Below are positions 1-64,000 of a stretch of DNA of 64,000 bases, piece by piece. Position 1 is the stretch's first letter, and every line of letters begins with the position of its first letter. The notes beneath the pieces are model-generated. The model was not told where the DNA came from and ran no database searches. It was given only the letters and a program-made list of their open reading frames with translations. The translations under genes were made by a program, and so were the position numbers. This DNA is from Halosolutus amylolyticus (lineage in GTDB: Archaea > Halobacteriota > Halobacteria > Halobacteriales > Natrialbaceae), in NCBI RefSeq assembly GCF_023566055.1, contig NZ_JALIQP010000002.1, forward strand, positions 558,001 through 622,000, given 5' to 3'.

Positions 1-662
1 CCATCGAGTGCGTTCCGATCGGCCTCGGTCGCCGCCCAGACGAACATGCCGGCGATCGACTCGGGGTCGCGACCCTGCCCGCCGGTGAGGTCGGTCGCGA
101 TCTGTCCGGGTTCCAGACAGCCGACGGCGTACGCGGTATCGGCGGCGAACGCGCGGACGATCGCTTCGGCCGTCGCCTTCGAGATCGCGTAGGAGCCGTA
201 GCCGGGTTTTGCCGTACGAGCGATCGCACCGGTCGGGACGAGGACGCGCGCCCCCTCGTTCAGGTGGGGAAGCGCCTCGCGGATCGTCGCGAAGATGCCG
301 CGGCCGTTCGTGCGCCAGTGGTCGTCGAACGCCGCGTAGGATTCCCGATCGGTGGGCGTCTCGCCCGGGTCGCCGTGGTAGACGCCCGCCGCCGCGACGA
401 CGACGTCGATCCCGCCGCCCTCGCCGGTTCGCGAGGCCGTCTCCACGAGTCGTTCGACGTCGTACTCGTCGCGGACGTCGGTTCGGACCCCGTCGACGGC
501 CCCGCTTCCATCGATCGTCGCAAGTGCATCGACGGTTTCGTCGATCGCGTCCCCGTCCCGCGCGCCGACGACGACGGTCGCACCCGCGGTCGCGAACGCT
601 TCGGCGACTGCCCGTCCGATGCCACGCGTGCCGCCGGTCACGACGGCGGTCGTGTCGTCCAT
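1..662 (-). CDS. SDR family oxidoreductase (partial, C-terminus outside window)
   Basis: This is a short-chain dehydrogenase/reductase whose first 220 residues are in the window; the gene continues past the left edge. The nucleotide-binding motif TGGTRGIG lies at residues 9-16 right after the ATG, and the YxxxK catalytic pair is Y158/K162. The usual catalytic serine region reads VPTGAI, so threonine stands where serine is normal. The substrate cannot be read from the sequence. It is a single gene in view, oriented away from its right-hand neighbour region. Confidence 0.88.
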   Translation of the reverse strand, partial: MDDTTAVVTGGTRGIGRAVAEAFATAGATVVVGARDGDAIDETVDALATIDGSGAVDGVRTDVRDEYDVERLVETASRTGEGGGIDVVVAAAGVYHGDPGETPTDRESYAAFDDHWRTNGRGIFATIREALPHLNEGARVLVPTGAIARTAKPGYGSYAISKATAEAIVRAFAADTAYAVGCLEPGQIATDLTGGQGRDPESIAGMFVWAATEADRNALD

Positions 663-786
663 ACGCCTGCTACGAGGGGGAGCCTCAGAAACCCACTGAC
701 TTCCGGCAAGACGGACGTCTCGAACTGGTGTCAGTGCCGACAGCGAGAGAGTCGATCGTGTCGGATCAGTGAACGCTGACGCGGTG

Positions 787-2652
787 CTACCGTCCGAACA
801 GCCGCTGGTATAGGCTGCGCTCGGACGGACGTTCGGCGAGCAGGACCGAACAGCCGACGTCGTCGATCACGTCCATGTGCAGCGATCCGGTCACGAGCCG
901 TGAGAGGAGGCCGCGTTCGGTCGCCCCGATGAGCATCATCGTGTGATCGCTCGCCGCCCGGCAGATCGCCGCCTCGACGTCCCCGCTGTCGTCGACGATG
1001 AGGTTCGCGTCCGCGAGGTCGTGATCGGCGGCCCACTCGCCGAGGAACTGTTCCGCACGATCGTGTTCGGAGGATTCGTCGGCGACGTACAGCAGGGTCA
1101 CCTCGGCACCGACGGTCCGGCGGAGGGTCCGGGCCACCTCGGCGCTCAGGTCCGAGTCCGGCCCGCCCGCGGTCGGCAGGAGGATCCGCGAGGTGTCCAG
1201 CCCGCGGTCCTTGAACACGAGGAAGTCACACGGCAGTTCGCTGGTGAGTTCGCTGAGCGGGCGCTCGGCGCGGGCGGCGTCCCACAGCTGGTTCGCACCC
1301 CACCCCATCACGACGAGGTCCGTCCCCGACCGTTCGGCCGTGGTGAAGATCTCCTCGAACGATCGGTGGGAGACGACCGTCGAGGTCTCACAGTCGACGT
1401 CGTACTCGGCGACGAGGTCGCGAACGTCCCGGAGCTGGTTGTCCGACTCCGAGACGATACGCCGGTGCTGGCGGCTTCCGTAGTTCGCCGACGGCCGCTC
1501 GGGAACCTGGACGATGTGGGCGACGTGGACGGTTCCCGACTCGTGGCCCTCCGCGAGCATCGCGGCGAGTTCGACGGTCGACGACTCGGTCCGCGGGTTC
1601 GCGATCGGGACCATAATCCGGTAGGATTCGTCGTCCGCGGCCGTCCGCTCGCCGGTGTCGATCAGCGGGACGTACGATCGGCCGACGAACCCGCCGAACA
1701 GCCACTCGCGGGCGGAGAGGCGGCGCTCGCTACCCGCGAAGCGGGCTGATTCGAGCCGTTTCTCGCTCGTCTGGTAGTAGTTGACGACGGTCACGAGCAG
1801 GATGCCGCCGAGCGTGTTGCCGAGCAACACCGGGAGCACGAACTCGGTCGCGCCGACGAAGAGGCCGAGCTGGCCGGCGAAGACGAGATAGAGCATCTCG
1901 GTGAACGAGACGACGACGTGGAACAGGTTCCCCAGCGGGATCGCGAGGAACGCGAGGTAGACGACCACGAGCCGCGAGATCGTGTCCCGCGAGGCGAAGG
2001 TCACCCAGACGACGCCGGCGACGATCAGGCCGGCGAACGCGGCCTTGAAGAACAGGTCCCACCACGCCGTTTCGATCCCGTGGGTCGCGATGGTCATCGC
2101 CGCTTCTTCCGCCGGCTCGTCGAAGACGCCGCCCCAGGTGAGCGCGGCCGCGCCCAGGGCTCCGCCGGCGAAGTTCCCCGCGAGTACGATGACCCAGTGA
2201 CGAAGCAACGCCGGCAGGCTGGCCAGTCGCTCGATCGTCAGCGCGACTGGCGGGAGCGTGTTCTCCGTGTACAGCTGGTAACCGCCGATGATGATGTAGA
2301 TGAACCCGAGCGGGTACAGCAGGGAACTGAGTATCGGGTGGCCGTCCGTCGCACCGTACAGCGACGCGTACAGCAGGAACGTGATCGTGATCGCGAACCC
2401 GGCGGCGAGGCCGCTGAAGAAGAGTTCGCGGTTGCCGGACGTGATCTCTTCGTCCGCCGCCGCGACGATCCGCTGGAACACCTCGTCGGAGGAGAACCGA
2501 TCGCGAACGACCGACCCCACCGCGGGCGCACCGTGTCTGGATCGCTCGACTGCCTCGCGGACGGAATCTTCCTCGGACTGCTCGGGGGCCTCCACGGCCG
2601 ATTCCTCGGGAGGTCCGGCATCGAGGTGGCGAGGGCGTTCGGAATCACTCAT
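787..2652 (-). CDS. Formate/nitrite transporter (FNT) domain fused to two UspA domains
   Basis: The protein is an FNT-type membrane channel with a cytoplasmic tandem universal-stress tail. After an acidic N-terminus, hydrophobic segments at about residues 75-300 contain two GNxxGG repeats (GNFAGG and GNTLGG), typical of the two FNT half-repeats, and a histidine in the GNLFHVV segment that may be the central FNT histidine. Two Usp folds follow at about 345-490 and 500-615, the second ending with a GATERG...GS nucleotide-loop pattern. FNT channels move formate, nitrite or related monovalent anions; Usp domains usually bind ATP or AMP, so gating by energy state is an inference. The start at 2652 has a GGAG about ten bases upstream; an in-frame ATG at 2673 would add seven residues. 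Confidence 0.85.
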   Translation of the reverse strand: MSDSERPRHLDAGPPEESAVEAPEQSEEDSVREAVERSRHGAPAVGSVVRDRFSSDEVFQRIVAAADEEITSGNRELFFSGLAAGFAITITFLLYASLYGATDGHPILSSLLYPLGFIYIIIGGYQLYTENTLPPVALTIERLASLPALLRHWVIVLAGNFAGGALGAAALTWGGVFDEPAEEAAMTIATHGIETAWWDLFFKAAFAGLIVAGVVWVTFASRDTISRLVVVYLAFLAIPLGNLFHVVVSFTEMLYLVFAGQLGLFVGATEFVLPVLLGNTLGGILLVTVVNYYQTSEKRLESARFAGSERRLSAREWLFGGFVGRSYVPLIDTGERTAADDESYRIMVPIANPRTESSTVELAAMLAEGHESGTVHVAHIVQVPERPSANYGSRQHRRIVSESDNQLRDVRDLVAEYDVDCETSTVVSHRSFEEIFTTAERSGTDLVVMGWGANQLWDAARAERPLSELTSELPCDFLVFKDRGLDTSRILLPTAGGPDSDLSAEVARTLRRTVGAEVTLLYVADESSEHDRAEQFLGEWAADHDLADANLIVDDSGDVEAAICRAASDHTMMLIGATERGLLSRLVTGSLHMDVIDDVGCSVLLAERPSERSLYQRLFGR

Positions 2653-2886
2653 TGGTGGCTCCAGTCGGTTCACTAACTAAGCGTTTGGCTTTCGGATCGA
2701 TCGAACGGGGCTATCGGCGCCCGTGGCGGCGCTGGCCGGTCGATCCCGACCGCCGATCCGGCGCTCGTCGAGCCACGATTTCGATCGGCGGCGACGTCGA
2801 TCCGGTCCGGTCGGTGTGGACAGGTTCGCGATCGGCGACGGCGAAATGCACGCGGCGATAGCGGAACCCTACGTACGTATGACTCA

Positions 2887-2896
2887 CATTTAACAT
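2887..2896 (+). promoter_or_regulatory. Probable TATA box of the carotenoid operon
   Basis: CATTTAACAT lies in an AT-rich patch about 27 bases before the crtD ATG. This spacing puts the transcription start at or next to the start codon, so the mRNA is probably leaderless. No Shine-Dalgarno sequence precedes the ATG, which agrees. Confidence 0.5.
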
Positions 2897-2918
2897 GGAA
2901 CCGACACTGTAATATCAC

Positions 2919-4427
2919 ATGGAATCGCTGGCCGGAGAGTCGGTCGTCGTGATCGGGGCAGGCGTCGGCGGGCTGTCGACGGCCTGCTACCTCGCCGACG
3001 CGGGTGCCGACGTGCGAGTCATCGAGAAGAACGAGCAGCTAGGCGGCCGCGCGAGTCGCCTCGAACGTGACGGGTTCCGGTTCGACATGGGGCCGTCGTG
3101 GTACCTGATGCCCGACGTCTTCGAGCGCTTCTTCGCCGAATTCGATCGGACGCCGACCGACTACTACGACCTCACGCACCTCGATCCCCACTACCGGATC
3201 TTCTTCAAAGACGGCGATCGCGTGGACGTGACGGCCGACATCGATCGGACGAAAGCACTCTTCGAGGAGTACGAGGAGGGTGCGGGCGAGGCCCTCGAAC
3301 GCTACCTCGAGAAGTCGAAGGAGAACTACGAGGTCGGGATGGAACACTTCGTCTACGAGGACCGATCGCGACTGCGTGACTACCTGGACCTCGACGTGGC
3401 CAGGCAGGCCCGCGGCCTCTCCCTGCTCGGGTCGATGCAGGGTCACGTCGAGAAGTATTTCGACCATCCGAAACTCCAGCAGATCATGCAGTACACGCTG
3501 GTGTTTCTCGGCGGGTCGCCGAAAAACACCCCGGCGCTGTACAACCTGATGAGCCACGTCGACTTCAACCTCGGCGTCTGGTACCCCGAGAACGGTCTCG
3601 GCGGCGTCATCGACGGGATCGTCGACCTCGGCCGGGAACTCGGCGTCGAGTACGACACCGATCGGCCGGCGACCGCGATCAAGGGCCGCGAGGGCGCGTT
3701 CCTGGTCGAGACGCCGGACGGCCCGCTGCGGCCGGATCTCGTGGTCAGCAACGCCGACTACGCCCACACGGAACAGGAACTGCTCCCGCCCGAGCGGCGC
3801 GGCTACGACGCCGACTACTGGGAGTCCCGGACCTACGCGCCCTCCGCGTTCCTGCTCTATCTCGGCGTCGAGGGCGACGTCGAGGACCTCGAACACCACA
3901 CCCTCGTGCTCCCGACCGACTGGGAGGAGCACTTCGACCAGATCTTCGAGGACCCGCAGTGGCCCGGCGACCCCGCCTACTACCTCTGCGTCCCCTCGAA
4001 GACCGACGACTCCGTCGCCCCCGAGGGTCACAGCAACCTGTTCGTCCTCGTCCCGATCGCGCCGGGGCTCGATGACACGCCCGAACGCCGCCAGGAGTAT
4101 CGCGACCTGATCCTCGAGGACATCGCCGCCAACACCGGCACCGACCTGCGAGATCGGATCGTCGTCGAGGAGACCTTCTGCGTCGAGGACTTCGCCGATC
4201 GGTACAACAGCTTCAAGGGGACCGCACTGGGGATGGCCCACACGCTCCGCCAGACCTCGCTCTTCCGGCCGCCCCACCGATCGAAGGCAGTCGAGGGGCT
4301 GTACTTCACCGGCTCGTACACGACGCCCGGGATCGGCGTCCCCATGTGCCTGATCAGCGGCGAGTTGACCGCGGAGAAGGTGATCGAGGATTACGGACGG
4401 CCGAAACCGACGGACAATGTCCAGTGA
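2919..4427 (+). CDS. crtD: Carotenoid 3,4-desaturase (phytoene desaturase family)
   Basis: This FAD-dependent desaturase of the CrtI/CrtD family is 502 residues, normal for the family. The dinucleotide-binding motif GAGVGG begins near residue 13, followed by EKNEQLGGRAS, and the C-terminal FAD segment GLYFTGSYTTPGIGVPM is near residue 465. Its place directly before lyeJ and cruF matches the bacterioruberin cluster described in Haloarcula japonica, where CrtD introduces the 3,4 double bonds after C5 addition. A role as phytoene desaturase CrtI cannot be fully excluded from sequence alone, but context favours CrtD. The next gene begins five bases after the stop. Confidence 0.85.
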   Translation: MESLAGESVVVIGAGVGGLSTACYLADAGADVRVIEKNEQLGGRASRLERDGFRFDMGPSWYLMPDVFERFFAEFDRTPTDYYDLTHLDPHYRIFFKDGDRVDVTADIDRTKALFEEYEEGAGEALERYLEKSKENYEVGMEHFVYEDRSRLRDYLDLDVARQARGLSLLGSMQGHVEKYFDHPKLQQIMQYTLVFLGGSPKNTPALYNLMSHVDFNLGVWYPENGLGGVIDGIVDLGRELGVEYDTDRPATAIKGREGAFLVETPDGPLRPDLVVSNADYAHTEQELLPPERRGYDADYWESRTYAPSAFLLYLGVEGDVEDLEHHTLVLPTDWEEHFDQIFEDPQWPGDPAYYLCVPSKTDDSVAPEGHSNLFVLVPIAPGLDDTPERRQEYRDLILEDIAANTGTDLRDRIVVEETFCVEDFADRYNSFKGTALGMAHTLRQTSLFRPPHRSKAVEGLYFTGSYTTPGIGVPMCLISGELTAEKVIEDYGRPKPTDNVQ

Positions 4428-4432
4428 CGGCC

Positions 4433-5434
4433 ATGCCCGGGAACTCGACGTCGATCGCGAGTTCGGGGACGAGATCGGATCCGGGTCCGGAATCCATATC
4501 GGGCTCGGAGTCGGCACGGGGACCGAAGTCGGACTCGGACCCGGGTCGGGAGTCAGATCCAGAACCCGGGTCGCCGATCGCCGACGGGGACGGACGAGGT
4601 CTGCGCGATCGGCTCTCGTACCTGGTGACGCTATCGCGGCCGCGATTCTGGCTCTACCTCGCGGGACCGGTGCTCGTGGGCGTCGCCTACGCCGCCGACG
4701 GCGTCGGTGACCTCACCTCGCCCGCGGCCGCCGTGTTGTTCGCCTACTTCCTCCTCCCGGCGAACGTCTTCCTCTACGGGATCAACGACGTCTACGATCG
4801 GGAGATCGACGCCGCGAACCCGAAGAAGGAGGACCGGGAGGCACGGTACCGGGGCCAGCGGTGGGTTCCGGCGGTCGTCGCCGCCTGTGGCGTTCTGGCG
4901 CTCCTGCTCCTCCCGCTCGTCCCGGCTGCGGCGTGGCCGTGGCTCGCGGCGTTCCTCGTTCTCGGGGCCGCCTACAGCGCACCGCCGGCGCGGTTCAAGA
5001 CGACGCCCCTGCTCGACTCGGTCTCGAACGGGCTCTACGTCACGCCGGGGATCGCCGCCTACGCCGCCGTCGCGGGCACGCAGCCGCCGTTGCTGGCGAT
5101 CGCGGGCGGGTGGCTGTGGGCGATGGGGATGCACACGTTCTCGGCGATTCCGGACATCGACCCCGATCGAGCAACCGGGATCCGGACGACGGCGACGGTG
5201 CTCGGGAAGCGTCGAACCTACGCCTACGTCGGCGCGTGCTGGCTCGCGAGCGCCGTCGCCTTCGGGGCGCTCGACGTCCGGTTGAGCGCGCTCATGGCCG
5301 TCTACCCCCTGCTCGTCGCGGCCATCGCCACCGCGAGCGTCGCCGTCGATCGGGCCTACTGGTGGTTTCCGGCGATCAACACCGTCGTCGGCGCGGCGCT
5401 GACGATGGGCGGCCTCTGGAGGCTCTATGGATAG
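4433..5434 (+). CDS. lyeJ: Lycopene elongase / C5 prenyltransferase (UbiA family)
   Basis: This membrane prenyltransferase adds dimethylallyl units to lycopene to make C50 carotenoids and also hydrates at C1 in characterised haloarchaeal LyeJ. The two UbiA aspartate motifs are visible: NDVYDREID and DIDPDRATG, with multiple hydrophobic helices between and after them. The reading frame has an unusual low-complexity N-terminus of about 50 residues rich in Ser, Gly, Asp and Pro before the conserved GLRDRLSYLVTLSRPRFWLYL region begins. The ATG at 4433 follows crtD by five bases; a GTG at 4625 falls inside the conserved region and is too late. The 3' end overlaps cruF by eight bases. Confidence 0.88.
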   Translation: MPGNSTSIASSGTRSDPGPESISGSESARGPKSDSDPGRESDPEPGSPIADGDGRGLRDRLSYLVTLSRPRFWLYLAGPVLVGVAYAADGVGDLTSPAAAVLFAYFLLPANVFLYGINDVYDREIDAANPKKEDREARYRGQRWVPAVVAACGVLALLLLPLVPAAAWPWLAAFLVLGAAYSAPPARFKTTPLLDSVSNGLYVTPGIAAYAAVAGTQPPLLAIAGGWLWAMGMHTFSAIPDIDPDRATGIRTTATVLGKRRTYAYVGACWLASAVAFGALDVRLSALMAVYPLLVAAIATASVAVDRAYWWFPAINTVVGAALTMGGLWRLYG

Positions 5435-6290
5435 TCTCTCGACGCGGTCCCACGACTGGACGCGAGCGGCAGTCCAGCGGCGACTCGAGACGATCGTCCG
5501 CGAGAACCGCTTTACGATCGCGGTCGTCTTCCCCGTCGTCGGGGCGGTGACGCTCGTGGCCAGCGCCGAGGGACTGCTCCCCGATCCGCTCTCGTACAAC
5601 CCGTTCCTGATCCTGTTCGGGACGCTGGTCATGCGATCGCCGCTCGTCGTCGGCCTCCTCCCGCGGATCGACCGGCGGGCCGTCGGCGCGCTCGGCGTCC
5701 TGACGGCGTTTACGTACGCGATCGAGATCGTCGGGGTCCGAACAGACTGGCCCTACGGGGCATTCGAGTACGGGATCCGGCTCGGACCGATGCTGTTCGG
5801 GGAGATCCCGCTCGCCTTGCCCCTGTTTTTCGTCCCGCTGGTACTGAACGCGTACCTGCTCACCCTGCTGGTCCTCCGCGGGTGGGCCGAAAACCCCGTC
5901 GTTCGGCTGGGGACGGCGATCGCCGCCATCGTCGGGATCGATCTCGTGTTGGACCCCGCCGCCGTCGCGATCGGGTTCTGGGCCTACCTCCCGCCAGGGG
6001 GGTACTACGGCGTTCCCGCCTCGAACTACGGCGGCTGGCTCCTCTCTGGCACCGTCGCCGTCGTGCTGGTGGATCTCGCGTTCGATCGGGCGGCGCTCCG
6101 AGAGCGCGTTCGAACCTGCGAGTTCGTCCTCGACGACCTGGTGAGCTTCGTCCTGCTATGGGGATCGATCAACGTCCTCTACGGCAACTGGCTCGCGGCC
6201 GGCGTGGCCGGCATCTTCTGTCTCGGCCTGTTCAGTACGGACCGCTACGATCGCGAACTGGTGTGGACGGCACTGCCGATAGGCGGGTAG
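5427..6290 (+). CDS. cruF: Bisanhydrobacterioruberin hydratase (CruF family, carotenoid biosynthesis membrane protein)
   Basis: The last gene of the crtD-lyeJ-cruF operon encodes a 287-residue integral membrane protein of the CruF/DUF422 family. Haloarchaeal CruF adds water to the terminal C5 units to give bacterioruberin. Hydrophobic helices span about residues 35-275, with conserved-looking segments around TDWPYGAFEYG and PPGGYYGVPASNYGGW. A GGAGG Shine-Dalgarno motif lies five bases before the ATG, and the start overlaps the end of lyeJ by eight bases, which suggests translational coupling. Confidence 0.87.
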   Translation: MDSLSTRSHDWTRAAVQRRLETIVRENRFTIAVVFPVVGAVTLVASAEGLLPDPLSYNPFLILFGTLVMRSPLVVGLLPRIDRRAVGALGVLTAFTYAIEIVGVRTDWPYGAFEYGIRLGPMLFGEIPLALPLFFVPLVLNAYLLTLLVLRGWAENPVVRLGTAIAAIVGIDLVLDPAAVAIGFWAYLPPGGYYGVPASNYGGWLLSGTVAVVLVDLAFDRAALRERVRTCEFVLDDLVSFVLLWGSINVLYGNWLAAGVAGIFCLGLFSTDRYDRELVWTALPIGG

Positions 6291-6374
6291 CGGTGGCAGC
6301 CTCGAGTCCGAAGCCGGTACCGGCTCGACGCGGGAGCCGTGTCGAGAGAATCCGTCCTGACCGCCCAACCCCAC

Positions 6375-6536
6375 TCACACGAACAGGTCGCTGAGCGGTT
6401 CGCCGAACTGAAGCAATAGCACGACGGCAGCGAGCGTGATAGTCAACCAGACGGCGAGGGTGATCGCGGTCGTCCGAACGCCGTACCGATCGATCGCGAG
6501 CGGATCGTGTCCCGAATCAGTACACGTACGAGACGA
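6375..6536 (-). pseudogene. Possible remnant of a small membrane protein
   Basis: An open frame without ATG lies downstream of crtB on the same strand. It reads through a hydrophobic helix (VWLTITLAAVVLLLQ) and ends GEPLSDLFV before a TGA. An in-frame stop at 6537-6539 closes it upstream, and no ATG or GTG start precedes the helix; only a TTG inside the helix is available. It may be a decayed one-helix protein or chance. The rest of the 6291-6587 gap shows no gene. Confidence 0.3.
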
Positions 6537-6587
6537 TCAGGATCGCCGTTTCGACGAATTTCGTCCCACGATATAGGGGAGTTGCCG

Positions 6588-7538
6588 TCACCGCGTCGGA
6601 ACGCGATCGCCCGGATCCGGTCGGTGGCGGTCCTGGCCGACGGTCGGAATCGCCGAGACGCGCTGGAACACCGCCTCGGGGTCGCGGTTCCAGTGCCAGT
6701 GCCAGCGGGTTTTCGCGAGACACCACAGCTTTCGCGCCGTCGACAGCGACGGCTCGGTCGAGAGCACGTCGTACTCCTGCTCGCGGATGATGGTGTGGTG
6801 TTCGGCGTAGAGTACGGCCGCGAGCAGGACCGGAAGCTGGCAGTCTTCGGGGAGATACCGGATCCCGGCGACGCCCTCCCGGTAGAGGTCCTCCGTCCGT
6901 CTGAGTTCCTCGGCCATCGCCGCCCCGAACGAGTCCGAGTACTCGAGCCGTTCGATCTGCTCCTCCGGGACGCCGTGTGCACGAAGGGTCTCCTGGGGAA
7001 CGTAGATCCGATCGCGTTCGACGACGTCCTCACGGACGTCCCGCAGGAAGTTCGTCATCTGGAAGGCTTCTCCCAGTTTGACCGCGTGTGGAAGGGCGGT
7101 CTCCGGGTCGTCGGGTTCCATGATCGCAGTCATCATCACGCCGACCGCGGCGGCCGAACCGCGCATGTACGCCTCGAGATCGGCGTAGGTCTCGTACCGG
7201 TGGCGATCGATGTCGGTCGCCATCGCGTCGAGGAACTCCTCGACCTCCTCGTCGGCGATGCCGTACCGCTCGCGCAGTTCCTGGAACGCCACGAGGACGG
7301 GGTCGTCCGGTTCGACCTCACCCAGCGCCTGTGCCCGGAGTCGCTCGAGTTCCGCCCGCTGTTTCTCGGGCGGAACGTCGGCCGCATCGTCGACGACTTC
7401 GTCCGCGATGCGAAAGAACGCGTAGAGGACGTGCGTCGCATTGCGGACGCGCTCGGGGAGAAACCGTGTCGCGAGGTAAAACGTCTTGCCGGTCCGTTTC
7501 TGGATCGCTTTGCCAGCGTCGATATGTTCCTGTTGCAT
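6588..7538 (-). CDS. crtB: Phytoene synthase (squalene/phytoene synthase family)
   Basis: The enzyme condenses two geranylgeranyl diphosphates to phytoene, the entry step of carotenoid synthesis. The 316-residue protein has both aspartate-rich motifs of the trans-isoprenyl synthase fold: DEVVD near residue 47, and the longer NFLRDVREDVVERDR near 165-180. The segment EAFQMTNFLRD is typical for phytoene synthases. It converges on cruF from the other side of a 297-bp gap and has its own TATA box, so it is regulated apart from the crtD operon. Confidence 0.92.
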   Translation of the reverse strand: MQQEHIDAGKAIQKRTGKTFYLATRFLPERVRNATHVLYAFFRIADEVVDDAADVPPEKQRAELERLRAQALGEVEPDDPVLVAFQELRERYGIADEEVEEFLDAMATDIDRHRYETYADLEAYMRGSAAAVGVMMTAIMEPDDPETALPHAVKLGEAFQMTNFLRDVREDVVERDRIYVPQETLRAHGVPEEQIERLEYSDSFGAAMAEELRRTEDLYREGVAGIRYLPEDCQLPVLLAAVLYAEHHTIIREQEYDVLSTEPSLSTARKLWCLAKTRWHWHWNRDPEAVFQRVSAIPTVGQDRHRPDPGDRVPTR

Positions 7539-7590
7539 TCTCGTCCTCGTGTCAACCTGACTTCAGTCGGGTGTCTATGGTACAACAGGA

Positions 7591-7600
7591 GTATATAAAA
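7591..7600 (-). promoter_or_regulatory. TATA box of crtB
   Basis: On the minus strand the sequence reads TTTTATATAC, a strong haloarchaeal TATA element, ending about 53 bases before the crtB ATG. The start of transcription would fall near 7567-7572, leaving a leader of about 30 bases. It lies in the 89-bp gap between the regulator and crtB, so crtB can be transcribed independently. Confidence 0.6.
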
Positions 7601-7627
7601 GGCCTATCCCTCACTAGTAGGGTGAGT

Positions 7628-9238
7628 TTATTCTCCGCTGAACAGTTCCTCCAGCAACTTTCGCTGGGCCGTTCGCAGGTGCTGGTGGAACGTCGATCGG
7701 GAGATGTCCATCGTCCGGGCGAGGTCCTCGCCCGAGACGTTTCGCGGCCACGCGAAGTAGTCCGCGTAGTAGGCCTTCCGCAGCGCCGTTAGCTGGCGGT
7801 CGGTCAGTTTCGTTTCGAGCCTGGCCGCCAGGTCCTGTGGCGTCCGCGTCGGTTCCTCGCTCTCGTGGTAGCTGATCAACTCGACGCGATCGTACCGGTC
7901 CGCGAGCAGGTCGTAGGCCGATCGTGCCGACTGTCCGGTCGGGAGTTCGACGGACAGGTCCGCGATCCCGTCACCGGCGTCGAACCGGCGGATCACCGCA
8001 CCGTGTTCGCTCAACGCGGTCACGACGTCCGCGTCGACGGCGACCTCGAGCAAGGTTCCGCCGTCGTGTTCCGACAGTTCCGTCACCGCCGAAACCGCGT
8101 CGAATTCCGCCACGGCCGCCGCGACGTCGTCGTCCCGATCGACGTGGAAGAAGACCAGCGGGGTGCCATCCCGATCGTACGTGAGCCCCCGATAGGAGAC
8201 GTCAGCGTCGAGTTCGTCGGCGAGCGCCGTGACGAACAGCGACGGATCCTCGATCGCCAGTTCGAGTTCCACGACGGTATCGATCGTGAGCATGCGACGG
8301 GCCTCGATCGCGTTCATCGCGGTCGCGATCGTCCCGGCGAGCGACTCGAGGACGAGCAGTTCCCGCTCCTCGAAGACGTCCGGTTCGTCGGCGAACAGCA
8401 CGAGCACGCCGTACGTGACGTCGCCGTACTCGAGCGGGAAGGCGGCGACCGACTGGAATCCCGACCCGGCCCCGGTCGGCCACCACCGCTCGGCGTCCGC
8501 GAACGTCTCCACGTCCTGGACGACCGCTGGCTCGCCGTCCTCGAGCGCCCGGACGGCCGGATGCGATCGCCCCGACTCGAGGACGAGTTCGCCGTCCTCC
8601 AGCGGCAGATCGCCGGTGCTGGCCCACTCGCGGGGCGTGATCCGCTGGTTCGTGACGTCGACACGTCCGATCCACGCGAGGACGTACGAGTCGGACCCGA
8701 TCAGCCGCTCGCAGACCCGGCGTTCGATCTCGGGCCGCGTCCCGGCACCGACCGCGGCGTCGGTCACGTCCCGGACGAGTCCGTCGATTCGCTCGAGCAC
8801 GTGTTCGAGCGCCGCCCGTTCGTCGCGAAGCCGATCGGACGTCGCCTCGGTCTCGAGTTCGGCCAGTTTCCGATCGGTGATGTCGAGGTGGACCACGGAG
8901 ACCCGGGGTTCGTCGTCGACCGCGAACCGACTGGCCCGCATCAGGAACCACTGCTTTTGCTCGGGGGAGTGACAGGGGTACTCCATCGAGAACGTCTCCC
9001 GATCGCCGTCGAGGACCGCCTCGAGGCCGGCGACCGCCCGTGCGGCGTGCTCGTCGTCGGCGTCCGCCGCCGTGGCGACGTAGTTGACGCCGACGTCGTC
9101 GGGGTCCGATCGTTGCTCGGTGCCGAATTCCCGCCACGAGCGGTTCGTCAGGAGAATGTCGCCATCGTCGTCGAGAACAGCGACCGTGATGGGGAGCGTA
9201 TCGAGGGTCGCTGCGGCGAGCGAGTGCCGTTGGACCAT
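7628..9238 (-). CDS. Bat-like regulator: PAS, GAF and HTH_10 domains
   Basis: This is a cytoplasmic sensor-regulator of the bacterio-opsin activator type, 536 residues from the chosen ATG. A PAS domain occupies about residues 5-130 (DTLPITVAVLDDDG at the start), a GAF domain about 165-325, a Bat-associated domain about 330-465, and an HTH_10 DNA-binding domain at the end (LTDRQLTALRKAYYADYF, then MDISRSTFHQHLRTAQRK). Bat in Halobacterium activates bop, brp and crtB1 under low oxygen and light. This gene sits immediately upstream of crtB on the same strand, so control of carotenoid synthesis is a reasonable inference. An upstream in-frame start at 9340 would add a proline/arginine-rich stretch that does not look like PAS. 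Confidence 0.85.
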   Translation of the reverse strand: MVQRHSLAAATLDTLPITVAVLDDDGDILLTNRSWREFGTEQRSDPDDVGVNYVATAADADDEHAARAVAGLEAVLDGDRETFSMEYPCHSPEQKQWFLMRASRFAVDDEPRVSVVHLDITDRKLAELETEATSDRLRDERAALEHVLERIDGLVRDVTDAAVGAGTRPEIERRVCERLIGSDSYVLAWIGRVDVTNQRITPREWASTGDLPLEDGELVLESGRSHPAVRALEDGEPAVVQDVETFADAERWWPTGAGSGFQSVAAFPLEYGDVTYGVLVLFADEPDVFEERELLVLESLAGTIATAMNAIEARRMLTIDTVVELELAIEDPSLFVTALADELDADVSYRGLTYDRDGTPLVFFHVDRDDDVAAAVAEFDAVSAVTELSEHDGGTLLEVAVDADVVTALSEHGAVIRRFDAGDGIADLSVELPTGQSARSAYDLLADRYDRVELISYHESEEPTRTPQDLAARLETKLTDRQLTALRKAYYADYFAWPRNVSGEDLARTMDISRSTFHQHLRTAQRKLLEELFSGE

Positions 9239-9349
9239 CGAGAGATGCTTCGTCGCGAATCGGCTTAACACGCATGCCCCGTGGTCAGCCGTCGGTCGCT
9301 GCCACGGGGTCCGGGGCGGCCGCCCGGCGACCGTCCCCACTGGATCGGG

Positions 9350-10582
9350 CTAGTCGAGCAGTTCGTCGCGCAACATCGGGATGAACGTCCCGATGTCGGT
9401 GACCATCCCGATCGCCTGGGCGCTGCCGCGATCGAGCAATTGGGTGACAGTGGCGGGGTTGATGTCGACGCAGACGGTCTTCGTCGTGGAGGGGAGGCAG
9501 TTCCCGACGGCGACGGAGTGCAAGAGCGTCGAGAGCATGAGCACGAGATCGGCCTCGTGGGCCTGTTCGCGGATCGCGTCCTGGGCCTCGATCGCGTCGG
9601 TGATCGTGTCCGGGAGCGGGCCGTCGTCACGGATCGATCCAGCGAGCACGTAGGGAACGTCGTTCGTGACGCACTCGTACATCACGCCTTCGTCGACGAT
9701 GCCCTCCTCGACGGCCTCGGGGATGCCGCCGACGCGGACGATCTCGCTGATCGTGTAGATGTGGTGTTTGTGGCCCTTCCGGGGGTGTTCGAGCGACTCC
9801 GTGTCGACCCCGAGCGAGGTGCCGTACAGGTCGCGTTCGAGGTCGTGAACGGCGAAGCCGTTGCCGGCGGACAGCGCGTCGATGTAGCCCGCGCGGACGA
9901 GGTCGGCCAGGGCGTTCCGGCCGCCGGAGTGAACGATCGCCGGGCCGCAGACGACGAGCACGGTGCCGTCGTTCTCGCGGACTTCGCGCATCTCGTCGGC
10001 GATCTCCTCGATCAGCGATGCGGACGGGCGCTCGCTGGAGACCCCTCCCTGCATGAAGCCGAAGGAACTGCCCCCGTTGCGCGGTCGTTCCGGCGGTTCG
10101 ACGCGAATCCCGGTGTCGCCGGTGACGACGAGGTCGCCCTCCTCGACGGCGTTGAGCACTTTCGTGGTGACGCGGGGGCCGTCGTCATCGTCGGTCCGTT
10201 CGACCACCAGCGCGCAGTCCATCTCGACGTCTTCGACTGCAACCCACTCGCCGTCGACGCGGACGTAGGTCGGGTGGTTCGTCGTCGAGTAGAAGTCGAC
10301 GGGGACGACCTGGTCGTCGGGTGCGGCCTCCAGCGTGGCGTCGCGGGGATCGGCGACGGTCGCACCCTGTTGATTGAGTTCGTGGAGGATGGCCCGCAGA
10401 TCCTCTGCGGTGTCGGCCAGCACCCGCATCCGGCAGTACGTCTCCTCGTGTTTGTGGCGGCCGACCTCGAACTCCTCGACCTCGAACTCGCCGCCCATGT
10501 CCATCACGACCCCGAAACAATTGCCCATCGTCCCCGAGTCGATGATGTGACCCTCGAGTTCGACGGTGCGCGAAACTGTCAT
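9350..10582 (-). CDS. TIGR00300 / LOR-SDH domain protein, probable archaeal ornithine cyclodeaminase
   Basis: The 410-residue protein matches the TIGR00300 family, recalled here from its start pattern (ELEGHIIDSGTM) and its C-terminal region (DLVLMLSTLLHSVAVGNCLPS). Members have an N-terminal LOR/SDH regulatory-like domain of about 110 residues and a C-terminal nucleotide-binding domain. A methanogen member has been reported to act as an ornithine cyclodeaminase, converting ornithine to proline, and the same domain is part of cyanobacterial arginine-catabolic enzymes. The ATG at 10582 is preceded by a divergent promoter region shared with the PGF-CTERM gene. No arginine-catabolic gene is adjacent. 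Confidence 0.75.
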   Translation of the reverse strand: MTVSRTVELEGHIIDSGTMGNCFGVVMDMGGEFEVEEFEVGRHKHEETYCRMRVLADTAEDLRAILHELNQQGATVADPRDATLEAAPDDQVVPVDFYSTTNHPTYVRVDGEWVAVEDVEMDCALVVERTDDDDGPRVTTKVLNAVEEGDLVVTGDTGIRVEPPERPRNGGSSFGFMQGGVSSERPSASLIEEIADEMREVRENDGTVLVVCGPAIVHSGGRNALADLVRAGYIDALSAGNGFAVHDLERDLYGTSLGVDTESLEHPRKGHKHHIYTISEIVRVGGIPEAVEEGIVDEGVMYECVTNDVPYVLAGSIRDDGPLPDTITDAIEAQDAIREQAHEADLVLMLSTLLHSVAVGNCLPSTTKTVCVDINPATVTQLLDRGSAQAIGMVTDIGTFIPMLRDELLD

Positions 10583-10682
10583 TGGGGAGGGGTTGGCGGT
10601 CCGGGACCGTGAATGTGTGCGTCTCAGTTCGGCACTGCCGATCGCCCGGAGAGTTCTTCGAACCCGACAGTTCAGCGAAGGG

Positions 10683-10694
10683 AAATTTAAGTAA
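10683..10694 (+). promoter_or_regulatory. AT-rich divergent promoter element
   Basis: The sequence AAATTTAAGTAA sits 22-33 bases before the ATG at 10716, giving a leaderless start for the PGF-CTERM gene. It is nearly symmetrical and reads TTACTTAAATTT on the other strand, so it may also serve the TIGR00300 gene starting at 10582. Confidence 0.45.
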
Positions 10695-10715
10695 TTGGGG
10701 TATCCATCCGCTCGT

Positions 10716-11936
10716 ATGTATCGATTCGTCCTGTTCGTCACGGTATGCGTCCTCACAACGCCGATGCTCACTGCGGGGGCCGTCGGGGCGAGCGAGGAGG
10801 TGACGGTAAGCGTGCACGTCGTCGACGACGACGGTGACGACGTCGCCGGCGCGACGGTGACCGCGACCTGGGATGGCGGTGAGGAGACGGAAACGACCGC
10901 CGCGAACGGCCAGACGCTCATCGACGTCCCGAACGGCGCGGACGTCTCGATCACCGTCGAGGACGACGCCCTCGTCCAGAACAACCCGCGAGAGATCGGC
11001 ACCGTACGGAGCCACACCGACGTCACGGTCGAACTCTTCCCCGAGACCACCGCGACGGTCACGGTTACCGACGGTGAGGCCGCGATCGACGGAGCGACGG
11101 TCACGCTCACCAGGACCGACGACGATCGGGCGGCCGCGACGGGAACGACCGACGGTGACGGCGAGGTCACGGCGGAAGGGATCGAGGAGGGGCGGTACGA
11201 CGTCGTCGTCGAACGGACGGGCTACTACGACGAATCCGCGGTCGTCGACTTCGCCACGACCGACGAGGCGTCGGTGGAACTGGAGTCGGGGACCGTCGAC
11301 GTCTCGGTCACGGTCACCGACAGCTACCTCGACGCACCCCTCGAGACGGACGTGGGGTTCTACAAGGACGGCGACCACGACGCGACCGTCTCGACGGACG
11401 AAGACGGTCAGCGGACCATTCCGCTCGACGTCAACACGAAGTACACCGCCGTCGTCGAGAAAGACGGCTACGGCGAACCCGAACGCACCGTCGACGTCGG
11501 CGAGTCCGATCGCACCGTCAGCTACGAGATCGAACGGGCACCCGCAGTAACTCTCGAGTCGACGAACGAACGCGTTCTCGTCGGCGAAACCGTCGGCGTC
11601 GGCGTCACCGACGAGTACGGCGAACCGATCGAGGGAGCCGAGGTCCGTCTCGACGGCGAGGCGGTTGCGACGACGGCGGCCGACGGCTCGGCGACGGTGC
11701 CGATCGACGAGGCCGGCGACCGCGAACTAACCGCCGTCACCGAGGACACGACCGCCGAGACGGTGACCGTCGAAGGTGTCGATCCGGACGCCGACGACGG
11801 GACCGTCGAGGGAGACGAGACGGACGAGCAGGCGGAAACCGAAACCGACGAGACGGACGACTCGGTCCCCGGCTTCGGTGCGCTGGTCGCGGCCGCCGCG
11901 CTTGCCGCCACGATGCTCGTCTACTCCCGGCGCTGA
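10716..11936 (+). CDS. Secreted PGF-CTERM protein with carboxypeptidase-regulatory-like repeats
   Basis: This 406-residue surface protein has a signal peptide at residues 1-25 (hydrophobic core FVLFVTVCVLTTPML, then AGAVGA). Four or five beta-sandwich repeats of the carboxypeptidase-regulatory/PEGA type follow, each with a D-G-DV-GATVT-like start. An acidic Thr/Glu/Asp linker leads to VPGFGALVAAAALAAT...YSRR at the C-terminus. That end is a PGF-CTERM signal, processed by archaeosortase A with lipid anchoring in characterised haloarchaea. The protein should therefore sit outside the cell membrane. The start at 10716 begins the signal peptide and fits the TATA spacing; an ATG-like start at 10695 would spoil the signal. 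Confidence 0.82.
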   Translation: MYRFVLFVTVCVLTTPMLTAGAVGASEEVTVSVHVVDDDGDDVAGATVTATWDGGEETETTAANGQTLIDVPNGADVSITVEDDALVQNNPREIGTVRSHTDVTVELFPETTATVTVTDGEAAIDGATVTLTRTDDDRAAATGTTDGDGEVTAEGIEEGRYDVVVERTGYYDESAVVDFATTDEASVELESGTVDVSVTVTDSYLDAPLETDVGFYKDGDHDATVSTDEDGQRTIPLDVNTKYTAVVEKDGYGEPERTVDVGESDRTVSYEIERAPAVTLESTNERVLVGETVGVGVTDEYGEPIEGAEVRLDGEAVATTAADGSATVPIDEAGDRELTAVTEDTTAETVTVEGVDPDADDGTVEGDETDEQAETETDETDDSVPGFGALVAAAALAATMLVYSRR

Positions 11937-12157
11937 GGCCTGCGCTGAGCCGAGTTCGGTGCTGAAAGTATCGGTGCGTGGACCGAACGTGTCACCGATC
12001 GTATCGTAGTGATACTGTCCGACGAGTGCGCAACTGATCCCGCCGATTCGGTCGATCTGGGCCGTTTCGACCGCGTTCGTGGCAAAAGTTCACAGTGTCT
12101 GACATCGGGCCAAACGCTTTTCTACCTCTTCGTGGACAGCCTCCACGGAGATCACTC

Positions 12158-12733
12158 GTGTCGGACCACCAACTCACATCGAAGACGGTCGAGCTATGGA
12201 TCCGTTCGTTCGCTCCCGTGACGACCGGTCCGACCCAGGAGCGGGCGCTAGAGCGGGTCGAGGCGCTCGAATCGGCCGCACCGATCGACGAAATCGAGAT
12301 CAGCGTCTGGGGGAAACAGGTCGAGCGGACGAGCCGATCACGACGGATCCCCCAGCTGCGGACGATCGAAGCCAGGCTCGACGCGTTCGAACGGTGGGCG
12401 AACCGGACGGGCCGTTCCCTGGTCCCGTTCTTCCGGACGCGAACGGTCGAGTCCTCGATCACGGGTGACCGATACGAGGTGTGCAGACTGCCGACGATCG
12501 CCCTCGCGGAGTTCGCCGACGGCGAACTCGTCCACGTCGCCCCGTGTCGCGACGGCGATCGAACGATCGAGGTCTTCGACCGCCTCGACGCCCTCGAACG
12601 CGACGAGGCGACGGATCCGGTGGTCACGTACGAGGAGACGCACGCGAGCGACGAGTCGATCTCCGACCAGACGCGGTCCGGGCCGGACCGACGGAGTCTA
12701 TTCGTCGGGCCGTCGCCGCCCGGGCCGAACTGA
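12158..12733 (+). CDS. Conserved haloarchaeal protein of unknown function
   Basis: I recognise the general family only by its pattern in haloarchaea: a VELWIRSFAP start, a DEIEISVWGKQV centre, and an RLPTIALAEFADGELVHVAPC motif near the end. From the GTG at 12158 it is 191 residues and soluble. The GTG start places the conserved VELW segment near residue 11; an in-frame ATG at 12095 would prepend 21 residues that look unrelated. The last 40 residues are low in structure. No function is assigned; neighbours give no hint. Confidence 0.65.
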   Translation: MSDHQLTSKTVELWIRSFAPVTTGPTQERALERVEALESAAPIDEIEISVWGKQVERTSRSRRIPQLRTIEARLDAFERWANRTGRSLVPFFRTRTVESSITGDRYEVCRLPTIALAEFADGELVHVAPCRDGDRTIEVFDRLDALERDEATDPVVTYEETHASDESISDQTRSGPDRRSLFVGPSPPGPN

Positions 12734-12930
12734 CGGCGTGTCACACGCATCGCCGGCCATCCAACCCTGTCACTCGCGGTCCATCGCTCGGCCGATCCCC
12801 GGCCCGGCGCGGACCGCACCCGGCGTCGATCGCCGAGTGACGACCCCGCGAGCACGCGTCGTCGGCGGTCGGTACCGGCTCCGTGAAACCGGGACCAACA
12901 TATATGCTACTCTATCGCATATGACGGCGT

Positions 12931-13092
12931 ATGGCAGGTGAATCAGCGACGCTCGATCACTCGCGGTGCCGAAACTGTGGGTTCGAGGCACCCGGCGGCG
13001 CCGACGAGTGGCTTCGGATCGACGTCCCGAAACTCGGTCGAATGACCCAGTGTCCCGACTGCGAGAGTACGGACATCATCACGAAGCGGTAA
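12931..13092 (+). CDS. Small zinc-ribbon protein (53 aa)
   Basis: The protein has two zinc knuckles, CRNCGF near residue 13 and CPDCES near residue 43, separated by a conserved-looking WLRIDVPKLGRMTQ segment. It belongs to the many haloarchaeal miniature zinc-finger proteins, most of unknown role. A TATA-like ACATATATGC at 12898-12907 lies about 27 bases before the ATG, which fits a leaderless transcript. Confidence 0.75.
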   Translation: MAGESATLDHSRCRNCGFEAPGGADEWLRIDVPKLGRMTQCPDCESTDIITKR

Positions 13093-13236
13093 CTATCGGC
13101 ATCCGGCACGGGGCAGGTCGCAGTCAGTGTCGCCCCCAGGAGCGCGTGCGTCGACCGATCGCCGTCGCCCCTGTCGCTGACCGCCGACGCGATTGCAGGC
13201 AGCACCCTTTTCGACGGATCGGCCCCACCACTACCC

Positions 13237-13455
13237 ATGTCCGAAGACCGACCGACCGCGGACGAACTGCGCCAGGGACTCACCGTAGAGATCGTCCAGG
13301 GCGACCAGGACGTCCAGTCGACGGAGCGAGAACCGATCGTCGGCGAAATCGGCACGATCTACGGGGACGAACCCGCCGGCCCGGAGGTCGAACTGAAAAG
13401 CGGCGTCGTCGGGCACGTCCAGTCGATCGTCCACGACGAGTCGTCGACGCGCTGA
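13237..13455 (+). CDS. YwbE family protein (DUF2196)
   Basis: The 72-residue soluble protein has the family pattern LRQGLTVEIVQGDQ at residues 9-22 and GEIGTIYG...GPEVELKSGVVGHVQ thereafter. YwbE-type proteins occur in bacteria and archaea and have no settled function. The length is normal for the family. It stands alone between a zinc-ribbon gene and the membrane-protein gene at 13513, with 57 bases to the latter. Confidence 0.82.
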   Translation: MSEDRPTADELRQGLTVEIVQGDQDVQSTEREPIVGEIGTIYGDEPAGPEVELKSGVVGHVQSIVHDESSTR

Positions 13456-13512
13456 TCGCGTCCGAGAGGCTGCCGGCCGAATCGATTTTTGTCGGGCCGT
13501 CGTCGTCAGGGT

Positions 13513-14370
13513 ATGGCAGACTCCGGGGTAGTCGCGCTCGTCCGTGACGTCACCGCAGTCGCTCGCGAGCGCCAGATAAGCGTCAAATCCGCCGGCCTCG
13601 CCTACCACGCGTTCAACACGCTCGTTCCCCTCGTCATCCTGTTGCTCGTCGGCATTACGGTCGTCGACGCACTCGAACCGCTTGTCCGGACCCTCGAGTC
13701 GGCGATGGGCCTCGAGGGAACGGTGACCGGTGACGGACTCGAGGGCGTGACCGGCGACGGGAGCACCGACCTGGTCCGGGCTGGCCTCCTGGCGTTCGTG
13801 ATCCTGCTGTGGAGCGCGGCCCGCTTGTTCCAGGCGGTCAACAGCGCCTTCACCGACGTGTACGGCGCGCGAAGGGAGCAGTCGTACGTCGGAAACGCGG
13901 CCCGAGTGACGATCGTGACGGCCGTCAACGCCGCGCTCGCCACGGCGACGTTCGCGGTCGGCGTCGCACTGGTCGGCGTCGTCGGCGTGAGTCTCTCGAT
14001 TTTCCTCGGCGGCGTCCTGGCCGCCGCGGCCAGCAGCCTCCTCCTCGCAGTGGTCCTGTGTGCGCTCTTCCTGCCGATGTACTACCTCTTTCCCCACACC
14101 GGCGTCTCGATCGGGGAGGTGCTCCCCGGAACGGCGTTCGCCGCGCTCTCGTGGACCGCGCTGGCGATCGGCTTTCGCGTCTACGTCGCGACCGCCGAGA
14201 GCGTCGCGCTGTTCGGAATCGCCGGCGCGATCCTGCTGATCCTCACGTGGGTCTACCTCGGCGGGCTCTGCCTGCTCCTCGGGGCCGTCCTGAACGCCGT
14301 CCTCGCCGATCGGGTCGAACCCGAGACGGGCTGGATTCCAATGCGAGACGTCTGGTCGAAATACGCCTGA
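13513..14370 (+). CDS. YihY/BrkB family membrane protein
   Basis: The 285-residue integral membrane protein matches the YihY/virulence-factor-BrkB family (sometimes wrongly called RNase BN). The family opening ISVKSAGLAYHAFNTLVPLVILLLVG is at residues 20-46. A second conserved region reads LWSAARLFQAVNSAFTDVYGAR near 105-125, and about six hydrophobic helices follow to the end. Function is unknown in the family. The ATG at 13513 is preferred to an upstream one at 13489, which would prepend an Arg-rich octapeptide. Confidence 0.85.
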   Translation: MADSGVVALVRDVTAVARERQISVKSAGLAYHAFNTLVPLVILLLVGITVVDALEPLVRTLESAMGLEGTVTGDGLEGVTGDGSTDLVRAGLLAFVILLWSAARLFQAVNSAFTDVYGARREQSYVGNAARVTIVTAVNAALATATFAVGVALVGVVGVSLSIFLGGVLAAAASSLLLAVVLCALFLPMYYLFPHTGVSIGEVLPGTAFAALSWTALAIGFRVYVATAESVALFGIAGAILLILTWVYLGGLCLLLGAVLNAVLADRVEPETGWIPMRDVWSKYA

Positions 14371-14409
14371 CGGCCGTTTTCGCCGGTAAAAGGGAGGCGG
14401 ACTGCTCGA

Positions 14410-15282
14410 TCAGAGGTCGGCGGCGTCGAACTGGGAGTAGCCGACGACGAACGGCACGACGAGCCAGAGCGCGAGCACGAGGAGGCCGACCTCGGGCGAG
14501 GCGTAGAACGGCTCTGCCGCCTCCGGGCCAGCCTCGACGCCGACGCCGCCGCCACTGGGTTCGGCCCCGGCGACGTCCGCGAGATCCGGCAACAGCGCGA
14601 CGACCGACGAGAGGTACGCCGAGGAGGGCGAGAGCTGCATGACGAAGAACACCCAGTCGGGGATCGATGCCGGGAGCGTGAACCCCTCGACGACGTAGAG
14701 GATCCCCATCGGAACGACGTCCCAGAGCAGTTCGAAGACGACGAAGAACCCGAGCGCCAGCGTCGTCGCCCGCGACGTCGAACCGGTCGTCGCGGAGATG
14801 CTCACGACGATGCCCGCGTAGATGGCCGCGAAGGCCAGCGTGGCGAGTACGAAGAGCAGGGTCGCGGCGAGGTCGATCTCACCGAGGAGCGCGGCCCCGA
14901 TCCCGAGGCCGACCAGGAGCCCGACGGCGAGACCGAACGCGAGCACCCCGGCCCGGCCGAAGAGTTTGCCGACGAACACGTGTCGCCGGTTCGTCGGGAG
15001 CGAGAGCAACAGTTTGATGCTCCCGAGTTCGCGCTCGCCGGCGAGGGACTTGTAACAGACCACGATCGCCGACAGCGGGACGAACAGGCCGACGAGACCG
15101 ATCGTGAAGAAGATCAGACCGCCGAAGGTGGCGCCAGTCGTCGAGCCGAGCAACTCGGGTGCCTCGACGTAGGCGTAGGTCGAAATGACCGACAGCACCA
15201 CGAAGATAGCGACGAGCGCCCACAGGGCCCGCGACTGGACGGCGTCCCGGAAGTCCTTCTTCGCGATCGTGAGCCAGGTCAT
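14410..15282 (-). CDS. ABC-2 type transporter permease
   Basis: This 290-residue permease has a short cytoplasmic start (MTWLTIAKKDFRDAVQSR), about six membrane helices and a second-last long periplasmic loop rich in Gly, Glu and Ala between helices 5 and 6. It fits the NosY-like ABC-2 permease group. Its start codon overlaps the stop of the ATP-binding gene by four bases, so the two form one exporter operon. The substrate is not indicated. Confidence 0.85.
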   Translation of the reverse strand: MTWLTIAKKDFRDAVQSRALWALVAIFVVLSVISTYAYVEAPELLGSTTGATFGGLIFFTIGLVGLFVPLSAIVVCYKSLAGERELGSIKLLLSLPTNRRHVFVGKLFGRAGVLAFGLAVGLLVGLGIGAALLGEIDLAATLLFVLATLAFAAIYAGIVVSISATTGSTSRATTLALGFFVVFELLWDVVPMGILYVVEGFTLPASIPDWVFFVMQLSPSSAYLSSVVALLPDLADVAGAEPSGGGVGVEAGPEAAEPFYASPEVGLLVLALWLVVPFVVGYSQFDAADL

Positions 15283-16199
15283 GCCAGCACCTCCCGCTCC
15301 TCGTTCGTGTAGCGGACGAACAGGTCCTCGAGCGACGATTCGGCGACCGAAAAGTCCTGAATGGGAACCACCTCGGCGTCGATCGCGTGCAGGACGGCGA
15401 ACTTCGAGACGCCGTCGACCGTCACCCTGAGTCGGCCGTCCTGGATCGACGCGCTCCCGACGCCGTCGAGGGCCGAGGCCTGCTCGACGATCCCTTCGTC
15501 GAGCGGCGAGGCGTAGACGTACAGCGTCTCCCCGGTCTCGCTCGCGTTGCGAAGGCCGTCGATCGTGTCGACGGCGACGAGGTGGCCGTCGTCGATGATC
15601 GCGACGCGATCGCAGACCGCCTCGACCTGCTCCATGACGTGACTCGAGAAGAAGACGGTCGTTCCGCGGGCGTTCTCCTCGCGGATGATCTCGCGCATCT
15701 CGCGGGCCCCGTTCGGATCGAGACCGGTCGAGGGTTCGTCGAGCACGAGCAGGTCGGGATCACCGACGAGCGCCATGGCGAGGACGAGACGCTGGCGCAT
15801 CCCCTTCGAGTAGCCGCCCGCCTTCCGATCGGCTGCGTCGGCGATCCGGACTCGCTCGAGCAGCGCCATCGGATCCTCGTCGGCGCCTTTCATCTCGACC
15901 GCGAACTCGACGTGCTGGCGGCCCGTGAGCCGATCGTAGACGTGGTAGCCGTCGGGCAGGACGCCGGTCCGTCGCCGGACCGCCTCGCCCTCCGTCTGCG
16001 CGTCGTGGCCGAGCACGGTCACGCTCCCCTCGGTCGGGCGGATGAAATCGAGCAGGGTGTCGATCGTCGTCGACTTCCCCGCGCCGTTCGGGCCGAGAAA
16101 GCCGAAGATTTCGCCCTCCCTGACGGTCAGGTCGAGGTCGTCGACGGCCACGACGTCGTCGAACCGCTTCGTGAGTCCGTCGAGTTCAATCGCGGCCAT
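15279..16199 (-). CDS. ABC transporter ATP-binding protein
   Basis: The 306-residue ATPase partners the permease next to it. The Walker A GPNGAGKSTT lies near residue 38, the signature YSKGMRQR near 132, the Walker B LLVLDEPSTGLDP near 155, and the switch histidine in SSHVMEQ near 190. The C-terminal 90 residues form the extra domain seen in CcmA/DrrA-like ABC-2 ATPases. The ATG at 16199 is preferred to a GTG at 16208. A winged-helix regulator lies upstream on the same strand. Confidence 0.9.
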   Translation of the reverse strand: MAAIELDGLTKRFDDVVAVDDLDLTVREGEIFGFLGPNGAGKSTTIDTLLDFIRPTEGSVTVLGHDAQTEGEAVRRRTGVLPDGYHVYDRLTGRQHVEFAVEMKGADEDPMALLERVRIADAADRKAGGYSKGMRQRLVLAMALVGDPDLLVLDEPSTGLDPNGAREMREIIREENARGTTVFFSSHVMEQVEAVCDRVAIIDDGHLVAVDTIDGLRNASETGETLYVYASPLDEGIVEQASALDGVGSASIQDGRLRVTVDGVSKFAVLHAIDAEVVPIQDFSVAESSLEDLFVRYTNEEREVLA

Positions 16200-16320
16200 A
16201 CTCACCACCCCGGTACTCCGTCCGGCCGTTCGCGGCCGATGTAACGCGAGTCATGGCAGTATCAAAAGCGTACTCGGAGAAAAGTATTGTTATTCCACTT
16301 ACATATTGACAGCGTCCCTA

Positions 16321-16336
16321 CTCAAATATCTTTGAG
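16321..16336. promoter_or_regulatory. Inverted repeat upstream of the ABC operon
   Basis: The perfect dyad CTCAAA-TATC-TTTGAG sits between the regulator gene and the ABC operon, about 120 bases before the ATPase start. It could be an operator for the neighbouring winged-helix protein or a short hairpin at the end of its mRNA. The flanking 16209-16404 stretch holds AT-rich promoter-like DNA but no gene. Confidence 0.4.
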
Positions 16337-16404
16337 CGAGCGGCGACGCGGTCGTACCGTTCGAGCGACGATCGCCGATCGGCCACGAAACGGCCGGGAG
16401 AGCG

Positions 16405-17301
16405 CTACGAACCCGGATCGATCGGATCGACGACGCCGTGTTCGTCGACGTCGATCGCCAGCGTCTCGTCGTCGAAGGCGAACTCGATCGTCGCGGCGAA
16501 CGGATCCTCGGAGACCACGTCGGTCCGCACGGCCCCGGAGGTGACGTGTTCGAAGAACTCCCAGAGCGGCAGGGAAAACAGCGAGACGCCGTGGCTCCAG
16601 AAGTAGCCCACGACCGCCGGGTGGAACGCGGCCGTCACCTCGATCGGGAGCGTGATCACGAGGCCGCATTCGCGGCAGGTGCTGACGTGGACGGGGAACG
16701 ATCGGTCCCCGTCGACGGGTTCGTTGGCGCGCGTGTCGACGATCCCGTAACACTCGGGGCAGACGTCGCCCTGGATCAGGATCACCGTGCTCCAGATCCG
16801 GTAGCCGAAGCTGTCGACGATCTCCGCGGGCGTTCGGTGGCGCGCCTGACTCCGGGGGAAGTAGTCCGTGACGAGCGTCGCGTCACACGCTCGACAGCGG
16901 ACGACGAATCGGCCGTCGACGAGGGACGCGGCCAGTTCGTCCCCCTCGCAGAGCACGCACGCCCCGTCGACGGCTCGGTCCTCGAACGCCGTCGCGCTCG
17001 CGTACAGGTCCGATCGGATCGCGCGGACGATCTTGTCGCCGCCGTAGGTGAGTCGGTAGCCCTCGGACGTCTCGGCGACGAATTCGCCGACCAGCCGATC
17101 GAGGTGGTAGGAAAACTGCGACGTGCTGTCGACGTCGACCGCGTCGTACAGGTCGGTAAACGTCATCGGGTGGCCGTCGACGCCCACTTCTCTGGCCCGA
17201 TCGGCCAGTACGACCAGTATCTCGAGTCGCTGGCGGTTTCCGAGCGATGCGATCGCGTCGACGACGTCGTCCTCGATTCGCGTCTCGTGATCTCGCGTCA
17301 T
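16405..17301 (-). CDS. Winged-helix regulator with two zinc-cysteine modules
   Basis: The 298-residue protein starts with an ArsR-like winged helix (residues 10-95: LGNRQRLEILVVLAD, then TSQFSYHLDRLV and the wing YRLTYGGDKIV). A middle region carries CVLC and CRAC knuckles, and a later one CPEC and CREC, suggesting two zinc sites. The C-terminal part is mixed alpha/beta and not recognised. Such haloarchaeal proteins are thought to be transcription factors. It lies on the same strand as the ABC exporter and just upstream, so it may control that operon. Confidence 0.75.
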   Translation of the reverse strand: MTRDHETRIEDDVVDAIASLGNRQRLEILVVLADRAREVGVDGHPMTFTDLYDAVDVDSTSQFSYHLDRLVGEFVAETSEGYRLTYGGDKIVRAIRSDLYASATAFEDRAVDGACVLCEGDELAASLVDGRFVVRCRACDATLVTDYFPRSQARHRTPAEIVDSFGYRIWSTVILIQGDVCPECYGIVDTRANEPVDGDRSFPVHVSTCRECGLVITLPIEVTAAFHPAVVGYFWSHGVSLFSLPLWEFFEHVTSGAVRTDVVSEDPFAATIEFAFDDETLAIDVDEHGVVDPIDPGS

Positions 17302-17510
17302 CGTAGTGCCTTCCGCTGGTCGTCCCGAGGGGCCGCATCGTCTTCACGCTGTCCGCATACCGATGGCCGATCGATCTGGTCGGCGAGATCGTGACCGGCC
17401 CAGGACGCTGGAAACGAAGTCGCGGAGCGTTGCCCCCGTCGATCGAGACGTGTGCACGATCGACACGATAACCGATACCTTCTATCCCGTGACGTGCGTA
17501 GTGGCGACGA

Positions 17511-20393
17511 ATGGGTACCGCAGGGTTCCACGCCACCCTACTCGTCGTCGGGTTCGAGGCGGAAGCGGCGGCAACCGTCGCGACCGACGACGTCCGCGAG
17601 GTATCGACCGCGAGCGAGGCCATCGAGACCGTGAGCGCGGGCGCGATCGACTGCGTCCTGACCGCGGGGACGCTCCCGGACGGGACCGGTCTCGGCCTGC
17701 TCGAGTCGATCCGCGAACGCGACCCCGCGCTCCCGGTCGTGCTCGCGCCGGCCGACGGCGACGAGGCGCTCGCGAGCGAGGCGATCGCAGCCGACGTCAC
17801 CGAGTACGTCCCGCGCGAGGACGGACCGGACGCGCTCGCGGCAGCCGTCGATCGGGCCCTCGATCGGGGTCGGGACCGCCGGGAGCGGCGAGCGCAGGCG
17901 CGGCAGTTCGAGGCAGTCTTCGAGGATCCCGGGGCGTACTCGTGGGTCCTCGAACCCGACGGTCGGGTTCGACGGGCCAGCGACGCCGCGCTCGGAGCGA
18001 TCGACGCGACTGATCGGGACGTCCGCGGGGAGTGGTTCTGGACGCTCCCGTGGTGGGACCGGACCGAGGACGGGCGATCGACGATCCGGGCCGCGGTCGA
18101 GCGCGCCGCCGACGGGACGATCGCGTACCGGGAACTGACCCGGACGGGGACGGACGACGGGGGCGGCGGGGCGCGGCCCCGAACCCTCGAGGTGACCATC
18201 CGACCGGTCCGGGACGAGTCGGGGACGGTCGTCTCGCTGCTGGCCGAGGCGACCGACGTCACCGAGCGGGTCCGACTGGAGGAGGAACTGCGCGAATCCG
18301 AGGAACTCCACCGCGTCACGCTGAACGAGATGACCGACACCGTCCTCATCACGGACGACGAGGGCGAGTTCACCTACGTCTGCCCGAACGTCCACTTCAT
18401 CTTCGGCTACACGGACGACGAGATCCACGAGATGGGGACGATCGACGACCTCCTCGAACCGGACCTCTTCGATCGCGATCGGCTCGCCGAGGAGGGCGTG
18501 TTGACGAACGTCGAGTGTACGGCGACCGACAAGGCAGGGAGGGAACACACCCTGCTGGTCAACGTCCGCGAGGTCTCGATCCAGGGCGGGACGCTCCTCT
18601 ACAGCTGTCGTGACGTGACGAAACGCAAACGCCGCGAGGAGGCGCTGACGGCGCTGCACGGGACCGCCCGCGAACTGCTCTACGCCGAGACCGATCGGGA
18701 GATCGCCGATCGGATCGTCGCGGACGCGGCGGACGTGCTCGACCTCGAGGCCAGCGCCGCGTTCCTGTTCGATACCGACGAGAACGTGTTGCGGCCGGCC
18801 GCCACCTCCGCGGTGATGGAACGGCTCCACGGCCCGTTCTCGTCCAGGCGGGCCAACGCCGACACGATCTCCGGACAGGTCTTCGTCGAGGGCGAGTCGC
18901 GATTCTTCGCGGACGTCCACGAGTCGCCCACGCTGTCGGATCCGACGACCGACGTCCGGAGTGCCGGGTTCGTCCCCCTGGGCGACCACGGCGTCTTCGT
19001 CGCCGGCTCGGCCGACGTCGACGCCTTCGACGAGGTGACCCGGGAACTGGCGGACCTGCTCGCGACGACCGCCGAGGCGGCGCTCGATCGGGTGGAGCGA
19101 GAGCGACGGCTCCGGGAGCGCGACCGGGAACTCAAGCGCCAGAACCGGACGCTCTCGCGGCTCGACGGGATGAACGAGATCATCAGAGAGATCGACCAGG
19201 CGCTGGTCGGGGCGGAAACCCGCACGGAGATCGAGGACGCCGTCTGCGAACGGCTCACCTCGGCCGATCGGTTCTCGTTCGCCTGGATCGGCACGACCGA
19301 CCCCGCGGACGAACGGCTCGAGTCGACCGCCCACAGCGGGACGGAACGGGGGCGAGGCTACCTCGACAGCGTCCGTCTCGCCCTCCCGGACGGGACCGAA
19401 CCCGCGGTCAGGACCGCGATCGAGCGCGAGGTTACCGTCGTCTCGAACGTGGTCGATCGGCTCCACGACGACCCGTGGCGCGAGGCCGCGCTCGCGCGTG
19501 ACTACCAGTCGGTCGCGAGCGTCCCCCTCGCGTACGACGAGTTTACCTACGGCGTGTTGACCGTCTACGCCGATCGTCCCGACGCGTTCGACGAGACGAC
19601 GCGGGCGGTGCTCGCGGAACTCGGGGAGACGATCGCGGCCGCGATCGCCGCGGTCGAGCGCAAACGCGCGCTGGTGACCGACTCGCGGACGCGCTTCGAG
19701 TTCGACGTCCACGACGACGGGTTCGTCTTCGCCAGGCTCGCGCGGGAGGCCGACGCCCGACTTTCCTTCGACGGTGGCGTCCGCCAGCACGAAGACGGGG
19801 CGTCCGTGTTCGTGACGGTCGAGGGGGCGTCCCCGCAAACCATCGCGTCCGTCGCCGCGGACCTGGTCGCCGTCGAAGACGCGCAGGTGATCACCGGCGA
19901 CGGTGACGCGGGCGACGGAAACGGGACTGGCGGCGGTTCCGTCCTCCTGGAGCTATCGCGGCCGTTTCTCGCGCTCCGGCTCGCGGACCACGGCGTCGTG
20001 TTGCGAAGCGTCGAGGCGACGCCGGAGGAGGCGCGCGTCGTCGTCGACGTCCCGAGCACCGTCGACGAACGGGGTGGCGCGGCCGTCGTCTCGAACGCCT
20101 TCGACGACATCGAACTCCGATCGAAGCGAACTGTCGATCGGACCACCGCCCGCGACCTCCGGACGACGCTGCTCGATCGGCTGACCGATCGCCAGCTCGA
20201 GGTCGTCCAGCTGGCGTACTACGGCGGCTACTTCGAGTCGCCGCGGGCGAAAACCGGCGAAGACGTCGCGGAGACGCTCGACATCTCCCCGGCCGCGTTC
20301 TACCGCCACACCCGGACCGTCCAGCGAAAACTCTTCGAGGTCCTGTTCGAAGACGTCGGCCTCCCGGCAAATACTGCGCCAACGGTTGAATAG
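17511..20393 (+). CDS. Large Bat-like sensor regulator: pseudo-receiver, PAS, PAS, GAF, GAF, HTH_10
   Basis: The 960-residue protein begins with a receiver-like domain (about 8-120), then PAS domains at about 135-260 and 285-395, GAF domains at about 405-555 and 575-735, a Bat-associated domain at about 745-860, and a C-terminal HTH_10 (LTDRQLEVVQLAYYGGYF, near residue 898). In the receiver the strand that should carry the phospho-aspartate reads CVLTAGTLPDGTG, so alanine or glycine replaces aspartate and phosphorylation is unlikely. The protein is probably a soluble multi-input sensor that binds DNA directly. It faces away from the neighbouring winged-helix gene. Targets cannot be told from the sequence. 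Confidence 0.87.
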   Translation: MGTAGFHATLLVVGFEAEAAATVATDDVREVSTASEAIETVSAGAIDCVLTAGTLPDGTGLGLLESIRERDPALPVVLAPADGDEALASEAIAADVTEYVPREDGPDALAAAVDRALDRGRDRRERRAQARQFEAVFEDPGAYSWVLEPDGRVRRASDAALGAIDATDRDVRGEWFWTLPWWDRTEDGRSTIRAAVERAADGTIAYRELTRTGTDDGGGGARPRTLEVTIRPVRDESGTVVSLLAEATDVTERVRLEEELRESEELHRVTLNEMTDTVLITDDEGEFTYVCPNVHFIFGYTDDEIHEMGTIDDLLEPDLFDRDRLAEEGVLTNVECTATDKAGREHTLLVNVREVSIQGGTLLYSCRDVTKRKRREEALTALHGTARELLYAETDREIADRIVADAADVLDLEASAAFLFDTDENVLRPAATSAVMERLHGPFSSRRANADTISGQVFVEGESRFFADVHESPTLSDPTTDVRSAGFVPLGDHGVFVAGSADVDAFDEVTRELADLLATTAEAALDRVERERRLRERDRELKRQNRTLSRLDGMNEIIREIDQALVGAETRTEIEDAVCERLTSADRFSFAWIGTTDPADERLESTAHSGTERGRGYLDSVRLALPDGTEPAVRTAIEREVTVVSNVVDRLHDDPWREAALARDYQSVASVPLAYDEFTYGVLTVYADRPDAFDETTRAVLAELGETIAAAIAAVERKRALVTDSRTRFEFDVHDDGFVFARLAREADARLSFDGGVRQHEDGASVFVTVEGASPQTIASVAADLVAVEDAQVITGDGDAGDGNGTGGGSVLLELSRPFLALRLADHGVVLRSVEATPEEARVVVDVPSTVDERGGAAVVSNAFDDIELRSKRTVDRTTARDLRTTLLDRLTDRQLEVVQLAYYGGYFESPRAKTGEDVAETLDISPAAFYRHTRTVQRKLFEVLFEDVGLPANTAPTVE

Positions 20394-20504
20394 TGAACCC
20401 CCATTCGCGGGAGGGGCTAGTTATCTGAGGGACACACTCATCCTAATATCCCTAGTACAATACTAATGCGACGATCGCCCCCCGATCCGTTCGTCGTGAC
20501 TACC

Positions 20505-20645
20505 ATGAAAGACGTCACCTACGATCCCGAGGACGAATCGACCTACGAGTGTTTCAGTTGCGGGACCGTCGTCAACGCGTCGGCACCGGGTACGTGTCCG
20601 GAGTGTGGGGCCGACATGCGTAACCGACGGACACCGATCGAGTAG
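20505..20645 (+). CDS. Rubrerythrin-like zinc-ribbon protein (46 aa)
   Basis: The tiny protein reads YECFSCG then CPECGAD, two zinc knuckles 15 residues apart, after an acidic start. It matches the haloarchaeal rubrerythrin-like (DUF7129-type) group, whose function is unknown. Its stop is two bases before the glutamate dehydrogenase ATG, so both are on one transcript. An in-frame ATG at 20466 is possible but gives a poor N-terminus. Confidence 0.75.
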
Positions 20646-20647
20646 CG

Positions 20648-21949
20648 ATGGCGTCTCACCAGCGTTCGACACCGAACCGGGAGCCACAGCGATCGCCGGA
20701 CGAGAATCCCGAAACGGCGCTCGAGACCGCTCGTCGGCAACTCGCCCGCGCCGCAGAGTATCTCGAAATCGACGACACCGTCCTCGAGCGACTCAGATAC
20801 CCCGGGAAAGTCCACGAGGTCACCGTCCCGCTCGAGCGCGACGACGGGAGCGTCGACGTCTTTACCGGCTATCGCGCCCAGCACGACAGCGTTCGCGGGC
20901 CGTACAAGGGCGGCCTCCGGTACCATCCCGACGTGACCCGCGACGAGTGCGTTGGCCTCGCGATGTGGATGACCTGGAAGTGCGCCGTGATGGACATCCC
21001 CTTCGGGGGCGCGAAAGGCGGGATCGTCGTCGACCCCAAGTCACTGAGCGACGACGAGACGGAACGACTCACGCGCCGGTTCACCCAGGAGATCCGCGAC
21101 GTGATCGGCCCGAACACGGACATCCCGGCCCCCGACATGGGGACCGATCCGGCGACGATGGCCTGGCTGATGGACGCCTACAGTATGCAGGAGGGCGAGA
21201 CCACGCCCGGCGTCGTCACCGGCAAACCGCCCGCGGTCGGCGGCAGTCGCGGTCGCGAGGAAGCGCCCGGCCGGAGCGTCGCGATCGTCACCCGCGAAAC
21301 GCTCGACTATTACGACGAAGCGATCGAGGAGACGACCGTCGCCGTCCAGGGCTTCGGGAGCGTCGGCGCGAACGCCGCCCGCCTGCTCGACGAGTGGGGC
21401 GCGACGGTCGTCGCGATCAGCGACGTCAACGGAGCCGTGTACGACCCGGCCGGGATCGACGTGGCCGCGATCCCCTCCCACGACGAGGAGCCCGAAGCGG
21501 TCACCGACAACGCCGAGGGGACTCGCATCACGAACGACGAACTGCTTGCGGTCGACGTCGACGTGCTCGTGCCGGCGGCCGTCGGCAACGTCATCACCGA
21601 GGACAACGCCGACGACGTACGGGCCGAGTACGTCGTCGAGGGGGCCAACGGCCCGACCACGTTCGCCGGCGACGCGATCCTCGCCGAGAACGGAGTCCAC
21701 GTCCTCCCCGACATCCTCGCCAACGCCGGCGGCGTCACCGTGAGCTACTTCGAGTGGCTCCAGGACATCAACCGCCGCACGTGGAGCCTCGATCGGGTCC
21801 AGGAGGAACTCGAGGCCGAGATGGTCGCCGCCTGGGACGCCGTCCGCGAGGAGGTCGAGACTCGGGACGTGACCTGGCGCGACGCCGCCTACATCGTCGC
21901 CCTCTCGCGGATCAGCGAGGCCCACGAGATGCGCGGGCTCTGGCCCTGA
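20648..21949 (+). CDS. gdhB: Glutamate dehydrogenase (Glu/Leu/Phe/Val dehydrogenase family)
   Basis: The 433-residue enzyme interconverts glutamate and 2-oxoglutarate plus ammonia. The substrate-binding segment [11 protein letters not shown] is near residue 85 and the catalytic-lysine region PFGGAKGG near residue 120. A Rossmann motif QGFGSVG near 236 binds the cofactor; NAD versus NADP preference is not evident. The length is normal for archaeal enzymes. It forms an operon with the rubrerythrin-like zinc ribbon two bases upstream. A second haloarchaeal gene set usually exists elsewhere, so the exact paralogue letter is uncertain. Confidence 0.9.
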
Positions 21950-22014
21950 TTCCGGTCCCCCGTTCCTCACACTCCTCCCGACACTCGACCCTGCGGAGCG
22001 ATACTGCCCGTACC

Positions 22015-22020
22015 TTTTTT
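22015..22020 (+). terminator. Oligo-T terminator candidate after glutamate dehydrogenase
   Basis: A run of six T lies 66 bases after the gdh stop and shortly before the next gene on the same strand. Archaeal termination commonly uses such T runs without a strong hairpin. Confidence 0.4.
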
Positions 22021-22045
22021 CGCCACCGCCGAGTCGCCCTCAGTA

Positions 22046-22252
22046 ATGGAATCGCCGCTCGCGTTCCTCCTCGTCGCCGTTCTCGCCGTCCAGCTTCCGA
22101 TCGCCGTCCTCGTCGCCGTCGACGCGCGGCGACTCGGGCTCGCGAATCCCGAGCGCTACGAACTCGGGATCCTCGTCCCCGCTGGCGGTCTGGTAGTAAT
22201 ATTGGTGTATCTCTCCCGGCGCCGGGAACTGCCGCGCGAGGCCGAGGACTGA
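22046..22252 (+). CDS. Small two-helix membrane protein (68 aa)
   Basis: The protein has two hydrophobic helices (AFLLVAVLAVQLPIAVLVAV and LVPAGGLVVILVYL) joined by a short loop with Arg-Arg, and an acidic-basic tail. This layout is common among uncharacterised haloarchaeal small proteins. It converges on the phosphoribosyltransferase gene, four bases apart. No function is suggested by sequence. Confidence 0.65.
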   Translation: MESPLAFLLVAVLAVQLPIAVLVAVDARRLGLANPERYELGILVPAGGLVVILVYLSRRRELPREAED

Positions 22253-22256
22253 CCCG

Positions 22257-22883
22257 TTACTCCCGATCGAGGTACTCGATCGCGTCCGCGTCGGTCACCT
22301 GGCCGAAGGTCCGGTAGAACTGGCCGACTGCCTGAAAGTTCTCGGGCGTCCGGAGCGCGATCACCTCGTCGGCTTCCGACTCCAGATCGGCGATCGATCG
22401 GGGCGAGCCGACGGGGACGGTGAGCGCGACGGATTCGGCGTCCGAGTCCTGGACCTGCCGGAGACAGGCGACCGCGGTCGCGCCCGTGGCGACGCCGTCG
22501 TCGACGATCACCACGCGCTCGCCCGCGAGGTCCGGCAGGCCCGGCGTGTCGCGGTATCGATCGGCCTTTTGGGCCGCGTTCTCAGCCTCCTCCTCGCGGA
22601 TCTCCTCGAGGTACGCGTCGTCCACGCCTAGCCGATCGATGAGGTCGTCGTTGTACCAGGCGCTCCCATCGCTCGCGACCGCACCGATCGCCAGTTCGGG
22701 GTTCCCCGGCGCGCCCATCTTTCGGGCCACGACGACGTTCAGGTCGGCGTCGAGCGCGTCCGCGACGGGTCGAGCGACGGGCAGCGCCCCGCGCGGGATG
22801 CCGAGGACGACGTCCGCCTCGAAGCCGCGTCGCTCGAGTTCCGCTGCGAGCTGTTCGCCGGCGTCCGTTCGATCGTCGAACAT
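22257..22883 (-). CDS. Phosphoribosyltransferase family protein
   Basis: The 208-residue protein has the type I phosphoribosyltransferase fold. The PRPP-binding loop VVIVDDGVATGATA lies near residue 120, and the start MFDDRTDAGEQLA is typical of this subgroup. The N-terminal flexible hood differs from hypoxanthine and orotate enzymes, so the acceptor base is not known. An upstream ATG at 22904 would add seven residues. It is divergent from the NAD(P)H-hydrate dehydratase gene across about 108 bases. Confidence 0.83.
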   Translation of the reverse strand: MFDDRTDAGEQLAAELERRGFEADVVLGIPRGALPVARPVADALDADLNVVVARKMGAPGNPELAIGAVASDGSAWYNDDLIDRLGVDDAYLEEIREEEAENAAQKADRYRDTPGLPDLAGERVVIVDDGVATGATAVACLRQVQDSDAESVALTVPVGSPRSIADLESEADEVIALRTPENFQAVGQFYRTFGQVTDADAIEYLDRE

Positions 22884-22991
22884 GGGGAGCGCTACGAGAG
22901 CCATCCACTATGTCTTGACGTGGCACACGTCGGGTGGGCGACCGGAATACGCCTGCCGAGCGCATATCAGTCGACCGGCGGGAACCTTGCC

Positions 22992-23756
22992 ATGGTACGC
23001 CTGCAGCGAACGCTCTCGAACGTCTCCGAGGGCGGGAACGACAACGGTCGCGTCGGCATCGTCGGCGGGGCGGTCGAGTACCCCAACCAGCCCGCGCTGG
23101 TCGGGCTGGCGGCGCTCCGGACCGGATCCGACCACGTCCGCGCGTTCGTCGCCGATCCGATCTACGAGGTCGTCGCGAGTTACGATCCGAACCTGCTCGT
23201 CGATCGCTACGCGGGCGAACAGTTCGAGCGGAGCGCCGTCGAGCGCACCCGCGAACTGGGCGCGTGGGCCGACGCGCTCGTGATCGGTCCCGGCCTCGTC
23301 GACGCCGACCGCGCGGCCCTGTGCGACGCCGTCGACGTGCCGACCGTCGTCGACGCCCTCGCGATCGAACCGGCGCTCGAGGCCGACCTCTCGAACACCG
23401 TCCTCACGCCCAGCAGCGCCGAGGTAGAGCCGATCCGCGAAACCTACGGCTCGCTCGAGACCTTCACGACGGAGACCGGAGCGGTCGTTGCGCTGACCGG
23501 CGACGTCGACGAGATCGTCGCCGACGGGGAGCGCCTTCGAAACGAAACGGGGACGTCGGCGCTCACCGTCGCCGGGACCGGCGACACGCTGGCCGGCATC
23601 GTCGGGTCCCTGCTCGGCCAGGGAACGGACCGGGCCGAGGCCGCCGAACTCGGGGCGTGGGTGCTCGGCAAGGCCGGCGAACTGGCGACGGCCGAGTACG
23701 GCCCTGGCGTCGTCGCGACGGACGTGATCGATCGGATTCCGGATACGATTCGGTGA
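22992..23756 (+). CDS. ADP-dependent NAD(P)H-hydrate dehydratase (YjeF C-terminal/CARKD family)
   Basis: The enzyme repairs hydrated NADH and NADPH. The 254-residue protein is the ribokinase-like dehydratase domain alone, without the epimerase (YjeF N-terminal) half. The family end-region VAGTGDTLAGIVGSLLGQG lies near residue 193, with GSDHVRAF and VIGPGLVDAD earlier. The ATG at 22992 gives a start that fits the domain; a further upstream ATG at 22920 adds an unlikely extension. No epimerase gene is adjacent. Confidence 0.8.
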   Translation: MVRLQRTLSNVSEGGNDNGRVGIVGGAVEYPNQPALVGLAALRTGSDHVRAFVADPIYEVVASYDPNLLVDRYAGEQFERSAVERTRELGAWADALVIGPGLVDADRAALCDAVDVPTVVDALAIEPALEADLSNTVLTPSSAEVEPIRETYGSLETFTTETGAVVALTGDVDEIVADGERLRNETGTSALTVAGTGDTLAGIVGSLLGQGTDRAEAAELGAWVLGKAGELATAEYGPGVVATDVIDRIPDTIR

Positions 23757-23835
23757 GCGCGGGGACGCGGCCGACGGGCCACGAGTCCGGGAGCACAACC
23801 GGTTTCCCGCTGTCTCCCGTCGATCGGCGTACGCG

Positions 23836-24552
23836 ATGCCCACTCACGACGGGACCCGAACGACCTGTGGCGAGTCGACCGACGAGGTTTCACACCCGCT
23901 CGTGGCGGCGGTGTACGACTGGGTCGTCCCCGAACGGGCCCTGTTCGCCCCGCACAGACGGTATCTGACGGCCGATCTCTCCGGACGGGTGCTTGACGTC
24001 GGGGCGGGAACGGGGGCGAACGTCCCGCACGTCGCGGCGAGCGACGACGAGATCGAGTTCCACGCGATCGAGCCCGATCCCCACATGCGCCGGCAGGCGG
24101 CCCGGAAGGCCCGGGCGGTCGGCTGTCGCGTCGACCTCCGGGACGCTCGCGCCGAGTCGTTGCCCTATCCCGACGACGCCTTCGACGTCGTCCTCGCCGG
24201 CCTGGTCTTCTGTACGATCGCGGACCCCGACGTGGCGCTGGACGAGGTCGCGCGGGTGCTGAAACCCGGCGGCGAGTTGCGCTTCCTCGAACACGTCAGG
24301 GCCGACGGCTGGCGCGCCGCCGGGCAGGACGTCCTGAACCCGCTCTGGGAGCGAGCGGCCGGCGGCTGCCAGCTGAACCGCGACACCGTCGATCGGTTCG
24401 TCTGCCACGACGCATTCGACGTCGAGGAGATCGACCGCCTCTCGGTCGGGATCTTTCCGGCGACGCCGATCGTCCGCGGGCGACTGCGGCGCCGGCGCGA
24501 CGATCGAGACGATAGGGGTTTATTTGACAGGCTGGTGCCTGTCGAGACGTGA
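23836..24552 (+). CDS. Class I SAM-dependent methyltransferase
   Basis: The 238-residue methyltransferase has the SAM motif I VLDVGAGTGANV near residue 52, a post-I acidic EPDPHM near 80, and a motif IV-like FDVVLAGLVFCTI near 120. It resembles the UbiE/MenG-like methyltransferase group, but the substrate is unknown. Its TGA overlaps the GTG start of the following aminotransferase (GTGA), so the two genes are translationally coupled. Confidence 0.82.
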   Translation: MPTHDGTRTTCGESTDEVSHPLVAAVYDWVVPERALFAPHRRYLTADLSGRVLDVGAGTGANVPHVAASDDEIEFHAIEPDPHMRRQAARKARAVGCRVDLRDARAESLPYPDDAFDVVLAGLVFCTIADPDVALDEVARVLKPGGELRFLEHVRADGWRAAGQDVLNPLWERAAGGCQLNRDTVDRFVCHDAFDVEEIDRLSVGIFPATPIVRGRLRRRRDDRDDRGLFDRLVPVET

Positions 24553-25673
24553 CAGACCGATCGACGGAGACGTTGCGGATGACGCCCGGCCCGACCGAGG
24601 TCCCGGCGGCGGTCCGCCAGCGGATGGCCGAACCGACCCCGAACCCCGACGTCGAACCCGAGTTCGTCGCGTTTTACCGCGAGTTGACGGACAAACTGGC
24701 GCGGATCTACCACGCTGACCGGAGCGGCGAGTCCCCGAGGGAAGCGGCCGAACGGCGGGACGTCGTCGTCCTCGGGGGCGAGGGGATCCTCGGCCTCGAG
24801 GCCGCCGTCGCCTCGCTGGTCGATCCCGGCGATCGAGTGCTGTGTCTCTCGAACGGCCTGTACGGCGCGGGGTTCGCCGACTTCGTCGAGGACTACGGCG
24901 GGGAGGCCGTCGTCTGCGAGGTCCCCTGGGAGGAGACGCTCGATCGCGGGACGGTCGAAGCGCGTCTCGACGACGCCGACGAGGCGTTCGACGTGGCGAC
25001 GATGGTCCACTGCGAGACGCCGACGGGGACGCTGAACGACCTCGACCCGATCCTCGACCTGCTCGCCGATCGCGACGTGCTCACGGTCGTCGACGCGGTT
25101 TCCTCGCTGGGCGGCACGCCGGTTCCGACCGGGAAGGTAGACGTCTGTCTCGGCGCGAGCCAGAAGTGTTTCAGCGCGCCGCCGGGGCTCGCGACCTGCG
25201 CGGTCAGCGATCGGGCCTGGGAGCGCATCGAAGCGGTCGAGAACGAGACCTACTACGCCGACCTCGAACCGTGGCGGACGGCGGCCGAGGACGAGTGGTT
25301 CCCCTACACCCACCTCACGGCGAACCTGTACGGCCTCGACGCCGCGGCCGACCTGCTTCTCGACGAGGGACTCGAGGGCGTCTTCGATCGCCACGAGACG
25401 GCGGCGCGGCGGTGTCGGGAGCGCGCCGCCGACCTCGGCCTGGAGCTGTACCCGGCCGAGGAACGCGATTCGTCGCCGACCGTGACCGCACTCTCGGTCG
25501 ACGGCCGGGCCGACGAGTTGCAGCGGGCGATGCGCGAGGACCACGAGATCGTCCTCGCGACCGGCCTCGGCGACCTCGAGGACGACATCCTCCGGATCGG
25601 ACACATGGGCCACAACGCCCGCGTCGATCGGGTCGATCGGACGATGGATGCCCTGGAAGCCGTCCTCGACTGA
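24549..25673 (+). CDS. Class V PLP-dependent aminotransferase (alanine-glyoxylate type)
   Basis: The 374-residue enzyme begins with the typical TPGPTEVP segment, and the PLP lysine lies in ASQKCFSAPPG near residue 204. A DAVSSLGG motif precedes it near 182, giving the aspartate that contacts the pyridine nitrogen. Relatives include serine-glyoxylate, alanine-glyoxylate and phosphonate aminotransferases, so the exact substrate is open. Translation starts from GTG within the end of the methyltransferase gene. The C-terminal segment GHMGHNARVDRV is also family-typical. Confidence 0.87.
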   Translation: MTDRSTETLRMTPGPTEVPAAVRQRMAEPTPNPDVEPEFVAFYRELTDKLARIYHADRSGESPREAAERRDVVVLGGEGILGLEAAVASLVDPGDRVLCLSNGLYGAGFADFVEDYGGEAVVCEVPWEETLDRGTVEARLDDADEAFDVATMVHCETPTGTLNDLDPILDLLADRDVLTVVDAVSSLGGTPVPTGKVDVCLGASQKCFSAPPGLATCAVSDRAWERIEAVENETYYADLEPWRTAAEDEWFPYTHLTANLYGLDAAADLLLDEGLEGVFDRHETAARRCRERAADLGLELYPAEERDSSPTVTALSVDGRADELQRAMREDHEIVLATGLGDLEDDILRIGHMGHNARVDRVDRTMDALEAVLD

Positions 25674-25763
25674 CGCCGAACGAGGGGCCGGTCCCTGGCC
25701 ACCACGGTAGGGCCGGAACCTGCAGGTGGAATCGTTTCCCGGGCGACGCGACAAGCGGGACGT

Positions 25764-26042
25764 ATGTCCGAACCCGATCGAGAGCCGACCGAGAAGCCCA
25801 CGAACACCAAACGTGAGGCGAAAGAAGAGGACCAGTGGATGATCCGAAACTGGATCGGGGTCGCAGTCGTCTCGATCTTCGGCTTGCTGTTGCTCGCACT
25901 CGGAATGATGCAGGCGACGGGACTCGTCGACCTCCTCGCGCCAGTCGCGGATACCGGGGCCCAGCAGTGGGGCGTGTTCGCCGTCCTGGCGCTCGTCGTG
26001 CTCGCGCTGGCCGGATGGAGCTGGAGCGCCATCGCCGGGTGA
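25764..26042 (+). CDS. Small two-helix membrane protein (92 aa)
   Basis: A charged N-terminal 24 residues (Glu/Lys/Arg-rich) precede two hydrophobic helices at about residues 30-52 and 67-88. No family was recognised. It lies upstream of the CstA gene on the same strand but is separated from it by 164 bases of AT-rich DNA, so joint transcription is uncertain. Confidence 0.55.
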   Translation: MSEPDREPTEKPTNTKREAKEEDQWMIRNWIGVAVVSIFGLLLLALGMMQATGLVDLLAPVADTGAQQWGVFAVLALVVLALAGWSWSAIAG

Positions 26043-26086
26043 GCGATCGGGGCCGACGAGCGATCAATAGAGACAACCGGTCAAAT

Positions 26087-26175
26087 TGGCAATTATTCTT
26101 CTATACGGAGGTTAACGCCTCAGTTAGAAAATATTCGCTGTGCTCTGCCGAGAAAAATAAACAACTATTAAGGTT
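26087..26175 (+). promoter_or_regulatory. AT-rich promoter region of cstA
   Basis: A markedly AT-rich stretch contains several TATA-like words (ATTATTC, AGAAAATATT, AAAAATAAACAA). The last, near 26153-26165, lies about 45 bases before the cstA ATG. It is far richer in A+T than neighbouring intergenic DNA, which suggests a strong or multi-start promoter. Confidence 0.5.
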
Positions 26176-26206
26176 CTCGCACTCACTGGGTTTGTTTGGA
26201 ACTAGC

Positions 26207-28054
26207 ATGACACAGGTGATTTGGATCGTTGCCGCGGTACTGGTAACGTTCACAGTGGGGTACGTGGGGTACTCGCGGTATCTCACGCAGTTCGTCGAAC
26301 TCGACGCGGATCGAGAGACACCGGCACACAAGTACGAGGATGGTCAGGAGTACGTCCCGTCGAAGAAACCGGTCTTGTTGGGGCATCACTATTCGAGTAT
26401 CGCGGGGGGCGCTCCGATCGTCGGCCCGATCACGGCCGGGGCCATCTGGGGCTGGGTTCCCGCCCTGCTGTGGATCGCGATCGGGAACCCGCTGATGGGC
26501 GCCGTTCACGACTTCGTCTCGCTGTCGGGCAGTCTGCGCCACGAGGGGAAGTCGATCGGCTACATGATCGGCGAGTACGTCGGCGAGAGCGGCAAGAACA
26601 TGCTGCTGTGGTTCGCGTTCCTGACGATCATCCTGGTCGTGGCCGTGTTCGCGCTCGTCGTCGGGATCGTGTTCAACGCGTTCCCACAGGTCGTGACAGC
26701 GTCGTTCATTTATATCGCTCTGGCGCTCGTGTTCGGGGTCTACCTGTACCAGTTCAACGGGCCGTTCATCCCAGGAACGATCGTGTTCGTCCTGGGCGTG
26801 TTCGCGGCCGTCTGGGTGGGCATTCAGTACCCGCTGGCGCTGTTCGCCGGTGACTATCCGGCCGGAACGATCGTGTTGTTCAGCGGCACCGGCGAGTGGC
26901 TCCCGGGGGCAGCCCAACTCGAAGGGATCGGCGGCGGGAACACCGCGGGGTGGATCCCCATCGTGATGGTGTACGCCGCAGTTGCGAGCGCACTCCCGGT
27001 GTGGGTCCTGTTGCAGCCGCGTGACTACCTCTCGTCGTTCCTGCTGTACACCGGCGTCGGCGGAGCGATCGTCGCGATCATCGTCGGGACGTTCCTCGGA
27101 ACCTCGTCCGAACCGCTCGTCATCGACAGCTCGATCGGCGCGTTCGAAGGGTTCTGGGGCGTCGAAGCGGCCGGGTACGCGCCGCTGTTCCCGCTGCTGT
27201 TCATCACGATCGCCTGCGGGACGATCAGCGGGTTCCACTCGCTGGTCTCCTCGGGAACGACCGCGAAACAGCTCGACAAGGAAACCGACGCCCGGCTGAT
27301 CGGCTACGGCGGCATGCTGGGAGAAGGACTGCTCGCCGCAGTTGCCCTTTCCACGCTCGCGGTGTGGGGCTTCGCCGATCCCGCCGGCGGGATCGGTGCG
27401 GCACTGCCGAACTTCGCGTCCGGCGGTGGCGTCATCTTCACGAGCCTCGGTATCCCCGAGACGACCGGCGCCGTGTTCATGGCGCTGGTCCTGTGTAGCT
27501 TCCTGCTGACCTCGACCGACACGGCCGTCCGCCTCGGCCGGTACATGATGGAAGAGATCGTCGGGACGCCCGCAGGTCGGACCGACACGGGGCTGAACGC
27601 CGATCCCGGGTCGATCGCCCGGGGTCGATACACGAACCCGCTCGTCCAGGTCATTCCGGCGTACCTGCTCGTCGTCTCCGGCCAGTGGGTCGTCCTCTGG
27701 CAGCTGTTCGGCGGGGCGAATCAGCTGCTCGCCGCGCTGGCGCTGCTGACCGCGACCGTCTGGCTGGCCAACTGGGACGACAGCAAGCAGCTCATCTCGA
27801 CCGGCGTCCCGATGGCGGTCATGGTGACGATCACCATCCTCGGCCTCTCGATCCTGGTGTTCTACGAGAACCTCTACCTGAACCTGATCCAGGGCGGGGC
27901 GGGAACCACCGAGGCGACGATCTCGTCGATCGTGCAGATGGGGATCGGCCTCGTCCTGATCGGACTGGCGCTCGCGCTAGTCAGGCTCGGGTACAGGAAC
28001 ATTCAGGACGTCCGTCGCGGACCGGAAGCGCCCGCCGCACCGGGCGACGACTGA
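26207..28054 (+). CDS. cstA: Carbon starvation protein A family transporter
   Basis: This 615-residue membrane transporter matches the CstA family, peptide or pyruvate importers induced by carbon limitation in bacteria. The signature near residue 60 reads [16 protein letters not shown], followed by [23 protein letters not shown] in parts. About 14-16 helices are visible. The E. coli protein is longer (about 700 residues). A longer reading frame extends upstream to 25835 but has no membrane character and overlaps the preceding gene, so ATG 26207 is used. It is followed by T runs. Confidence 0.88.
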
Positions 28055-28070
28055 TCGGCGTTCGAACGCG

Positions 28071-28090
28071 TTTTTTGAGTCGCTTTTTTT
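28071..28090 (+). terminator. Double oligo-T terminator after cstA
   Basis: Two T runs, TTTTTT and TTTTTTT, flank GAGTCGC 17 bases after the cstA stop. They lie between convergent genes, as expected for a termination site. Confidence 0.55.
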
Positions 28091-28138
28091 GGTCGATCGA
28101 TCGGACGCAGCGTCGGCGATCGACGGACCCGATCGTCG

Positions 28139-28753
28139 CTATCGCCAGAACCGCTTCGCGAATCGCGACAGCACGCCGTCCTCGGGTTCGCTCACGTCGT
28201 CCCAGAGCGTAAACGCCTCCGCGACGTCGGCGGCCTCGCTGGCGACGCACTCCTCGGCGTCGGGAACGACGACGACCAGGTTCACGTCGTAGTGCCCGTA
28301 GTAGCCGAACTTCAGCAGGGTTCGATCGCGAAAGCCCGAGACGTACTCGCGGACGTCGTCGGGAAGTTCGTCGGCGACGAGCACGAAGCTCACGTCCGTC
28401 CCGAAGTGCTCCTCGTCGGCGACGATCCGCTCGTCGGCGATCTCGTGACCCAGGTCGACGAGCCGATCGAGTTCCGCGACGGTCGGCCGGGACTCCCGGC
28501 GGGCGAAGACGTACTCCTCGGCCTCGTGATCGGCGTAGGAGAGCGCAGGGTGGAAGAACTGCTTCTGGTTGACCACGCGCATCTCGCCGTAGAGGTCCCA
28601 CCGCTCGCCGCCGTGCCGGTAGTCTTTCTCTAGGTCGTAACTGTACACCAGCCGGTGGGCGACCCGATCGAGGTACTCGTCCGCCCACTCCGGAGCGGCC
28701 TCGCTGATCTCCGCGGGCAAGTCGTCGGCGGTCGGCACTTCTCCCTCGCTCAT
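28139..28753 (-). CDS. Conserved protein of unknown function, cupin-linked
   Basis: The 204-residue acidic soluble protein was not assigned to a family. It has an N-terminal helix-rich part, a LVYSYDLEKDYRHGG segment near residue 36 and a more hydrophobic NLVVVVPDAEE strand near 164. Its ATG overlaps the stop of the cupin gene by four bases, so it is the second gene of a two-gene operon. It ends with Arg/Lys-rich RFAKRFWR. Confidence 0.7.
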   Translation of the reverse strand: MSEGEVPTADDLPAEISEAAPEWADEYLDRVAHRLVYSYDLEKDYRHGGERWDLYGEMRVVNQKQFFHPALSYADHEAEEYVFARRESRPTVAELDRLVDLGHEIADERIVADEEHFGTDVSFVLVADELPDDVREYVSGFRDRTLLKFGYYGHYDVNLVVVVPDAEECVASEAADVAEAFTLWDDVSEPEDGVLSRFAKRFWR

Positions 28754-29130
28754 GCGTCGTCCGGGTCGTAGGCGTGTACGTCGTCGTCGGCTTGCGGTGC
28801 ACCGATCGCCAGCACCGTCACCTGTTCGTCGGCGTCGGCCGGGTTGTACGCGCGCTGTGGGTGTTCCGGGTCGACGACGAACAGGCGGTCGCTCGGCACC
28901 TCGTACGTCTCGTCGGGCGTCTCGACGGCCAGGGTCCCCGAGAGGACGTAGAACGCCTCCTGTTGCGTGTCGTGGTAGTGGTAGGCCAGCGGGAGTTCCT
29001 CGCCCGGTTCCGCGCGGAACCGGTTGATCGCCATCGTCTCGAGTCCGGCCGGATCCGACAGCTTCCGGCACTCGCTAGGCCGATCGGGCGCCGGGTCGAT
29101 CGCGTCCGGATCGACGATTCGGTATCCCAT
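28750..29130 (-). CDS. Cupin domain protein
   Basis: The 126-residue protein is a single cupin barrel. Motif 1 has the metal ligands in YHYHDTQQEAFYVLSG near residues 50-65, and motif 2 reads VDPEHPQRAYN near 87-97. Metal binding by two His, a Glu and a later His is therefore likely. The ligand or reaction is unknown. A TATA-like TATTTGC near 29154-29161 on the minus strand supports a near-leaderless start at 29130; it heads an operon with the 204-residue protein. Confidence 0.83.
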   Translation of the reverse strand: MGYRIVDPDAIDPAPDRPSECRKLSDPAGLETMAINRFRAEPGEELPLAYHYHDTQQEAFYVLSGTLAVETPDETYEVPSDRLFVVDPEHPQRAYNPADADEQVTVLAIGAPQADDDVHAYDPDDA

Positions 29131-29257
29131 ACCACCCCGTAGCGACCGGGATCGCAAATATGCGTCGGTGGCCGGTTCGGCGGTGAACGGGCTCGACCGG
29201 GCCGTCGGGGCGGTACGTTTTAGCCCCTGGGGACGTACTATCGTGCAAGAGAGTCCC

Positions 29258-29482
29258 ATGGGAGGAAAGCAAACCGAATCCTGCGGCCGGTGTGCGATGT
29301 CGTCGGTCGTCGACGTCGTCGAGTCCGAGGACGACGCCGAGAACGCCGATCGCAATCCGTTCGGCGACGATGCGATCGAGATCAACGACGAGACGCTCAG
29401 GCGGGTGTCACCCGCCGCGTGGGCAGGGCGGGTGAGTAGCCGGATCGACGCCGCCGCACAGCGACTGATCTACGGGCGGTAG
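29258..29482 (+). CDS. Small haloarchaeal protein with N-terminal CxxC (74 aa)
   Basis: The protein starts with a single CGRC pair at residues 9-12, followed by an acidic stretch and a C-terminal helix (SSRIDAAAQRLIYGR). One CxxC alone may bind metal only as a dimer. No family is recognised. A TTTTAG at 29218-29222 on the plus strand, about 38 bases upstream, may be the promoter. Confidence 0.5.
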   Translation: MGGKQTESCGRCAMSSVVDVVESEDDAENADRNPFGDDAIEINDETLRRVSPAAWAGRVSSRIDAAAQRLIYGR

Positions 29483-29519
29483 TCGCCCCGTTCGAGACGC
29501 CCAGTTTCTCGGGACCCGA

Positions 29520-29744
29520 TTAGGCCATCGTCACGGCGTAGGTCATCGCGAACAGCAGTATCGCCGCGGTCGCGACGTTGACGAATCCGAACTCGACGAT
29601 TCCCAGGAAGGAGAGCCCCCAGACGATCGTCCAGCCGAACAGCGTCGACAGGATCACGTTCATGAGAAACAGGACGCGGGGATCTCCCCGGGAGGTCGCG
29701 ACGCCTTCGCTGAATCCCTCGGCTTCCCCATCCCGATCGCTCAT
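29520..29744 (-). CDS. Small two-helix membrane protein (74 aa)
   Basis: After an acidic 24-residue start the protein has two hydrophobic helices (VLFLMNVILSTLFGWTIVWG and FVNVATAAILLFAMTYAVTM). It is of the type common in haloarchaea with no known function. The ATG at 29744 is preferred over one at 29768. Confidence 0.6.
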   Translation of the reverse strand: MSDRDGEAEGFSEGVATSRGDPRVLFLMNVILSTLFGWTIVWGLSFLGIVEFGFVNVATAAILLFAMTYAVTMA

Positions 29745-29802
29745 AGGGGACAACTGTGCGTGCAACACTTAGCTCTTTGCCGTTCGACGACGTCCCTGCA
29801 GT

Positions 29803-30126
29803 ATGCGCCCTCGGAACCGTCAGGGGAGCCCGGTCGATCCCGTCCCGTTCGTCGTCGTCGCCGGCCTCGCGTTCATGATTCTGCTGTCGTTCGGCCCGCT
29901 GTACGGCCAGGCACTCGGTGCGTCGCTCGACCGATCGATCGCCGCGTCTGCCGCGCTCTTCGTCCTCGTAACCGTCGGTGCGTACTACAGACAGGTGTGG
30001 ACCGCCCGACCGGAGGCCGTCGATCTCGTCCCGGCCGGGATCCGCGCCGAGCGGTTATTCTACCTCATTCCCGTTCTCGTGGCGCTCATCGTCGCGCTCG
30101 CGATCCCGTTGCTCGCCCGCGGGTAG
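29803..30126 (+). CDS. Small membrane protein (107 aa, three helices)
   Basis: Three hydrophobic helices lie at about residues 15-36, 43-62 and 84-104, with a short positively charged start. It is divergent from the two-helix protein gene on its left across 58 bases. No family was recognised. Confidence 0.6.
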   Translation: MRPRNRQGSPVDPVPFVVVAGLAFMILLSFGPLYGQALGASLDRSIAASAALFVLVTVGAYYRQVWTARPEAVDLVPAGIRAERLFYLIPVLVALIVALAIPLLARG

Positions 30127-30206
30127 GATCGATCCTGCCCGAACGATCGTGCGTGCGTGAGACACACTCGCAAAGAATTGTTAGGGTCGGCGTCGAACGA
30201 TCGACC

Positions 30207-30434
30207 ATGGGATTCATCGCCTCGATGAAAGCGGTGTTCGACTCGACCGGACCCACGGACCGCCCCACGGACGGTTCCAGGGGGGCCTACTGGTGTGACG
30301 ACTGCGGCGTGCGGATCAGAGACGTCGATCTCGAGGAGGAACGAGTCGATTCGACGGAAGAAGTGCCGACGTGCCCCGACTGCGGCGACGAGATGCGCTT
30401 CGAGCGCTCGACCGGCCGGAGTTGCGCCTGCTGA
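30207..30434 (+). CDS. Small zinc-ribbon protein (75 aa)
   Basis: An amphipathic start is followed by YWCDDCGVRI at about residue 29 and CPDCGDEM near residue 55, a two-knuckle zinc ribbon, and a C-terminal CAC. It belongs to the haloarchaeal miniature zinc-finger class. An 86-bp palindromic repeat begins seven bases after the stop. Confidence 0.7.
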   Translation: MGFIASMKAVFDSTGPTDRPTDGSRGAYWCDDCGVRIRDVDLEEERVDSTEEVPTCPDCGDEMRFERSTGRSCAC

Positions 30435-30441
30435 CGCAACT

Positions 30442-30527
30442 CATACGGTTTACTGTACGTCAGTTCCGGCGCAACCGCCGTCCGGATCGCGGTTGCGCCG
30501 GGAAATCGGTACAGCAATCCGTATCAG
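30442..30527. repeat. Palindromic 86-bp repeat, copy A
   Basis: This intergenic element is an imperfect long palindrome. Its inner perfect arms are CCGGCGCAACCGC and GCGGTTGCGCCGG around a ten-base loop, and its outer arms start CATACGG and end CCGTATCAG. A second copy lies at 42011-42096. The right end includes the TGA stop of the minus-strand CobW gene (30524-30526), and copy B does the same with another gene. Confidence 0.8.
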
Positions 30528-31774
30528 GGTTCGCGAACGACAGTCTCCGCGCCCTGCTCGTCGGGGAACGGGTCGTCGGTCGCGAGGGAGTCGTCGCTCG
30601 CCCACTCGTCGTCGGTCACGAGCGCCTCCGAGAGCGCCGCCCGGAGCGCCGATTCGTCGTAGTCGGTGCCGATGAAGACGAGTTCGGTCCGCCGATCGCC
30701 GTGCTCGTCGTCCCACGCGAGGTCCGGTCGGTTCGATCGGTACATGTCGCGTTCGATCTCGGGGAGGCTCGCGATCCACGGCCCCTGCGCGGTGGCCCTG
30801 ATCGACGGCCCGGCCTGAGCGATCGCGACCCGCATCTCGTTGCCCCCGAGCCACGCCGTCCCCTTCGCACGGACGATTTCTGGCGGGAGGTCGCGCAAGA
30901 ACGACGCGAATCGATCGGGGTGGAACGGTCGCCGACGCCGGAAGACGAACGACGAGACGCCGTAGACCTCGTCGGGATGGTGGTGTGCGTGCTCGGCGTC
31001 GTGGTGCTCGTGGGCGTCTTCGCCCCCGTCCTCGTGGCCGTCCCCGTGGTCGTCGTGATCGTCCTCGAGTGCACGTTTCCAGCCGGGCAACTCCGAGAGC
31101 CGATCGGGGTCGAACAGCCCGCGACCGAGTATGCGATCGGGATCGACCGCCGAGAACTCCGTGCGGATCGTCTCGGCGTCCGGCTGGAGCGCGTGGACGA
31201 GTTCCTCGGCCGCCGCGAGGTCGTCCTCGCTGCACCGGTCGGCCTTGTTGCACAGGACGACGTTCGAGACCTCGACCTGATCGACGAGCAGGTCCGAGAG
31301 GGGGCGATCGGCCTCCTCGCCGCGGCGTTCGGGAACCTCCTCGCCGGCGAAGGCGTCGAGGAACGCGGGCGTGTCGAGAACGGTTACGAGCGTGTCGACC
31401 GTGTAGCGCGCGGCGACGCGGGACTCCGTCGTGAACAGCCGCGCGACCGGCGCGGGTTCGGAGATCCCCGACGACTCGACGACGAGGTGGTCGAAGGACC
31501 GATCGCGAGCCAGCCGGACGACGGCGGTCTCGAGGTCGTCCTGCAACTCACAGCAGATACAGCCGTTCGAGAGTTCCGCGACGCCGTCGTCGAGTTCCAG
31601 TTCGGAGCCCTCGGCGACGAGTTCTGCGTCGACGTTCACCTCGCCCATGTCGTTTACCAGCACCGCGAGCGTCCGATCGCCGGCGGTCGACAGCAGGTGG
31701 TTGAGCAGCGTCGTCTTGCCAGCGCCCAGACTCCCGGAGAGAATCGTCACCGGGATGGTCCCATCGGCGTCCAT
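30524..31774 (-). CDS. CobW/G3E family GTPase, probable zinc metallochaperone
   Basis: The 416-residue protein has an N-terminal GTPase domain with Walker A GSLGAGKTT near residue 13, the zinc-site motif GCICC near residue 71, and ESSGISEP near 100. After the GTPase a His/Asp/Glu-rich stretch near residues 230-265 (HDDHGDGHED, then HHHPDE) could bind metals. A CobW C-terminal domain follows at about 285-385. G3E proteins deliver metals, often zinc or cobalt, to client enzymes. No zinc-transporter gene is beside it, so the client cannot be named. Confidence 0.88.
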   Translation of the reverse strand: MDADGTIPVTILSGSLGAGKTTLLNHLLSTAGDRTLAVLVNDMGEVNVDAELVAEGSELELDDGVAELSNGCICCELQDDLETAVVRLARDRSFDHLVVESSGISEPAPVARLFTTESRVAARYTVDTLVTVLDTPAFLDAFAGEEVPERRGEEADRPLSDLLVDQVEVSNVVLCNKADRCSEDDLAAAEELVHALQPDAETIRTEFSAVDPDRILGRGLFDPDRLSELPGWKRALEDDHDDHGDGHEDGGEDAHEHHDAEHAHHHPDEVYGVSSFVFRRRRPFHPDRFASFLRDLPPEIVRAKGTAWLGGNEMRVAIAQAGPSIRATAQGPWIASLPEIERDMYRSNRPDLAWDDEHGDRRTELVFIGTDYDESALRAALSEALVTDDEWASDDSLATDDPFPDEQGAETVVREP

Positions 31775-31849
31775 AGTCGGACACTGGGAGTCGGACGTCT
31801 TGAAAGCGTCCCTCGACAGATTTTACTCGCCGGAACCGCACGTACAGGC

Positions 31850-32146
31850 ATGGACCTGGCCGACCGGATCGAAGCGTTCCGGCAAACGCTGGACGAGTGG
31901 CTCCGTGGACTCTACCACGGCATGATCTCGCACCCGTCCTACGAGAAGATCGAAAAGGAGGCCGAGGACGCCGAAGACGCGTTCCTGCTCGCGTGTTTCC
32001 CCGACGCGTTCGGGATCCCCTCGCCCGTCTCGTACTACACCGCCGAACTGCTCCCGTTCCTCGAAGACGAGTTCGAGTCCTGGGAGCGACGGCTCTGGGA
32101 CCGCGGCACGCTCCTCGAACGAAAGGGCCAGCAGTACCACTTCTGA
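31850..32146 (+). CDS. Conserved small protein coupled to ArsA/Get3 (98 aa)
   Basis: The helix-rich acidic protein begins MDLADRIEAFRQTLDEWL and contains FPDAFGIPSPVSYYTAELLPFLEDEF near residue 50-75. It is soluble and not assigned to a family. Its TGA shares one base with the ATG of the ArsA gene (TGATG), so synthesis of the two is coupled and a physical partnership is plausible. Function is unknown. Confidence 0.75.
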   Translation: MDLADRIEAFRQTLDEWLRGLYHGMISHPSYEKIEKEAEDAEDAFLLACFPDAFGIPSPVSYYTAELLPFLEDEFESWERRLWDRGTLLERKGQQYHF

Positions 32147-33120
32147 TGGAACCGTTCGTCTTCTTCGGCGGCAAGGGCGGCGTCGGCAAGACGACCGTCT
32201 CGTGTGCCTACGGGCTTCGCTGCGCCCGCGACGGCCACCGGACGCTCGTCGTCTCGACCGACCCGGCCCACTCCGTCACCGACGTGTTCGACCAGCCGTT
32301 CGACGACTCGCTGAAGTCCGTCGAAGGGATCGACGGACTCGACGCGATGCAACTCGACCCCGAGGACGAGGTCACGCGGCACTTAGACGAGATCCGCCAG
32401 GACCTCTCCGAGCAGGTTTCGGCCGCGATGGTCAACGAGATCAACCGGCAACTCGAGATGGCCCACGGCACTCCCGGCGCCTACGAGTCGGCGCTGTTCG
32501 ATCGGTTCGTCGACGTGATGCGCACCGCCGACGCCTACGATCGGGTCGTCTTCGACACCGCGCCGTCGGGGAGCACGCTCCGCCTGCTCGGCCTGCCGGA
32601 CCTGCTCGAGGGGTGGATCGATCGGCTCATGTACAAGCGCCGACAGAGCATCGACCTCTTCGAGAAGGCGGCGGTCGGGAGCAACGAACCGCGTCGCGTC
32701 ATGGAGGGCGACCCCGTCCTGGCCCGACTGCAGGAGCGAAAGGAGTTCTTCGAGTTCGCCGGCAACGCGCTGAGCGACGACGCCGCCTTCTTCCTCGTCC
32801 TGAACCCGGACGAACTCTCGCTGAACGAGACCGAACGATCGATCGCCGACCTCCGCGAGAAGGAGTTCGCGGTTCGCGGCCTCGTCGCGAACAAACTCAC
32901 TCCCTCGCCCGATCCCGACGAGAACGGCCGCGGCGCACGCTACCTCCGCGAGCGCGTCGAGACGGAGCGGGCGCACCTCGAGACGATCCGCGAGGCGTTC
33001 GACCCGCCGCTGGTCGCCGAGATCGGGTGGCGGGTCACCGAGGTCAAGGGCGACCTCCTCGACGACGTGGCGAGCGAACTCGACATCGAGACGACCATCG
33101 AAGCACCGACACACGTCTGA
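32146..33120 (+). CDS. ArsA/Get3-family ATPase
   Basis: The 324-residue ATPase has the deviant Walker A GGKGGVGKTTVSC at residues 8-20, switch I-like TDPAHSVTDVF near 41 and switch II FDTAPSG near 136. It is a single-domain ArsA/Get3 homologue, as in archaeal tail-anchored-protein targeting factors. No arsenite-binding cysteine set and no CxxC were seen, which argues against arsenite pumping. The one-base overlap with the upstream 98-residue gene ties it to that protein. Confidence 0.88.
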   Translation: MEPFVFFGGKGGVGKTTVSCAYGLRCARDGHRTLVVSTDPAHSVTDVFDQPFDDSLKSVEGIDGLDAMQLDPEDEVTRHLDEIRQDLSEQVSAAMVNEINRQLEMAHGTPGAYESALFDRFVDVMRTADAYDRVVFDTAPSGSTLRLLGLPDLLEGWIDRLMYKRRQSIDLFEKAAVGSNEPRRVMEGDPVLARLQERKEFFEFAGNALSDDAAFFLVLNPDELSLNETERSIADLREKEFAVRGLVANKLTPSPDPDENGRGARYLRERVETERAHLETIREAFDPPLVAEIGWRVTEVKGDLLDDVASELDIETTIEAPTHV

Positions 33121-33296
33121 CGATCGGCTGGAACAGTTTACCGGGTTGCAACAACCTCGAAAGCCCCGTTCGAGGTGTTCTCAGTTCTCGTAGTCAGCAA
33201 ACGGTTTGCGTTCACACAGGACGTGAGGTATGCACACAGAACTCACTGTACTTCCGAAGAGAAACCAGTTTAGGCGGTGCCCGCCCAGACCGACCA

Positions 33297-34490
33297 ATGA
33301 GTTACCGCATCGGACTCGTCGGCAAACCCTCCGTCGGCAAGTCCTCCTTCTTCAACGCCGCAACGATGAACGACGTGCCCGAGGGGGCCTACCCGTTCAC
33401 GACGATCGATCCCAGCGTCGGCGAAGCCTACGTCCGCGTCGAGTGCGCCGCGCCGGAGTTCGACGAGGAGTGTACCCCGAACGTGGGCTACTGCGACGAC
33501 GGGATGCGGTTCGTCCCGACGAAACTCGTCGACGTTGCGGGACTCATCCCCGGCGCACACGAGGGTGCCGGCCTCGGCAACCAGTTCCTCACGGACCTGA
33601 ACGAGACGGACGTGCTCGTCCACGTCGTCGACTTCTCCGGCGAGACGGACGCGGAGGGCGAACCGACCGAGGGCCACGATCCGCGAGAGGACATCGCCTT
33701 CCTCGAGGAGGAACTCGACCAGTGGTACCTCGGGATCTTGGAGAAGGGGATCGAACGCTACGAATCGGGCTACACCACCGAGGACGACGCGATCGAGGCG
33801 GAACTCGCCGAGCAGATGAGCGCGTTCAAGACGAACGAGGACGAGATCAAGCGCCTCATCCGGCGGGTCGACGTCGGCTTCGAACCCGCGGCATGGGAGG
33901 ACGAGGACCAACTCGCCCTCGCCCGCGAGATCCGCAAAGAGACCAAGCCGATGGTCATCGCGGCGAACAAGATGGACAAACCCCAGTCCCGAGAGAACTA
34001 CGAGGAGATCACGGCCGATCCGGAGTACGACCACCTGACGATCGTTCCCTGTAGCGCCCACGCCGAGAAGGCGCTCAAGTCCGCAGACAAGGCTGGCGTC
34101 GTCGACTACCGACCCGGAGACGACGACTTCGATATTACGGGCGATATCTCCGCGGAGCAAGAGCAGGGCCTCGAACAGATCCGCGACTTCCTCGCCGAGT
34201 ACGGCGCGACCGGCGTCCAGGCGGCCCTCGAGACCGCCCTGTTCGACGTGCTGGGCGTGACGCCGGTCTTCCCCGGCGGCGCGAACGGCCTCGGGAACGA
34301 ACGCGGCGAAGTGCTTCCCGACTGTTACCTGATCCCGCCGAACTCGACCGCCGAGGACTTCGCCTACAGCCTCCACTCGGACATCGGCGACGGCTTCCTC
34401 CACGCGATCGACTGCCGATCGAACCGCCAGCTCGGCAAGGACTACGCGGTCGAGGACCGCGACGTGATCGAAGTCATCACGACCAACTGA
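33297..34490 (+). CDS. ychF: YchF/OBG-family redox-regulated ATPase (TGS domain)
   Basis: The 397-residue protein has G1 GKPSVGKSS near residue 9, G3 DVAGLIPG near 78 and a G4 NKMD motif near 222. The final 70 residues form the TGS domain (DCYLIPPNSTAEDFAYSLH). YchF proteins bind ribosomes and prefer ATP because of an altered G4. The 176-base gap to the ArsA gene contains a TTTAGGC-like promoter word about 25 bases before the ATG, so it is likely a separate transcript. Confidence 0.9.
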   Translation: MSYRIGLVGKPSVGKSSFFNAATMNDVPEGAYPFTTIDPSVGEAYVRVECAAPEFDEECTPNVGYCDDGMRFVPTKLVDVAGLIPGAHEGAGLGNQFLTDLNETDVLVHVVDFSGETDAEGEPTEGHDPREDIAFLEEELDQWYLGILEKGIERYESGYTTEDDAIEAELAEQMSAFKTNEDEIKRLIRRVDVGFEPAAWEDEDQLALAREIRKETKPMVIAANKMDKPQSRENYEEITADPEYDHLTIVPCSAHAEKALKSADKAGVVDYRPGDDDFDITGDISAEQEQGLEQIRDFLAEYGATGVQAALETALFDVLGVTPVFPGGANGLGNERGEVLPDCYLIPPNSTAEDFAYSLHSDIGDGFLHAIDCRSNRQLGKDYAVEDRDVIEVITTN

Positions 34491-34809
34491 CGGATCGGTC
34501 GCCCCGGAACACCGTACCCTCTTCTCTATCGCCTCGCCCCCGTACGCTCGGGACCGTCGAGTCGGCGACGAATACTCCGGGGGACGGGGAGTCCAACCCG
34601 TGCGTGCCGATCGTTGGCCGGTCTCGGGGGCACTGTCAGGACCGGCGATCGGTCACTGGCGTCGCATCGGCTCGCCGGGACTGCGATCTTTCCAGTCCAC
34701 GCCCCTCCCGTGCGATTTATTCCGCGGCGCAATTCGGAATTGTAAGGCATGCCATCGTGATTTGGGGAAACTATGATCACAGGGCCGCGAGACTGCAAAA
34801 TTGTGATTT
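34491..34809. other. Gene-free 319-bp gap with a dyad upstream of the Lrp gene
   Basis: No coding region or RNA gene was seen. A perfect dyad CAATTC-G-GAATTG lies at 34730-34742, about 70 bases before the Lrp-type start codon, and the preceding GCGATTTATTCC near 34713 may be a TATA element. The dyad could be an autoregulatory site. Confidence 0.45.
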
Positions 34810-35298
34810 ATGAAGATAGACGGTGTGAACAAGGGAATCCTGTTCTTGCTCCAACAGAATGCCCGGCGGATCACGACGCGTGAAATGGCGGCCCGGGTCG
34901 GCGTCTCGGCCAGTACGGTCCAGAATCGCATCGAGAAGATGGAAAACGAAGGGATCATCCGAAGCTACGCTCCGCAGATCGACTACGAGAAAGCAGGTCT
35001 CCAGCTCCACATGCTCTTTCTCTGTCACGCACCGAACGCCGATCGCGAAACGCTCGCCGAGAACGCACGGGGCGTGAACGGCGTCGTGATGGTACGGGAG
35101 GTCCTCACCGGTCAAGAAAACGTCCACGTCGAGGCCGTCGGGACGGATACGGACGACATCGCCCGCGTCAACGACGAACTGAGTGAGCTCGGTCTGACGG
35201 TCGTCAACTCGAAAGTGCTCACGAATTCGCACGTCCAGCCGTTCGACCACTTCGGGACGCACATCGTCGACGAACCCACTGATGACGAGTCCGCCTGA
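34810..35298 (+). CDS. Lrp/AsnC family transcriptional regulator
   Basis: The 162-residue regulator has an N-terminal winged helix with TTREMAARVGVSASTVQNRIEKM at residues 22-44 and a following RAM/ligand-binding domain with a ferredoxin-like fold. Its effector is not predictable. It probably regulates itself from the dyad in the upstream gap. The end overlaps the HalOD1 gene by 17 bases. Confidence 0.85.
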   Translation: MKIDGVNKGILFLLQQNARRITTREMAARVGVSASTVQNRIEKMENEGIIRSYAPQIDYEKAGLQLHMLFLCHAPNADRETLAENARGVNGVVMVREVLTGQENVHVEAVGTDTDDIARVNDELSELGLTVVNSKVLTNSHVQPFDHFGTHIVDEPTDDESA

Positions 35299-35620
35299 TT
35301 CCGTCGAGTCGCTCGAGTACGATCCGGACGCGGAAACCTACCGGGTCGCGTACGATACGGCGACCACGTCGGCGAGCAGGGCCGTCCTCGCGGCCCTCGA
35401 CTCGATCGCCCCCGAGCGACTCCAACGCGGCGGTCCCCTGTACGACGCGCTCGATCCCGACGCGCTCGATCGGATTCTGGCGCCACCCCGCGACGACGAG
35501 ACGGCGGCCGAACGGTCAGTCCGGTTCACCTACCTCGGATTCCGGATCACCGCATTTAGCGAGGGATATCTCGAGATCCACTCGATCCGGGACGGCGAGA
35601 ACGAGGCGCGATCGAGGTGA
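35282..35620 (+). CDS. HalOD1 output-domain protein
   Basis: The 112-residue soluble protein fits the HalOD1 domain, which is frequent in haloarchaeal signalling. It has the GPLYDALDPDALDRIL motif near residues 50-65 and an SVRFTYLGFRITA strand pair near 80. No partner sensor is beside it. The start lies inside the end of the Lrp gene (17-base overlap), which hints at coupled expression. Confidence 0.75.
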   Translation: MTSPPDSVESLEYDPDAETYRVAYDTATTSASRAVLAALDSIAPERLQRGGPLYDALDPDALDRILAPPRDDETAAERSVRFTYLGFRITAFSEGYLEIHSIRDGENEARSR

Positions 35621-35816
35621 GTGACCGCCGTTTCGTCCCGCTCCCGACGGTCCCGCTGAACCGTTCCGGAATCCGCGACCGCCCGGTCGGCGCGATCGCC
35701 GACCGGCCGCGGGACGGTGCGTGGGAGAGCGGGAACTCCTAGCGGTATCCGGGTTCGGTCGACGCGGAACGTCGACGAGGGATCGATCGTCCCCGTATAC
35801 GATCACTAGAGGCGTC

Positions 35817-35869
35817 TTTAAATACAATTGAGAAATTCTATACAAAAAGATTTAGGTAGCGGCGGTTCC
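35817..35869 (+). promoter_or_regulatory. Promoter region of the DUF7344-like gene
   Basis: TTTAAATAC at 35817-35825 and an AT-rich word CTATACAAAAAGATTTAGG around 35838-35856 precede the ATG at 35888. The first element would give a leader of about 40 bases, the second one near 20. No gene was seen between 35621 and this point. Confidence 0.45.
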
Positions 35870-35887
35870 CGGAGTCGGTCGAGTAGG

Positions 35888-36454
35888 ATGACAACCACGG
35901 ACCGCCCCTTCCGCGATTCGGATGCCCAGCCCACGGAATCGGGAACCGAAGCGTCCCTCCTGTCTCCCGACGACGTGTTCCACATCCTCCAGACGTTCCG
36001 GCGGCGGGAGACGATTCGCTACCTGCTGGATGCAGACGGCCCGGTCAAGATGGGCGACCTCGCCGACCACGTTGCCGCACGCGAACACGAGACGACCGTG
36101 GCCGAACTGACGTCGACGCAGCGCCAGCGCGTCTACGTTCCGCTGTACCAGTCACACCTGCCGAAACTCGATCGGGCGGGCGTCATCGAGTACGACAAGC
36201 CCCGCGGGATCGTCCGATCGAGCGATCGGATCGAAACGTTCCGGCCGTACCTCGAGGCGGCGGCTCCGTCCCCAGCGTCGGCGACCGGCGGAGGGGTCGG
36301 CGCGGACGACGGCCACGACCGACGGTATTTCGTTGCGGCGATCGCCGCGGCCGCGAGTCTCCTGGTCGCGACCGCGGCGGGCCTCGAACTCCCCGGTCCG
36401 ATAGTCGGGGCGATCGTCACGGCGCTGGTCGCGCTCGGGACGGCGTCGATCTGA
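35888..36454 (+). CDS. DUF7344-like winged-helix protein with C-terminal membrane anchor
   Basis: The 188-residue protein has an N-terminal winged-helix-like part (FHILQTFRRRETIRYLLD, then LADHVAAREHE and YQSHLPKLDRAGVIEYD) matching the DUF7344 group of haloarchaeal HTH proteins. Two hydrophobic segments at about 145-165 and 167-186 anchor it. The role is unknown; a membrane-bound regulator is possible. Start 35888 fits the DUF; upstream starts add a basic extension. Confidence 0.72.
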   Translation: MTTTDRPFRDSDAQPTESGTEASLLSPDDVFHILQTFRRRETIRYLLDADGPVKMGDLADHVAAREHETTVAELTSTQRQRVYVPLYQSHLPKLDRAGVIEYDKPRGIVRSSDRIETFRPYLEAAAPSPASATGGGVGADDGHDRRYFVAAIAAAASLLVATAAGLELPGPIVGAIVTALVALGTASI

Positions 36455-36509
36455 CCCGATCGACGTCGCCAGCGGATCGCGACCCGGACGCACCCCGCGG
36501 GCCTCCGGG

Positions 36510-36812
36510 TCAGATGACGTCGTCGGGGTCGTGCGTCTCCGCCATCCGCGTCGCTTCGGCCGCGTACTGCTCTCGCAGGGCCGGATCGTCGGTCGCGCCG
36601 AGGTTGTCGGGATCGGCGTCGACGGCGGCGGTCGTGTCGCGAACGTCGGTAAACGACGTGAGCGCGCGTTCCTTGCGGAAGTACCGATCGCCGTCGGGCG
36701 TGGCGTAGGTGAGGATGATCAGGTTCTGTTCGTCGTCGGAGTAGGTCCGTTCGACGAGCCACACGCGTACGCTATCGTCCGGTGTGTCGGACGAGTCCGA
36801 TGCGTTCGACAT
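36510..36812 (-). CDS. Conserved haloarchaeal protein of unknown function (100 aa)
   Basis: The soluble acidic protein has a central VRVWLVERTYSDDEQNLIILTYATPDG segment and a C-terminal helical part ending DPDDVI. The first 14 residues are disordered. No family is recognised with confidence. It is divergent from the lipoprotein gene across about 175 bases. Confidence 0.6.
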   Translation of the reverse strand: MSNASDSSDTPDDSVRVWLVERTYSDDEQNLIILTYATPDGDRYFRKERALTSFTDVRDTTAAVDADPDNLGATDDPALREQYAAEATRMAETHDPDDVI

Positions 36813-36987
36813 GGGAGCGAGTCCGGCGTCCGGACGGAAGAATGTGAGCGTCGTCGATCGGGATCGACGCCGTCACGTGGGCGATCTGAGCGGCGACGTA
36901 TGCCCGCTCGATCGCCGGGGACACCCCGCTGAAAGCGCTGTTTTACCTTGGAGAAGGCCTTTACCGATATCGATCCGTGAAATCCGT

Positions 36988-37746
36988 ATGCATCGGCGAA
37001 CGGCACTCACGACGGCAGGCGGCACGCTGGCGGTCGCGCTTGCGGGCTGTCTGTCCGACTCCGACGATACAGGAACGGACGACGAAGACGACGTGGGAGA
37101 CGACGATCCCGGGGACGACGGGCAGAACGGCGACGGAGACGGCGGCGAGTGGAACGACGACTACCTCGGCGAACGCATGGCGACGACGCCATCGCTCGAG
37201 TTCAGTACGATCCAGGGCGCGCAACTGGCGGACGTTCCGCTGGAGAGCGAGGACGTCGACGACGGCACAACCGACGACCGCGTCGAAACGGATCCCCGCG
37301 TCGACGAACCGCCGCACGAGATCACGGTGCCGGACGAGGCGGACTCCGAGACGGACCCGGACGGCGAGTACCGGGTCAGGCTGCTGGAAACCGCTGCGGA
37401 GCGCGACGACGTCCTCGAGATGGAGACCGTCGACGATGAGACTCGCGATCGGCTCCAGGCGGTCGACTTCGACGACGCCGTGCTGGTCGTCGTCGAATCC
37501 GGGTACGGCTCCAGTTCGATCGTCCACCGCTGGGCGCGCGTCGAGGACGTCGACGACGGCGTCCACCTCCACGGCTACTACCGGAAGCCGTACGAACGGC
37601 TCGCCGACATGAGCCCGCGGCTGTCCGTCCTCGAAGTCGAGCGCCCGGACGACGACCCGTCGCTCGCTCGCGTGAGCCTCACCGTCACACCGGACCACCG
37701 CGTTCACTTCAATTCGACCGAGGGCGTCGTGTCGATCGGCGACTGA
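36988..37746 (+). CDS. Secreted lipoprotein with acidic linker
   Basis: The 252-residue protein starts with a short Arg-Arg signal (MHRRTALTTAGGTLAVALAG) ending in a lipobox LAGC, so it is a lipid-anchored Tat-type precursor. A very acidic Asp/Gly linker spans about residues 25-60, and a mostly beta domain follows. The function of the domain is unknown. Confidence 0.72.
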   Translation: MHRRTALTTAGGTLAVALAGCLSDSDDTGTDDEDDVGDDDPGDDGQNGDGDGGEWNDDYLGERMATTPSLEFSTIQGAQLADVPLESEDVDDGTTDDRVETDPRVDEPPHEITVPDEADSETDPDGEYRVRLLETAAERDDVLEMETVDDETRDRLQAVDFDDAVLVVVESGYGSSSIVHRWARVEDVDDGVHLHGYYRKPYERLADMSPRLSVLEVERPDDDPSLARVSLTVTPDHRVHFNSTEGVVSIGD

Positions 37747-38020
37747 AGCCGGTACGACGGCATTCGACGGAAGTCGCCCCGTATCGGACGCCCGGCGAGG
37801 GCTGGGTTTCGTATAGCGGTAACGGATATACTGCCGCCGGGGACGATCGATCCGGAAACGACTGGAGCCGGTGCGAACGCGGTGCCGCTGTTGTCGATTC
37901 GCTCTCGGAACTACGGTCGCGGCCCGCCCGCGGCGCCGTGAAAACGGATCCGCCCGGAAGACTCGTGACCCCCGGTCGAGCCGACAGGTACTCACGGGCG
38001 GCCCCATTCAGTGCCGACAT

Positions 38021-39637
38021 ATGGCAGGACGGGCACTGACGACGTACCAGCCCACGAAACCCGAACTCGCCGTACTGATCTCGGGGATCGTCAGCATGGG
38101 CCTCGAGATTCTCGCCGTGCGGATCGTCGCGCCGCAGTTCGGGAGCCACATCTACACCGTCGGCGGCATCCTGACGGTCTTCCTCGCGGCCCTGAGCCTG
38201 GGCTACTGGCAGGGCGGCAAGCGATCGGTCACGGCCACGAACCGGGAGATGGTCTGGATCATGCTCGCGACGGCGACGTACGTCGCCGTAGTGGTCTACG
38301 CGAGCGACCTGTTGCTCACCGCGACGGCGACGCTGGCGGTGCCGCCGCGGTACGCTTCGCTGCCGGCCGTGATCCTCCTGTTCGGCCCGCCGACGTACCT
38401 GCTGGGCTTCATCAGCCCCTACGCGGCCGAACTCTCGCGGAAGGAGAGGACCGGCGAGGCCTCGGGCCACGTTTACGCGCTGGGAACGATCGGGAGCATC
38501 TTCGGGTCGGGCGCGACCACGTTCGTCCTCGTGCCGGCCCTCACGATTTCACAGATCGGCGTCCTCTTCGGGCTCACCCTCGTCGGGACGGCGGTCGCCC
38601 TGACGCTGCCGTCGCTCCCGCGAAAGTCAACCGTCGCGAGCATGGTCGTCGTGCTGTTGCTCGTCGGCGCCGCGGGCGGCACCCCGATCGCGTACGACTA
38701 CCGCGGCGAGGTCGTCTACGAGACCCAGACGCCCTACCAGCAACTCGAGGTCGTCGACGACGGCGACGTCCGAACGCTGTACCTCGACGGGGCGCGCCAC
38801 AGCGCGATCGATCTCGAGGACCCCGATCGACACGTCTTCACCTACACGGAGTACTTCCACCTGCCGATGCTGATGGCCGACGACGTCGACGACGTCGATC
38901 GGGTCCTGTTCGTCGGCGGGGGCGGCTACACCGGTCCGCAGGACTTCGCGGAGCAGTACGACGTGACCGTCGACGTGGTCGAGATCGATCCCGAGGTGAC
39001 CGGCGCGGCCGAGACCTATTTCGGACTCGATCGCGGGGACGTCAACGTTCACACGGGAGACGGCCGCCAGTTCCTCCAGCGAACCGACGAGACCTACGAC
39101 CTGATCGTTCTCGACGCCTTCAAGAAAGAGCAGGTTCCGTTCCACCTGACGACCGTCGAGTTCATGGAACTGCTCTCCGAGCGGCTGAGCGAGGACGGGA
39201 TGGTCCACGCGAACGTGATTTCGGCACCCAGCGGACCGGCGGGCGAGTTCTACCGCGCCCAGTACAAGACGATGGCCGAGGTCTTTCCGACGGTTTCCAG
39301 TTACCGCACGTCGGACCTGAACGCGATCCAGAACGTCCAGCTCGTGGCTTCGAAGGACGACACGCGGCTCACGAAAGCCGAACTCCGCGACCGGAACGCC
39401 GCACGGGAGACGGGGGTCGACCTCCAGGACCCGATCGACAACCGGATGGCCGAACCAGACACCGACGACGCACCGGTGCTGACCGACGATCGCGGCGAGG
39501 TCGACAGCCTGCTGGATCCGATGCTGGGACAGCGCTATGTCATCGAGGAGACCGACGGAACCGAGACCACGGGCGAACCCGCAGCCGCGATCGGCGGGGA
39601 CCGGACGATGCGGGCACCGATCGCCACCTCCCGATAG
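38021..39637 (+). CDS. Membrane protein with spermidine-synthase-like methyltransferase domain
   Basis: The 538-residue protein has about seven or eight N-terminal membrane helices to residue 230 and then a spermidine-synthase-like Rossmann domain at about 245-480. The motif VLFVGGGGYTGPQDF is near 305, an acidic end of strand VEIDPEV near 325, and ALDAFKKEQVP-like DLIVLDAF near 362. Such fusions are widespread and their reaction is unproven; putrescine aminopropylation is not assured. A non-conserved acidic tail follows. The ATG at 38021 begins just before the first helix. Confidence 0.82.
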   Translation: MAGRALTTYQPTKPELAVLISGIVSMGLEILAVRIVAPQFGSHIYTVGGILTVFLAALSLGYWQGGKRSVTATNREMVWIMLATATYVAVVVYASDLLLTATATLAVPPRYASLPAVILLFGPPTYLLGFISPYAAELSRKERTGEASGHVYALGTIGSIFGSGATTFVLVPALTISQIGVLFGLTLVGTAVALTLPSLPRKSTVASMVVVLLLVGAAGGTPIAYDYRGEVVYETQTPYQQLEVVDDGDVRTLYLDGARHSAIDLEDPDRHVFTYTEYFHLPMLMADDVDDVDRVLFVGGGGYTGPQDFAEQYDVTVDVVEIDPEVTGAAETYFGLDRGDVNVHTGDGRQFLQRTDETYDLIVLDAFKKEQVPFHLTTVEFMELLSERLSEDGMVHANVISAPSGPAGEFYRAQYKTMAEVFPTVSSYRTSDLNAIQNVQLVASKDDTRLTKAELRDRNAARETGVDLQDPIDNRMAEPDTDDAPVLTDDRGEVDSLLDPMLGQRYVIEETDGTETTGEPAAAIGGDRTMRAPIATSR

Positions 39638-39647
39638 ACAGATTGCG

Positions 39648-40378
39648 GGCTCTGTTGAAACTCTTGCTTGGGGATATATTTCGGGAGTCATGCTGAATAC
39701 AGGGCGCATATCGGACACAGTGCAACCCAAGATCTATGCACTCACTCCGATTTGTGGAACTAATGGTCGGGTTGGAACGTGGAACCGTCGAATTGGAGCC
39801 GTTTCGAGAAGAATGGAAGGAACTCTACAACCAAGAAATAGCGCGGCTGAAAGATATCGCGGGCGATCGGTTCCTCGAGTTTGAGCATATTGGTAGCACC
39901 GCCATCGAGGGAATGCCTGCGAAGCCAATAATCGACATCCTCGCTGTCGTCGAAGATTTGGACGAAGCGGAAGATCTCATCCCTCTACTCGAAGAACACC
40001 GGTACGAATACCGCCCCGGAGACATAGAAGGACGACTATTCTTCGCCAAAGGGCCGCGCACGAATCGTACCTTCTACCTCTCACTCACAGAGCAAGGGAG
40101 CGACTTCTATACCGATAAAATCGCTTTCAGGGAGTATCTTCGTGAGCACCCTGAAGCCGCCGAACAGTACGCCTCCTTGAAGAAGAAAGCGGCAGAGAAA
40201 TATCCGAAAAACAGGGAGAAATACACCGCGGAAAAGGGAGACTGTATTCAGGATATTCTCGATCGGGCGATGAACGAGTAATCACTGCTCTACCCATATG
40301 CCCGTGCTCCAGTTTGATAGATACAGCCGCTGTATTCAGCAGGTGAATGCTATCAGGTACTGTGATTTCAACAGAGCT
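39648..40378 (+). mobile_element. IS6-like bounded cassette carrying a GrpB gene
   Basis: The left end reads GGCTCTGTTGAAA and the right end is the inverted copy TTTCAACAGAGCT, 12 perfect bases; these resemble terminal repeats of IS6-family elements. A 7-base imperfect direct repeat flanks them, GATTGCG at 39641-39647 and GATCGCG at 40379-40385. Inner inverted repeats TGCTGAATACAG lie at 39691-39702 and 40330-40341. No transposase is inside; the only cargo is the low-GC GrpB gene. The unit is probably non-autonomous. Confidence 0.65.
39763..40281 (+). CDS. GrpB family nucleotidyltransferase-like protein
   Basis: The 172-residue protein fits the GrpB family, a nucleotidyltransferase fold. The conserved signature FEHIGSTAIEGMPAKPIIDILAVV lies near residues 38-60 in the start region. 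The length is normal. Codon usage and base composition are unlike the neighbours: one 60-base stretch holds only 45% G+C by count, and codons such as GAA, AAA and TAT are common. It sits between inverted repeats as the sole gene of a mobile cassette. An ATG at 39736 gives nine extra residues; 39763 starts the conserved part. Confidence 0.85.
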   Translation: MVGLERGTVELEPFREEWKELYNQEIARLKDIAGDRFLEFEHIGSTAIEGMPAKPIIDILAVVEDLDEAEDLIPLLEEHRYEYRPGDIEGRLFFAKGPRTNRTFYLSLTEQGSDFYTDKIAFREYLREHPEAAEQYASLKKKAAEKYPKNREKYTAEKGDCIQDILDRAMNE

Positions 40379-40451
40379 GATCGCGTCGATTCGGGGTCCT
40401 CGGACGATCGAGCCTCTCGAATCGCCGGCCCGCTAATCGGCGGCCGCGTCC

Positions 40452-41009
40452 TCAACCCTGCCACTCCTCGCGAAGCAGTCCGTACTGGATCGTATCGCGG
40501 TATTCGCCGTCGACGAATCGGTCCTTCCGGAGGCGACCTTCCACGGTGAACCCGAGCGATTCGAGCAGTCCACGGGACGCGTCGTTGAAGTCGTAGGCGA
40601 CCGCCCAGACGCCCGGCGCGTCGTAGACCCGGAACACGTACTCGATGACGAGCGAGACGGACTCCCGGCCGTACCCCTCGCCGTGGACCTCGGGGATCAG
40701 CCAGTAGCCCAGTTCGGGCCGCCGCCAGTCGGCGTCCTGGACCGAAACGAGGCCGATCGGACGTACGTCATCGTCCGCGGTCGACGGATCCGGTTTCGGC
40801 GGGTCCCGATCGCCCTCGAGGCAGACGAGAAACAGGTCGTCGTCGGGGTCCTCGACCCACTCCTCGATCTCCGATCGATTCTGGACCGGCGACCCGAGCG
40901 GGTAGCGAAGTTCCGGATTGGCGCTCCCGCGCTGGAGGAACGGGACGTCCTCGGTCTCGACCGACCGGAGCGTGACTCGTTCGCCGTCCTGCACGCGTGC
41001 TCCCGGCAT
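40452..41009 (-). CDS. GNAT acetyltransferase, RimJ/RimL-like
   Basis: The 185-residue enzyme matches the RimJ/RimL type of GNAT: VTLRSVETEDVPFL at residues 12-25, an internal PELGYWLIPEVHGEGYGRES acetyl-CoA region near 105-123 and a C-terminal RGLLESLGFTVEGRLRK. It probably acetylates a protein N-terminus or a small amine; the substrate is unknown. It begins at an ATG at 41009 and is convergent with the mobile cassette. Confidence 0.82.
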   Translation of the reverse strand: MPGARVQDGERVTLRSVETEDVPFLQRGSANPELRYPLGSPVQNRSEIEEWVEDPDDDLFLVCLEGDRDPPKPDPSTADDDVRPIGLVSVQDADWRRPELGYWLIPEVHGEGYGRESVSLVIEYVFRVYDAPGVWAVAYDFNDASRGLLESLGFTVEGRLRKDRFVDGEYRDTIQYGLLREEWQG

Positions 41010-41064
41010 GCGTTCCCCGATCGTGTCGAACGGTATATGTTTTCCGTTCGGCGGGCAGTCGGCC

Positions 41065-41928
41065 TCACTCCAGCCGACTGTAATCGGGGTCGAACATCTG
41101 TGCCGACATCGGGGCCGGATCGCCCTCGGTCAGGTTGTACCGCGAGAAGTCCTCGACACCGGCCTCCCGGAGGAAGTCCTCGTCGTAGACGGCGTTGCCG
41201 GTGAACTCGGCCGGGTCGCGGCCGAGAATCTCGAGGACGGTGTCCGCGACGATGTCGGGCGTCCGCCAGTCGTCCTCGGTCCCGAGTCCGAAGTAGCGGG
41301 TCGCCCGGGTGTCGATCGCCGTGACTGGCCAGAAGGCGTTACAGCCCACGTCGTCCCCGCTCAGTTCGGTCGCGAGCGAGAGCGTCAGGAACGACATCCC
41401 GAGTTTCGACCACGCGTACGGTGCTTCGCCGGGGGCCCGATCGACGGTCACCGGCGGCGCGTTGGTCAGCAGCCAGGCGTCGTCGACCTCCCGGAGGTGG
41501 TCGATAAACGCCCGCGAGGTGAGGTACGTGCCGCGGACGTTGACGTCCGTCAGGAGATCGAAGCGGTTCGGCGGGAGGTCCGCGACGGTCGCCAGCTGGA
41601 TCGCGCTCGCGTTGTTGATGACGATGTTGACCTCGCCGAACTCGTCGATCGCGCGCTCGGCGGCCGCCTCGACCTCGGCCTCGTCGCGGACGTTCAACTG
41701 GATCGGGAGCGCCTCGACGCCGCGCTCGCGGGCCTCGCGAGCGGTCTCCTCGATCGAACCCTTGAGGTCGCTGTCCTCGTAATCGTCGTCTTCCTCGCTC
41801 GTCTTGCCAGTCGAGACGATGTTACAGCCCTGCTCGGCGAGCGCGAGCGCGATCGCCTTGCCGATGCCGCGAGTCGTTCCGGTGATGAACGCCGTCTGAC
41901 CGGACAGGTCCGGTTTCTCGAGAGACAT
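41065..41928 (-). CDS. SDR family oxidoreductase, HSDL2-like
   Basis: The 287-residue short-chain dehydrogenase has TGTTRGIG near residue 16, the NNAS motif near 103, and YAWSKLG as the YxxxK catalytic pair near 170. It resembles the hydroxysteroid-dehydrogenase-like-2 group, which prefer longer acyl or steroid substrates. The natural substrate is not predicted. The left end of the second 86-bp palindromic repeat lies 82 bases upstream. Confidence 0.85.
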   Translation of the reverse strand: MSLEKPDLSGQTAFITGTTRGIGKAIALALAEQGCNIVSTGKTSEEDDDYEDSDLKGSIEETAREARERGVEALPIQLNVRDEAEVEAAAERAIDEFGEVNIVINNASAIQLATVADLPPNRFDLLTDVNVRGTYLTSRAFIDHLREVDDAWLLTNAPPVTVDRAPGEAPYAWSKLGMSFLTLSLATELSGDDVGCNAFWPVTAIDTRATRYFGLGTEDDWRTPDIVADTVLEILGRDPAEFTGNAVYDEDFLREAGVEDFSRYNLTEGDPAPMSAQMFDPDYSRLE

Positions 41929-42010
41929 GCGTACAGCATTCGGGACCGGCGGTATAGTTCTCCGGGGCGAACCGGGCGATCGTCGGTCAGAAAGTGGAAA
42001 CCGATCGGCC

Positions 42011-42096
42011 CATACGGACCGCTGTACGTCAGTTCCGGCACAACCGCGAGCCGTCCTGCGGTTGCGCCGGTAAATCGTTCCAGCAGACCGTATCAG
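42011..42096. repeat. Palindromic 86-bp repeat, copy B
   Basis: The arms match copy A (30442-30527): same outer CATACGG and CCGTATCAG, same GTACGTCAGTTCCGGC left segment and GCGGTTGCGCCGG right segment. The loops differ completely. The right end again contains the TGA stop of a minus-strand gene (42093-42095), here the carboxymuconolactone-decarboxylase-family gene. Confidence 0.8.
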
Positions 42097-42491
42097 TCGT
42101 CAGCCGTCGCCTCCTGTTGCTCGATGTGCTCGACGATTTCGTCCGTCTCCGCGGCGAACTCGTCCACGTCGACCTCGTTGCCGTGGAGCAGCGTCGAGAA
42201 GTACTGGGTGGAACTGGCGAGGTTGACGGCCTCCTCGATTTCGGCCTCCGAGACGCCCGCCAGCCGCGACTCCGCCTTGTGGAAGTAGGCGCAGTACGGA
42301 CACTTCATCGCAGACGCCGCGGCGACCCCGATCAGTCCCTTCTCCCGTGGGGAGAGTTCTGTCTCTCCGAACGTGAGGTCGCGGAAAATTCCCCAGCTGT
42401 GATCGCCGGCCGGCTCGGCGATGAGCTCCATCCAGCTCGGGACCTGCCCGAGCGTCCGTTCGATCTCCTCGCGTGACTCTGTTGATACCAT
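42093..42491 (-). CDS. AhpD-like carboxymuconolactone decarboxylase family protein
   Basis: The 132-residue protein has a CPYCAYFHKAE motif near residue 63, the redox-active CxxC with a histidine typical of AhpD-type peroxidase partners. The rest is helical. It could reduce peroxides or act in ring cleavage; no redox partner is adjacent. Its stop codon lies within a repeat element. The start at 42491 is preferred to one at 42509. Confidence 0.83.
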   Translation of the reverse strand: MVSTESREEIERTLGQVPSWMELIAEPAGDHSWGIFRDLTFGETELSPREKGLIGVAAASAMKCPYCAYFHKAESRLAGVSEAEIEEAVNLASSTQYFSTLLHGNEVDVDEFAAETDEIVEHIEQQEATADD

Positions 42492-42606
42492 GGTAACGAA
42501 CCCCCGCACGAGAGCGTTCGATCGCGATCGTTACGTAGGCAACTGTTGACAGGATTGCAGTCGCTGCCGATCGTCCGGTTGCTGCAACCGAACGGCGGCC
42601 GACAGA

Positions 42607-42690
42607 TATAGTAGCCACTGAAAATCAATGCACACCTGATCGCAGGACAGCTTTGCGATCAGTGTGTAAACCGTTTCAGTGGCTACTATA
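42607..42690. repeat. MITE-like element with TATAGTAGCCACTGAAA ends, copy 1
   Basis: The 84-bp intergenic element starts TATAGTAGCCACTGAAA and ends with the inverted TTTCAGTGGCTACTATA. Its core contains two further inverted words, GATCGCAGGACAGC and GCTTTGCGATC. A second copy lies at 61764-61846 in reverse orientation. No obvious target duplication was seen. Confidence 0.8.
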
Positions 42691-42706
42691 GAATCGTGAA
42701 GGCGTC

Positions 42707-43315
42707 TCAGACGCCCGCACCGGTCGGCGCGTCGGGCAAGTCGTGTTTCTCGACCTCGATGCCCAGTTCTTCCAGTGCGGCCTCGAGGTGACGCTCTTCT
42801 GCGAAGTCGACGCCGTCTTCCTCGCGGAGTCGCTGGGCCGTCGCGAGCACCTCGCCGCGACGATCGTCCGGGATCGAGAACTTGTCCGTCGCGAGTTCGA
42901 TCGTCAGGCCGTTGTGATCACGGGTGTACAGCGAGTGGAAGATGCCGCGATCGAACTCGTTGTAGCCGCGACCGGCGTCATCGAGCGCCTCCTTCGTCTC
43001 GACGAACCGTTCGGGATCGACCGAGAACGAGAGGTGGTGGACCGAGCCGATCTGGTGCTGGAGCGGACGCGGATTCGAGCCTCGATCGCCGACGAAGAAG
43101 GTGAGAATCCGGCCGTCGCCCGTGTCGAAGAAGAGGTGCGTCGAGTCCGGATCGTCGAGGTTGGGCTGTCTGAGCACGAGGGGCATCCCCAGCAGGTCGC
43201 GATAGAACGCGATCGTGTCCGCCTCGTTACTCCCGATCAGGGTGATGTGGTCGGTTCCGGAGAGTCGGATCGGACTCTCGGGCGGTTCTGCGGTGATTTC
43301 TGGCTCGTCCGTCAT
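42707..43315 (-). CDS. VOC family (glyoxalase/dioxygenase-like) protein
   Basis: The 202-residue protein has two VOC half-modules: DHITLIGSNEADTIAFYRDLLGMPLV near residues 20-45 and GSVHHLSFSVD near 90-100. Metal ligands can be suggested in DHITL, THLFF and VHHLS plus a later ITIELA-like strand. VOC proteins include glyoxalase I, extradiol dioxygenases and antibiotic-resistance proteins, so the reaction is unknown. Confidence 0.8.
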   Translation of the reverse strand: MTDEPEITAEPPESPIRLSGTDHITLIGSNEADTIAFYRDLLGMPLVLRQPNLDDPDSTHLFFDTGDGRILTFFVGDRGSNPRPLQHQIGSVHHLSFSVDPERFVETKEALDDAGRGYNEFDRGIFHSLYTRDHNGLTIELATDKFSIPDDRRGEVLATAQRLREEDGVDFAEERHLEAALEELGIEVEKHDLPDAPTGAGV

Positions 43316-43388
43316 GGGCACCGGTAGGTGTTCGAGACGTAAACCGGTGCGCCTCCCGGCTACTGCCGCGGGACGCGGTCGAGGTGTT

Positions 43389-43817
43389 TCAGTCCTCGTC
43401 CCCGCCCGCACCAGTCACGACGACCGGTCGATCGGTGTTGAGAATGATCGACTGCGTGACGCTCCCGAAGACCGCCTTGCCGACGGGGGATCGTTTCCGC
43501 CCGCCGAGGACGATGGCGTCGGCGTCGTACTCGTCGGCCCACTCGAGGATGTCGTCCTCCGTGTCGCCGCTGTCTTCGAGGATCGTCACGTCGACGTCGT
43601 GGTCCTCGAGGTGTTCCTGGGCTGCCCGAACGGAGCCGATCCGCGAGGCCGACTTGAACTGTTCGAACTCCTTCGGGAGATCCTCGCCCTCGTCGGTGAA
43701 GACGAACAGGAGGTAGGCCTCGACGGACTCGTCCGCGTGGGGCAACGACGCGACGTACTTCGCCTGTGCGAGCGCTCGGTCCTCGTTGGTGTCGACGGGT
43801 ATCAGCACGCGGTGCAT
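43389..43817 (-). CDS. UspA-type universal stress protein
   Basis: The 142-residue protein is a single Usp domain: an N-terminal MHRVLIPVD, a central DADAIVLGGRKRSPVG near residue 98, and GSVTQSIILNTDRPVVV near 120-136, the ATP-binding motif G(2)xG(9)G(S/T). It likely binds ATP. It starts at the ATG at 43817. No partner gene is beside it. Confidence 0.88.
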   Translation of the reverse strand: MHRVLIPVDTNEDRALAQAKYVASLPHADESVEAYLLFVFTDEGEDLPKEFEQFKSASRIGSVRAAQEHLEDHDVDVTILEDSGDTEDDILEWADEYDADAIVLGGRKRSPVGKAVFGSVTQSIILNTDRPVVVTGAGGDED

Positions 43818-43939
43818 ACCGGACAGTTCGCACAGACGACCTATAAAACCGCTAGTGCGTTCTGGCTGGGTTGGAGTTCTCGTTCCGGCCACGCCGCCAG
43901 CGGTCGGCGATCGTCGCCACACCCACCGTCGGGACCCCC

Positions 43940-45616
43940 TCACTCGGCGGCGTCGGTCTCGCGCTCCCGAAGCGATCGGCGACGGATCTTGCCGGTCGTG
44001 GTGGTCGGCAGTTCGTCGACGAACGAAATCTCACGGGGATACTCGTACTCGGCGAGTCGATCGCGGACCAGGTCGCGGATCTCCTCGCGGAGCGTCTCGG
44101 GGTCGTACTCGTCGGTCGCGGGCTGGACGAACGCGTGGATCGCCTCGCCCCGGGTCTCGTCGGGGACGCCGACGACGCCCGCCTGTTCGGCGAGCGGGTG
44201 GTGGAGGATCGCCTCCTCGACCTCCATCGGGCCGACCCGGTAGCCGCTGGTGAGGATGACGTCGTCGGTCCGGGAGACGAACCAGAGGTAGCCGTCGGCG
44301 TCCCGCTCGACCAGGTCGCCCGTCAGGAACCAGCCCTCGTCCGTCCGCTTCGCCGCCGTCTTCTCGGGCAGGCCCCAGTACTCGTCGAAGAAGACGCGCC
44401 GATCGGCCGGCTGTACGGCGAGTTCGCCCACCTCGCCGGTCGGTACCGGGTCGCGGGTATCGGGATCGAGGACCCGGACCTCGTAGCCGGGGAACGGGTT
44501 GCCCATGCTACCGGGTCGCGTGTCGAACCACGCCTCGGAGTTGCCGACGACGAGATTCAACTCCGTCTGGCCGTAGAAGTCGTTGATCGCGACGTCCGCG
44601 AACGTGTCGTCGACCCAGTCGACGACCTCCGCGGTGAGCGGTTCGCCCGCGGAGGCGAACGTCTGGAGGTCGAGGTCGTACTCGCGCTCGGGGTCGTCGA
44701 CCGACGTGAGCATCCGGAGCGCCGTCGGCGGCATGAACGAGTGGGTCACGCCGTGGCGTTCCAGCAGGTCGAACACGTCCTCGGGGTCGAAGCCGTCCCG
44801 CGGCCAGCCGACGATCGAGCAGCCGTGGTGCCAGGCCGCAAAGAGGGTCCCGCCCAGGGCCGCGCCCCACGCCCAGTCGGCCGGCGTCCAGAGGGTCGCC
44901 TCGCCCGGGACGAGTCCCTGATCGAAGTAGTTGTACGCCGCCGCGGCCCGGCCGAGCCAGAGCGCGTGGCTGTGGAGGACGCCCTTGGGCGGCCCGGTCG
45001 AGCCGCTGGTGTACATGATCGCCGTCGGCGTCTCCGGCGTGGCGTCGTGGACGTCGATCCCCGGTTCGTGCGACGCGAGAAGGTCGTCGAAGGCGTGGGT
45101 GCCGGCGTCATCAGCGCCGTCGACCGCCTCGCCGTCGCCGAGTTCGATCACGTGCTCCAGGTCCGGGCAGTCGCCCCGGATCTCGTCGATCGTCTCGCGA
45201 ACGCTCGGATCGACGACGAGCGCGTTCGCCCCGCTGTCCTCGAGGCGGTACTGGAGCGCGTCGCGGCCGAACAGCACCGTCAACGGAACCGATATCGCGC
45301 CGAGCTTCCAGTTCGCGAGGTGGGTGATCGGATTTTCCGGTTTCTGCGGGACGACGACGCCGACCCGATCGCCCGCCTCGACGCCCAGGTCCGAAAGCGC
45401 GGCCGCGATGCGGTCCGATCGATCGTCGAGGTCGTCGAAGGTGTAGGTCTCGACGTCGCCGCGCTCGGGTCGTTCGTACCGCAGGGCGACGCGACTCGTG
45501 TCCTCGTGTTTCCGGAGAAAATCGACGGCGGGGTTGAACGCCTCCGGAAGGTCCCACGCGAAGTCAGCGCGGGCCCGATCGTACTCCTCGAAGGTCGGCA
45601 TGACAGTCCAGCTCAT
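43940..45616 (-). CDS. Acyl-CoA synthetase (AMP-forming, acetyl-CoA synthetase-like)
   Basis: The 558-residue enzyme has the AMP-binding motif MYTSGSTGPPKGV near residue 184, motif YGQTEL near 325, and the final GKIRRRSLR with the catalytic lysine near 548. It activates a carboxylic acid to acyl-AMP and then acyl-CoA; it resembles medium-chain/benzoate-type acyl-CoA synthetases. The start at 45616 begins MSWTVMPTFEEYDRAR; an ATG at 45601 is also possible. A divergent methyltransferase gene lies 104 bases upstream. Confidence 0.9.
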   Translation of the reverse strand: MSWTVMPTFEEYDRARADFAWDLPEAFNPAVDFLRKHEDTSRVALRYERPERGDVETYTFDDLDDRSDRIAAALSDLGVEAGDRVGVVVPQKPENPITHLANWKLGAISVPLTVLFGRDALQYRLEDSGANALVVDPSVRETIDEIRGDCPDLEHVIELGDGEAVDGADDAGTHAFDDLLASHEPGIDVHDATPETPTAIMYTSGSTGPPKGVLHSHALWLGRAAAAYNYFDQGLVPGEATLWTPADWAWGAALGGTLFAAWHHGCSIVGWPRDGFDPEDVFDLLERHGVTHSFMPPTALRMLTSVDDPEREYDLDLQTFASAGEPLTAEVVDWVDDTFADVAINDFYGQTELNLVVGNSEAWFDTRPGSMGNPFPGYEVRVLDPDTRDPVPTGEVGELAVQPADRRVFFDEYWGLPEKTAAKRTDEGWFLTGDLVERDADGYLWFVSRTDDVILTSGYRVGPMEVEEAILHHPLAEQAGVVGVPDETRGEAIHAFVQPATDEYDPETLREEIRDLVRDRLAEYEYPREISFVDELPTTTTGKIRRRSLRERETDAAE

Positions 45617-45720
45617 GGCCGGGCGTTCCGCGGCCAGCGCATAGCGTTTTTCGACACGGAGCCGACACCACAATCGATTTCCGGTCGTGTCAGGAATGCT
45701 GTGTTCGAGACCGACTACCG

Positions 45721-46353
45721 ATGGACGAGAACGCGAAAACGGCCGTCCGCGACGCCTACGACGCACTCGCGGACACCTACGCTGCGGAACGATCGATCGC
45801 CGGCGACGAACTGGATATCCTCGACGCGTTCGCCGACTCGTTGCCTGCCGGGCCCCGGGTGCTCGACGCGGGCTGCGGGCAGGGGACGCCGGTCCTGCGC
45901 CGGCTGGACGACGCGGCGACCGCGACCGGGCTGGATTTCTCGCGTGAGCAACTGGACCTGGCCGCCGGAACCGTTCCCGGTGCCCCGCTGGTCCAGGGAG
46001 ATATGACGAGGCTGCCGTTCCGGGACGACGCGTTCGACGCCGTGACGGCGATCCACTCGCTGATCCACGTGCCGCTCGCGGCCCACGGGACGGTCGCCGA
46101 CGAATTCGCGCGGGTGCTGGCACCCGGCGGCCGACTGCTGTGCTCCGAAGGGGCCGTCGAGTGGACGGGAGCGAACCCCGACTGGCTCGACAGCGGCGTC
46201 GAAATGCGGTGGGAGATCGCCGGTGCGGAGGCCACCCGATCGCACCTCGAAGAGGCGGGGTTCGAGATCCTCGAGCGGTGGGACGTCCCCGATACCGTAG
46301 CCGACGAGGAGGGCGCGACGAAGCCGTTCTTCGCCGCTCGACTCGATCGGTAG
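45721..46353 (+). CDS. Class I SAM-dependent methyltransferase
   Basis: The 210-residue methyltransferase has VLDAGCGQGTPV near residue 46 (motif I), a GLDFSREQL segment near 68 and DAFDAVTAIHSLIHVP near 104. The substrate is not predicted. It is divergent from the acyl-CoA synthetase gene and followed by the E1-alpha gene 154 bases later. Confidence 0.82.
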   Translation: MDENAKTAVRDAYDALADTYAAERSIAGDELDILDAFADSLPAGPRVLDAGCGQGTPVLRRLDDAATATGLDFSREQLDLAAGTVPGAPLVQGDMTRLPFRDDAFDAVTAIHSLIHVPLAAHGTVADEFARVLAPGGRLLCSEGAVEWTGANPDWLDSGVEMRWEIAGAEATRSHLEEAGFEILERWDVPDTVADEEGATKPFFAARLDR

Positions 46354-46507
46354 CGGAGGACGGATGGTGGCCGGTCGGTGACGGACCCGGAACAGTGGTT
46401 GATCGCGGACGGGCCCCGAACGTGGAGCCGATCGATCCGGTTCCCACACCGGATCGGTGGCCCGCCCTGACAGTACTGTTATGGGGGCCCGGTGCTACCG
46501 TGGGGAC

Positions 46508-47635
46508 ATGTCACGAGACGTGCTCGCCCGGGACGTCCTCGATCGATCGCCGGACGATCGAGTACAGGTGCTCGACACGGACGGCACCGTCGTCGAACCG
46601 GCGCTGGAACCGGACCTCGAACCGGCGACGCTGCGGTCGATGTACCGCGATATGCGGTTCTCTCGGCGCTTCGACGAGCGGATGATCAGCCTCCAGCGGC
46701 AGGGTCGGATGGGAACCTACTCGTCGCTGGCCGGCCAGGAGGGCTCCCAGATCGGATCGACGTACGCGCTGGCCGACGACGACGTGCTCTCCTACCAGTA
46801 CCGCGAACACGGCGCGCTCGTCGCCCGCGACCTCCCGTGGGAGTACCTGCTGTACTGGATGGGCCACGAGGACGGGAACGCGGCGCTCACCGACGTCAAC
46901 GTCTTTCCGCTGAACATCTCGATCGGCGGCCACCTGCCCCACGCCGTCGGCTGGTCGTGGGCGGCGAAACTGAACGACGACGAGCGCGTCACCGTCGTCC
47001 ACTTCGGCGACGGGTCGACCTCCGAGGGCGACTTCCACGAGGCGATGAACTTCGCCGGGGTCTACGACACGCCGACGATCTTTTTCTGCAACAACAACCA
47101 GTGGGCCATCTCCGTCCCGCGGGAGCACCAGACCGCGAGCGCGACGATCGCCCAGAAGGCCCGCGCCTACGGCTTCGATGGCGTCCAGGTCGACGGGATG
47201 GACCCGCTCGCGACCTACGTCGTCACCGAAGCGGCCCGCGAGAAGGCACTCAGCGACGACGATGATCAACCCCGACCGATACTCGTCGAGGCGATCCAGT
47301 ACCGCTACGGCGCGCACACGACCGCGGACGATCCGGACGTCTACCGCGACGAGGCCGAGGTCGAACGCTGGCGACGACGCGATCCGATCGACCGGTTCGA
47401 GGCCTACCTCCGGGACCGCGGCGTGCTCGGCGACGCCCTGATCGGGGAGATCGAGGCGGAGATCGAGGACACGCTTGCGACGATCGTCGATCGCACCGAA
47501 GACGTCGAGGCGGATCCGCGCGAGATGTTCGAGTACACCTACGAGGACCCCACGCCGCACCTCGAAGCGCAACGCGAGTACCTCGAGGATCTCCGGAACA
47601 GTCACGGCGACGACGAATTACTCGATTTCGAATAG
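46508..47635 (+). CDS. Lone E1-alpha subunit (pyruvate/branched-chain 2-oxoacid dehydrogenase type)
   Basis: The 375-residue subunit carries the TPP-binding motif GDGSTSEGDFHEAMN near residue 166 and ending CNNN near 198, and a conserved QYREHGALV near 97. It is a normal-length E1-alpha. Unusually, no E1-beta, E2 or E3 gene follows or precedes it, so the partner must be encoded elsewhere or the subunit has another use. The ATG at 46508 follows a GGGGAC sequence. Confidence 0.85.
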   Translation: MSRDVLARDVLDRSPDDRVQVLDTDGTVVEPALEPDLEPATLRSMYRDMRFSRRFDERMISLQRQGRMGTYSSLAGQEGSQIGSTYALADDDVLSYQYREHGALVARDLPWEYLLYWMGHEDGNAALTDVNVFPLNISIGGHLPHAVGWSWAAKLNDDERVTVVHFGDGSTSEGDFHEAMNFAGVYDTPTIFFCNNNQWAISVPREHQTASATIAQKARAYGFDGVQVDGMDPLATYVVTEAAREKALSDDDDQPRPILVEAIQYRYGAHTTADDPDVYRDEAEVERWRRRDPIDRFEAYLRDRGVLGDALIGEIEAEIEDTLATIVDRTEDVEADPREMFEYTYEDPTPHLEAQREYLEDLRNSHGDDELLDFE

Positions 47636-47709
47636 AAGCTCCCACGCCCGCTTAAAACGGCGAATCGGACATGGAAAAGACTACGATAGCGTCGTCCTGA
47701 CACGGCGGC

Positions 47710-48207
47710 ATGCAACTCGAGCAGCCGTCCCAGGAGACGACCTGGTCCGGCACGGTTCCGACGGCGGTCGACGCGCGCGTCCTCGGCCTCGTGGTCGTGA
47801 CCGCGGCGCTCGCGGCGTCGCTGAACGTCCCCTACGGCGGCCTCCTGCTGGCCGGCGTCGCGTTCGTCGTCCTCGCGATCGGCGGCGGCGTCGTCCACCT
47901 GCTGGGCGAGCGACGACTCCGGCGGATCACCGACGGCCTCGTCGATCGGTGGCTCGACGCCGGCGCGCAGATCACCGACGTCACCCGCTCTTCGAGCGGG
48001 ATGCGAACCGAGTGGACCGTCTACACCCCGGAGGGCGAGATCACGATCGGCGGCGTCGCGCTGGTTCCCGTCTCGCGACTCGCCGTGGAGTGGCAGGGGG
48101 TCGGCGACGCGATGGATGCCGGCGAGGCCGAAGCGGATCTCGATCGACTCGCCGAGAGCCTCTACGCGGAGATTTTCGAGATCGGCGACGCGCCACAGCA
48201 GTCCTGA
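47710..48207 (+). CDS. Membrane-anchored conserved haloarchaeal protein (165 aa)
   Basis: Two adjoining hydrophobic helices (about residues 25-60) precede a soluble C-terminal domain with a beta-rich part, TEWTVYTPEGEITIGGVAL near 100-118. It is of unknown function. It stands 74 bases after the E1-alpha gene on the same strand, so co-transcription is possible. Confidence 0.6.
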   Translation: MQLEQPSQETTWSGTVPTAVDARVLGLVVVTAALAASLNVPYGGLLLAGVAFVVLAIGGGVVHLLGERRLRRITDGLVDRWLDAGAQITDVTRSSSGMRTEWTVYTPEGEITIGGVALVPVSRLAVEWQGVGDAMDAGEAEADLDRLAESLYAEIFEIGDAPQQS

Positions 48208-48349
48208 GTCGGTCCGGTCCGAGTCCCGAGTCGGTCCGGATCGATTTTTCGGGAGCGACGATCGGCGAGCGAGTGGCAGGTCCCCGGACGATCGTGTCGA
48301 GTGATACCTTCCAACACAGCTTTGCCGATCGATCGCCATCACGTCCGAC

Positions 48350-49324
48350 ATGAGCACCGGCACGCCGAACGCGACGCCGAACCATCGTACGCTCGGGGAC
48401 GACGTATTCGAGGAGCGGGTCGCGGACCTCTGGGAGCGATACGCGGACTGCGACCTGTGTGCCTACGACTGTGGCGTCGATCGAACCGCGGGGGACGTCG
48501 GCACCTGCCAGGTCGACGACACCGCGTACGTCTCCACGTACTTCCCACACTTCGGCGAGGAAGACTGCCTGAAGGGCCACAACGGAAGCGGGACCATCTT
48601 CCTCGCCAACTGCAACATGAAGTGCGTCTTCTGCCAGAATTTCGAGACCAGCCACGAGGCCGAGGGGGAGCCGGCGACGCCCGCGGAGATCGCCGAGATG
48701 GCCCTCGAACTCGAGTCGAAGGGCTGTCACAACGTCAACTTCGTCTCGCCGACCCACCACTCGCCGCACCTCGTCGAGGCCGTGAAGATCGCGTCGGATC
48801 GGGGCCTCGACCTCCCGATCGTCTGGAACTGCGGCGGCTACGAGCGAGCCGAGATCCTGCGGACGTTAGACGGCGTCGTCGATATCTACATGCCAGACGT
48901 GAAGTGGGGCGACGACGCGGCCGCAGCCAAGTACTCCAAGGCTCCGAAGTACTGGTCGAACGTCGCCGACTCGCTCCGGGAGATGCACCGACAGGTCGGC
49001 GACCTGGAACTCGACGACACCGGCCTCGCGACCGGCGGCCTCCTCGTGCGCCACCTCGTGATGCCGAACCACGTCGAGAGCGCGAAGCGGGTGCTCGAGT
49101 TCGTCGCCGAGGAGATCTCCGAGGAAACGTTCGTCAACGTCATGGCGCAGTACCGGCCCCACTACAGGGCGAAAGACGAGGACTTCTACGCGGAGATCGG
49201 TCGGCCGATCACCCACGAGGAGTACGACGCGGTGGTCGAACACGCCCGGGAAGCCGGGCTCGAACGGCTCACGCTCGATCGATCGATGCTCGCCGATCGG
49301 GGCGGTTCGTTCGGGTTGTTCTGA
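48350..49324 (+). CDS. Radical SAM protein, PflX-like (pyruvate-formate-lyase activase family)
   Basis: The 324-residue protein contains the radical SAM motif CNMKCVFCQN near residues 87-96 (CxxxCxxC) and a preceding extra cysteine cluster (CDLCAYDCGVD, then GTC) typical of the PflX/COG1313 group. The C-terminal part is a partial TIM barrel. It is probably a glycyl-radical or related activase, but no target is next to it. The start at 48350 gives the family-like length. Confidence 0.85.
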   Translation: MSTGTPNATPNHRTLGDDVFEERVADLWERYADCDLCAYDCGVDRTAGDVGTCQVDDTAYVSTYFPHFGEEDCLKGHNGSGTIFLANCNMKCVFCQNFETSHEAEGEPATPAEIAEMALELESKGCHNVNFVSPTHHSPHLVEAVKIASDRGLDLPIVWNCGGYERAEILRTLDGVVDIYMPDVKWGDDAAAAKYSKAPKYWSNVADSLREMHRQVGDLELDDTGLATGGLLVRHLVMPNHVESAKRVLEFVAEEISEETFVNVMAQYRPHYRAKDEDFYAEIGRPITHEEYDAVVEHAREAGLERLTLDRSMLADRGGSFGLF

Positions 49325-49361
49325 CCGGGGTTCGCATTCCGCTGAAGGCCGCGAGGCCCGA

Positions 49362-49880
49362 CTACGAAAAGAGGTCCTCGTGGCGCTGGGCCAGGTTCGT
49401 GTACTCCCCCGAGGAGAACTCCTCGAAGACGGCGTCGGGATCGATCCCAGTGTCCGCGAGGGGAGTCACCTCGGCGGGGACGCCTCGCACGAACGACGCC
49501 GGCGGGATGTCGTAGTCGTCGGGGATCACCGTCCCCGCGGCGACGATACTCCGCTCGCCGATCGTGGCGTCGGTGTTGACCGTCGTGTTGAACCCGACCA
49601 GCGCGCGCTCCTCTACGGTGGCCTCGTTGAGAACGGCCCCGTGACCTACCATCACCTCCGGTTCGAGCGTCGACGCGTGAATCGTCGCGTTGTCGCCGAC
49701 GTGTGCCTGTCGACCGACGCGAACCGGACCGATGTCGCCTCGCAACACGACGCCCGGCCAGACGCTCGCGTCCGCCGCAACCTCGACGTCGCCGACCAGC
49801 ACCGCGTCGCGGCTCACGTGCGCCGCGTCGTTGATGGTGGGGCTGGCACCCTCGAACTCGTAGGTTCGGCTGTCGACCAT
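49362..49880 (-). CDS. Gamma-carbonic-anhydrase-like hexapeptide protein missing one zinc ligand
   Basis: The 172-residue protein is a left-handed beta-helix of hexapeptide repeats (VWPGVVLRGDIGPVRVG, then VGDNATIH and VGHGAVLNE). Gamma carbonic anhydrases use three histidines: here the first is in TIH and the second in VGHGAV, but the residue five positions after it, normally the third His, is asparagine. The protein may still bind a metal but is unlikely to be a standard carbonic anhydrase. Start 49880 is favoured over 49907. Confidence 0.82.
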   Translation of the reverse strand: MVDSRTYEFEGASPTINDAAHVSRDAVLVGDVEVAADASVWPGVVLRGDIGPVRVGRQAHVGDNATIHASTLEPEVMVGHGAVLNEATVEERALVGFNTTVNTDATIGERSIVAAGTVIPDDYDIPPASFVRGVPAEVTPLADTGIDPDAVFEEFSSGEYTNLAQRHEDLFS

Positions 49881-50010
49881 ACCGGATTCGACCACGAGGG
49901 CGCTCATAAGCGTTCGTTGGCGAACTCCTGACCGTCACAGCGCCCGGAATTCGATCGTGCAACACCGGACCCTCGGCGCGGCGATTTTCACGACCTGATC
50001 GGCCTCGTCC

Positions 50011-50280
50011 CTACGATTCGATCTTCTCGACGATCTCGCGCGCCTGTTCCTCCGCCTCGTCCTCGCCGACGGTCTTGCTGATGAGGACGCTCGTCACCTC
50101 CCAGTCGTCCTCGCCTTCGACCTTGCCGGTCCGGACTTCGCTCCCTTCGGAGACCGATTCAGCCGGGTTCTCGGCCCAGTCGGGGGTTCGGATCTCGTCG
50201 TACCGATCGGGATCGCGAAACCGGACGTGGATGTAGTCGTCTTCGGTCTCGATTTTGTCGACGTCGGGCGTGGTGGCCAT
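50011..50280 (-). CDS. Conserved haloarchaeal protein of unknown function (89 aa)
   Basis: The small soluble protein is very acidic, with a central YIHVRFRDPDRYDEIRTPDWAEN part and a C-terminal Glu-rich helix. Its family and function are not known. It is divergent from the metallophosphoesterase gene across 122 bases. Confidence 0.6.
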   Translation of the reverse strand: MATTPDVDKIETEDDYIHVRFRDPDRYDEIRTPDWAENPAESVSEGSEVRTGKVEGEDDWEVTSVLISKTVGEDEAEEQAREIVEKIES

Positions 50281-50402
50281 GTCCAGACTACCAGTGCGGT
50301 ACTCCTAACGAGAGACCCTGAATCTGCACGCACTGAATCGGGCCGCGATCGGTCGAACGCGCACGTGTCAGCAGGGGGTGTTTCCGTCTCGGCCGCGAAT
50401 CG

Positions 50403-51050
50403 ATGAGCAGCATGCTCGTCCTCGGCGACGCCCACGCGTCCGATCCCGATCGGTGCGAGGCGCTGCTCGCGTACTACCGCAGGCTCGACCCCGACTGCGC
50501 CCTGCAGGTCGGCGACCTCGAGTACTACCGGCTCCCGGCACCGACGTGGTTCGTCGCGGGCAACAACGAGGACTTCGACGTGATCGACACGCTCCGGGCG
50601 GGCGACGAGCCCGACGGAACGCGAAACGCCCACCTCCTCGCGAGTACGGCGGCCACGATCGACGGGCTCCGCGTGGCCGGCCTCTCGGGCAACTACGCCC
50701 CGACGAAGTACGACGAGCCGCGGGCCGCCCTCTCGGGCGATCGGCGGCGACACTTCACTCACGAGGACGTCGATCGCGCGGCCTCGCTGTCCGACGTCGA
50801 CGTCCTCCTCACCCACGAGGCACCGACCGGCCTGCTCTGGTACGGCTACGACCCCGGTTGCGAACACGTGAGCGACCTGCTCGAAACCCTCTCGCCGGAG
50901 CTCTGCCTGGTCGGCCACCACCACCAGCACCGCGAGGCGACGATCGCGGGGGTCCGCGTCGTGAGCCTCGCGCCGGCCTGGGAGGGCTACTACACGCTCG
51001 ATCCGGAGCCGCTCGTCCTGACGGCCCACGATCGGGACGCGATCGTGTGA
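50403..51050 (+). CDS. Metallophosphoesterase
   Basis: The 215-residue protein has all five calcineurin-like motifs in order: GDAHASD near residue 8, GDLEYY near 37, GNNED near 56, THEAP near 138 and GHHHQH near 172. Two metal ions are therefore bound. It may hydrolyse nucleotides or phosphodiesters; the natural substrate is unknown. The ATG at 50403 has another in-frame ATG three codons later. Confidence 0.87.
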   Translation: MSSMLVLGDAHASDPDRCEALLAYYRRLDPDCALQVGDLEYYRLPAPTWFVAGNNEDFDVIDTLRAGDEPDGTRNAHLLASTAATIDGLRVAGLSGNYAPTKYDEPRAALSGDRRRHFTHEDVDRAASLSDVDVLLTHEAPTGLLWYGYDPGCEHVSDLLETLSPELCLVGHHHQHREATIAGVRVVSLAPAWEGYYTLDPEPLVLTAHDRDAIV

Positions 51051-51088
51051 CGTCGCGAACGTCGGTGGAGTCCGTCGCTCGGGGCCGG

Positions 51089-51550
51089 TCAATCGGGTTG
51101 GTCTTCGCTGGTGACGTACCCCGGCGACGGCGGCAGTTCGACGACCGTCGTCTCGGCGCGGTCGTGGGGGATCGTCGCCTCCATCTCGATTTTCACCGCG
51201 CGATCCCCGCCGACCACGTCGCTCACGCCGACCATCACCGTCGTCGGCAACTCCGGCGGGTCGAAGTGGGACCGACAGGCAGCCCCGATTTCGGTTTCGG
51301 CCTCGGGAAGCAGGTCCTCGCGGACGTAGTGACGGATCATCGTGACGTCCGCGAGCCGCCCGTCACAGTACTCGCGGAGGAACCGATCGGCGAAGGACAG
51401 GACCCTGTCGGCTTGCTCCCGCGGGGTGTCACCCGGGCCGACGACGCCGTCCAGTTGCACCCGATCGTGATCCCCGTGTCGCGTCCTGACGGCTGTCGCT
51501 GCGACCGCGTCGTCTCCCCGGTCCTCTCGCCTGAACACTGTCTTCTCCAT
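51089..51550 (-). CDS. RidA/YjgF-family protein
   Basis: The 153-residue protein shows the RidA pattern: VQLDGVVGPGDTPREQADRV near residues 30-50, a FADRFLREYCDGRLADVTMIRHYV middle part and a C-terminal PPELPTTVMVGVSDVV. RidA proteins hydrolyse reactive enamines. The usual catalytic arginine near the C-terminus is not clearly placed. An upstream in-frame extension to 51706 is a broken hydrolase remnant rather than part of the protein. Confidence 0.72.
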   Translation of the reverse strand: MEKTVFRREDRGDDAVAATAVRTRHGDHDRVQLDGVVGPGDTPREQADRVLSFADRFLREYCDGRLADVTMIRHYVREDLLPEAETEIGAACRSHFDPPELPTTVMVGVSDVVGGDRAVKIEMEATIPHDRAETTVVELPPSPGYVTSEDQPD

Positions 51551-51614
51551 GACAGTAACAGTACTCGTCGCCCACAAATGCGTTCGCGTCGACGAACGTG
51601 GCTCGCGGAGCGAT

Positions 51615-51712
51615 CTACCCGCCGAGGTGCGTCGTGAATCGGTCCGCGGCGTGGTCGGCGACCGATCGCGCTCGCCGCCGACGATCAGCAACGTCGGGAC
51701 CACCACGTCGCC
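51615..51712 (-). pseudogene. C-terminal remnant of an alpha/beta hydrolase
   Basis: On the minus strand the sequence reads GDVVVPTLLIVGGERDR, the typical late strand of an alpha/beta hydrolase near its catalytic acid. After a one-base shift the other frame gives VADHAADRFTTHLGG and a stop. The two halves together look like one frame-shifted C-terminus. The intact hydrolase gene starts just beyond, at 52543. Confidence 0.5.
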
Positions 51713-51748
51713 GTGGCGACGAGCCGATCGGACCTGCCCGGACCCCGC

Positions 51749-52543
51749 TCACTGCTGGGGAACCCGGCGTTGCACGAACTTCCGGACCCGCGAGGTGTAC
51801 GTCTCCGGACGGTGGAGATTGCAGATGTGGCCGACGCCCGCGAGGACCTCGATGCGACCGTCCCGTGCGGCCGCCGCGTGGTCGCGCTCGCCGCGGCGCA
51901 TGAGTCGGTCGTGTTCGCCGTTCAGGATCAGCGTCGAGCCGGGATACGTCGAGAGCGCCTCCCGAAAGTCCCGTCCGGCGACGTGCGGCCCCGCGTCACC
52001 GAACTGCTTCGGGTAGAAGCCGGATTCGATGATCGCCTCCTCGACGTCCGGCTGGAGATCGCGGTTGCGAACCCATCGCGTCGCGAGGCGTTCGACCGCG
52101 CGTTTGCCGACGTCGGGTTTCGTGAGCAGCCTGGCGACTCCGCCGGTCGCCCGGGTCAGCAGTTCCATCCCGCGAACCGGGTTCGCGCTACTGCCGGACA
52201 GCACCAGTGCGTCCACGTCGTCAGGGTTCCGGTGGGCGTACTCCGTCGCCACGTACCCGCCGAGCGAGAGTCCGACGAGGACGGCACTCCCCTCGGTCTC
52301 CGCGTCGATCACCCGTCGGAGCCGTTCGATCGCGGGCTCCATCCCGAACGACTCGTCGCCATAAACGCCGTGGCCCGGTAGATCGGGCGCAACGACGTGA
52401 TAGCTGTCGGCGAGCGCGCGTTGCTGTGGGAGCCACATCGTTCGCGTGAACATCGCGCCGTGAACGAACACGATCGACTGTGCATCCGTGGGCCCGGCGA
52501 CGTCGACGCCGCTCGGACCGCCGTTTCCGCCGAGTAGTGCCAT
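51749..52543 (-). CDS. Alpha/beta hydrolase
   Basis: The 264-residue hydrolase has the oxyanion region FVHGAMFTRTMW near residue 25, the nucleophile elbow GLSLGGY near 88, the catalytic acid in LILNGEHDRL near 217 and the histidine in GVGHICN near 245. It is a small, soluble esterase-type protein of unknown substrate. The ATG at 52543 is preferred over one at 52561. Confidence 0.87.
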   Translation of the reverse strand: MALLGGNGGPSGVDVAGPTDAQSIVFVHGAMFTRTMWLPQQRALADSYHVVAPDLPGHGVYGDESFGMEPAIERLRRVIDAETEGSAVLVGLSLGGYVATEYAHRNPDDVDALVLSGSSANPVRGMELLTRATGGVARLLTKPDVGKRAVERLATRWVRNRDLQPDVEEAIIESGFYPKQFGDAGPHVAGRDFREALSTYPGSTLILNGEHDRLMRRGERDHAAAARDGRIEVLAGVGHICNLHRPETYTSRVRKFVQRRVPQQ

Positions 52544-52862
52544 GGCTCCCCCACGTATCACCGCGAGCGGTTTAGTGGTCCGGCCGGCGAGTTCTACCCG
52601 ATGGCAGTGGATGGATTCCGCTGTGGCGGACGAGCGATCGGGCCCGGGAGCAGAACGTCCGATCGCAGGTCGAAGAGCGCTGTTCGCACCCGAATTCTGT
52701 GTCCTGGTGTCACATCGGTACTGACTGAACTCGGAGGTGATAAATCGTATACCGAGATATCAAATCAGGGTCGTCGGGACAGTACCGTCTCCCGGGAGCG
52801 ATCGACACCGGCGTTGCGGAGAGACGGCTAAACTGATGTTCGTTCGGGTAGGTGTGCTAGTG

Positions 52863-53432
52863 ATGCCTGGCGAGAACGGCGCGTGGACCGACGACGGCCG
52901 ACGACCCGCGCTGGGACCGGAAGTCGGGACCCCGCTCGCGGAAGCGATCGTCGACGACTTGCCGGAGGGGCGCGCACTCGACCTCGCGACCGGTGAGGGC
53001 CACGTTGCGAGCCTGCTCGCCGACCGTGGCTGGGACGTCCACGCCGTCGACGTTTCGCGGGCCATGCTCGACCGGGCCCGCGAGCGCCGGGCCGACCGAT
53101 CGGAATCCGACGGCCGGCCGGGATCGATCGACTGGATCCTCGCCGACGTCGACAGCTACTGTTTTCCCGAATCGGTCTACGACGTCGTGACGATCCGGTT
53201 CTTCGACGCCCGCGATCGGCTGGGCGCCGTCAAGACTGCCCTCGCGCCCGGCGGTGCGCTGGTCTACGAACACCACCTGCAGTCGAACGCGGCGGGCAGG
53301 TCCGGCAACCAGTACCGGTTCGAACCGAACGAATTGCTCGACGCCTGCGCGGACCTGTCCGTCCGGTACTACGCCGAGGATCCCGATCGATCGCTGGTCC
53401 GACTGGTCGCGTACGCGGATCGAGAGTCGTGA
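52863..53432 (+). CDS. Class I SAM-dependent methyltransferase, TehB-like
   Basis: The 189-residue enzyme has ALDLATGEGHVA near residue 35, a VDVSRAML segment near 58 and VYDVVTIRFFDARDR near 103. It is close in form to tellurite-resistance-type methyltransferases, though no tellurite function is implied. Two further in-frame ATGs at 52836 and 52737 are possible, but 52863 begins closest to the conserved part. It converges with another methyltransferase gene, 12 bases apart. Confidence 0.75.
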   Translation: MPGENGAWTDDGRRPALGPEVGTPLAEAIVDDLPEGRALDLATGEGHVASLLADRGWDVHAVDVSRAMLDRARERRADRSESDGRPGSIDWILADVDSYCFPESVYDVVTIRFFDARDRLGAVKTALAPGGALVYEHHLQSNAAGRSGNQYRFEPNELLDACADLSVRYYAEDPDRSLVRLVAYADRES

Positions 53433-53444
53433 ATCGGGACCGCC

Positions 53445-54083
53445 TCACCGATCGGTGGGCCGAAACGCCCTGAACGTGACCCGATCGAGATCGATCGAAC
53501 GGGTTTCGACGAACCCCGAGCCGGAGAGGACGTGATCCCAGCGGCGTTTGTACAGGGCGAGCCCGTCGACGGTCGTCTCGTGAATTTCGTCGGCTGGACG
53601 GGTCCGATCGTCGTCGGGGTCGGCCGGTTCGATCTCGGCAGTGACGAGCAACTCGGCAGTCACCCGCTCCAGGTCGTCTACCAGCCAGTCACAGGACGGA
53701 TGCAGGTGCTGGAGCGTCTCGACCGAGTAGACGACGTCGAACTGGTCGTCGTCGAACGAGGGAACGACGGACTCGATCGATCCGTGGTGAAAGGTTCCCG
53801 TCGCCGCGAGGTCGGGATAGGTCCGTTCCATCACGTCGAACGCGTCGTCGTTGACGTCGATCCCCGCGAGATTCGCGTACCCGTGGTCGGCGAGGTGTGC
53901 GAGGTGCCGGCCCGAGCTACAGCCGAGTTCCAGCACGGCGGCGGTTCGATCGACGCGATCGTCGAGCAGGGCCCGGAGCCGTTCGCTTCGCTCGTCGGGC
54001 CCGTAGTACGCGTAGTACGCTGGCGAGTAGGCCCGCGAGCGATCCGCCCATCGGCGTCGAACGTCGTCTGCATCCTGCGTCAT
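53445..54083 (-). CDS. Class I SAM-dependent methyltransferase
   Basis: The 212-residue methyltransferase carries LELGCSSGRH near residue 52, GIDVNDDAFD near 74 and FDVVYSVETLQHLH near 115. It is of the generic methyltransferase type with unknown acceptor. It converges on the TehB-like gene 12 bases away, and nothing links the two functionally beyond position. Confidence 0.8.
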   Translation of the reverse strand: MTQDADDVRRRWADRSRAYSPAYYAYYGPDERSERLRALLDDRVDRTAAVLELGCSSGRHLAHLADHGYANLAGIDVNDDAFDVMERTYPDLAATGTFHHGSIESVVPSFDDDQFDVVYSVETLQHLHPSCDWLVDDLERVTAELLVTAEIEPADPDDDRTRPADEIHETTVDGLALYKRRWDHVLSGSGFVETRSIDLDRVTFRAFRPTDR

Positions 54084-54309
54084 GTAGTGGTGAGTGCTGC
54101 TGGGTCGTCATCGACGCGCTCCTGGTCGAGGATGGCAGCCGGGCCGCTCAGCTACCGGATCGTCGGAATCCCCGGTCCGTTCTCCGCTGCGGGGATCGAT
54201 GCGGGTACTCGTTTCGATCGCCGACCGCCAGTCCGCCGCGCTGGTCGTCGCATCGTCCGGGCGATCCCGCTTTCGACCGAACGGCCGGCGGGCCGCCGTC
54301 GAATCGCCG

Positions 54310-54504
54310 CTAGAGGCGCTCGAGGTTGGTCGCCCGTGGCCCCTTGTCCGCCTGTTCGATCTCGAACTCGACTTCCTGCCCTTCTTCGAGGTCGGGGCCG
54401 CCGACGTCTTCCATGTGGAAGAAGACGTCGTCGTCGATCTCGTCCGTTTCGATGAAGCCGTAGCCGCCTGTGTCGTTGAAAAACGCGACCGTACCGGTTG
54501 GCAT
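54310..54504 (-). CDS. cspA: Cold-shock domain protein
   Basis: The 64-residue protein is a single cold-shock domain with RNP1 GGYGFIE near residue 12-18 and RNP2 DVFFHMED near 28. It binds single-stranded nucleic acid. A GGAGG sequence about nine bases before the ATG at 54504 chooses this start; another at 54519 would overlap the Shine-Dalgarno. Two TATA-like words upstream suggest strong expression. Confidence 0.9.
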   Translation of the reverse strand: MPTGTVAFFNDTGGYGFIETDEIDDDVFFHMEDVGGPDLEEGQEVEFEIEQADKGPRATNLERL

Positions 54505-54540
54505 TACAGGTTCCTCCACCTCGTGGGAACAGTCCCGTAC

Positions 54541-54580
54541 TCATATACCTGCATGTGGCACGTGCTACGGGTATATAACA
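54541..54580 (-). promoter_or_regulatory. Promoter region of the cold-shock gene
   Basis: On the minus strand TGTTATATAC (54571-54580) and GGTATATGA (54541-54549) are TATA-like. The first would give a leader of about 40 bases and the second a short one. The sequence between them holds the palindrome GCACGTGC. Confidence 0.5.
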
Positions 54581-54703
54581 GGGCGAGCATTCGATGGGTC
54601 CCGATCGCCGGCCACGGAGGCGAACGAAAACGCAGACACATCGCTCACGAGCGAGGTGTCGAGACACGTCGCGAACGGGGTATCCCGCACGTGAGTCCGA
54701 TCG

Positions 54704-54883
54704 TCACCCGCCCCACTCGCCGGCGAGGTCGCCGGCGAGATTGCCCCGCCACTGGTCGAAACTGGTTTCGCAGGTCGCGTTCTCGTCGATGTGGTCGATG
54801 AATCCAACGCCGGGGCTAGACAGTTCGTCGCCACAGAACGGGCAGGTACCGGGATCGGACCAGTTCGTCGTGTTCACGGACAT
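54704..54883 (-). CDS. Small zinc-finger protein with CPFCG motif (59 aa)
   Basis: The protein begins MSVNTTNWSDPGTCPFCGDEL and has a second cysteine in DENATCETSF, followed by a tryptophan-containing acidic helix. It is a haloarchaeal miniature zinc-finger protein with a CPxCG start. TATAAATC on the opposite strand near 54911-54920 gives AGATTTATAT as the minus-strand TATA, about 28 bases upstream of the ATG. Confidence 0.7.
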   Translation of the reverse strand: MSVNTTNWSDPGTCPFCGDELSSPGVGFIDHIDENATCETSFDQWRGNLAGDLAGEWGG

Positions 54884-55114
54884 CGTGTGTGGAAGGACCC
54901 GGAACAGAAATATAAATCTAATCGGTAAATATATAATATACCTATTATGCGATAATGTGCCATAATCATTTGGTCAGTTTTGGCTGGCCGTGCCGGAGCG
55001 ACTCGGGCATTCAGAGCCGAGCGGTACAGTCGATCGGGACGTATCCGCCTCGGATTTCGAGCACCGCCCCCTTACGGACCGCAGTTTCTTGCCAGTTCGG
55101 AGAGACCATCGAAC

Positions 55115-55579
55115 ATGACCACGGCACAGTTCGATAGCTTCGATCACGAATCGCACATGCGCCGGGCGATCGAACTCGCTCGATCGGCCGTCGACCGGGG
55201 CGATCGGCCGTTCGGCTCCGTCCTCGTTCGCGACGACGAAATCGTCATGGAGGCCTCGAACCGCGTCCTGACCGAGGACGACGTTCGCCGACACCCGGAA
55301 CTCCACCTCGCCTACCGCGCCCGTCGGAAACTCGATCCCACAGCGCGGACGGAGACTGCGATGTACACCAGCACCGAGCCGTGTCCGATGTGTGCCGGCG
55401 GCCTCCGGTACGCCGGACTCGGGCGCGTCGTCTACAGCGTCGGGGGCGACGAGATCGAGGCGTTCACCGGTCGGGAGACGCCGGTCCGATCGGCCGCCGT
55501 CCTCGAGGGCGTCACCGAGGTCGTCGGGCCCGTGCTGAACGAGGCGGGACGGCGACTCCACGAGGAGTTCGACTGGTAA
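55115..55579 (+). CDS. Nucleoside deaminase-like protein
   Basis: The 154-residue protein has the cytidine-deaminase-like zinc site HPELHLAYRA with HxE near residue 66-68 and PCPMCAGG near 88-95. It resembles the guanine/tRNA-adenosine deaminase group. The substrate is uncertain; length and motif suggest nucleoside or guanine deamination. The ATG at 55115 is preceded by AT-rich promoter DNA. Confidence 0.82.
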   Translation: MTTAQFDSFDHESHMRRAIELARSAVDRGDRPFGSVLVRDDEIVMEASNRVLTEDDVRRHPELHLAYRARRKLDPTARTETAMYTSTEPCPMCAGGLRYAGLGRVVYSVGGDEIEAFTGRETPVRSAAVLEGVTEVVGPVLNEAGRRLHEEFDW

Positions 55580-55607
55580 TCGATCGCGGCGCGACGTCCG
55601 CGACGCC

Positions 55608-56012
55608 TCACCGGTTCTCCGCGAGAGCCACGCCGAGAACGCCGCCGAGAACGCTCAAGCCGACCGTGAGCGCCGCAACGAACAGTAACGCGAAGATAGC
55701 AATCACGCCGAACCCGGCCGGTCCAACGCCGAGAAGCATGAAGAACACGACGAAGGCGAACGCCGAGTACGGGACGACCATCACCAGTCCGGCGATCGCT
55801 CCCACCGTCAGCCCATCGTTCGTCTCGCCACCCTCGAGATAGCCGGCGATCGCGCCGCCAGCGATCGTCGAGACGAGCGGGACGAACGAGAGGATCACGC
55901 CGGCGAGGCCGCCGATCAGACCGTTGAGGACGGTACCGAACCCGTCGTCGGTCCGCTGGTGATCGTCGATCGGAGGGGCGCCGAAATCGGAATCGGAAGG
56001 CTCGGGAACCAT
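55608..56012 (-). CDS. DUF5518 membrane protein
   Basis: The 134-residue protein has about four hydrophobic helices, each rich in Gly and Ala (GLIGGLAGVILSFVPLV, then TIAGGAIAGYL), with an acidic N-terminal start. It fits DUF5518, haloarchaeal membrane proteins of unknown role. It is convergent with the deaminase gene 28 bases away. Confidence 0.78.
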   Translation of the reverse strand: MVPEPSDSDFGAPPIDDHQRTDDGFGTVLNGLIGGLAGVILSFVPLVSTIAGGAIAGYLEGGETNDGLTVGAIAGLVMVVPYSAFAFVVFFMLLGVGPAGFGVIAIFALLFVAALTVGLSVLGGVLGVALAENR

Positions 56013-56070
56013 ACCATCGACTACGGCCCCCGAGATGAAAAGTGTTGGAGTCTGACACCGGGCGTTCGGG

Positions 56071-56532
56071 TCACTCGAGCACAGTACCGTGTTCGTCGAT
56101 CTCGCCCTCGACGATCCGAGTCGAAGAGATGCGCTCGCCGTCGTCGGCGAGCACGTACGGGGCCACGATCCCCGTAAGCGGGTCGAAGCCGCGATCCCTG
56201 CGCTCCTCGTTTATCGCCACGAGTTCGTCCGCAGTCTCGGGCGAGACGACCAGCGCGTCGATCGACGGATCGTCCGTCACGATATCGTGGGGATCCGTGA
56301 GCGTCCTGATCGTCACGTCACGGTCCCACTCGTCGATCGCCGCGAACGCCGCGGAGACCGATCGCTCACGGGCCTCGTACGCTGGGACGGAGCGCGATCG
56401 GGACGCGTTCGCGAGTGTATCGCTCGTCAGGCCAACGACCACGCCGTCCTCGCCGAACCGGAGCGCGTGTTCGAACAACAGGCGGTGACCGTCGTGAATC
56501 GGCCCGAACGTACCGGCGACTGCGACGCGCAT
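56071..56532 (-). CDS. coaD: Archaeal phosphopantetheine adenylyltransferase
   Basis: The 153-residue protein has the nucleotidyltransferase motifs GTFGPIHDGHRLLF near residue 7 (HxGH) and ISSTRIVEGEID near 133. It makes dephospho-CoA from phosphopantetheine and ATP. Archaeal CoaD differs from bacterial in length and is used in all haloarchaea. The ATG at 56532 gives the motif at the expected place. No other CoA gene is adjacent. Confidence 0.9.
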   Translation of the reverse strand: MRVAVAGTFGPIHDGHRLLFEHALRFGEDGVVVGLTSDTLANASRSRSVPAYEARERSVSAAFAAIDEWDRDVTIRTLTDPHDIVTDDPSIDALVVSPETADELVAINEERRDRGFDPLTGIVAPYVLADDGERISSTRIVEGEIDEHGTVLE

Positions 56533-57070
56533 ACCTCGAGCGACGGTGCCGAGCCACAAGAAGCGCGTGGCATTCGGGCGGTGACCGCGCGGGAACGGAA
56601 GTAGCAGATCCGGCCCGGATGCCGTCGGTTCGGGGTGATAAAACAACCGGACGAAACCACGATCTGGAGCCGAACGAGAGCACGTTCCGCAGTCGTCAAG
56701 CCCTGGTGTCGTTCACGACCACACTTGCGTGCGGTCGCTACTGGGCCGTGACACCGATCCACGACGTGGATCGATCGTGGACCGCGGTCGTCTCCGTCGA
56801 GGGAGACCTCGGTTCCGCGTGACCGGAGCGTTGGTTGTCCCTCGCATCCGGTTCGACGACGTCGAACCGAATCGTTCGGTGTCTCCTCGTGGCTTCGCCC
56901 GCTACACTATGTGCTACGGTACCAAGGGACATAACGGTTTCCCAGGTTGCGTGCCCGACAGGTCAGAATCGAAGACGGCGGCGCCACAGAAACGAGTCGG
57001 GGTCAGCGAGAGCCTCGAGTCGGGCTGGCCGAACGACGGGGCTTATCACTGTGACCGCCCGACGACCGGT
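56533..57070. other. 538-bp gap with no supported gene
   Basis: No confident coding region or RNA was seen. A short frame at 56619-56822 on the plus strand would encode 67 residues (TTLACGRYWAVTP in the middle), but it has no family match and weak context. The plus-strand DNA near 56900-56960 contains promoter-like words before the aldo/keto reductase start. Confidence 0.4.
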
Positions 57071-57835
57071 ATGCACCTCCCGCCGATCGGACTCGGGACC
57101 ATGGGAATCGAAGAGTCCAACGTGATCGAGACGGCTCTCGACGTCGGCTACCGGCACCTCGACACGGCCAGGATCTACGAGAACGAACGCGTCGTCGGGG
57201 CGGGGCTGGCAGCGAGCGACGTCCCTCGTGAGGACGTGACCGTCGCGACGAAACTCTGGGTCGACGACCTCGACCCCGAGCGCGTTCGACCGGCCACGGA
57301 GGAGAGCCTCGATCGACTCGGCCTCGATCGGCTGGACCTCCTGTACGTCCACCGGCCACGTGGCTCGTACGAGCCCTCGACAACGCTGCCGGCCCTCGAC
57401 GCGCTCGTCGAGGACGGTCTCGTCTCGTCGATCGGGCTCTCGAACTTCACGGTCGACCAGGTCGCGACCGCCCGGGACCACCTCGACGCGCCCGTGGCGG
57501 CCCACCAGGTCGAACGCCATCCGCTGTTCGCGCGGGACGCGGTCCTCGCAGACGCCCGGTCGAACGGCTACCCGCTGGTCGCGTACTCGCCGCTGGCTGG
57601 CGGTCGCGTCGGGGACGTCCCTGCCGTGCAGGCGGTCGCCGACAAACACGACGCCACGCCCGAATCGGTCGCGATCGCCTGGCTCGCCGGCACCGACGGC
57701 GTCGTCACGGTCCCGAAAGCCTCCTCACGCGCACACCTGGAGTCGAACCTGGCCGCCGCCGACCTCGACCTGGACGCCGACGACCGGGCGCGGATGGCGT
57801 CGATCGATCGGGAGGAGGAACTGTTTCCGGAGTAG
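57071..57835 (+). CDS. Aldo/keto reductase
   Basis: The 254-residue reductase has the four catalytic residues of the family: the Asp in DTARIYENE near residue 36, Tyr in the same motif, Lys in VATKLW near 58 and His in YVHRPRG near 95. The NADPH site KASSRAHLE lies near 214. Substrates are likely small aldehydes or ketones. Upstream in-frame starts extend into non-conserved DNA, so ATG 57071 is used. Confidence 0.88.
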   Translation: MHLPPIGLGTMGIEESNVIETALDVGYRHLDTARIYENERVVGAGLAASDVPREDVTVATKLWVDDLDPERVRPATEESLDRLGLDRLDLLYVHRPRGSYEPSTTLPALDALVEDGLVSSIGLSNFTVDQVATARDHLDAPVAAHQVERHPLFARDAVLADARSNGYPLVAYSPLAGGRVGDVPAVQAVADKHDATPESVAIAWLAGTDGVVTVPKASSRAHLESNLAAADLDLDADDRARMASIDREEELFPE

Positions 57836-58168
57836 GGAGGACGGACGGGCGTGTCGGCGCGGTCGGTACCACTGGGCGATCGATCCCGTAGACTCAGTCC
57901 TCCGCGACTGACGTCACGGGTTCCGCCGTGGGGCCGCCGTGACCAGGCCAGAAGACGGCTCGCTTGCGCCGTCGAGAGGGGCGCCGGCTCCGGATCCGAC
58001 GGCTGGCGCAGAATTCGGGCGAGCGGGCGACCCAGTCGCAACCAGTTCGATCGCTTGCACCCGCTGAGCACCGCGCAACAGGTGCACGTGCATCAGCGAT
58101 TGCTCAGAATTCACGAGATGCGTACACGTTCCTTCGACTCGTAGCGATCAGTGCCGGGAGGCGTATCC
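57836..58168. other. 333-bp gap with no supported gene
   Basis: The stretch is high-GC and holds only short shadow frames on both strands; no TATA-led gene or RNA was seen. Its right end carries the GGGAGG ribosome-binding sequence of the following DUF1059 gene at 58156-58161. Confidence 0.4.
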
Positions 58169-58402
58169 ATGACAAACGACCTGCAATCGGAAGACAGCAC
58201 GACGGCGCTCCAGGTAGCATGTGACACGGAAATTTCGGGCTGTGTCTTTCTCGTGCGTACCGAGGAGGACGACAGGGATCGACTGCTGGAAATCACACAG
58301 GAGCACGTCAAAGAACAGCACGGAGAGGACGTTAGCCTCGACGAAATCGAAGCTCAGCACGTGAAGACGGTCGAGGTCGAACACGGAGGACAGGATCGAT
58401 GA
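58169..58402 (+). CDS. DUF1059 domain protein (77 aa)
   Basis: The small protein has the DUF1059 pattern CVFLVRTEEDDRDRLLEITQEHVKEQHGEDVSLDEIE in parts, residues about 25-60. Such proteins are linked to metal binding but lack a settled role. The ATG at 58169 has a good GGGAGG ribosome-binding site seven bases upstream, which excludes the GTG at 58151. Its stop overlaps the next gene by four bases. Confidence 0.78.
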   Translation: MTNDLQSEDSTTALQVACDTEISGCVFLVRTEEDDRDRLLEITQEHVKEQHGEDVSLDEIEAQHVKTVEVEHGGQDR

Positions 58403-58941
58403 GTCTCGATCAAGCGACGGCTGATCGGCATCGAACCGCGCACGAACTCGATCGCGGAACGCGGATCGGTTCGCTCCTGATGGCGTTCGCGGGCGTCGCC
58501 TTCGTCGGCTACGGCGTCGTCTTTCTCGTCAGGACGTTCTTCGGGAGCGGGTTCGAACTCGGCGTCGCAACCCTGAACGGGGTGACACCGGCGGAACTCG
58601 ACGCGATCGATCCGGCGATCATGCACTACATCAACCACCTGCACGTCGCGACGGCGGCGTTTATCATCGCCACCGGGATCGCCATTACGGCGCTCTCGTG
58701 GTACGGCGTCCGCGGCGGGCACCTGTGGGCGTGGGCGACGGCGATCGTCAGCGCCGTAGTTGGCCTGGCGATCGCCCTCCCGATGCACTACGCCGACCTC
58801 TTCGCCCACGACTGGGTGACACACCTCGGCCCCATCTACCTCGCGACGATCGTGTTCGTGGTCGGCGCCGTCCTCGCCTACCCGGGGGGCGAATCCGATC
58901 CCCGGACGGCGGAAACTGGCGAGGAGTCCGGATCGACCTGA
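58399..58941 (+). CDS. Four-helix membrane protein coupled to DUF1059 (180 aa)
   Basis: Four hydrophobic helices lie at about residues 25-47, 75-98, 103-130 and 140-158, with histidines in HYINHLHVAT and ADLFAHDW. The family was not recognised. The ATG overlaps the DUF1059 stop by four bases (ATGA), so they are one operon. Confidence 0.75.
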   Translation: MSLDQATADRHRTAHELDRGTRIGSLLMAFAGVAFVGYGVVFLVRTFFGSGFELGVATLNGVTPAELDAIDPAIMHYINHLHVATAAFIIATGIAITALSWYGVRGGHLWAWATAIVSAVVGLAIALPMHYADLFAHDWVTHLGPIYLATIVFVVGAVLAYPGGESDPRTAETGEESGST

Positions 58942-59244
58942 TCGCCGGCTTTTGGGCGTCCGTCGATCGGGTGGGCCTCGTTGCTGCCCCCGGTTTCTCT
59001 CGCCCGCGGCGATCGAATCCGGTATCTCTCAGCCGCGAGACCGGTGCCCGGGGCTTCGGCGTCGGGGCGACGTGTGTCCGGATGGCCGAGACGATCGACG
59101 CGCCGAGCCGCGTCCCGGACAGGACGCTCGATTGCAGGCCGTGATTGCCGGTCACCGTCTGCAAACCGGTCACCGGCCGGACGAGTCCCACCGGATACCT
59201 ACATGATCGTTCCTGCTGTTTCCACCTGTGAAAGGTGATACCGT
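58942..59244. other. 303-bp gap with paired direct repeats
   Basis: No gene was seen. CCGGTCACCG occurs twice, at 59148-59157 and 59166-59175, 18 bases apart, a spacing close to two helical turns, upstream of the FAD oxidoreductase. It could be a binding site for a dimeric regulator. AGGTGAT at 59233-59239 is that gene's ribosome-binding site. Confidence 0.4.
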
Positions 59245-60636
59245 ATGGCAACCTACGTAGGAGACAGTATCGAGGCAACCGTCGACCGATTACAGGACGA
59301 GTTCCGGGGTGACCTGATCGAACCCGACGATCCGGAGTACGACGACGCACGTGCGATCTACAACGCGATGATCGACAAGCGGCCGGGGCTGATCGCCCGC
59401 TGTACCGACGTCGCGGACGTGATCGAGGCCGTGACCGCCGCCCGCGAGCACGACCTCGAGATCGCGATCCGGAGCGGCGGTCACAACGGCCCGGGGCTCG
59501 CGCTGGTGGACGACGGACTGGTCGTCGACCTGTCCGAGATGACGGGGATTCAGGTCGATCCCGACGCACAGACCGTACGAGTCGAAGCCGGGTGTACCTG
59601 GGGCGACGTCGATCACGCGACCCACGCCTTCGGCCTGGCCACGGTCAGCGGCGTCGTCTCCACGACCGGCGTCGGCGGCCTGACCCTCGGGGGAGGGCAC
59701 GGCTACCTGTCCCGCAAGTACGGGCTGACGATCGACAACCTGCTGAGCGCGGACGTCGTGCTGGCCGACGGCCGACTGGTCCACGCGAGCGAAGACGAGA
59801 ATCCGGACCTGTTCTGGGCGCTTCGGGGCGGCGGCGGCAACTTCGGCGTCGTCACCTCGTTCGAGTTCCAGTTACATCCGGTCGAGACGGTCGTCGCCGG
59901 ACCGCTGTTCTGGCCGATCGAAGACCTCGAAGAGACGATGCGCTGGTACCGCGAGTGGCTGCCGGAGGCCCCGGAGGACACGTATGCCGCCTACGTCGTC
60001 GCCGAGGTTCCGGGCGATCCCTTCCCGGAGGAAATCCACGGCGAGAAGGTCTGCGGCCTCGTCTGGTGCCACCTGGGGACCGAAGCGGAGTCCGAGGCCG
60101 CGATCCAGTCGGCGCGAGACGTCGCCGACCCGCTGTTCGAACACGTCGAATCGATGCCCTATCCGACGCTCCAGGGCCTGTTCGACGATCTCTACCCGCC
60201 TGGCGATCAGTGGTACTGGAAGGGTGACTTCTTCGAGGACCTGTCCGACGAGGCGATCGCCGAGCACGAGCGCTTCGCCGAGGTGCCGACGCCACAATCG
60301 GGGATGCACCTCTACCCCATCGACGGGGCCGTCCACGACGTGGACGCAAACGAAACCGCCTGGAGCTATCGCGACGTCACCTGGTCGATGGTCATCTTTG
60401 GGGTCGATCGGGACCCCGACAAGCGCGACCTGCTCACCGAGTGGACCCGTGAGTACTGGGAGGCAGTCCACCCGCACTCGGTCGGTGCGGCGTACGTCAA
60501 TTTCATGATGGAGGAGGGCGACGACCGGATTCGGGCGACCTACGGCGACAACTACGATCGCCTGCGGGAGGTCAAGGCGCGGTACGATCCCCACAACGTC
60601 TTCCACGTGAACCAGAACGTCGAACCGTCGACGTGA
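59245..60636 (+). CDS. FAD-linked oxidoreductase (berberine-bridge-like)
   Basis: The 463-residue oxidase has the N-terminal FAD-binding (PCMH) domain with the covalent-FAD histidine in RSGGHN near residue 73-78, and a C-terminal BBE motif YDPHNVFHVNQN near 447. The second covalent link used by BBE-type enzymes, a Cys in a GG-C-PT-VG pattern, is replaced here by SGVVSTTGVGG, so the flavin is probably attached once. Substrates of haloarchaeal members are unknown. An excellent AAGGTGAT ribosome-binding site is six bases before the ATG. Confidence 0.87.
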   Translation: MATYVGDSIEATVDRLQDEFRGDLIEPDDPEYDDARAIYNAMIDKRPGLIARCTDVADVIEAVTAAREHDLEIAIRSGGHNGPGLALVDDGLVVDLSEMTGIQVDPDAQTVRVEAGCTWGDVDHATHAFGLATVSGVVSTTGVGGLTLGGGHGYLSRKYGLTIDNLLSADVVLADGRLVHASEDENPDLFWALRGGGGNFGVVTSFEFQLHPVETVVAGPLFWPIEDLEETMRWYREWLPEAPEDTYAAYVVAEVPGDPFPEEIHGEKVCGLVWCHLGTEAESEAAIQSARDVADPLFEHVESMPYPTLQGLFDDLYPPGDQWYWKGDFFEDLSDEAIAEHERFAEVPTPQSGMHLYPIDGAVHDVDANETAWSYRDVTWSMVIFGVDRDPDKRDLLTEWTREYWEAVHPHSVGAAYVNFMMEEGDDRIRATYGDNYDRLREVKARYDPHNVFHVNQNVEPST

Positions 60637-60738
60637 GTCGCCTCGATCGTGCCACGACCCGGACTCGGTCCGGAACACGACTCGTCCACGCCGGACGAAC
60701 TCGACGGAGAGTCGGCCAGCGCCGACGGTACGAAGTCG

Positions 60739-61161
60739 TCAGTACTCCGGTCGCTGGGCCTGGATGACGTCCGAGAACTGCATGTGTTCGTCGGCGAGGA
60801 GTTCGTTGAGATCGTCGAACGTGATGATCCCGACCAGTTCGCCGCTGTCGTCGCAGACCGGGAGTCGACGGACGCCGTGTTCGCTCATCAGTTCAGTCGC
60901 CCGGTAGAACCCGGCGGTGTGGTCGACGGTCGCCAGATCCTCGGACATGACGTCGCTCGCCGTCGCCTCCGACGGATCCATCCCGTCACCGATCACGCGC
61001 ATCGCGAGGTCGCGGTCGGTGACGATTCCGATCGGTTCGTCGCCGTCAGTGATCACGATACTGCCGACGTGGGATTCGTCCATCCGCGTCGCGAGTTCCT
61101 CCACGGACTCGTCTTCGGGTGCCGTTACGACGTCGCTTCGAGCAAGGTTTTCGATAGGCAT
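60739..61161 (-). CDS. CBS domain-pair protein
   Basis: The 140-residue protein consists of two CBS motifs at about residues 8-58 (EDESVEELATRMDE, then GIVTDRDLA) and 70-125 (VDHTAGFYRATELMSEHGVRRLPV, then GIITFDDL). A Bateman module probably binds an adenine nucleotide and regulates a partner that is not in view. The start at 61161 is supported by a TATA box. Confidence 0.87.
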   Translation of the reverse strand: MPIENLARSDVVTAPEDESVEELATRMDESHVGSIVITDGDEPIGIVTDRDLAMRVIGDGMDPSEATASDVMSEDLATVDHTAGFYRATELMSEHGVRRLPVCDDSGELVGIITFDDLNELLADEHMQFSDVIQAQRPEY

Positions 61162-61190
61162 GAACCCGCGTTGCTGTCCCACTGATACGG

Positions 61191-61200
61191 ATATAAACCC
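61191..61200 (-). promoter_or_regulatory. TATA box of the CBS gene
   Basis: The minus strand reads GGGTTTATAT about 30 bases before the CBS ATG at 61161, giving a short or no leader. The 61201-61410 region beyond it shows no gene. Confidence 0.55.
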
Positions 61201-61410
61201 ACGTTCCACCTCCAGGACACGGTGACTACCACACACGTTGACGGGACGACGGCGCAACCGTTGGCCGTCCGGTCCACATTTCGAGACCGGTGTCTCGCTC
61301 GGGTTCGAGGCAACTCCCGGACGCGTAGCGAGGCCGATCCGGTACGACGAGTCGTTCGACGGCGACGCCGTGGAGTCTACGCGATCGACGACCTGTGTCC
61401 ACGCCAGCGG

Positions 61411-61617
61411 TTATCGGCGCTGTTTCTGGACGCCCTGCAGAGCGTCCGACCGGGACGTGAATCCGATCCCGATCGCATCGCAGTTCAAACACTCCCAGCG
61501 GTACTCGCCCCTGAATCCACGGATCGAAACGGCACCGTCACAGTGCGGACAGCGCTTGCGCCGACGCGACTCTCGTACCCGCTCGAGAATATCGGCGATC
61601 GTCCGATTCTCGTTCAT
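61411..61617 (-). CDS. Small zinc-ribbon protein (68 aa)
   Basis: An Arg-rich start is followed by CPHCDG near residue 23 and CLNCDA near 43, a two-knuckle zinc ribbon, and a basic C-terminus ending KQRR. The basic nature suggests nucleic-acid binding. CCTATATGGG at 61641-61650 on the minus strand is a TATA-like word about 24-33 bases upstream, giving a leaderless start. Confidence 0.7.
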   Translation of the reverse strand: MNENRTIADILERVRESRRRKRCPHCDGAVSIRGFRGEYRWECLNCDAIGIGFTSRSDALQGVQKQRR

Positions 61618-62094
61618 TACATGACCCGCTGTCGATCGGTCCCATATAGGCTTTCCCGTTCGAGACCGGCCTCGACGTCGACTGACCGGGCCGACATCGT
61701 ATTCTATCGATCGAATCGTGTGGGCACCCTGCGCTTCGCTCTCGGGATGACGCTCCCGATACGATAGTAGCCACTGAAACAAGTGACACACTGATCGCAA
61801 AGCCGTCCTGCGATCGGGTGTGCAGTGACTTTCAGCGGCTACTATAACCGCCGTGGACCGAGCGTGAGTTACGGGCCCGCACTCGAAGCGCGCGACTTGC
61901 CGTCGAGTGTGATGGACGAGACGTCCGATATCGGGCATGTGTGACACCACAACTACAGAAATTCAGGAGTCTGGCCAGTCAGGACCGATACCATCGAACT
62001 CGACAATCACCGGACGAAGATTTTCACGCGGTATACACGTACAACTCAGTTCGGAAAAGAAATCAAATACAGCTTTGGTGAAGACTCCTGTGAG
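61618..62094. other. 477-bp gap holding a MITE copy and a PadR promoter
   Basis: No gene is supported. The gap contains copy 2 of the TIR element and, at 62061-62070, AATCAAATAC, a TATA-like word about 25 bases before the PadR ATG. Confidence 0.4.
61764..61846. repeat. MITE-like TIR element, copy 2 (reversed)
   Basis: It begins ATAGTAGCCACTGAAAC and ends TTTCAGCGGCTACTAT(A). The whole element matches the reverse complement of copy 1 (42607-42690): for example CACACTGATCGCAAAGC occurs in both after reversal. The core differs in only a few positions. It lies upstream of the zinc-ribbon gene. Confidence 0.8.
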
Positions 62095-62370
62095 ATGAAC
62101 GACCTCACTGGTTTCCAGCGAGACTTGCTGTACGTGATTGCAGGTGCTGACCGGCCGTCCGGCCAAGACGTCAAGGAGGAAGTCGAGCAATACTACAGCG
62201 CCGAAATCAACCACGGCCGACTGTATCCGAATCTCGATACCCTCGTCAACAACGAACTCGTCGAAAAAGGGCAAATCGACCGGCGGACGAACTACTACGC
62301 CATCACCGACGCCGGAGAAGAAGAGATCCACGAGCGGCGGGAGTGGGAGAACCACTACGTGGAGATGTAA
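62095..62370 (+). CDS. PadR family transcriptional regulator
   Basis: The 91-residue protein is a PadR-type winged helix: FQRDLLYVIAG, then SGQDVKEEVEQYYSAEINHGRLYPNLDTLVNNELVEKG in parts. The short C-terminal helix is typical of small PadR members. The ligand and target are unknown. The gene starts leaderless from the AATCAAATAC promoter. Confidence 0.87.
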   Translation: MNDLTGFQRDLLYVIAGADRPSGQDVKEEVEQYYSAEINHGRLYPNLDTLVNNELVEKGQIDRRTNYYAITDAGEEEIHERREWENHYVEM

Positions 62371-62462
62371 GCCGAGTCGCATTCGTCCGTATCGAACGTT
62401 CACCGACTCCGATGTTTTCGTGGAAAAGAAAGCTTATACCGGCGGAATAGCGTTAGCAAAGT

Positions 62463-62774
62463 ATGCCCGCAGATACTACCGAAACGCTGCCAAATCTCGT
62501 GACGATCGTTGGCCGAGGCGTGCCATCGAACTACGAAATTACCGTCGACGGCGACATCGAACTCGTCGGTGCCGACCCGATCGAGGAGGCAACCGTCGTC
62601 ACGGACCACTCCGCAGAGGGGGCGGTCGATACCGGCGTGATGCGGTTCCGGTTCTCCGGCCAGATGGCGAACGTTCACGTCGTCGACTGGAACGGCGTCC
62701 CCGCACCGGACTCACCCAGTACACCAGAAGTCCACATCGACTACGGCGTACCGCCCCGGAGCGACAACAACTAG
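62463..62774 (+). CDS. Conserved haloarchaeal protein of unknown function (103 aa)
   Basis: The soluble, beta-rich protein contains LVTIVGRGVPSNYEITVDGDIEL near residues 12-34 and FRFSGQMANVHVVDW near 63-77. No family was assigned. CTTATACC at 62433-62440, about 25 bases upstream of the ATG, fits a leaderless start. It is the last native-looking gene before the low-GC segment. Confidence 0.6.
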   Translation: MPADTTETLPNLVTIVGRGVPSNYEITVDGDIELVGADPIEEATVVTDHSAEGAVDTGVMRFRFSGQMANVHVVDWNGVPAPDSPSTPEVHIDYGVPPRSDNN

Positions 62775-63091
62775 ATTTTACTCTTTCGATCGGGTCCGCA
62801 GTTGACGTGCTACCTGGGCGCTCTGATACGGGGTGCTGTACTATCGCTCGTGATTTCGGTGGTGTGTCCCGATTTCAGTAGCGGGTCACTGACGTCCGCC
62901 CCAGTCAGGTTTGGGTGACGTGTAAATCGATGGCCTCGGCACTCATGGTTTTCTACTGTGGTACTACAATTACCACAGTCTTCTATAGGATCTGAGACGA
63001 CTAGAATACTTCGGTAATGGGTGATACTCTAGTTCAATTCATTTTCGAAAGTGCTTTCTAGAAATACTGTCAGTACTTTAGTTATAATCTC
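62775..63091. other. Gap at the composition boundary with an inverted repeat
   Basis: The first half is still high-GC, but from about 62940 A+T rises. A perfect 9-bp inverted repeat, ACTGTGGTA-CTACAAT-TACCACAGT, lies at 62955-62979 near this boundary. No gene or RNA was seen in this part. The dyad could be a recombination or regulatory site. Confidence 0.45.
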
Positions 63092-63304
63092 TTAGACATA
63101 TAGTTCACTCAACTTATTGCCAGATGATATGATATTATCAATGCTAACTGGACCAAGTCCTATATCAAAGGATCGGCGAATGTGACGTACCGGGGACTGA
63201 ACATTAATATCGAGCTCTGCGATATCCACGAAAATGAGCATGAGTGTATCTGTGAGTTCCTTGAACGTAGACTCTATATCGTCCTCTGACACCAAGATCG
63301 GCAC
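63092..63304 (-). CDS. Hypothetical small protein (70 aa) in low-GC segment
   Basis: A 70-residue frame from a GTG start encodes a sensible-looking alpha/beta protein (TFKELTDTLMLIFVDIAEL) with no recognised family. An upstream in-frame TAA is just four codons before the GTG, and AAGG precedes it. Its low-GC composition matches the adjacent foreign segment. It may be a real element gene or a fragment. Confidence 0.4.
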   Translation of the reverse strand: MPILVSEDDIESTFKELTDTLMLIFVDIAELDINVQSPVRHIRRSFDIGLGPVSIDNIISSGNKLSELYV

Positions 63305-63433
63305 CTTCTGGATTTAGACGCTCATACACGGATACAGTGGTAAGATCTGAGTGATATCTCTCTCACGCTTATATGGACACGATTCGCTTCATAACCCAAA
63401 CGGCTTAACTAACTGGTATAGTAAGTCCTTGCT

Positions 63434-64000
63434 ATGGGAAAACGGCCTGAGATTGGCGCATTTGCGGAGGAAGTCGAGGACTTCCACGCGGATCCTGATG
63501 ACTTGGAACATTTTGATCCTCATCTGGTCTTAGGATACTTTCAACGCCTGGAGATGATTTTGGATGAATGTCCTGTGGAGATCTATGCGGCCTCGTCTCT
63601 TAAGCATCCCTGGCCATATCGATTGCAAAAGGCCGGGGAGTGTGCTCCGGCATCGTTCTGGCGGAGTCAGCACCGTATCTTGGATTCTAATATCACCGAT
63701 CCACGGGTCACCAATGAGGACATCCTTGAGGAGGCGATACAGAAGGACGCGACAGCTGTCGTTGCCAAAGACTACCTACCATTTCATCTCTATGATCGCA
63801 AGTTTGACCTGGAAGAGCTGACGGGGGCAACAAACCATAGAGAGGCAACGACCCAAAGCATCCAGGAATTTATCGACCTCCACGACCCGGATCGGCATCC
63901 CCCGGCATATATCCCGCTGCAGCCCCCGTATGTCGATCACATACAAGATATCAGGGAAATCGTCGTCGACAGTCATCTCGAGGAGAAGTACATGCTTGGC
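63434..64000 (+). CDS. DUF6610-like protein, possible TGT/DpdA-type transglycosylase (partial)
   Basis: The gene runs off the right edge with 189 residues visible. It matches a haloarchaeal and haloviral family that I recall as DUF6610, with YAASSLKHPWPYRL at residues 51-64. Motifs appear in the order seen in tRNA-guanine transglycosylases: RILDSN near 81-86 (TGT: DSGGF), AKDYLPF near 111-117, PAYIPLQPP near 157-165 (TGT: IVQG) and YMLG at 186-189, just before an expected GGL. Catalysis is therefore only suspected. A+T content is higher than in the rest of the window, as in viral genes. A TATA-like CTTATATGG lies near 63367-63375. Confidence 0.5.
   Translation, partial: MGKRPEIGAFAEEVEDFHADPDDLEHFDPHLVLGYFQRLEMILDECPVEIYAASSLKHPWPYRLQKAGECAPASFWRSQHRILDSNITDPRVTNEDILEEAIQKDATAVVAKDYLPFHLYDRKFDLEELTGATNHREATTQSIQEFIDLHDPDRHPPAYIPLQPPYVDHIQDIREIVVDSHLEEKYMLG

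Follow-up and report, generated by a model that had tools for sequence, protein, structure and literature searches.

How does a single low-GC gene come to lie between transposon-like ends that enclose no transposase? The question is raised by a 730 bp segment (731 bp if position 40,378 is counted) at positions 39,648–40,377 (+) of the window, the whole 64,000-nucleotide stretch of Halosolutus amylolyticus DNA that we analysed. The original prediction held that IS6-type ends here carry a GrpB gene in place of a transposase, forming a non-autonomous cassette that moved its cargo. We think it likely, with a probability of roughly 0.86, that the segment belongs to a haloarchaeal IS5-family transposon system, as a mobile insertion cassette with a passenger gene and no transposase.

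The GrpB segment and its insertion site

The limits of the segment were set from its tips, matches to end models, a drop in GC and an empty site in a relative. Its tips carry GCTCTGTTGAAA at 39,649–39,660 (+) and 40,366–40,377 (−), an inverted match at 12 of 12 positions as had been predicted. Allowing up to two mismatches, GCTCTGTTGAAA has four matches in the window against 1.39 expected, and the perfect ones are the two tips only. The left tip reaches 13 bases, GGCTCTGTTGAAA, from 39,648, and on the right the outermost base is changed or lost. The inner inverted pair, likewise predicted, is TGCTGAATACAG at 39,691–39,702 and 40,330–40,341. Together these define a left (L-type) end of approximately 62 bp (39,648–39,709, +), with TGCTGAATACAG 43 bp from the tip, and a right (R-type) end of approximately 57 bp (40,321–40,377, −), where TGCTGAATACAG lies about 37 bp from the tip and runs on into the dyad ATACAG-CGG-CTGTAT. 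The left end scores 62 bits with end model R1 (E ~2e-16 per genome) and the right end 45 bits with model R2 (E ~4e-11), both ends having been among the sequences used for building the models. GC content is 0.50 in the segment versus 0.67 in its flanks. The flanking repeat GATTGCG/GATCGCG is present as described; read as an 8 bp duplication with the right tip at 40,377, the flanking 8-mers AGATTGCG (39,640–39,647) and TGATCGCG (40,378–40,385) agree at 6 of 8 positions, a match equalled or bettered in 3.9% of control flanks with a jitter of ±1 allowed. Taken alone, this is only suggestive of a target duplication, which would have decayed; the state of the flanks and of the right tip suggests that decay has begun since insertion.

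Both neighbouring genes are intact. On the left is a spermine-synthase-domain membrane protein (38,021–39,637, +; PF01564) with an ortholog in 41 of 61 genomes, and on the right a convergent GNAT acetyltransferase (40,452–41,009, −; PF13302), which adjoins the left neighbour in locus L075. The segment sits directly after the left neighbour’s stop, in the convergent intergenic gap, and breaks neither gene. In G001, the nearest same-genus genome (left neighbour 84% identical), the two neighbours are adjacent, separated by approximately 100 bp that contain no insert. As the neighbours are adjacent there, the site was formerly continuous, and the GrpB cassette was inserted into it. No GrpB was found in G001 or G002, and a search for GrpB with the same flanks at the syntenic place but lacking these ends, which the original prediction had named as contrary evidence, yielded no such case. 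The proposal of a non-autonomous cassette thus agrees with the transposon ends, the lack of a transposase and the empty site, from which we infer movement. The cassette occurs once, and neither a second copy nor strain-level movement was seen. Two further cassettes of the H. amylolyticus genome, L106 and L109, also have empty sites in G001, where the joined flanks match at 82% (1–400) and 79% (841–1240), respectively; the L106 site is empty in G002 too, at 75%.

As predicted, the only gene inside the 730 bp, judged by open reading frames and Pfam, belongs to the GrpB family (39,736–40,281, +; 181 aa, with the start perhaps at ATG 39,763), and neither a transposase gene nor a remnant of one was found there. 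PF04229 (E 1.8e-45) covers the protein over its full length (profile positions 2–159 of 159; 155 bits versus a cut-off of 25.5), and its solved relatives are PDB 2nrk (GrpB; E 2.4e-23) and the GrpB part of a dephospho-CoA kinase. Codon differences from relatives fall mostly at position 3, and the GrpB lineage has therefore been under selection to stay a working protein. GrpB is scattered in its distribution, with 31 of the 100 searched genomes having it, and the closest relatives at the DNA level include a Halobacterium plasmid gene (L124, 78%). No recognisable ends were found at this plasmid gene or at loci L025–L028, and 29 other GrpB loci, when examined, had no IS5-type cassette ends nearby. 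Given this distribution and the 29 loci without adjoining ends, GrpB looks like an ordinary passenger, with nothing tying it to transposition. The same 29 loci ruled out a mobilising or addiction role for GrpB and lent no support to the earlier suggestion of tRNA, protein or another element as its target; any benefit from GrpB is presumptive. Separately, a Haloprofundus salinisoli plasmid carries an unannotated, decayed 3′ GrpB fragment (L126, 3001–3335; 81% identical) with a partial R-type motif just downstream, which might at a stretch be what is left of another GrpB cassette, in a different family.

A class of paired-end elements in haloarchaea

We ran the L-end model (62 bp, 39 sequences) and the R-end model (57 bp, 17 sequences) on 61 haloarchaeal genomes, and obtained matches in 50 and 47 of them, respectively; the genomes with ends span many families of the order. 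Pairing used the best 300 matches listed, which correspond to 263 distinct ends, and joined neighbours within 7 kb. Among these matches 66 pairs pointed inward, two outward and eight lay in tandem on the same strand. From the pairs we fetched 71 elements of 463–6286 bp, 69 of them distinct. At the exact tips the flanking 8-mers were identical in 23 of the 71 and agreed at 7 or more positions in 34, against none of 568 shifted controls at the latter threshold. An 8 bp target duplication is therefore clear across the class. Most of the elements are also AT-richer than their flanks.

Transposases are scarce among these elements. Only one of the 69 distinct elements (L241, identical to the L247 discussed below) has a transposase of the clade that shares its tips, and among the paired elements no further transposase could be recognised as an element’s own gene. 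Different IS5 genes occur in three (nested with its own ends in L201; as inserts inside the end dyad in L221 and L222). DDE_Tnp_1 matched 5 of 124 scanned cargo proteins, and four of the five were identified. Because the inner motif is missing from the transposase-side end of autonomous elements, the pairing under-counts them.

Most paired elements instead hold diverse, unrelated genes, and several of the shortest have no open reading frame of at least 70 aa. Where the duplication matches at 7 or more of 8 positions, Pfam cargo includes GNAT, a BAT/HTH_10 regulator, a saccharopine-dehydrogenase-like protein, an M23 peptidase, a PAS histidine kinase, alpha/beta hydrolase, DUF2270, an MMPL transporter, CBS, PBP-like, DUF7344 regulators, and a fused N6/N4 methylase–Mrr nuclease; other paired elements contain PIN (beside an AbrB-like gene) and a formate/nitrite transporter. 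PADLOC gave single matches on cargo to restriction methylases and to SIR2-Argonaute-associated and PDC-S65 models. The methylase fused to the Mrr-type nuclease domain is the only large gene of a 2101 bp cassette with a 7/8 duplication (L216, 1201–3301). Approximately 33 kb past the right edge of the window, the H. amylolyticus genome has a 4402 bp cassette with a 7/8 duplication (L105, 4626–9027; G000:C2:654625-659026), which encodes proteins of 706 and 366 aa without a Pfam match and a zincin-like DUF3267 protein, and which is possibly a defence or stress module. Four larger elements (L193, L199, L208 and L225; 4.4–6.3 kb) hold several genes, and some of them may contain nested or chance-paired ends.

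In many ends the inner motif forms one arm of a dyad: the mean length of the longest perfect stem is 4.8, versus 3.7 for shuffled controls, and stems of at least 5 occur in 54% of ends versus 14% of controls. The arms vary from end to end and yet match one another (TGCTGAA/TTCAGCA, TGCTGCAT/ATGCAGCA, TTGCTGG/CCAGCAA), and the simplest guess is that the inner motif is a putative transposase-binding site. At six separate loci (L004 1501, L150 1501, L184 1501, L221 1201, L222 1201 and L277 2373) a different IS with TGTTTAGACGC tips lies at the same point inside the dyad, roughly 57–62 bp from the cassette tip. Judging from these positions, this IS appears to target the cassette ends.

An IS5-family transposase with the same tips

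The H. amylolyticus genome contains a 1505 bp element (L247, also L005; G000:C7:161498-163002) in which both 13 bp tips are as in the GrpB cassette. It is flanked by a perfect 8 bp duplication, GTCCAGGT, and encodes a full-length IS5-family transposase (NF033579, E 2.5e-65) without stops, together with a passenger of its own (99–106 aa). Compared with transposase-bearing elements of this clade, the GrpB cassette matches at 13 of 13 tip positions on the left and 12 of 13 on the right. At 12 of 13 related loci and at 9 of 12 further loci, the transposase ATG is preceded by the tip (11–13 of its 13 bases) at a distance of exactly 52 bp, and perfect 8 bp duplications surround seven IS5 elements of 1160–2152 bp (L247, L254, L250, L256, L291, L293 and L295). 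Between transposase and far tip the sequence varies from copy to copy, and the transposase-bearing members hold varied passengers. In L247 and in L298 of genome G034, whose transposase is 71% identical to that of L247 and whose duplication CGAATTTT is perfect, the far end is of the L type, as on the GrpB cassette. On the transposase side, the end is without the inner motif present at both cassette ends, and more distant IS5 clades have other tips. Two IS5 copies, L290 and L301, on the chromosome of G027 (a match to Natrialba magadii) have swapped flanking 8-mers, TTATAACC/ATTCGATA, a pattern that reads as the signature of inversion by recombination between copies.

Taken together, the shared tips make an IS5 transposase the probable agent that mobilised the GrpB cassette in trans. 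As the IS5 transposase-side end has no inner motif, a closer, unseen transposase may be its real partner. No close IS5-clade member was shown in G007, G053, G009 or G066, all of which have these ends, and mobilisation there must for this reason have been in the past or by another enzyme. These observations, and the lack of a transposase in nearly all two-ended elements with both inner motifs, would fit an account in which the same cassette is moved by another, unrecognised transposase with the inner dyad at both of its own ends, the tips of L247-like IS5 elements being alike through relatedness only. We judge this account improbable, since a canonical L-type end, an IS5 transposase and perfect duplications occur together in L298 and L247, and since none of the elements was found to have a different transposase as its own gene, the IS5 genes of L201, L221 and L222 looking nested.

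Much the same material could be the fossil of an IS5 element that was formerly autonomous, with a GrpB passenger, and from which the transposase gene was deleted at this site. Autonomous relatives do carry both transposase and passenger, and the flanks and right tip of the GrpB cassette are decayed; the 730 bp without a transposase remnant, the cassette-type inner motif at both ends, and the commonness of transposase-less cassettes, many with fresh duplications, which implies that this form moves as such, make this history very improbable. The predicted IS6 origin, in which an IS6 transposase moves the cassette by cointegrate formation, has equally slight prospects and was set aside: the IS6 family (PMC7986276) resembles the cassette in its general tip style (GG..CTGTT..AAA) and, like the class to which the cassette belongs, makes 8 bp duplications, but the six haloarchaeal IS6-family (PF13610) loci with readable ends in related genomes (L055, L056, L058, L059, L064 and L067) carry GGCACTGTCTAGTT, several GGCACTGTCTAGTT-ended PF13610 loci being flanked by perfect 8 bp duplications, whereas GGCTCTGTTGAAA tips bound an IS5-family transposase. 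IS1595, with a transposase on a Natrialba magadii plasmid, was also ruled out as a partner by its CGCTCTTGTGTAG ends.

Proposed mobilisation and comparison with known systems

For the preferred reading, a passenger cassette of an IS5 system, we propose that a transposase of this clade (NF033579; one intact copy in the H. amylolyticus genome) would recognise the approximately 13 bp tip GGCTCTGTTGAAA in inverted pairs, with the adjoining end of approximately 60 bp probably forming part of the recognition. It would mobilise any DNA between paired ends and insert it with an 8 bp target duplication; the interior would be free to vary, since nothing but the ends is needed. Autonomous members would combine the transposase with a variable passenger region and non-autonomous members would hold passengers only, here a single GrpB gene. 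The GrpB cassette would have landed after the left gene’s stop in a short convergent gap, broken nothing and then begun to decay.

More tentatively, and at somewhat less than even odds, these elements may constitute a general gene-shuffling system of haloarchaea. Its cassettes, as many as a dozen or more in one genome, would lack a transposase, hold one to several unrelated genes each, have in common only dyad-bearing ends of approximately 60 bp and be moved by an IS5 transposase in trans, the dyad being a working part and not a relic. If true, this system would parallel, for archaea, the gene-cassette pools known from integrons and the like, by its effect and not by its mechanism. Gene exchange among haloarchaea is extensive, and a large part of the accessory genome is found in low-GC patches with no evident vehicle; cassettes would be such a vehicle, with signalling, transport, peptidase, regulatory, toxin–antitoxin and DNA-methylase/nuclease genes as cargo whose fitness value we infer. 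They pass for plain host genes, because the interior bears no sign of a transposon. With the ends known, the cargo pool can be annotated and transposition tested in a genetically tractable archaeon.

Mobile insertion cassettes are a known kind of element, and the GrpB cassette by itself is a further member. What may be new is a widespread, modular haloarchaeal IS5 cassette system, of which we found no description in open-licence papers (ISfinder being outside this scope) on these tips, archaeal passenger transposons or haloarchaeal cargo elements; a passenger gene in a Halorubrum transposon is noted in PMC10544981. Comparable systems include the IS5-family transposons with a passenger region (the L247/L005 clade; NF033579), which share with the class of cassettes identical 13 bp tips, 8 bp duplications, variable passengers and, in two members, the L-type far end, but which encode a transposase and lack the inner motif at the transposase-side end. 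ISH2 and haloarchaeal MITEs (PMC3119063, PMC10264941) are archaeal and non-autonomous too and are moved in trans, as we propose for the cassettes, and ISH2 contains a small ORF; ISH2, however, has ISH8-type ends, a 10 bp duplication and repeated content, whereas cassette interiors differ by element. The qnrS2 mobile insertion cassette element of Aeromonas plasmid pAC3 (PMC5444012) similarly encloses a functional gene and no transposase between inverted repeats, but it is bacterial, with other IS ends and one known cargo. In the accounts available through PMC6542083 and PMC2266710, which cite Chen 1999 and De Palmenaer 2004, the MIC231 mobile insertion cassettes of Bacillus cereus (IS231, IS4 family) are also transposase-less, with IS ends, passenger genes and modular autonomous relatives that have genes beside the transposase; set against these accounts, the haloarchaeal cassettes differ in their IS5-family ends, which are longer and contain an inner dyad, and in their wide range of cargo and phylogenetic spread.
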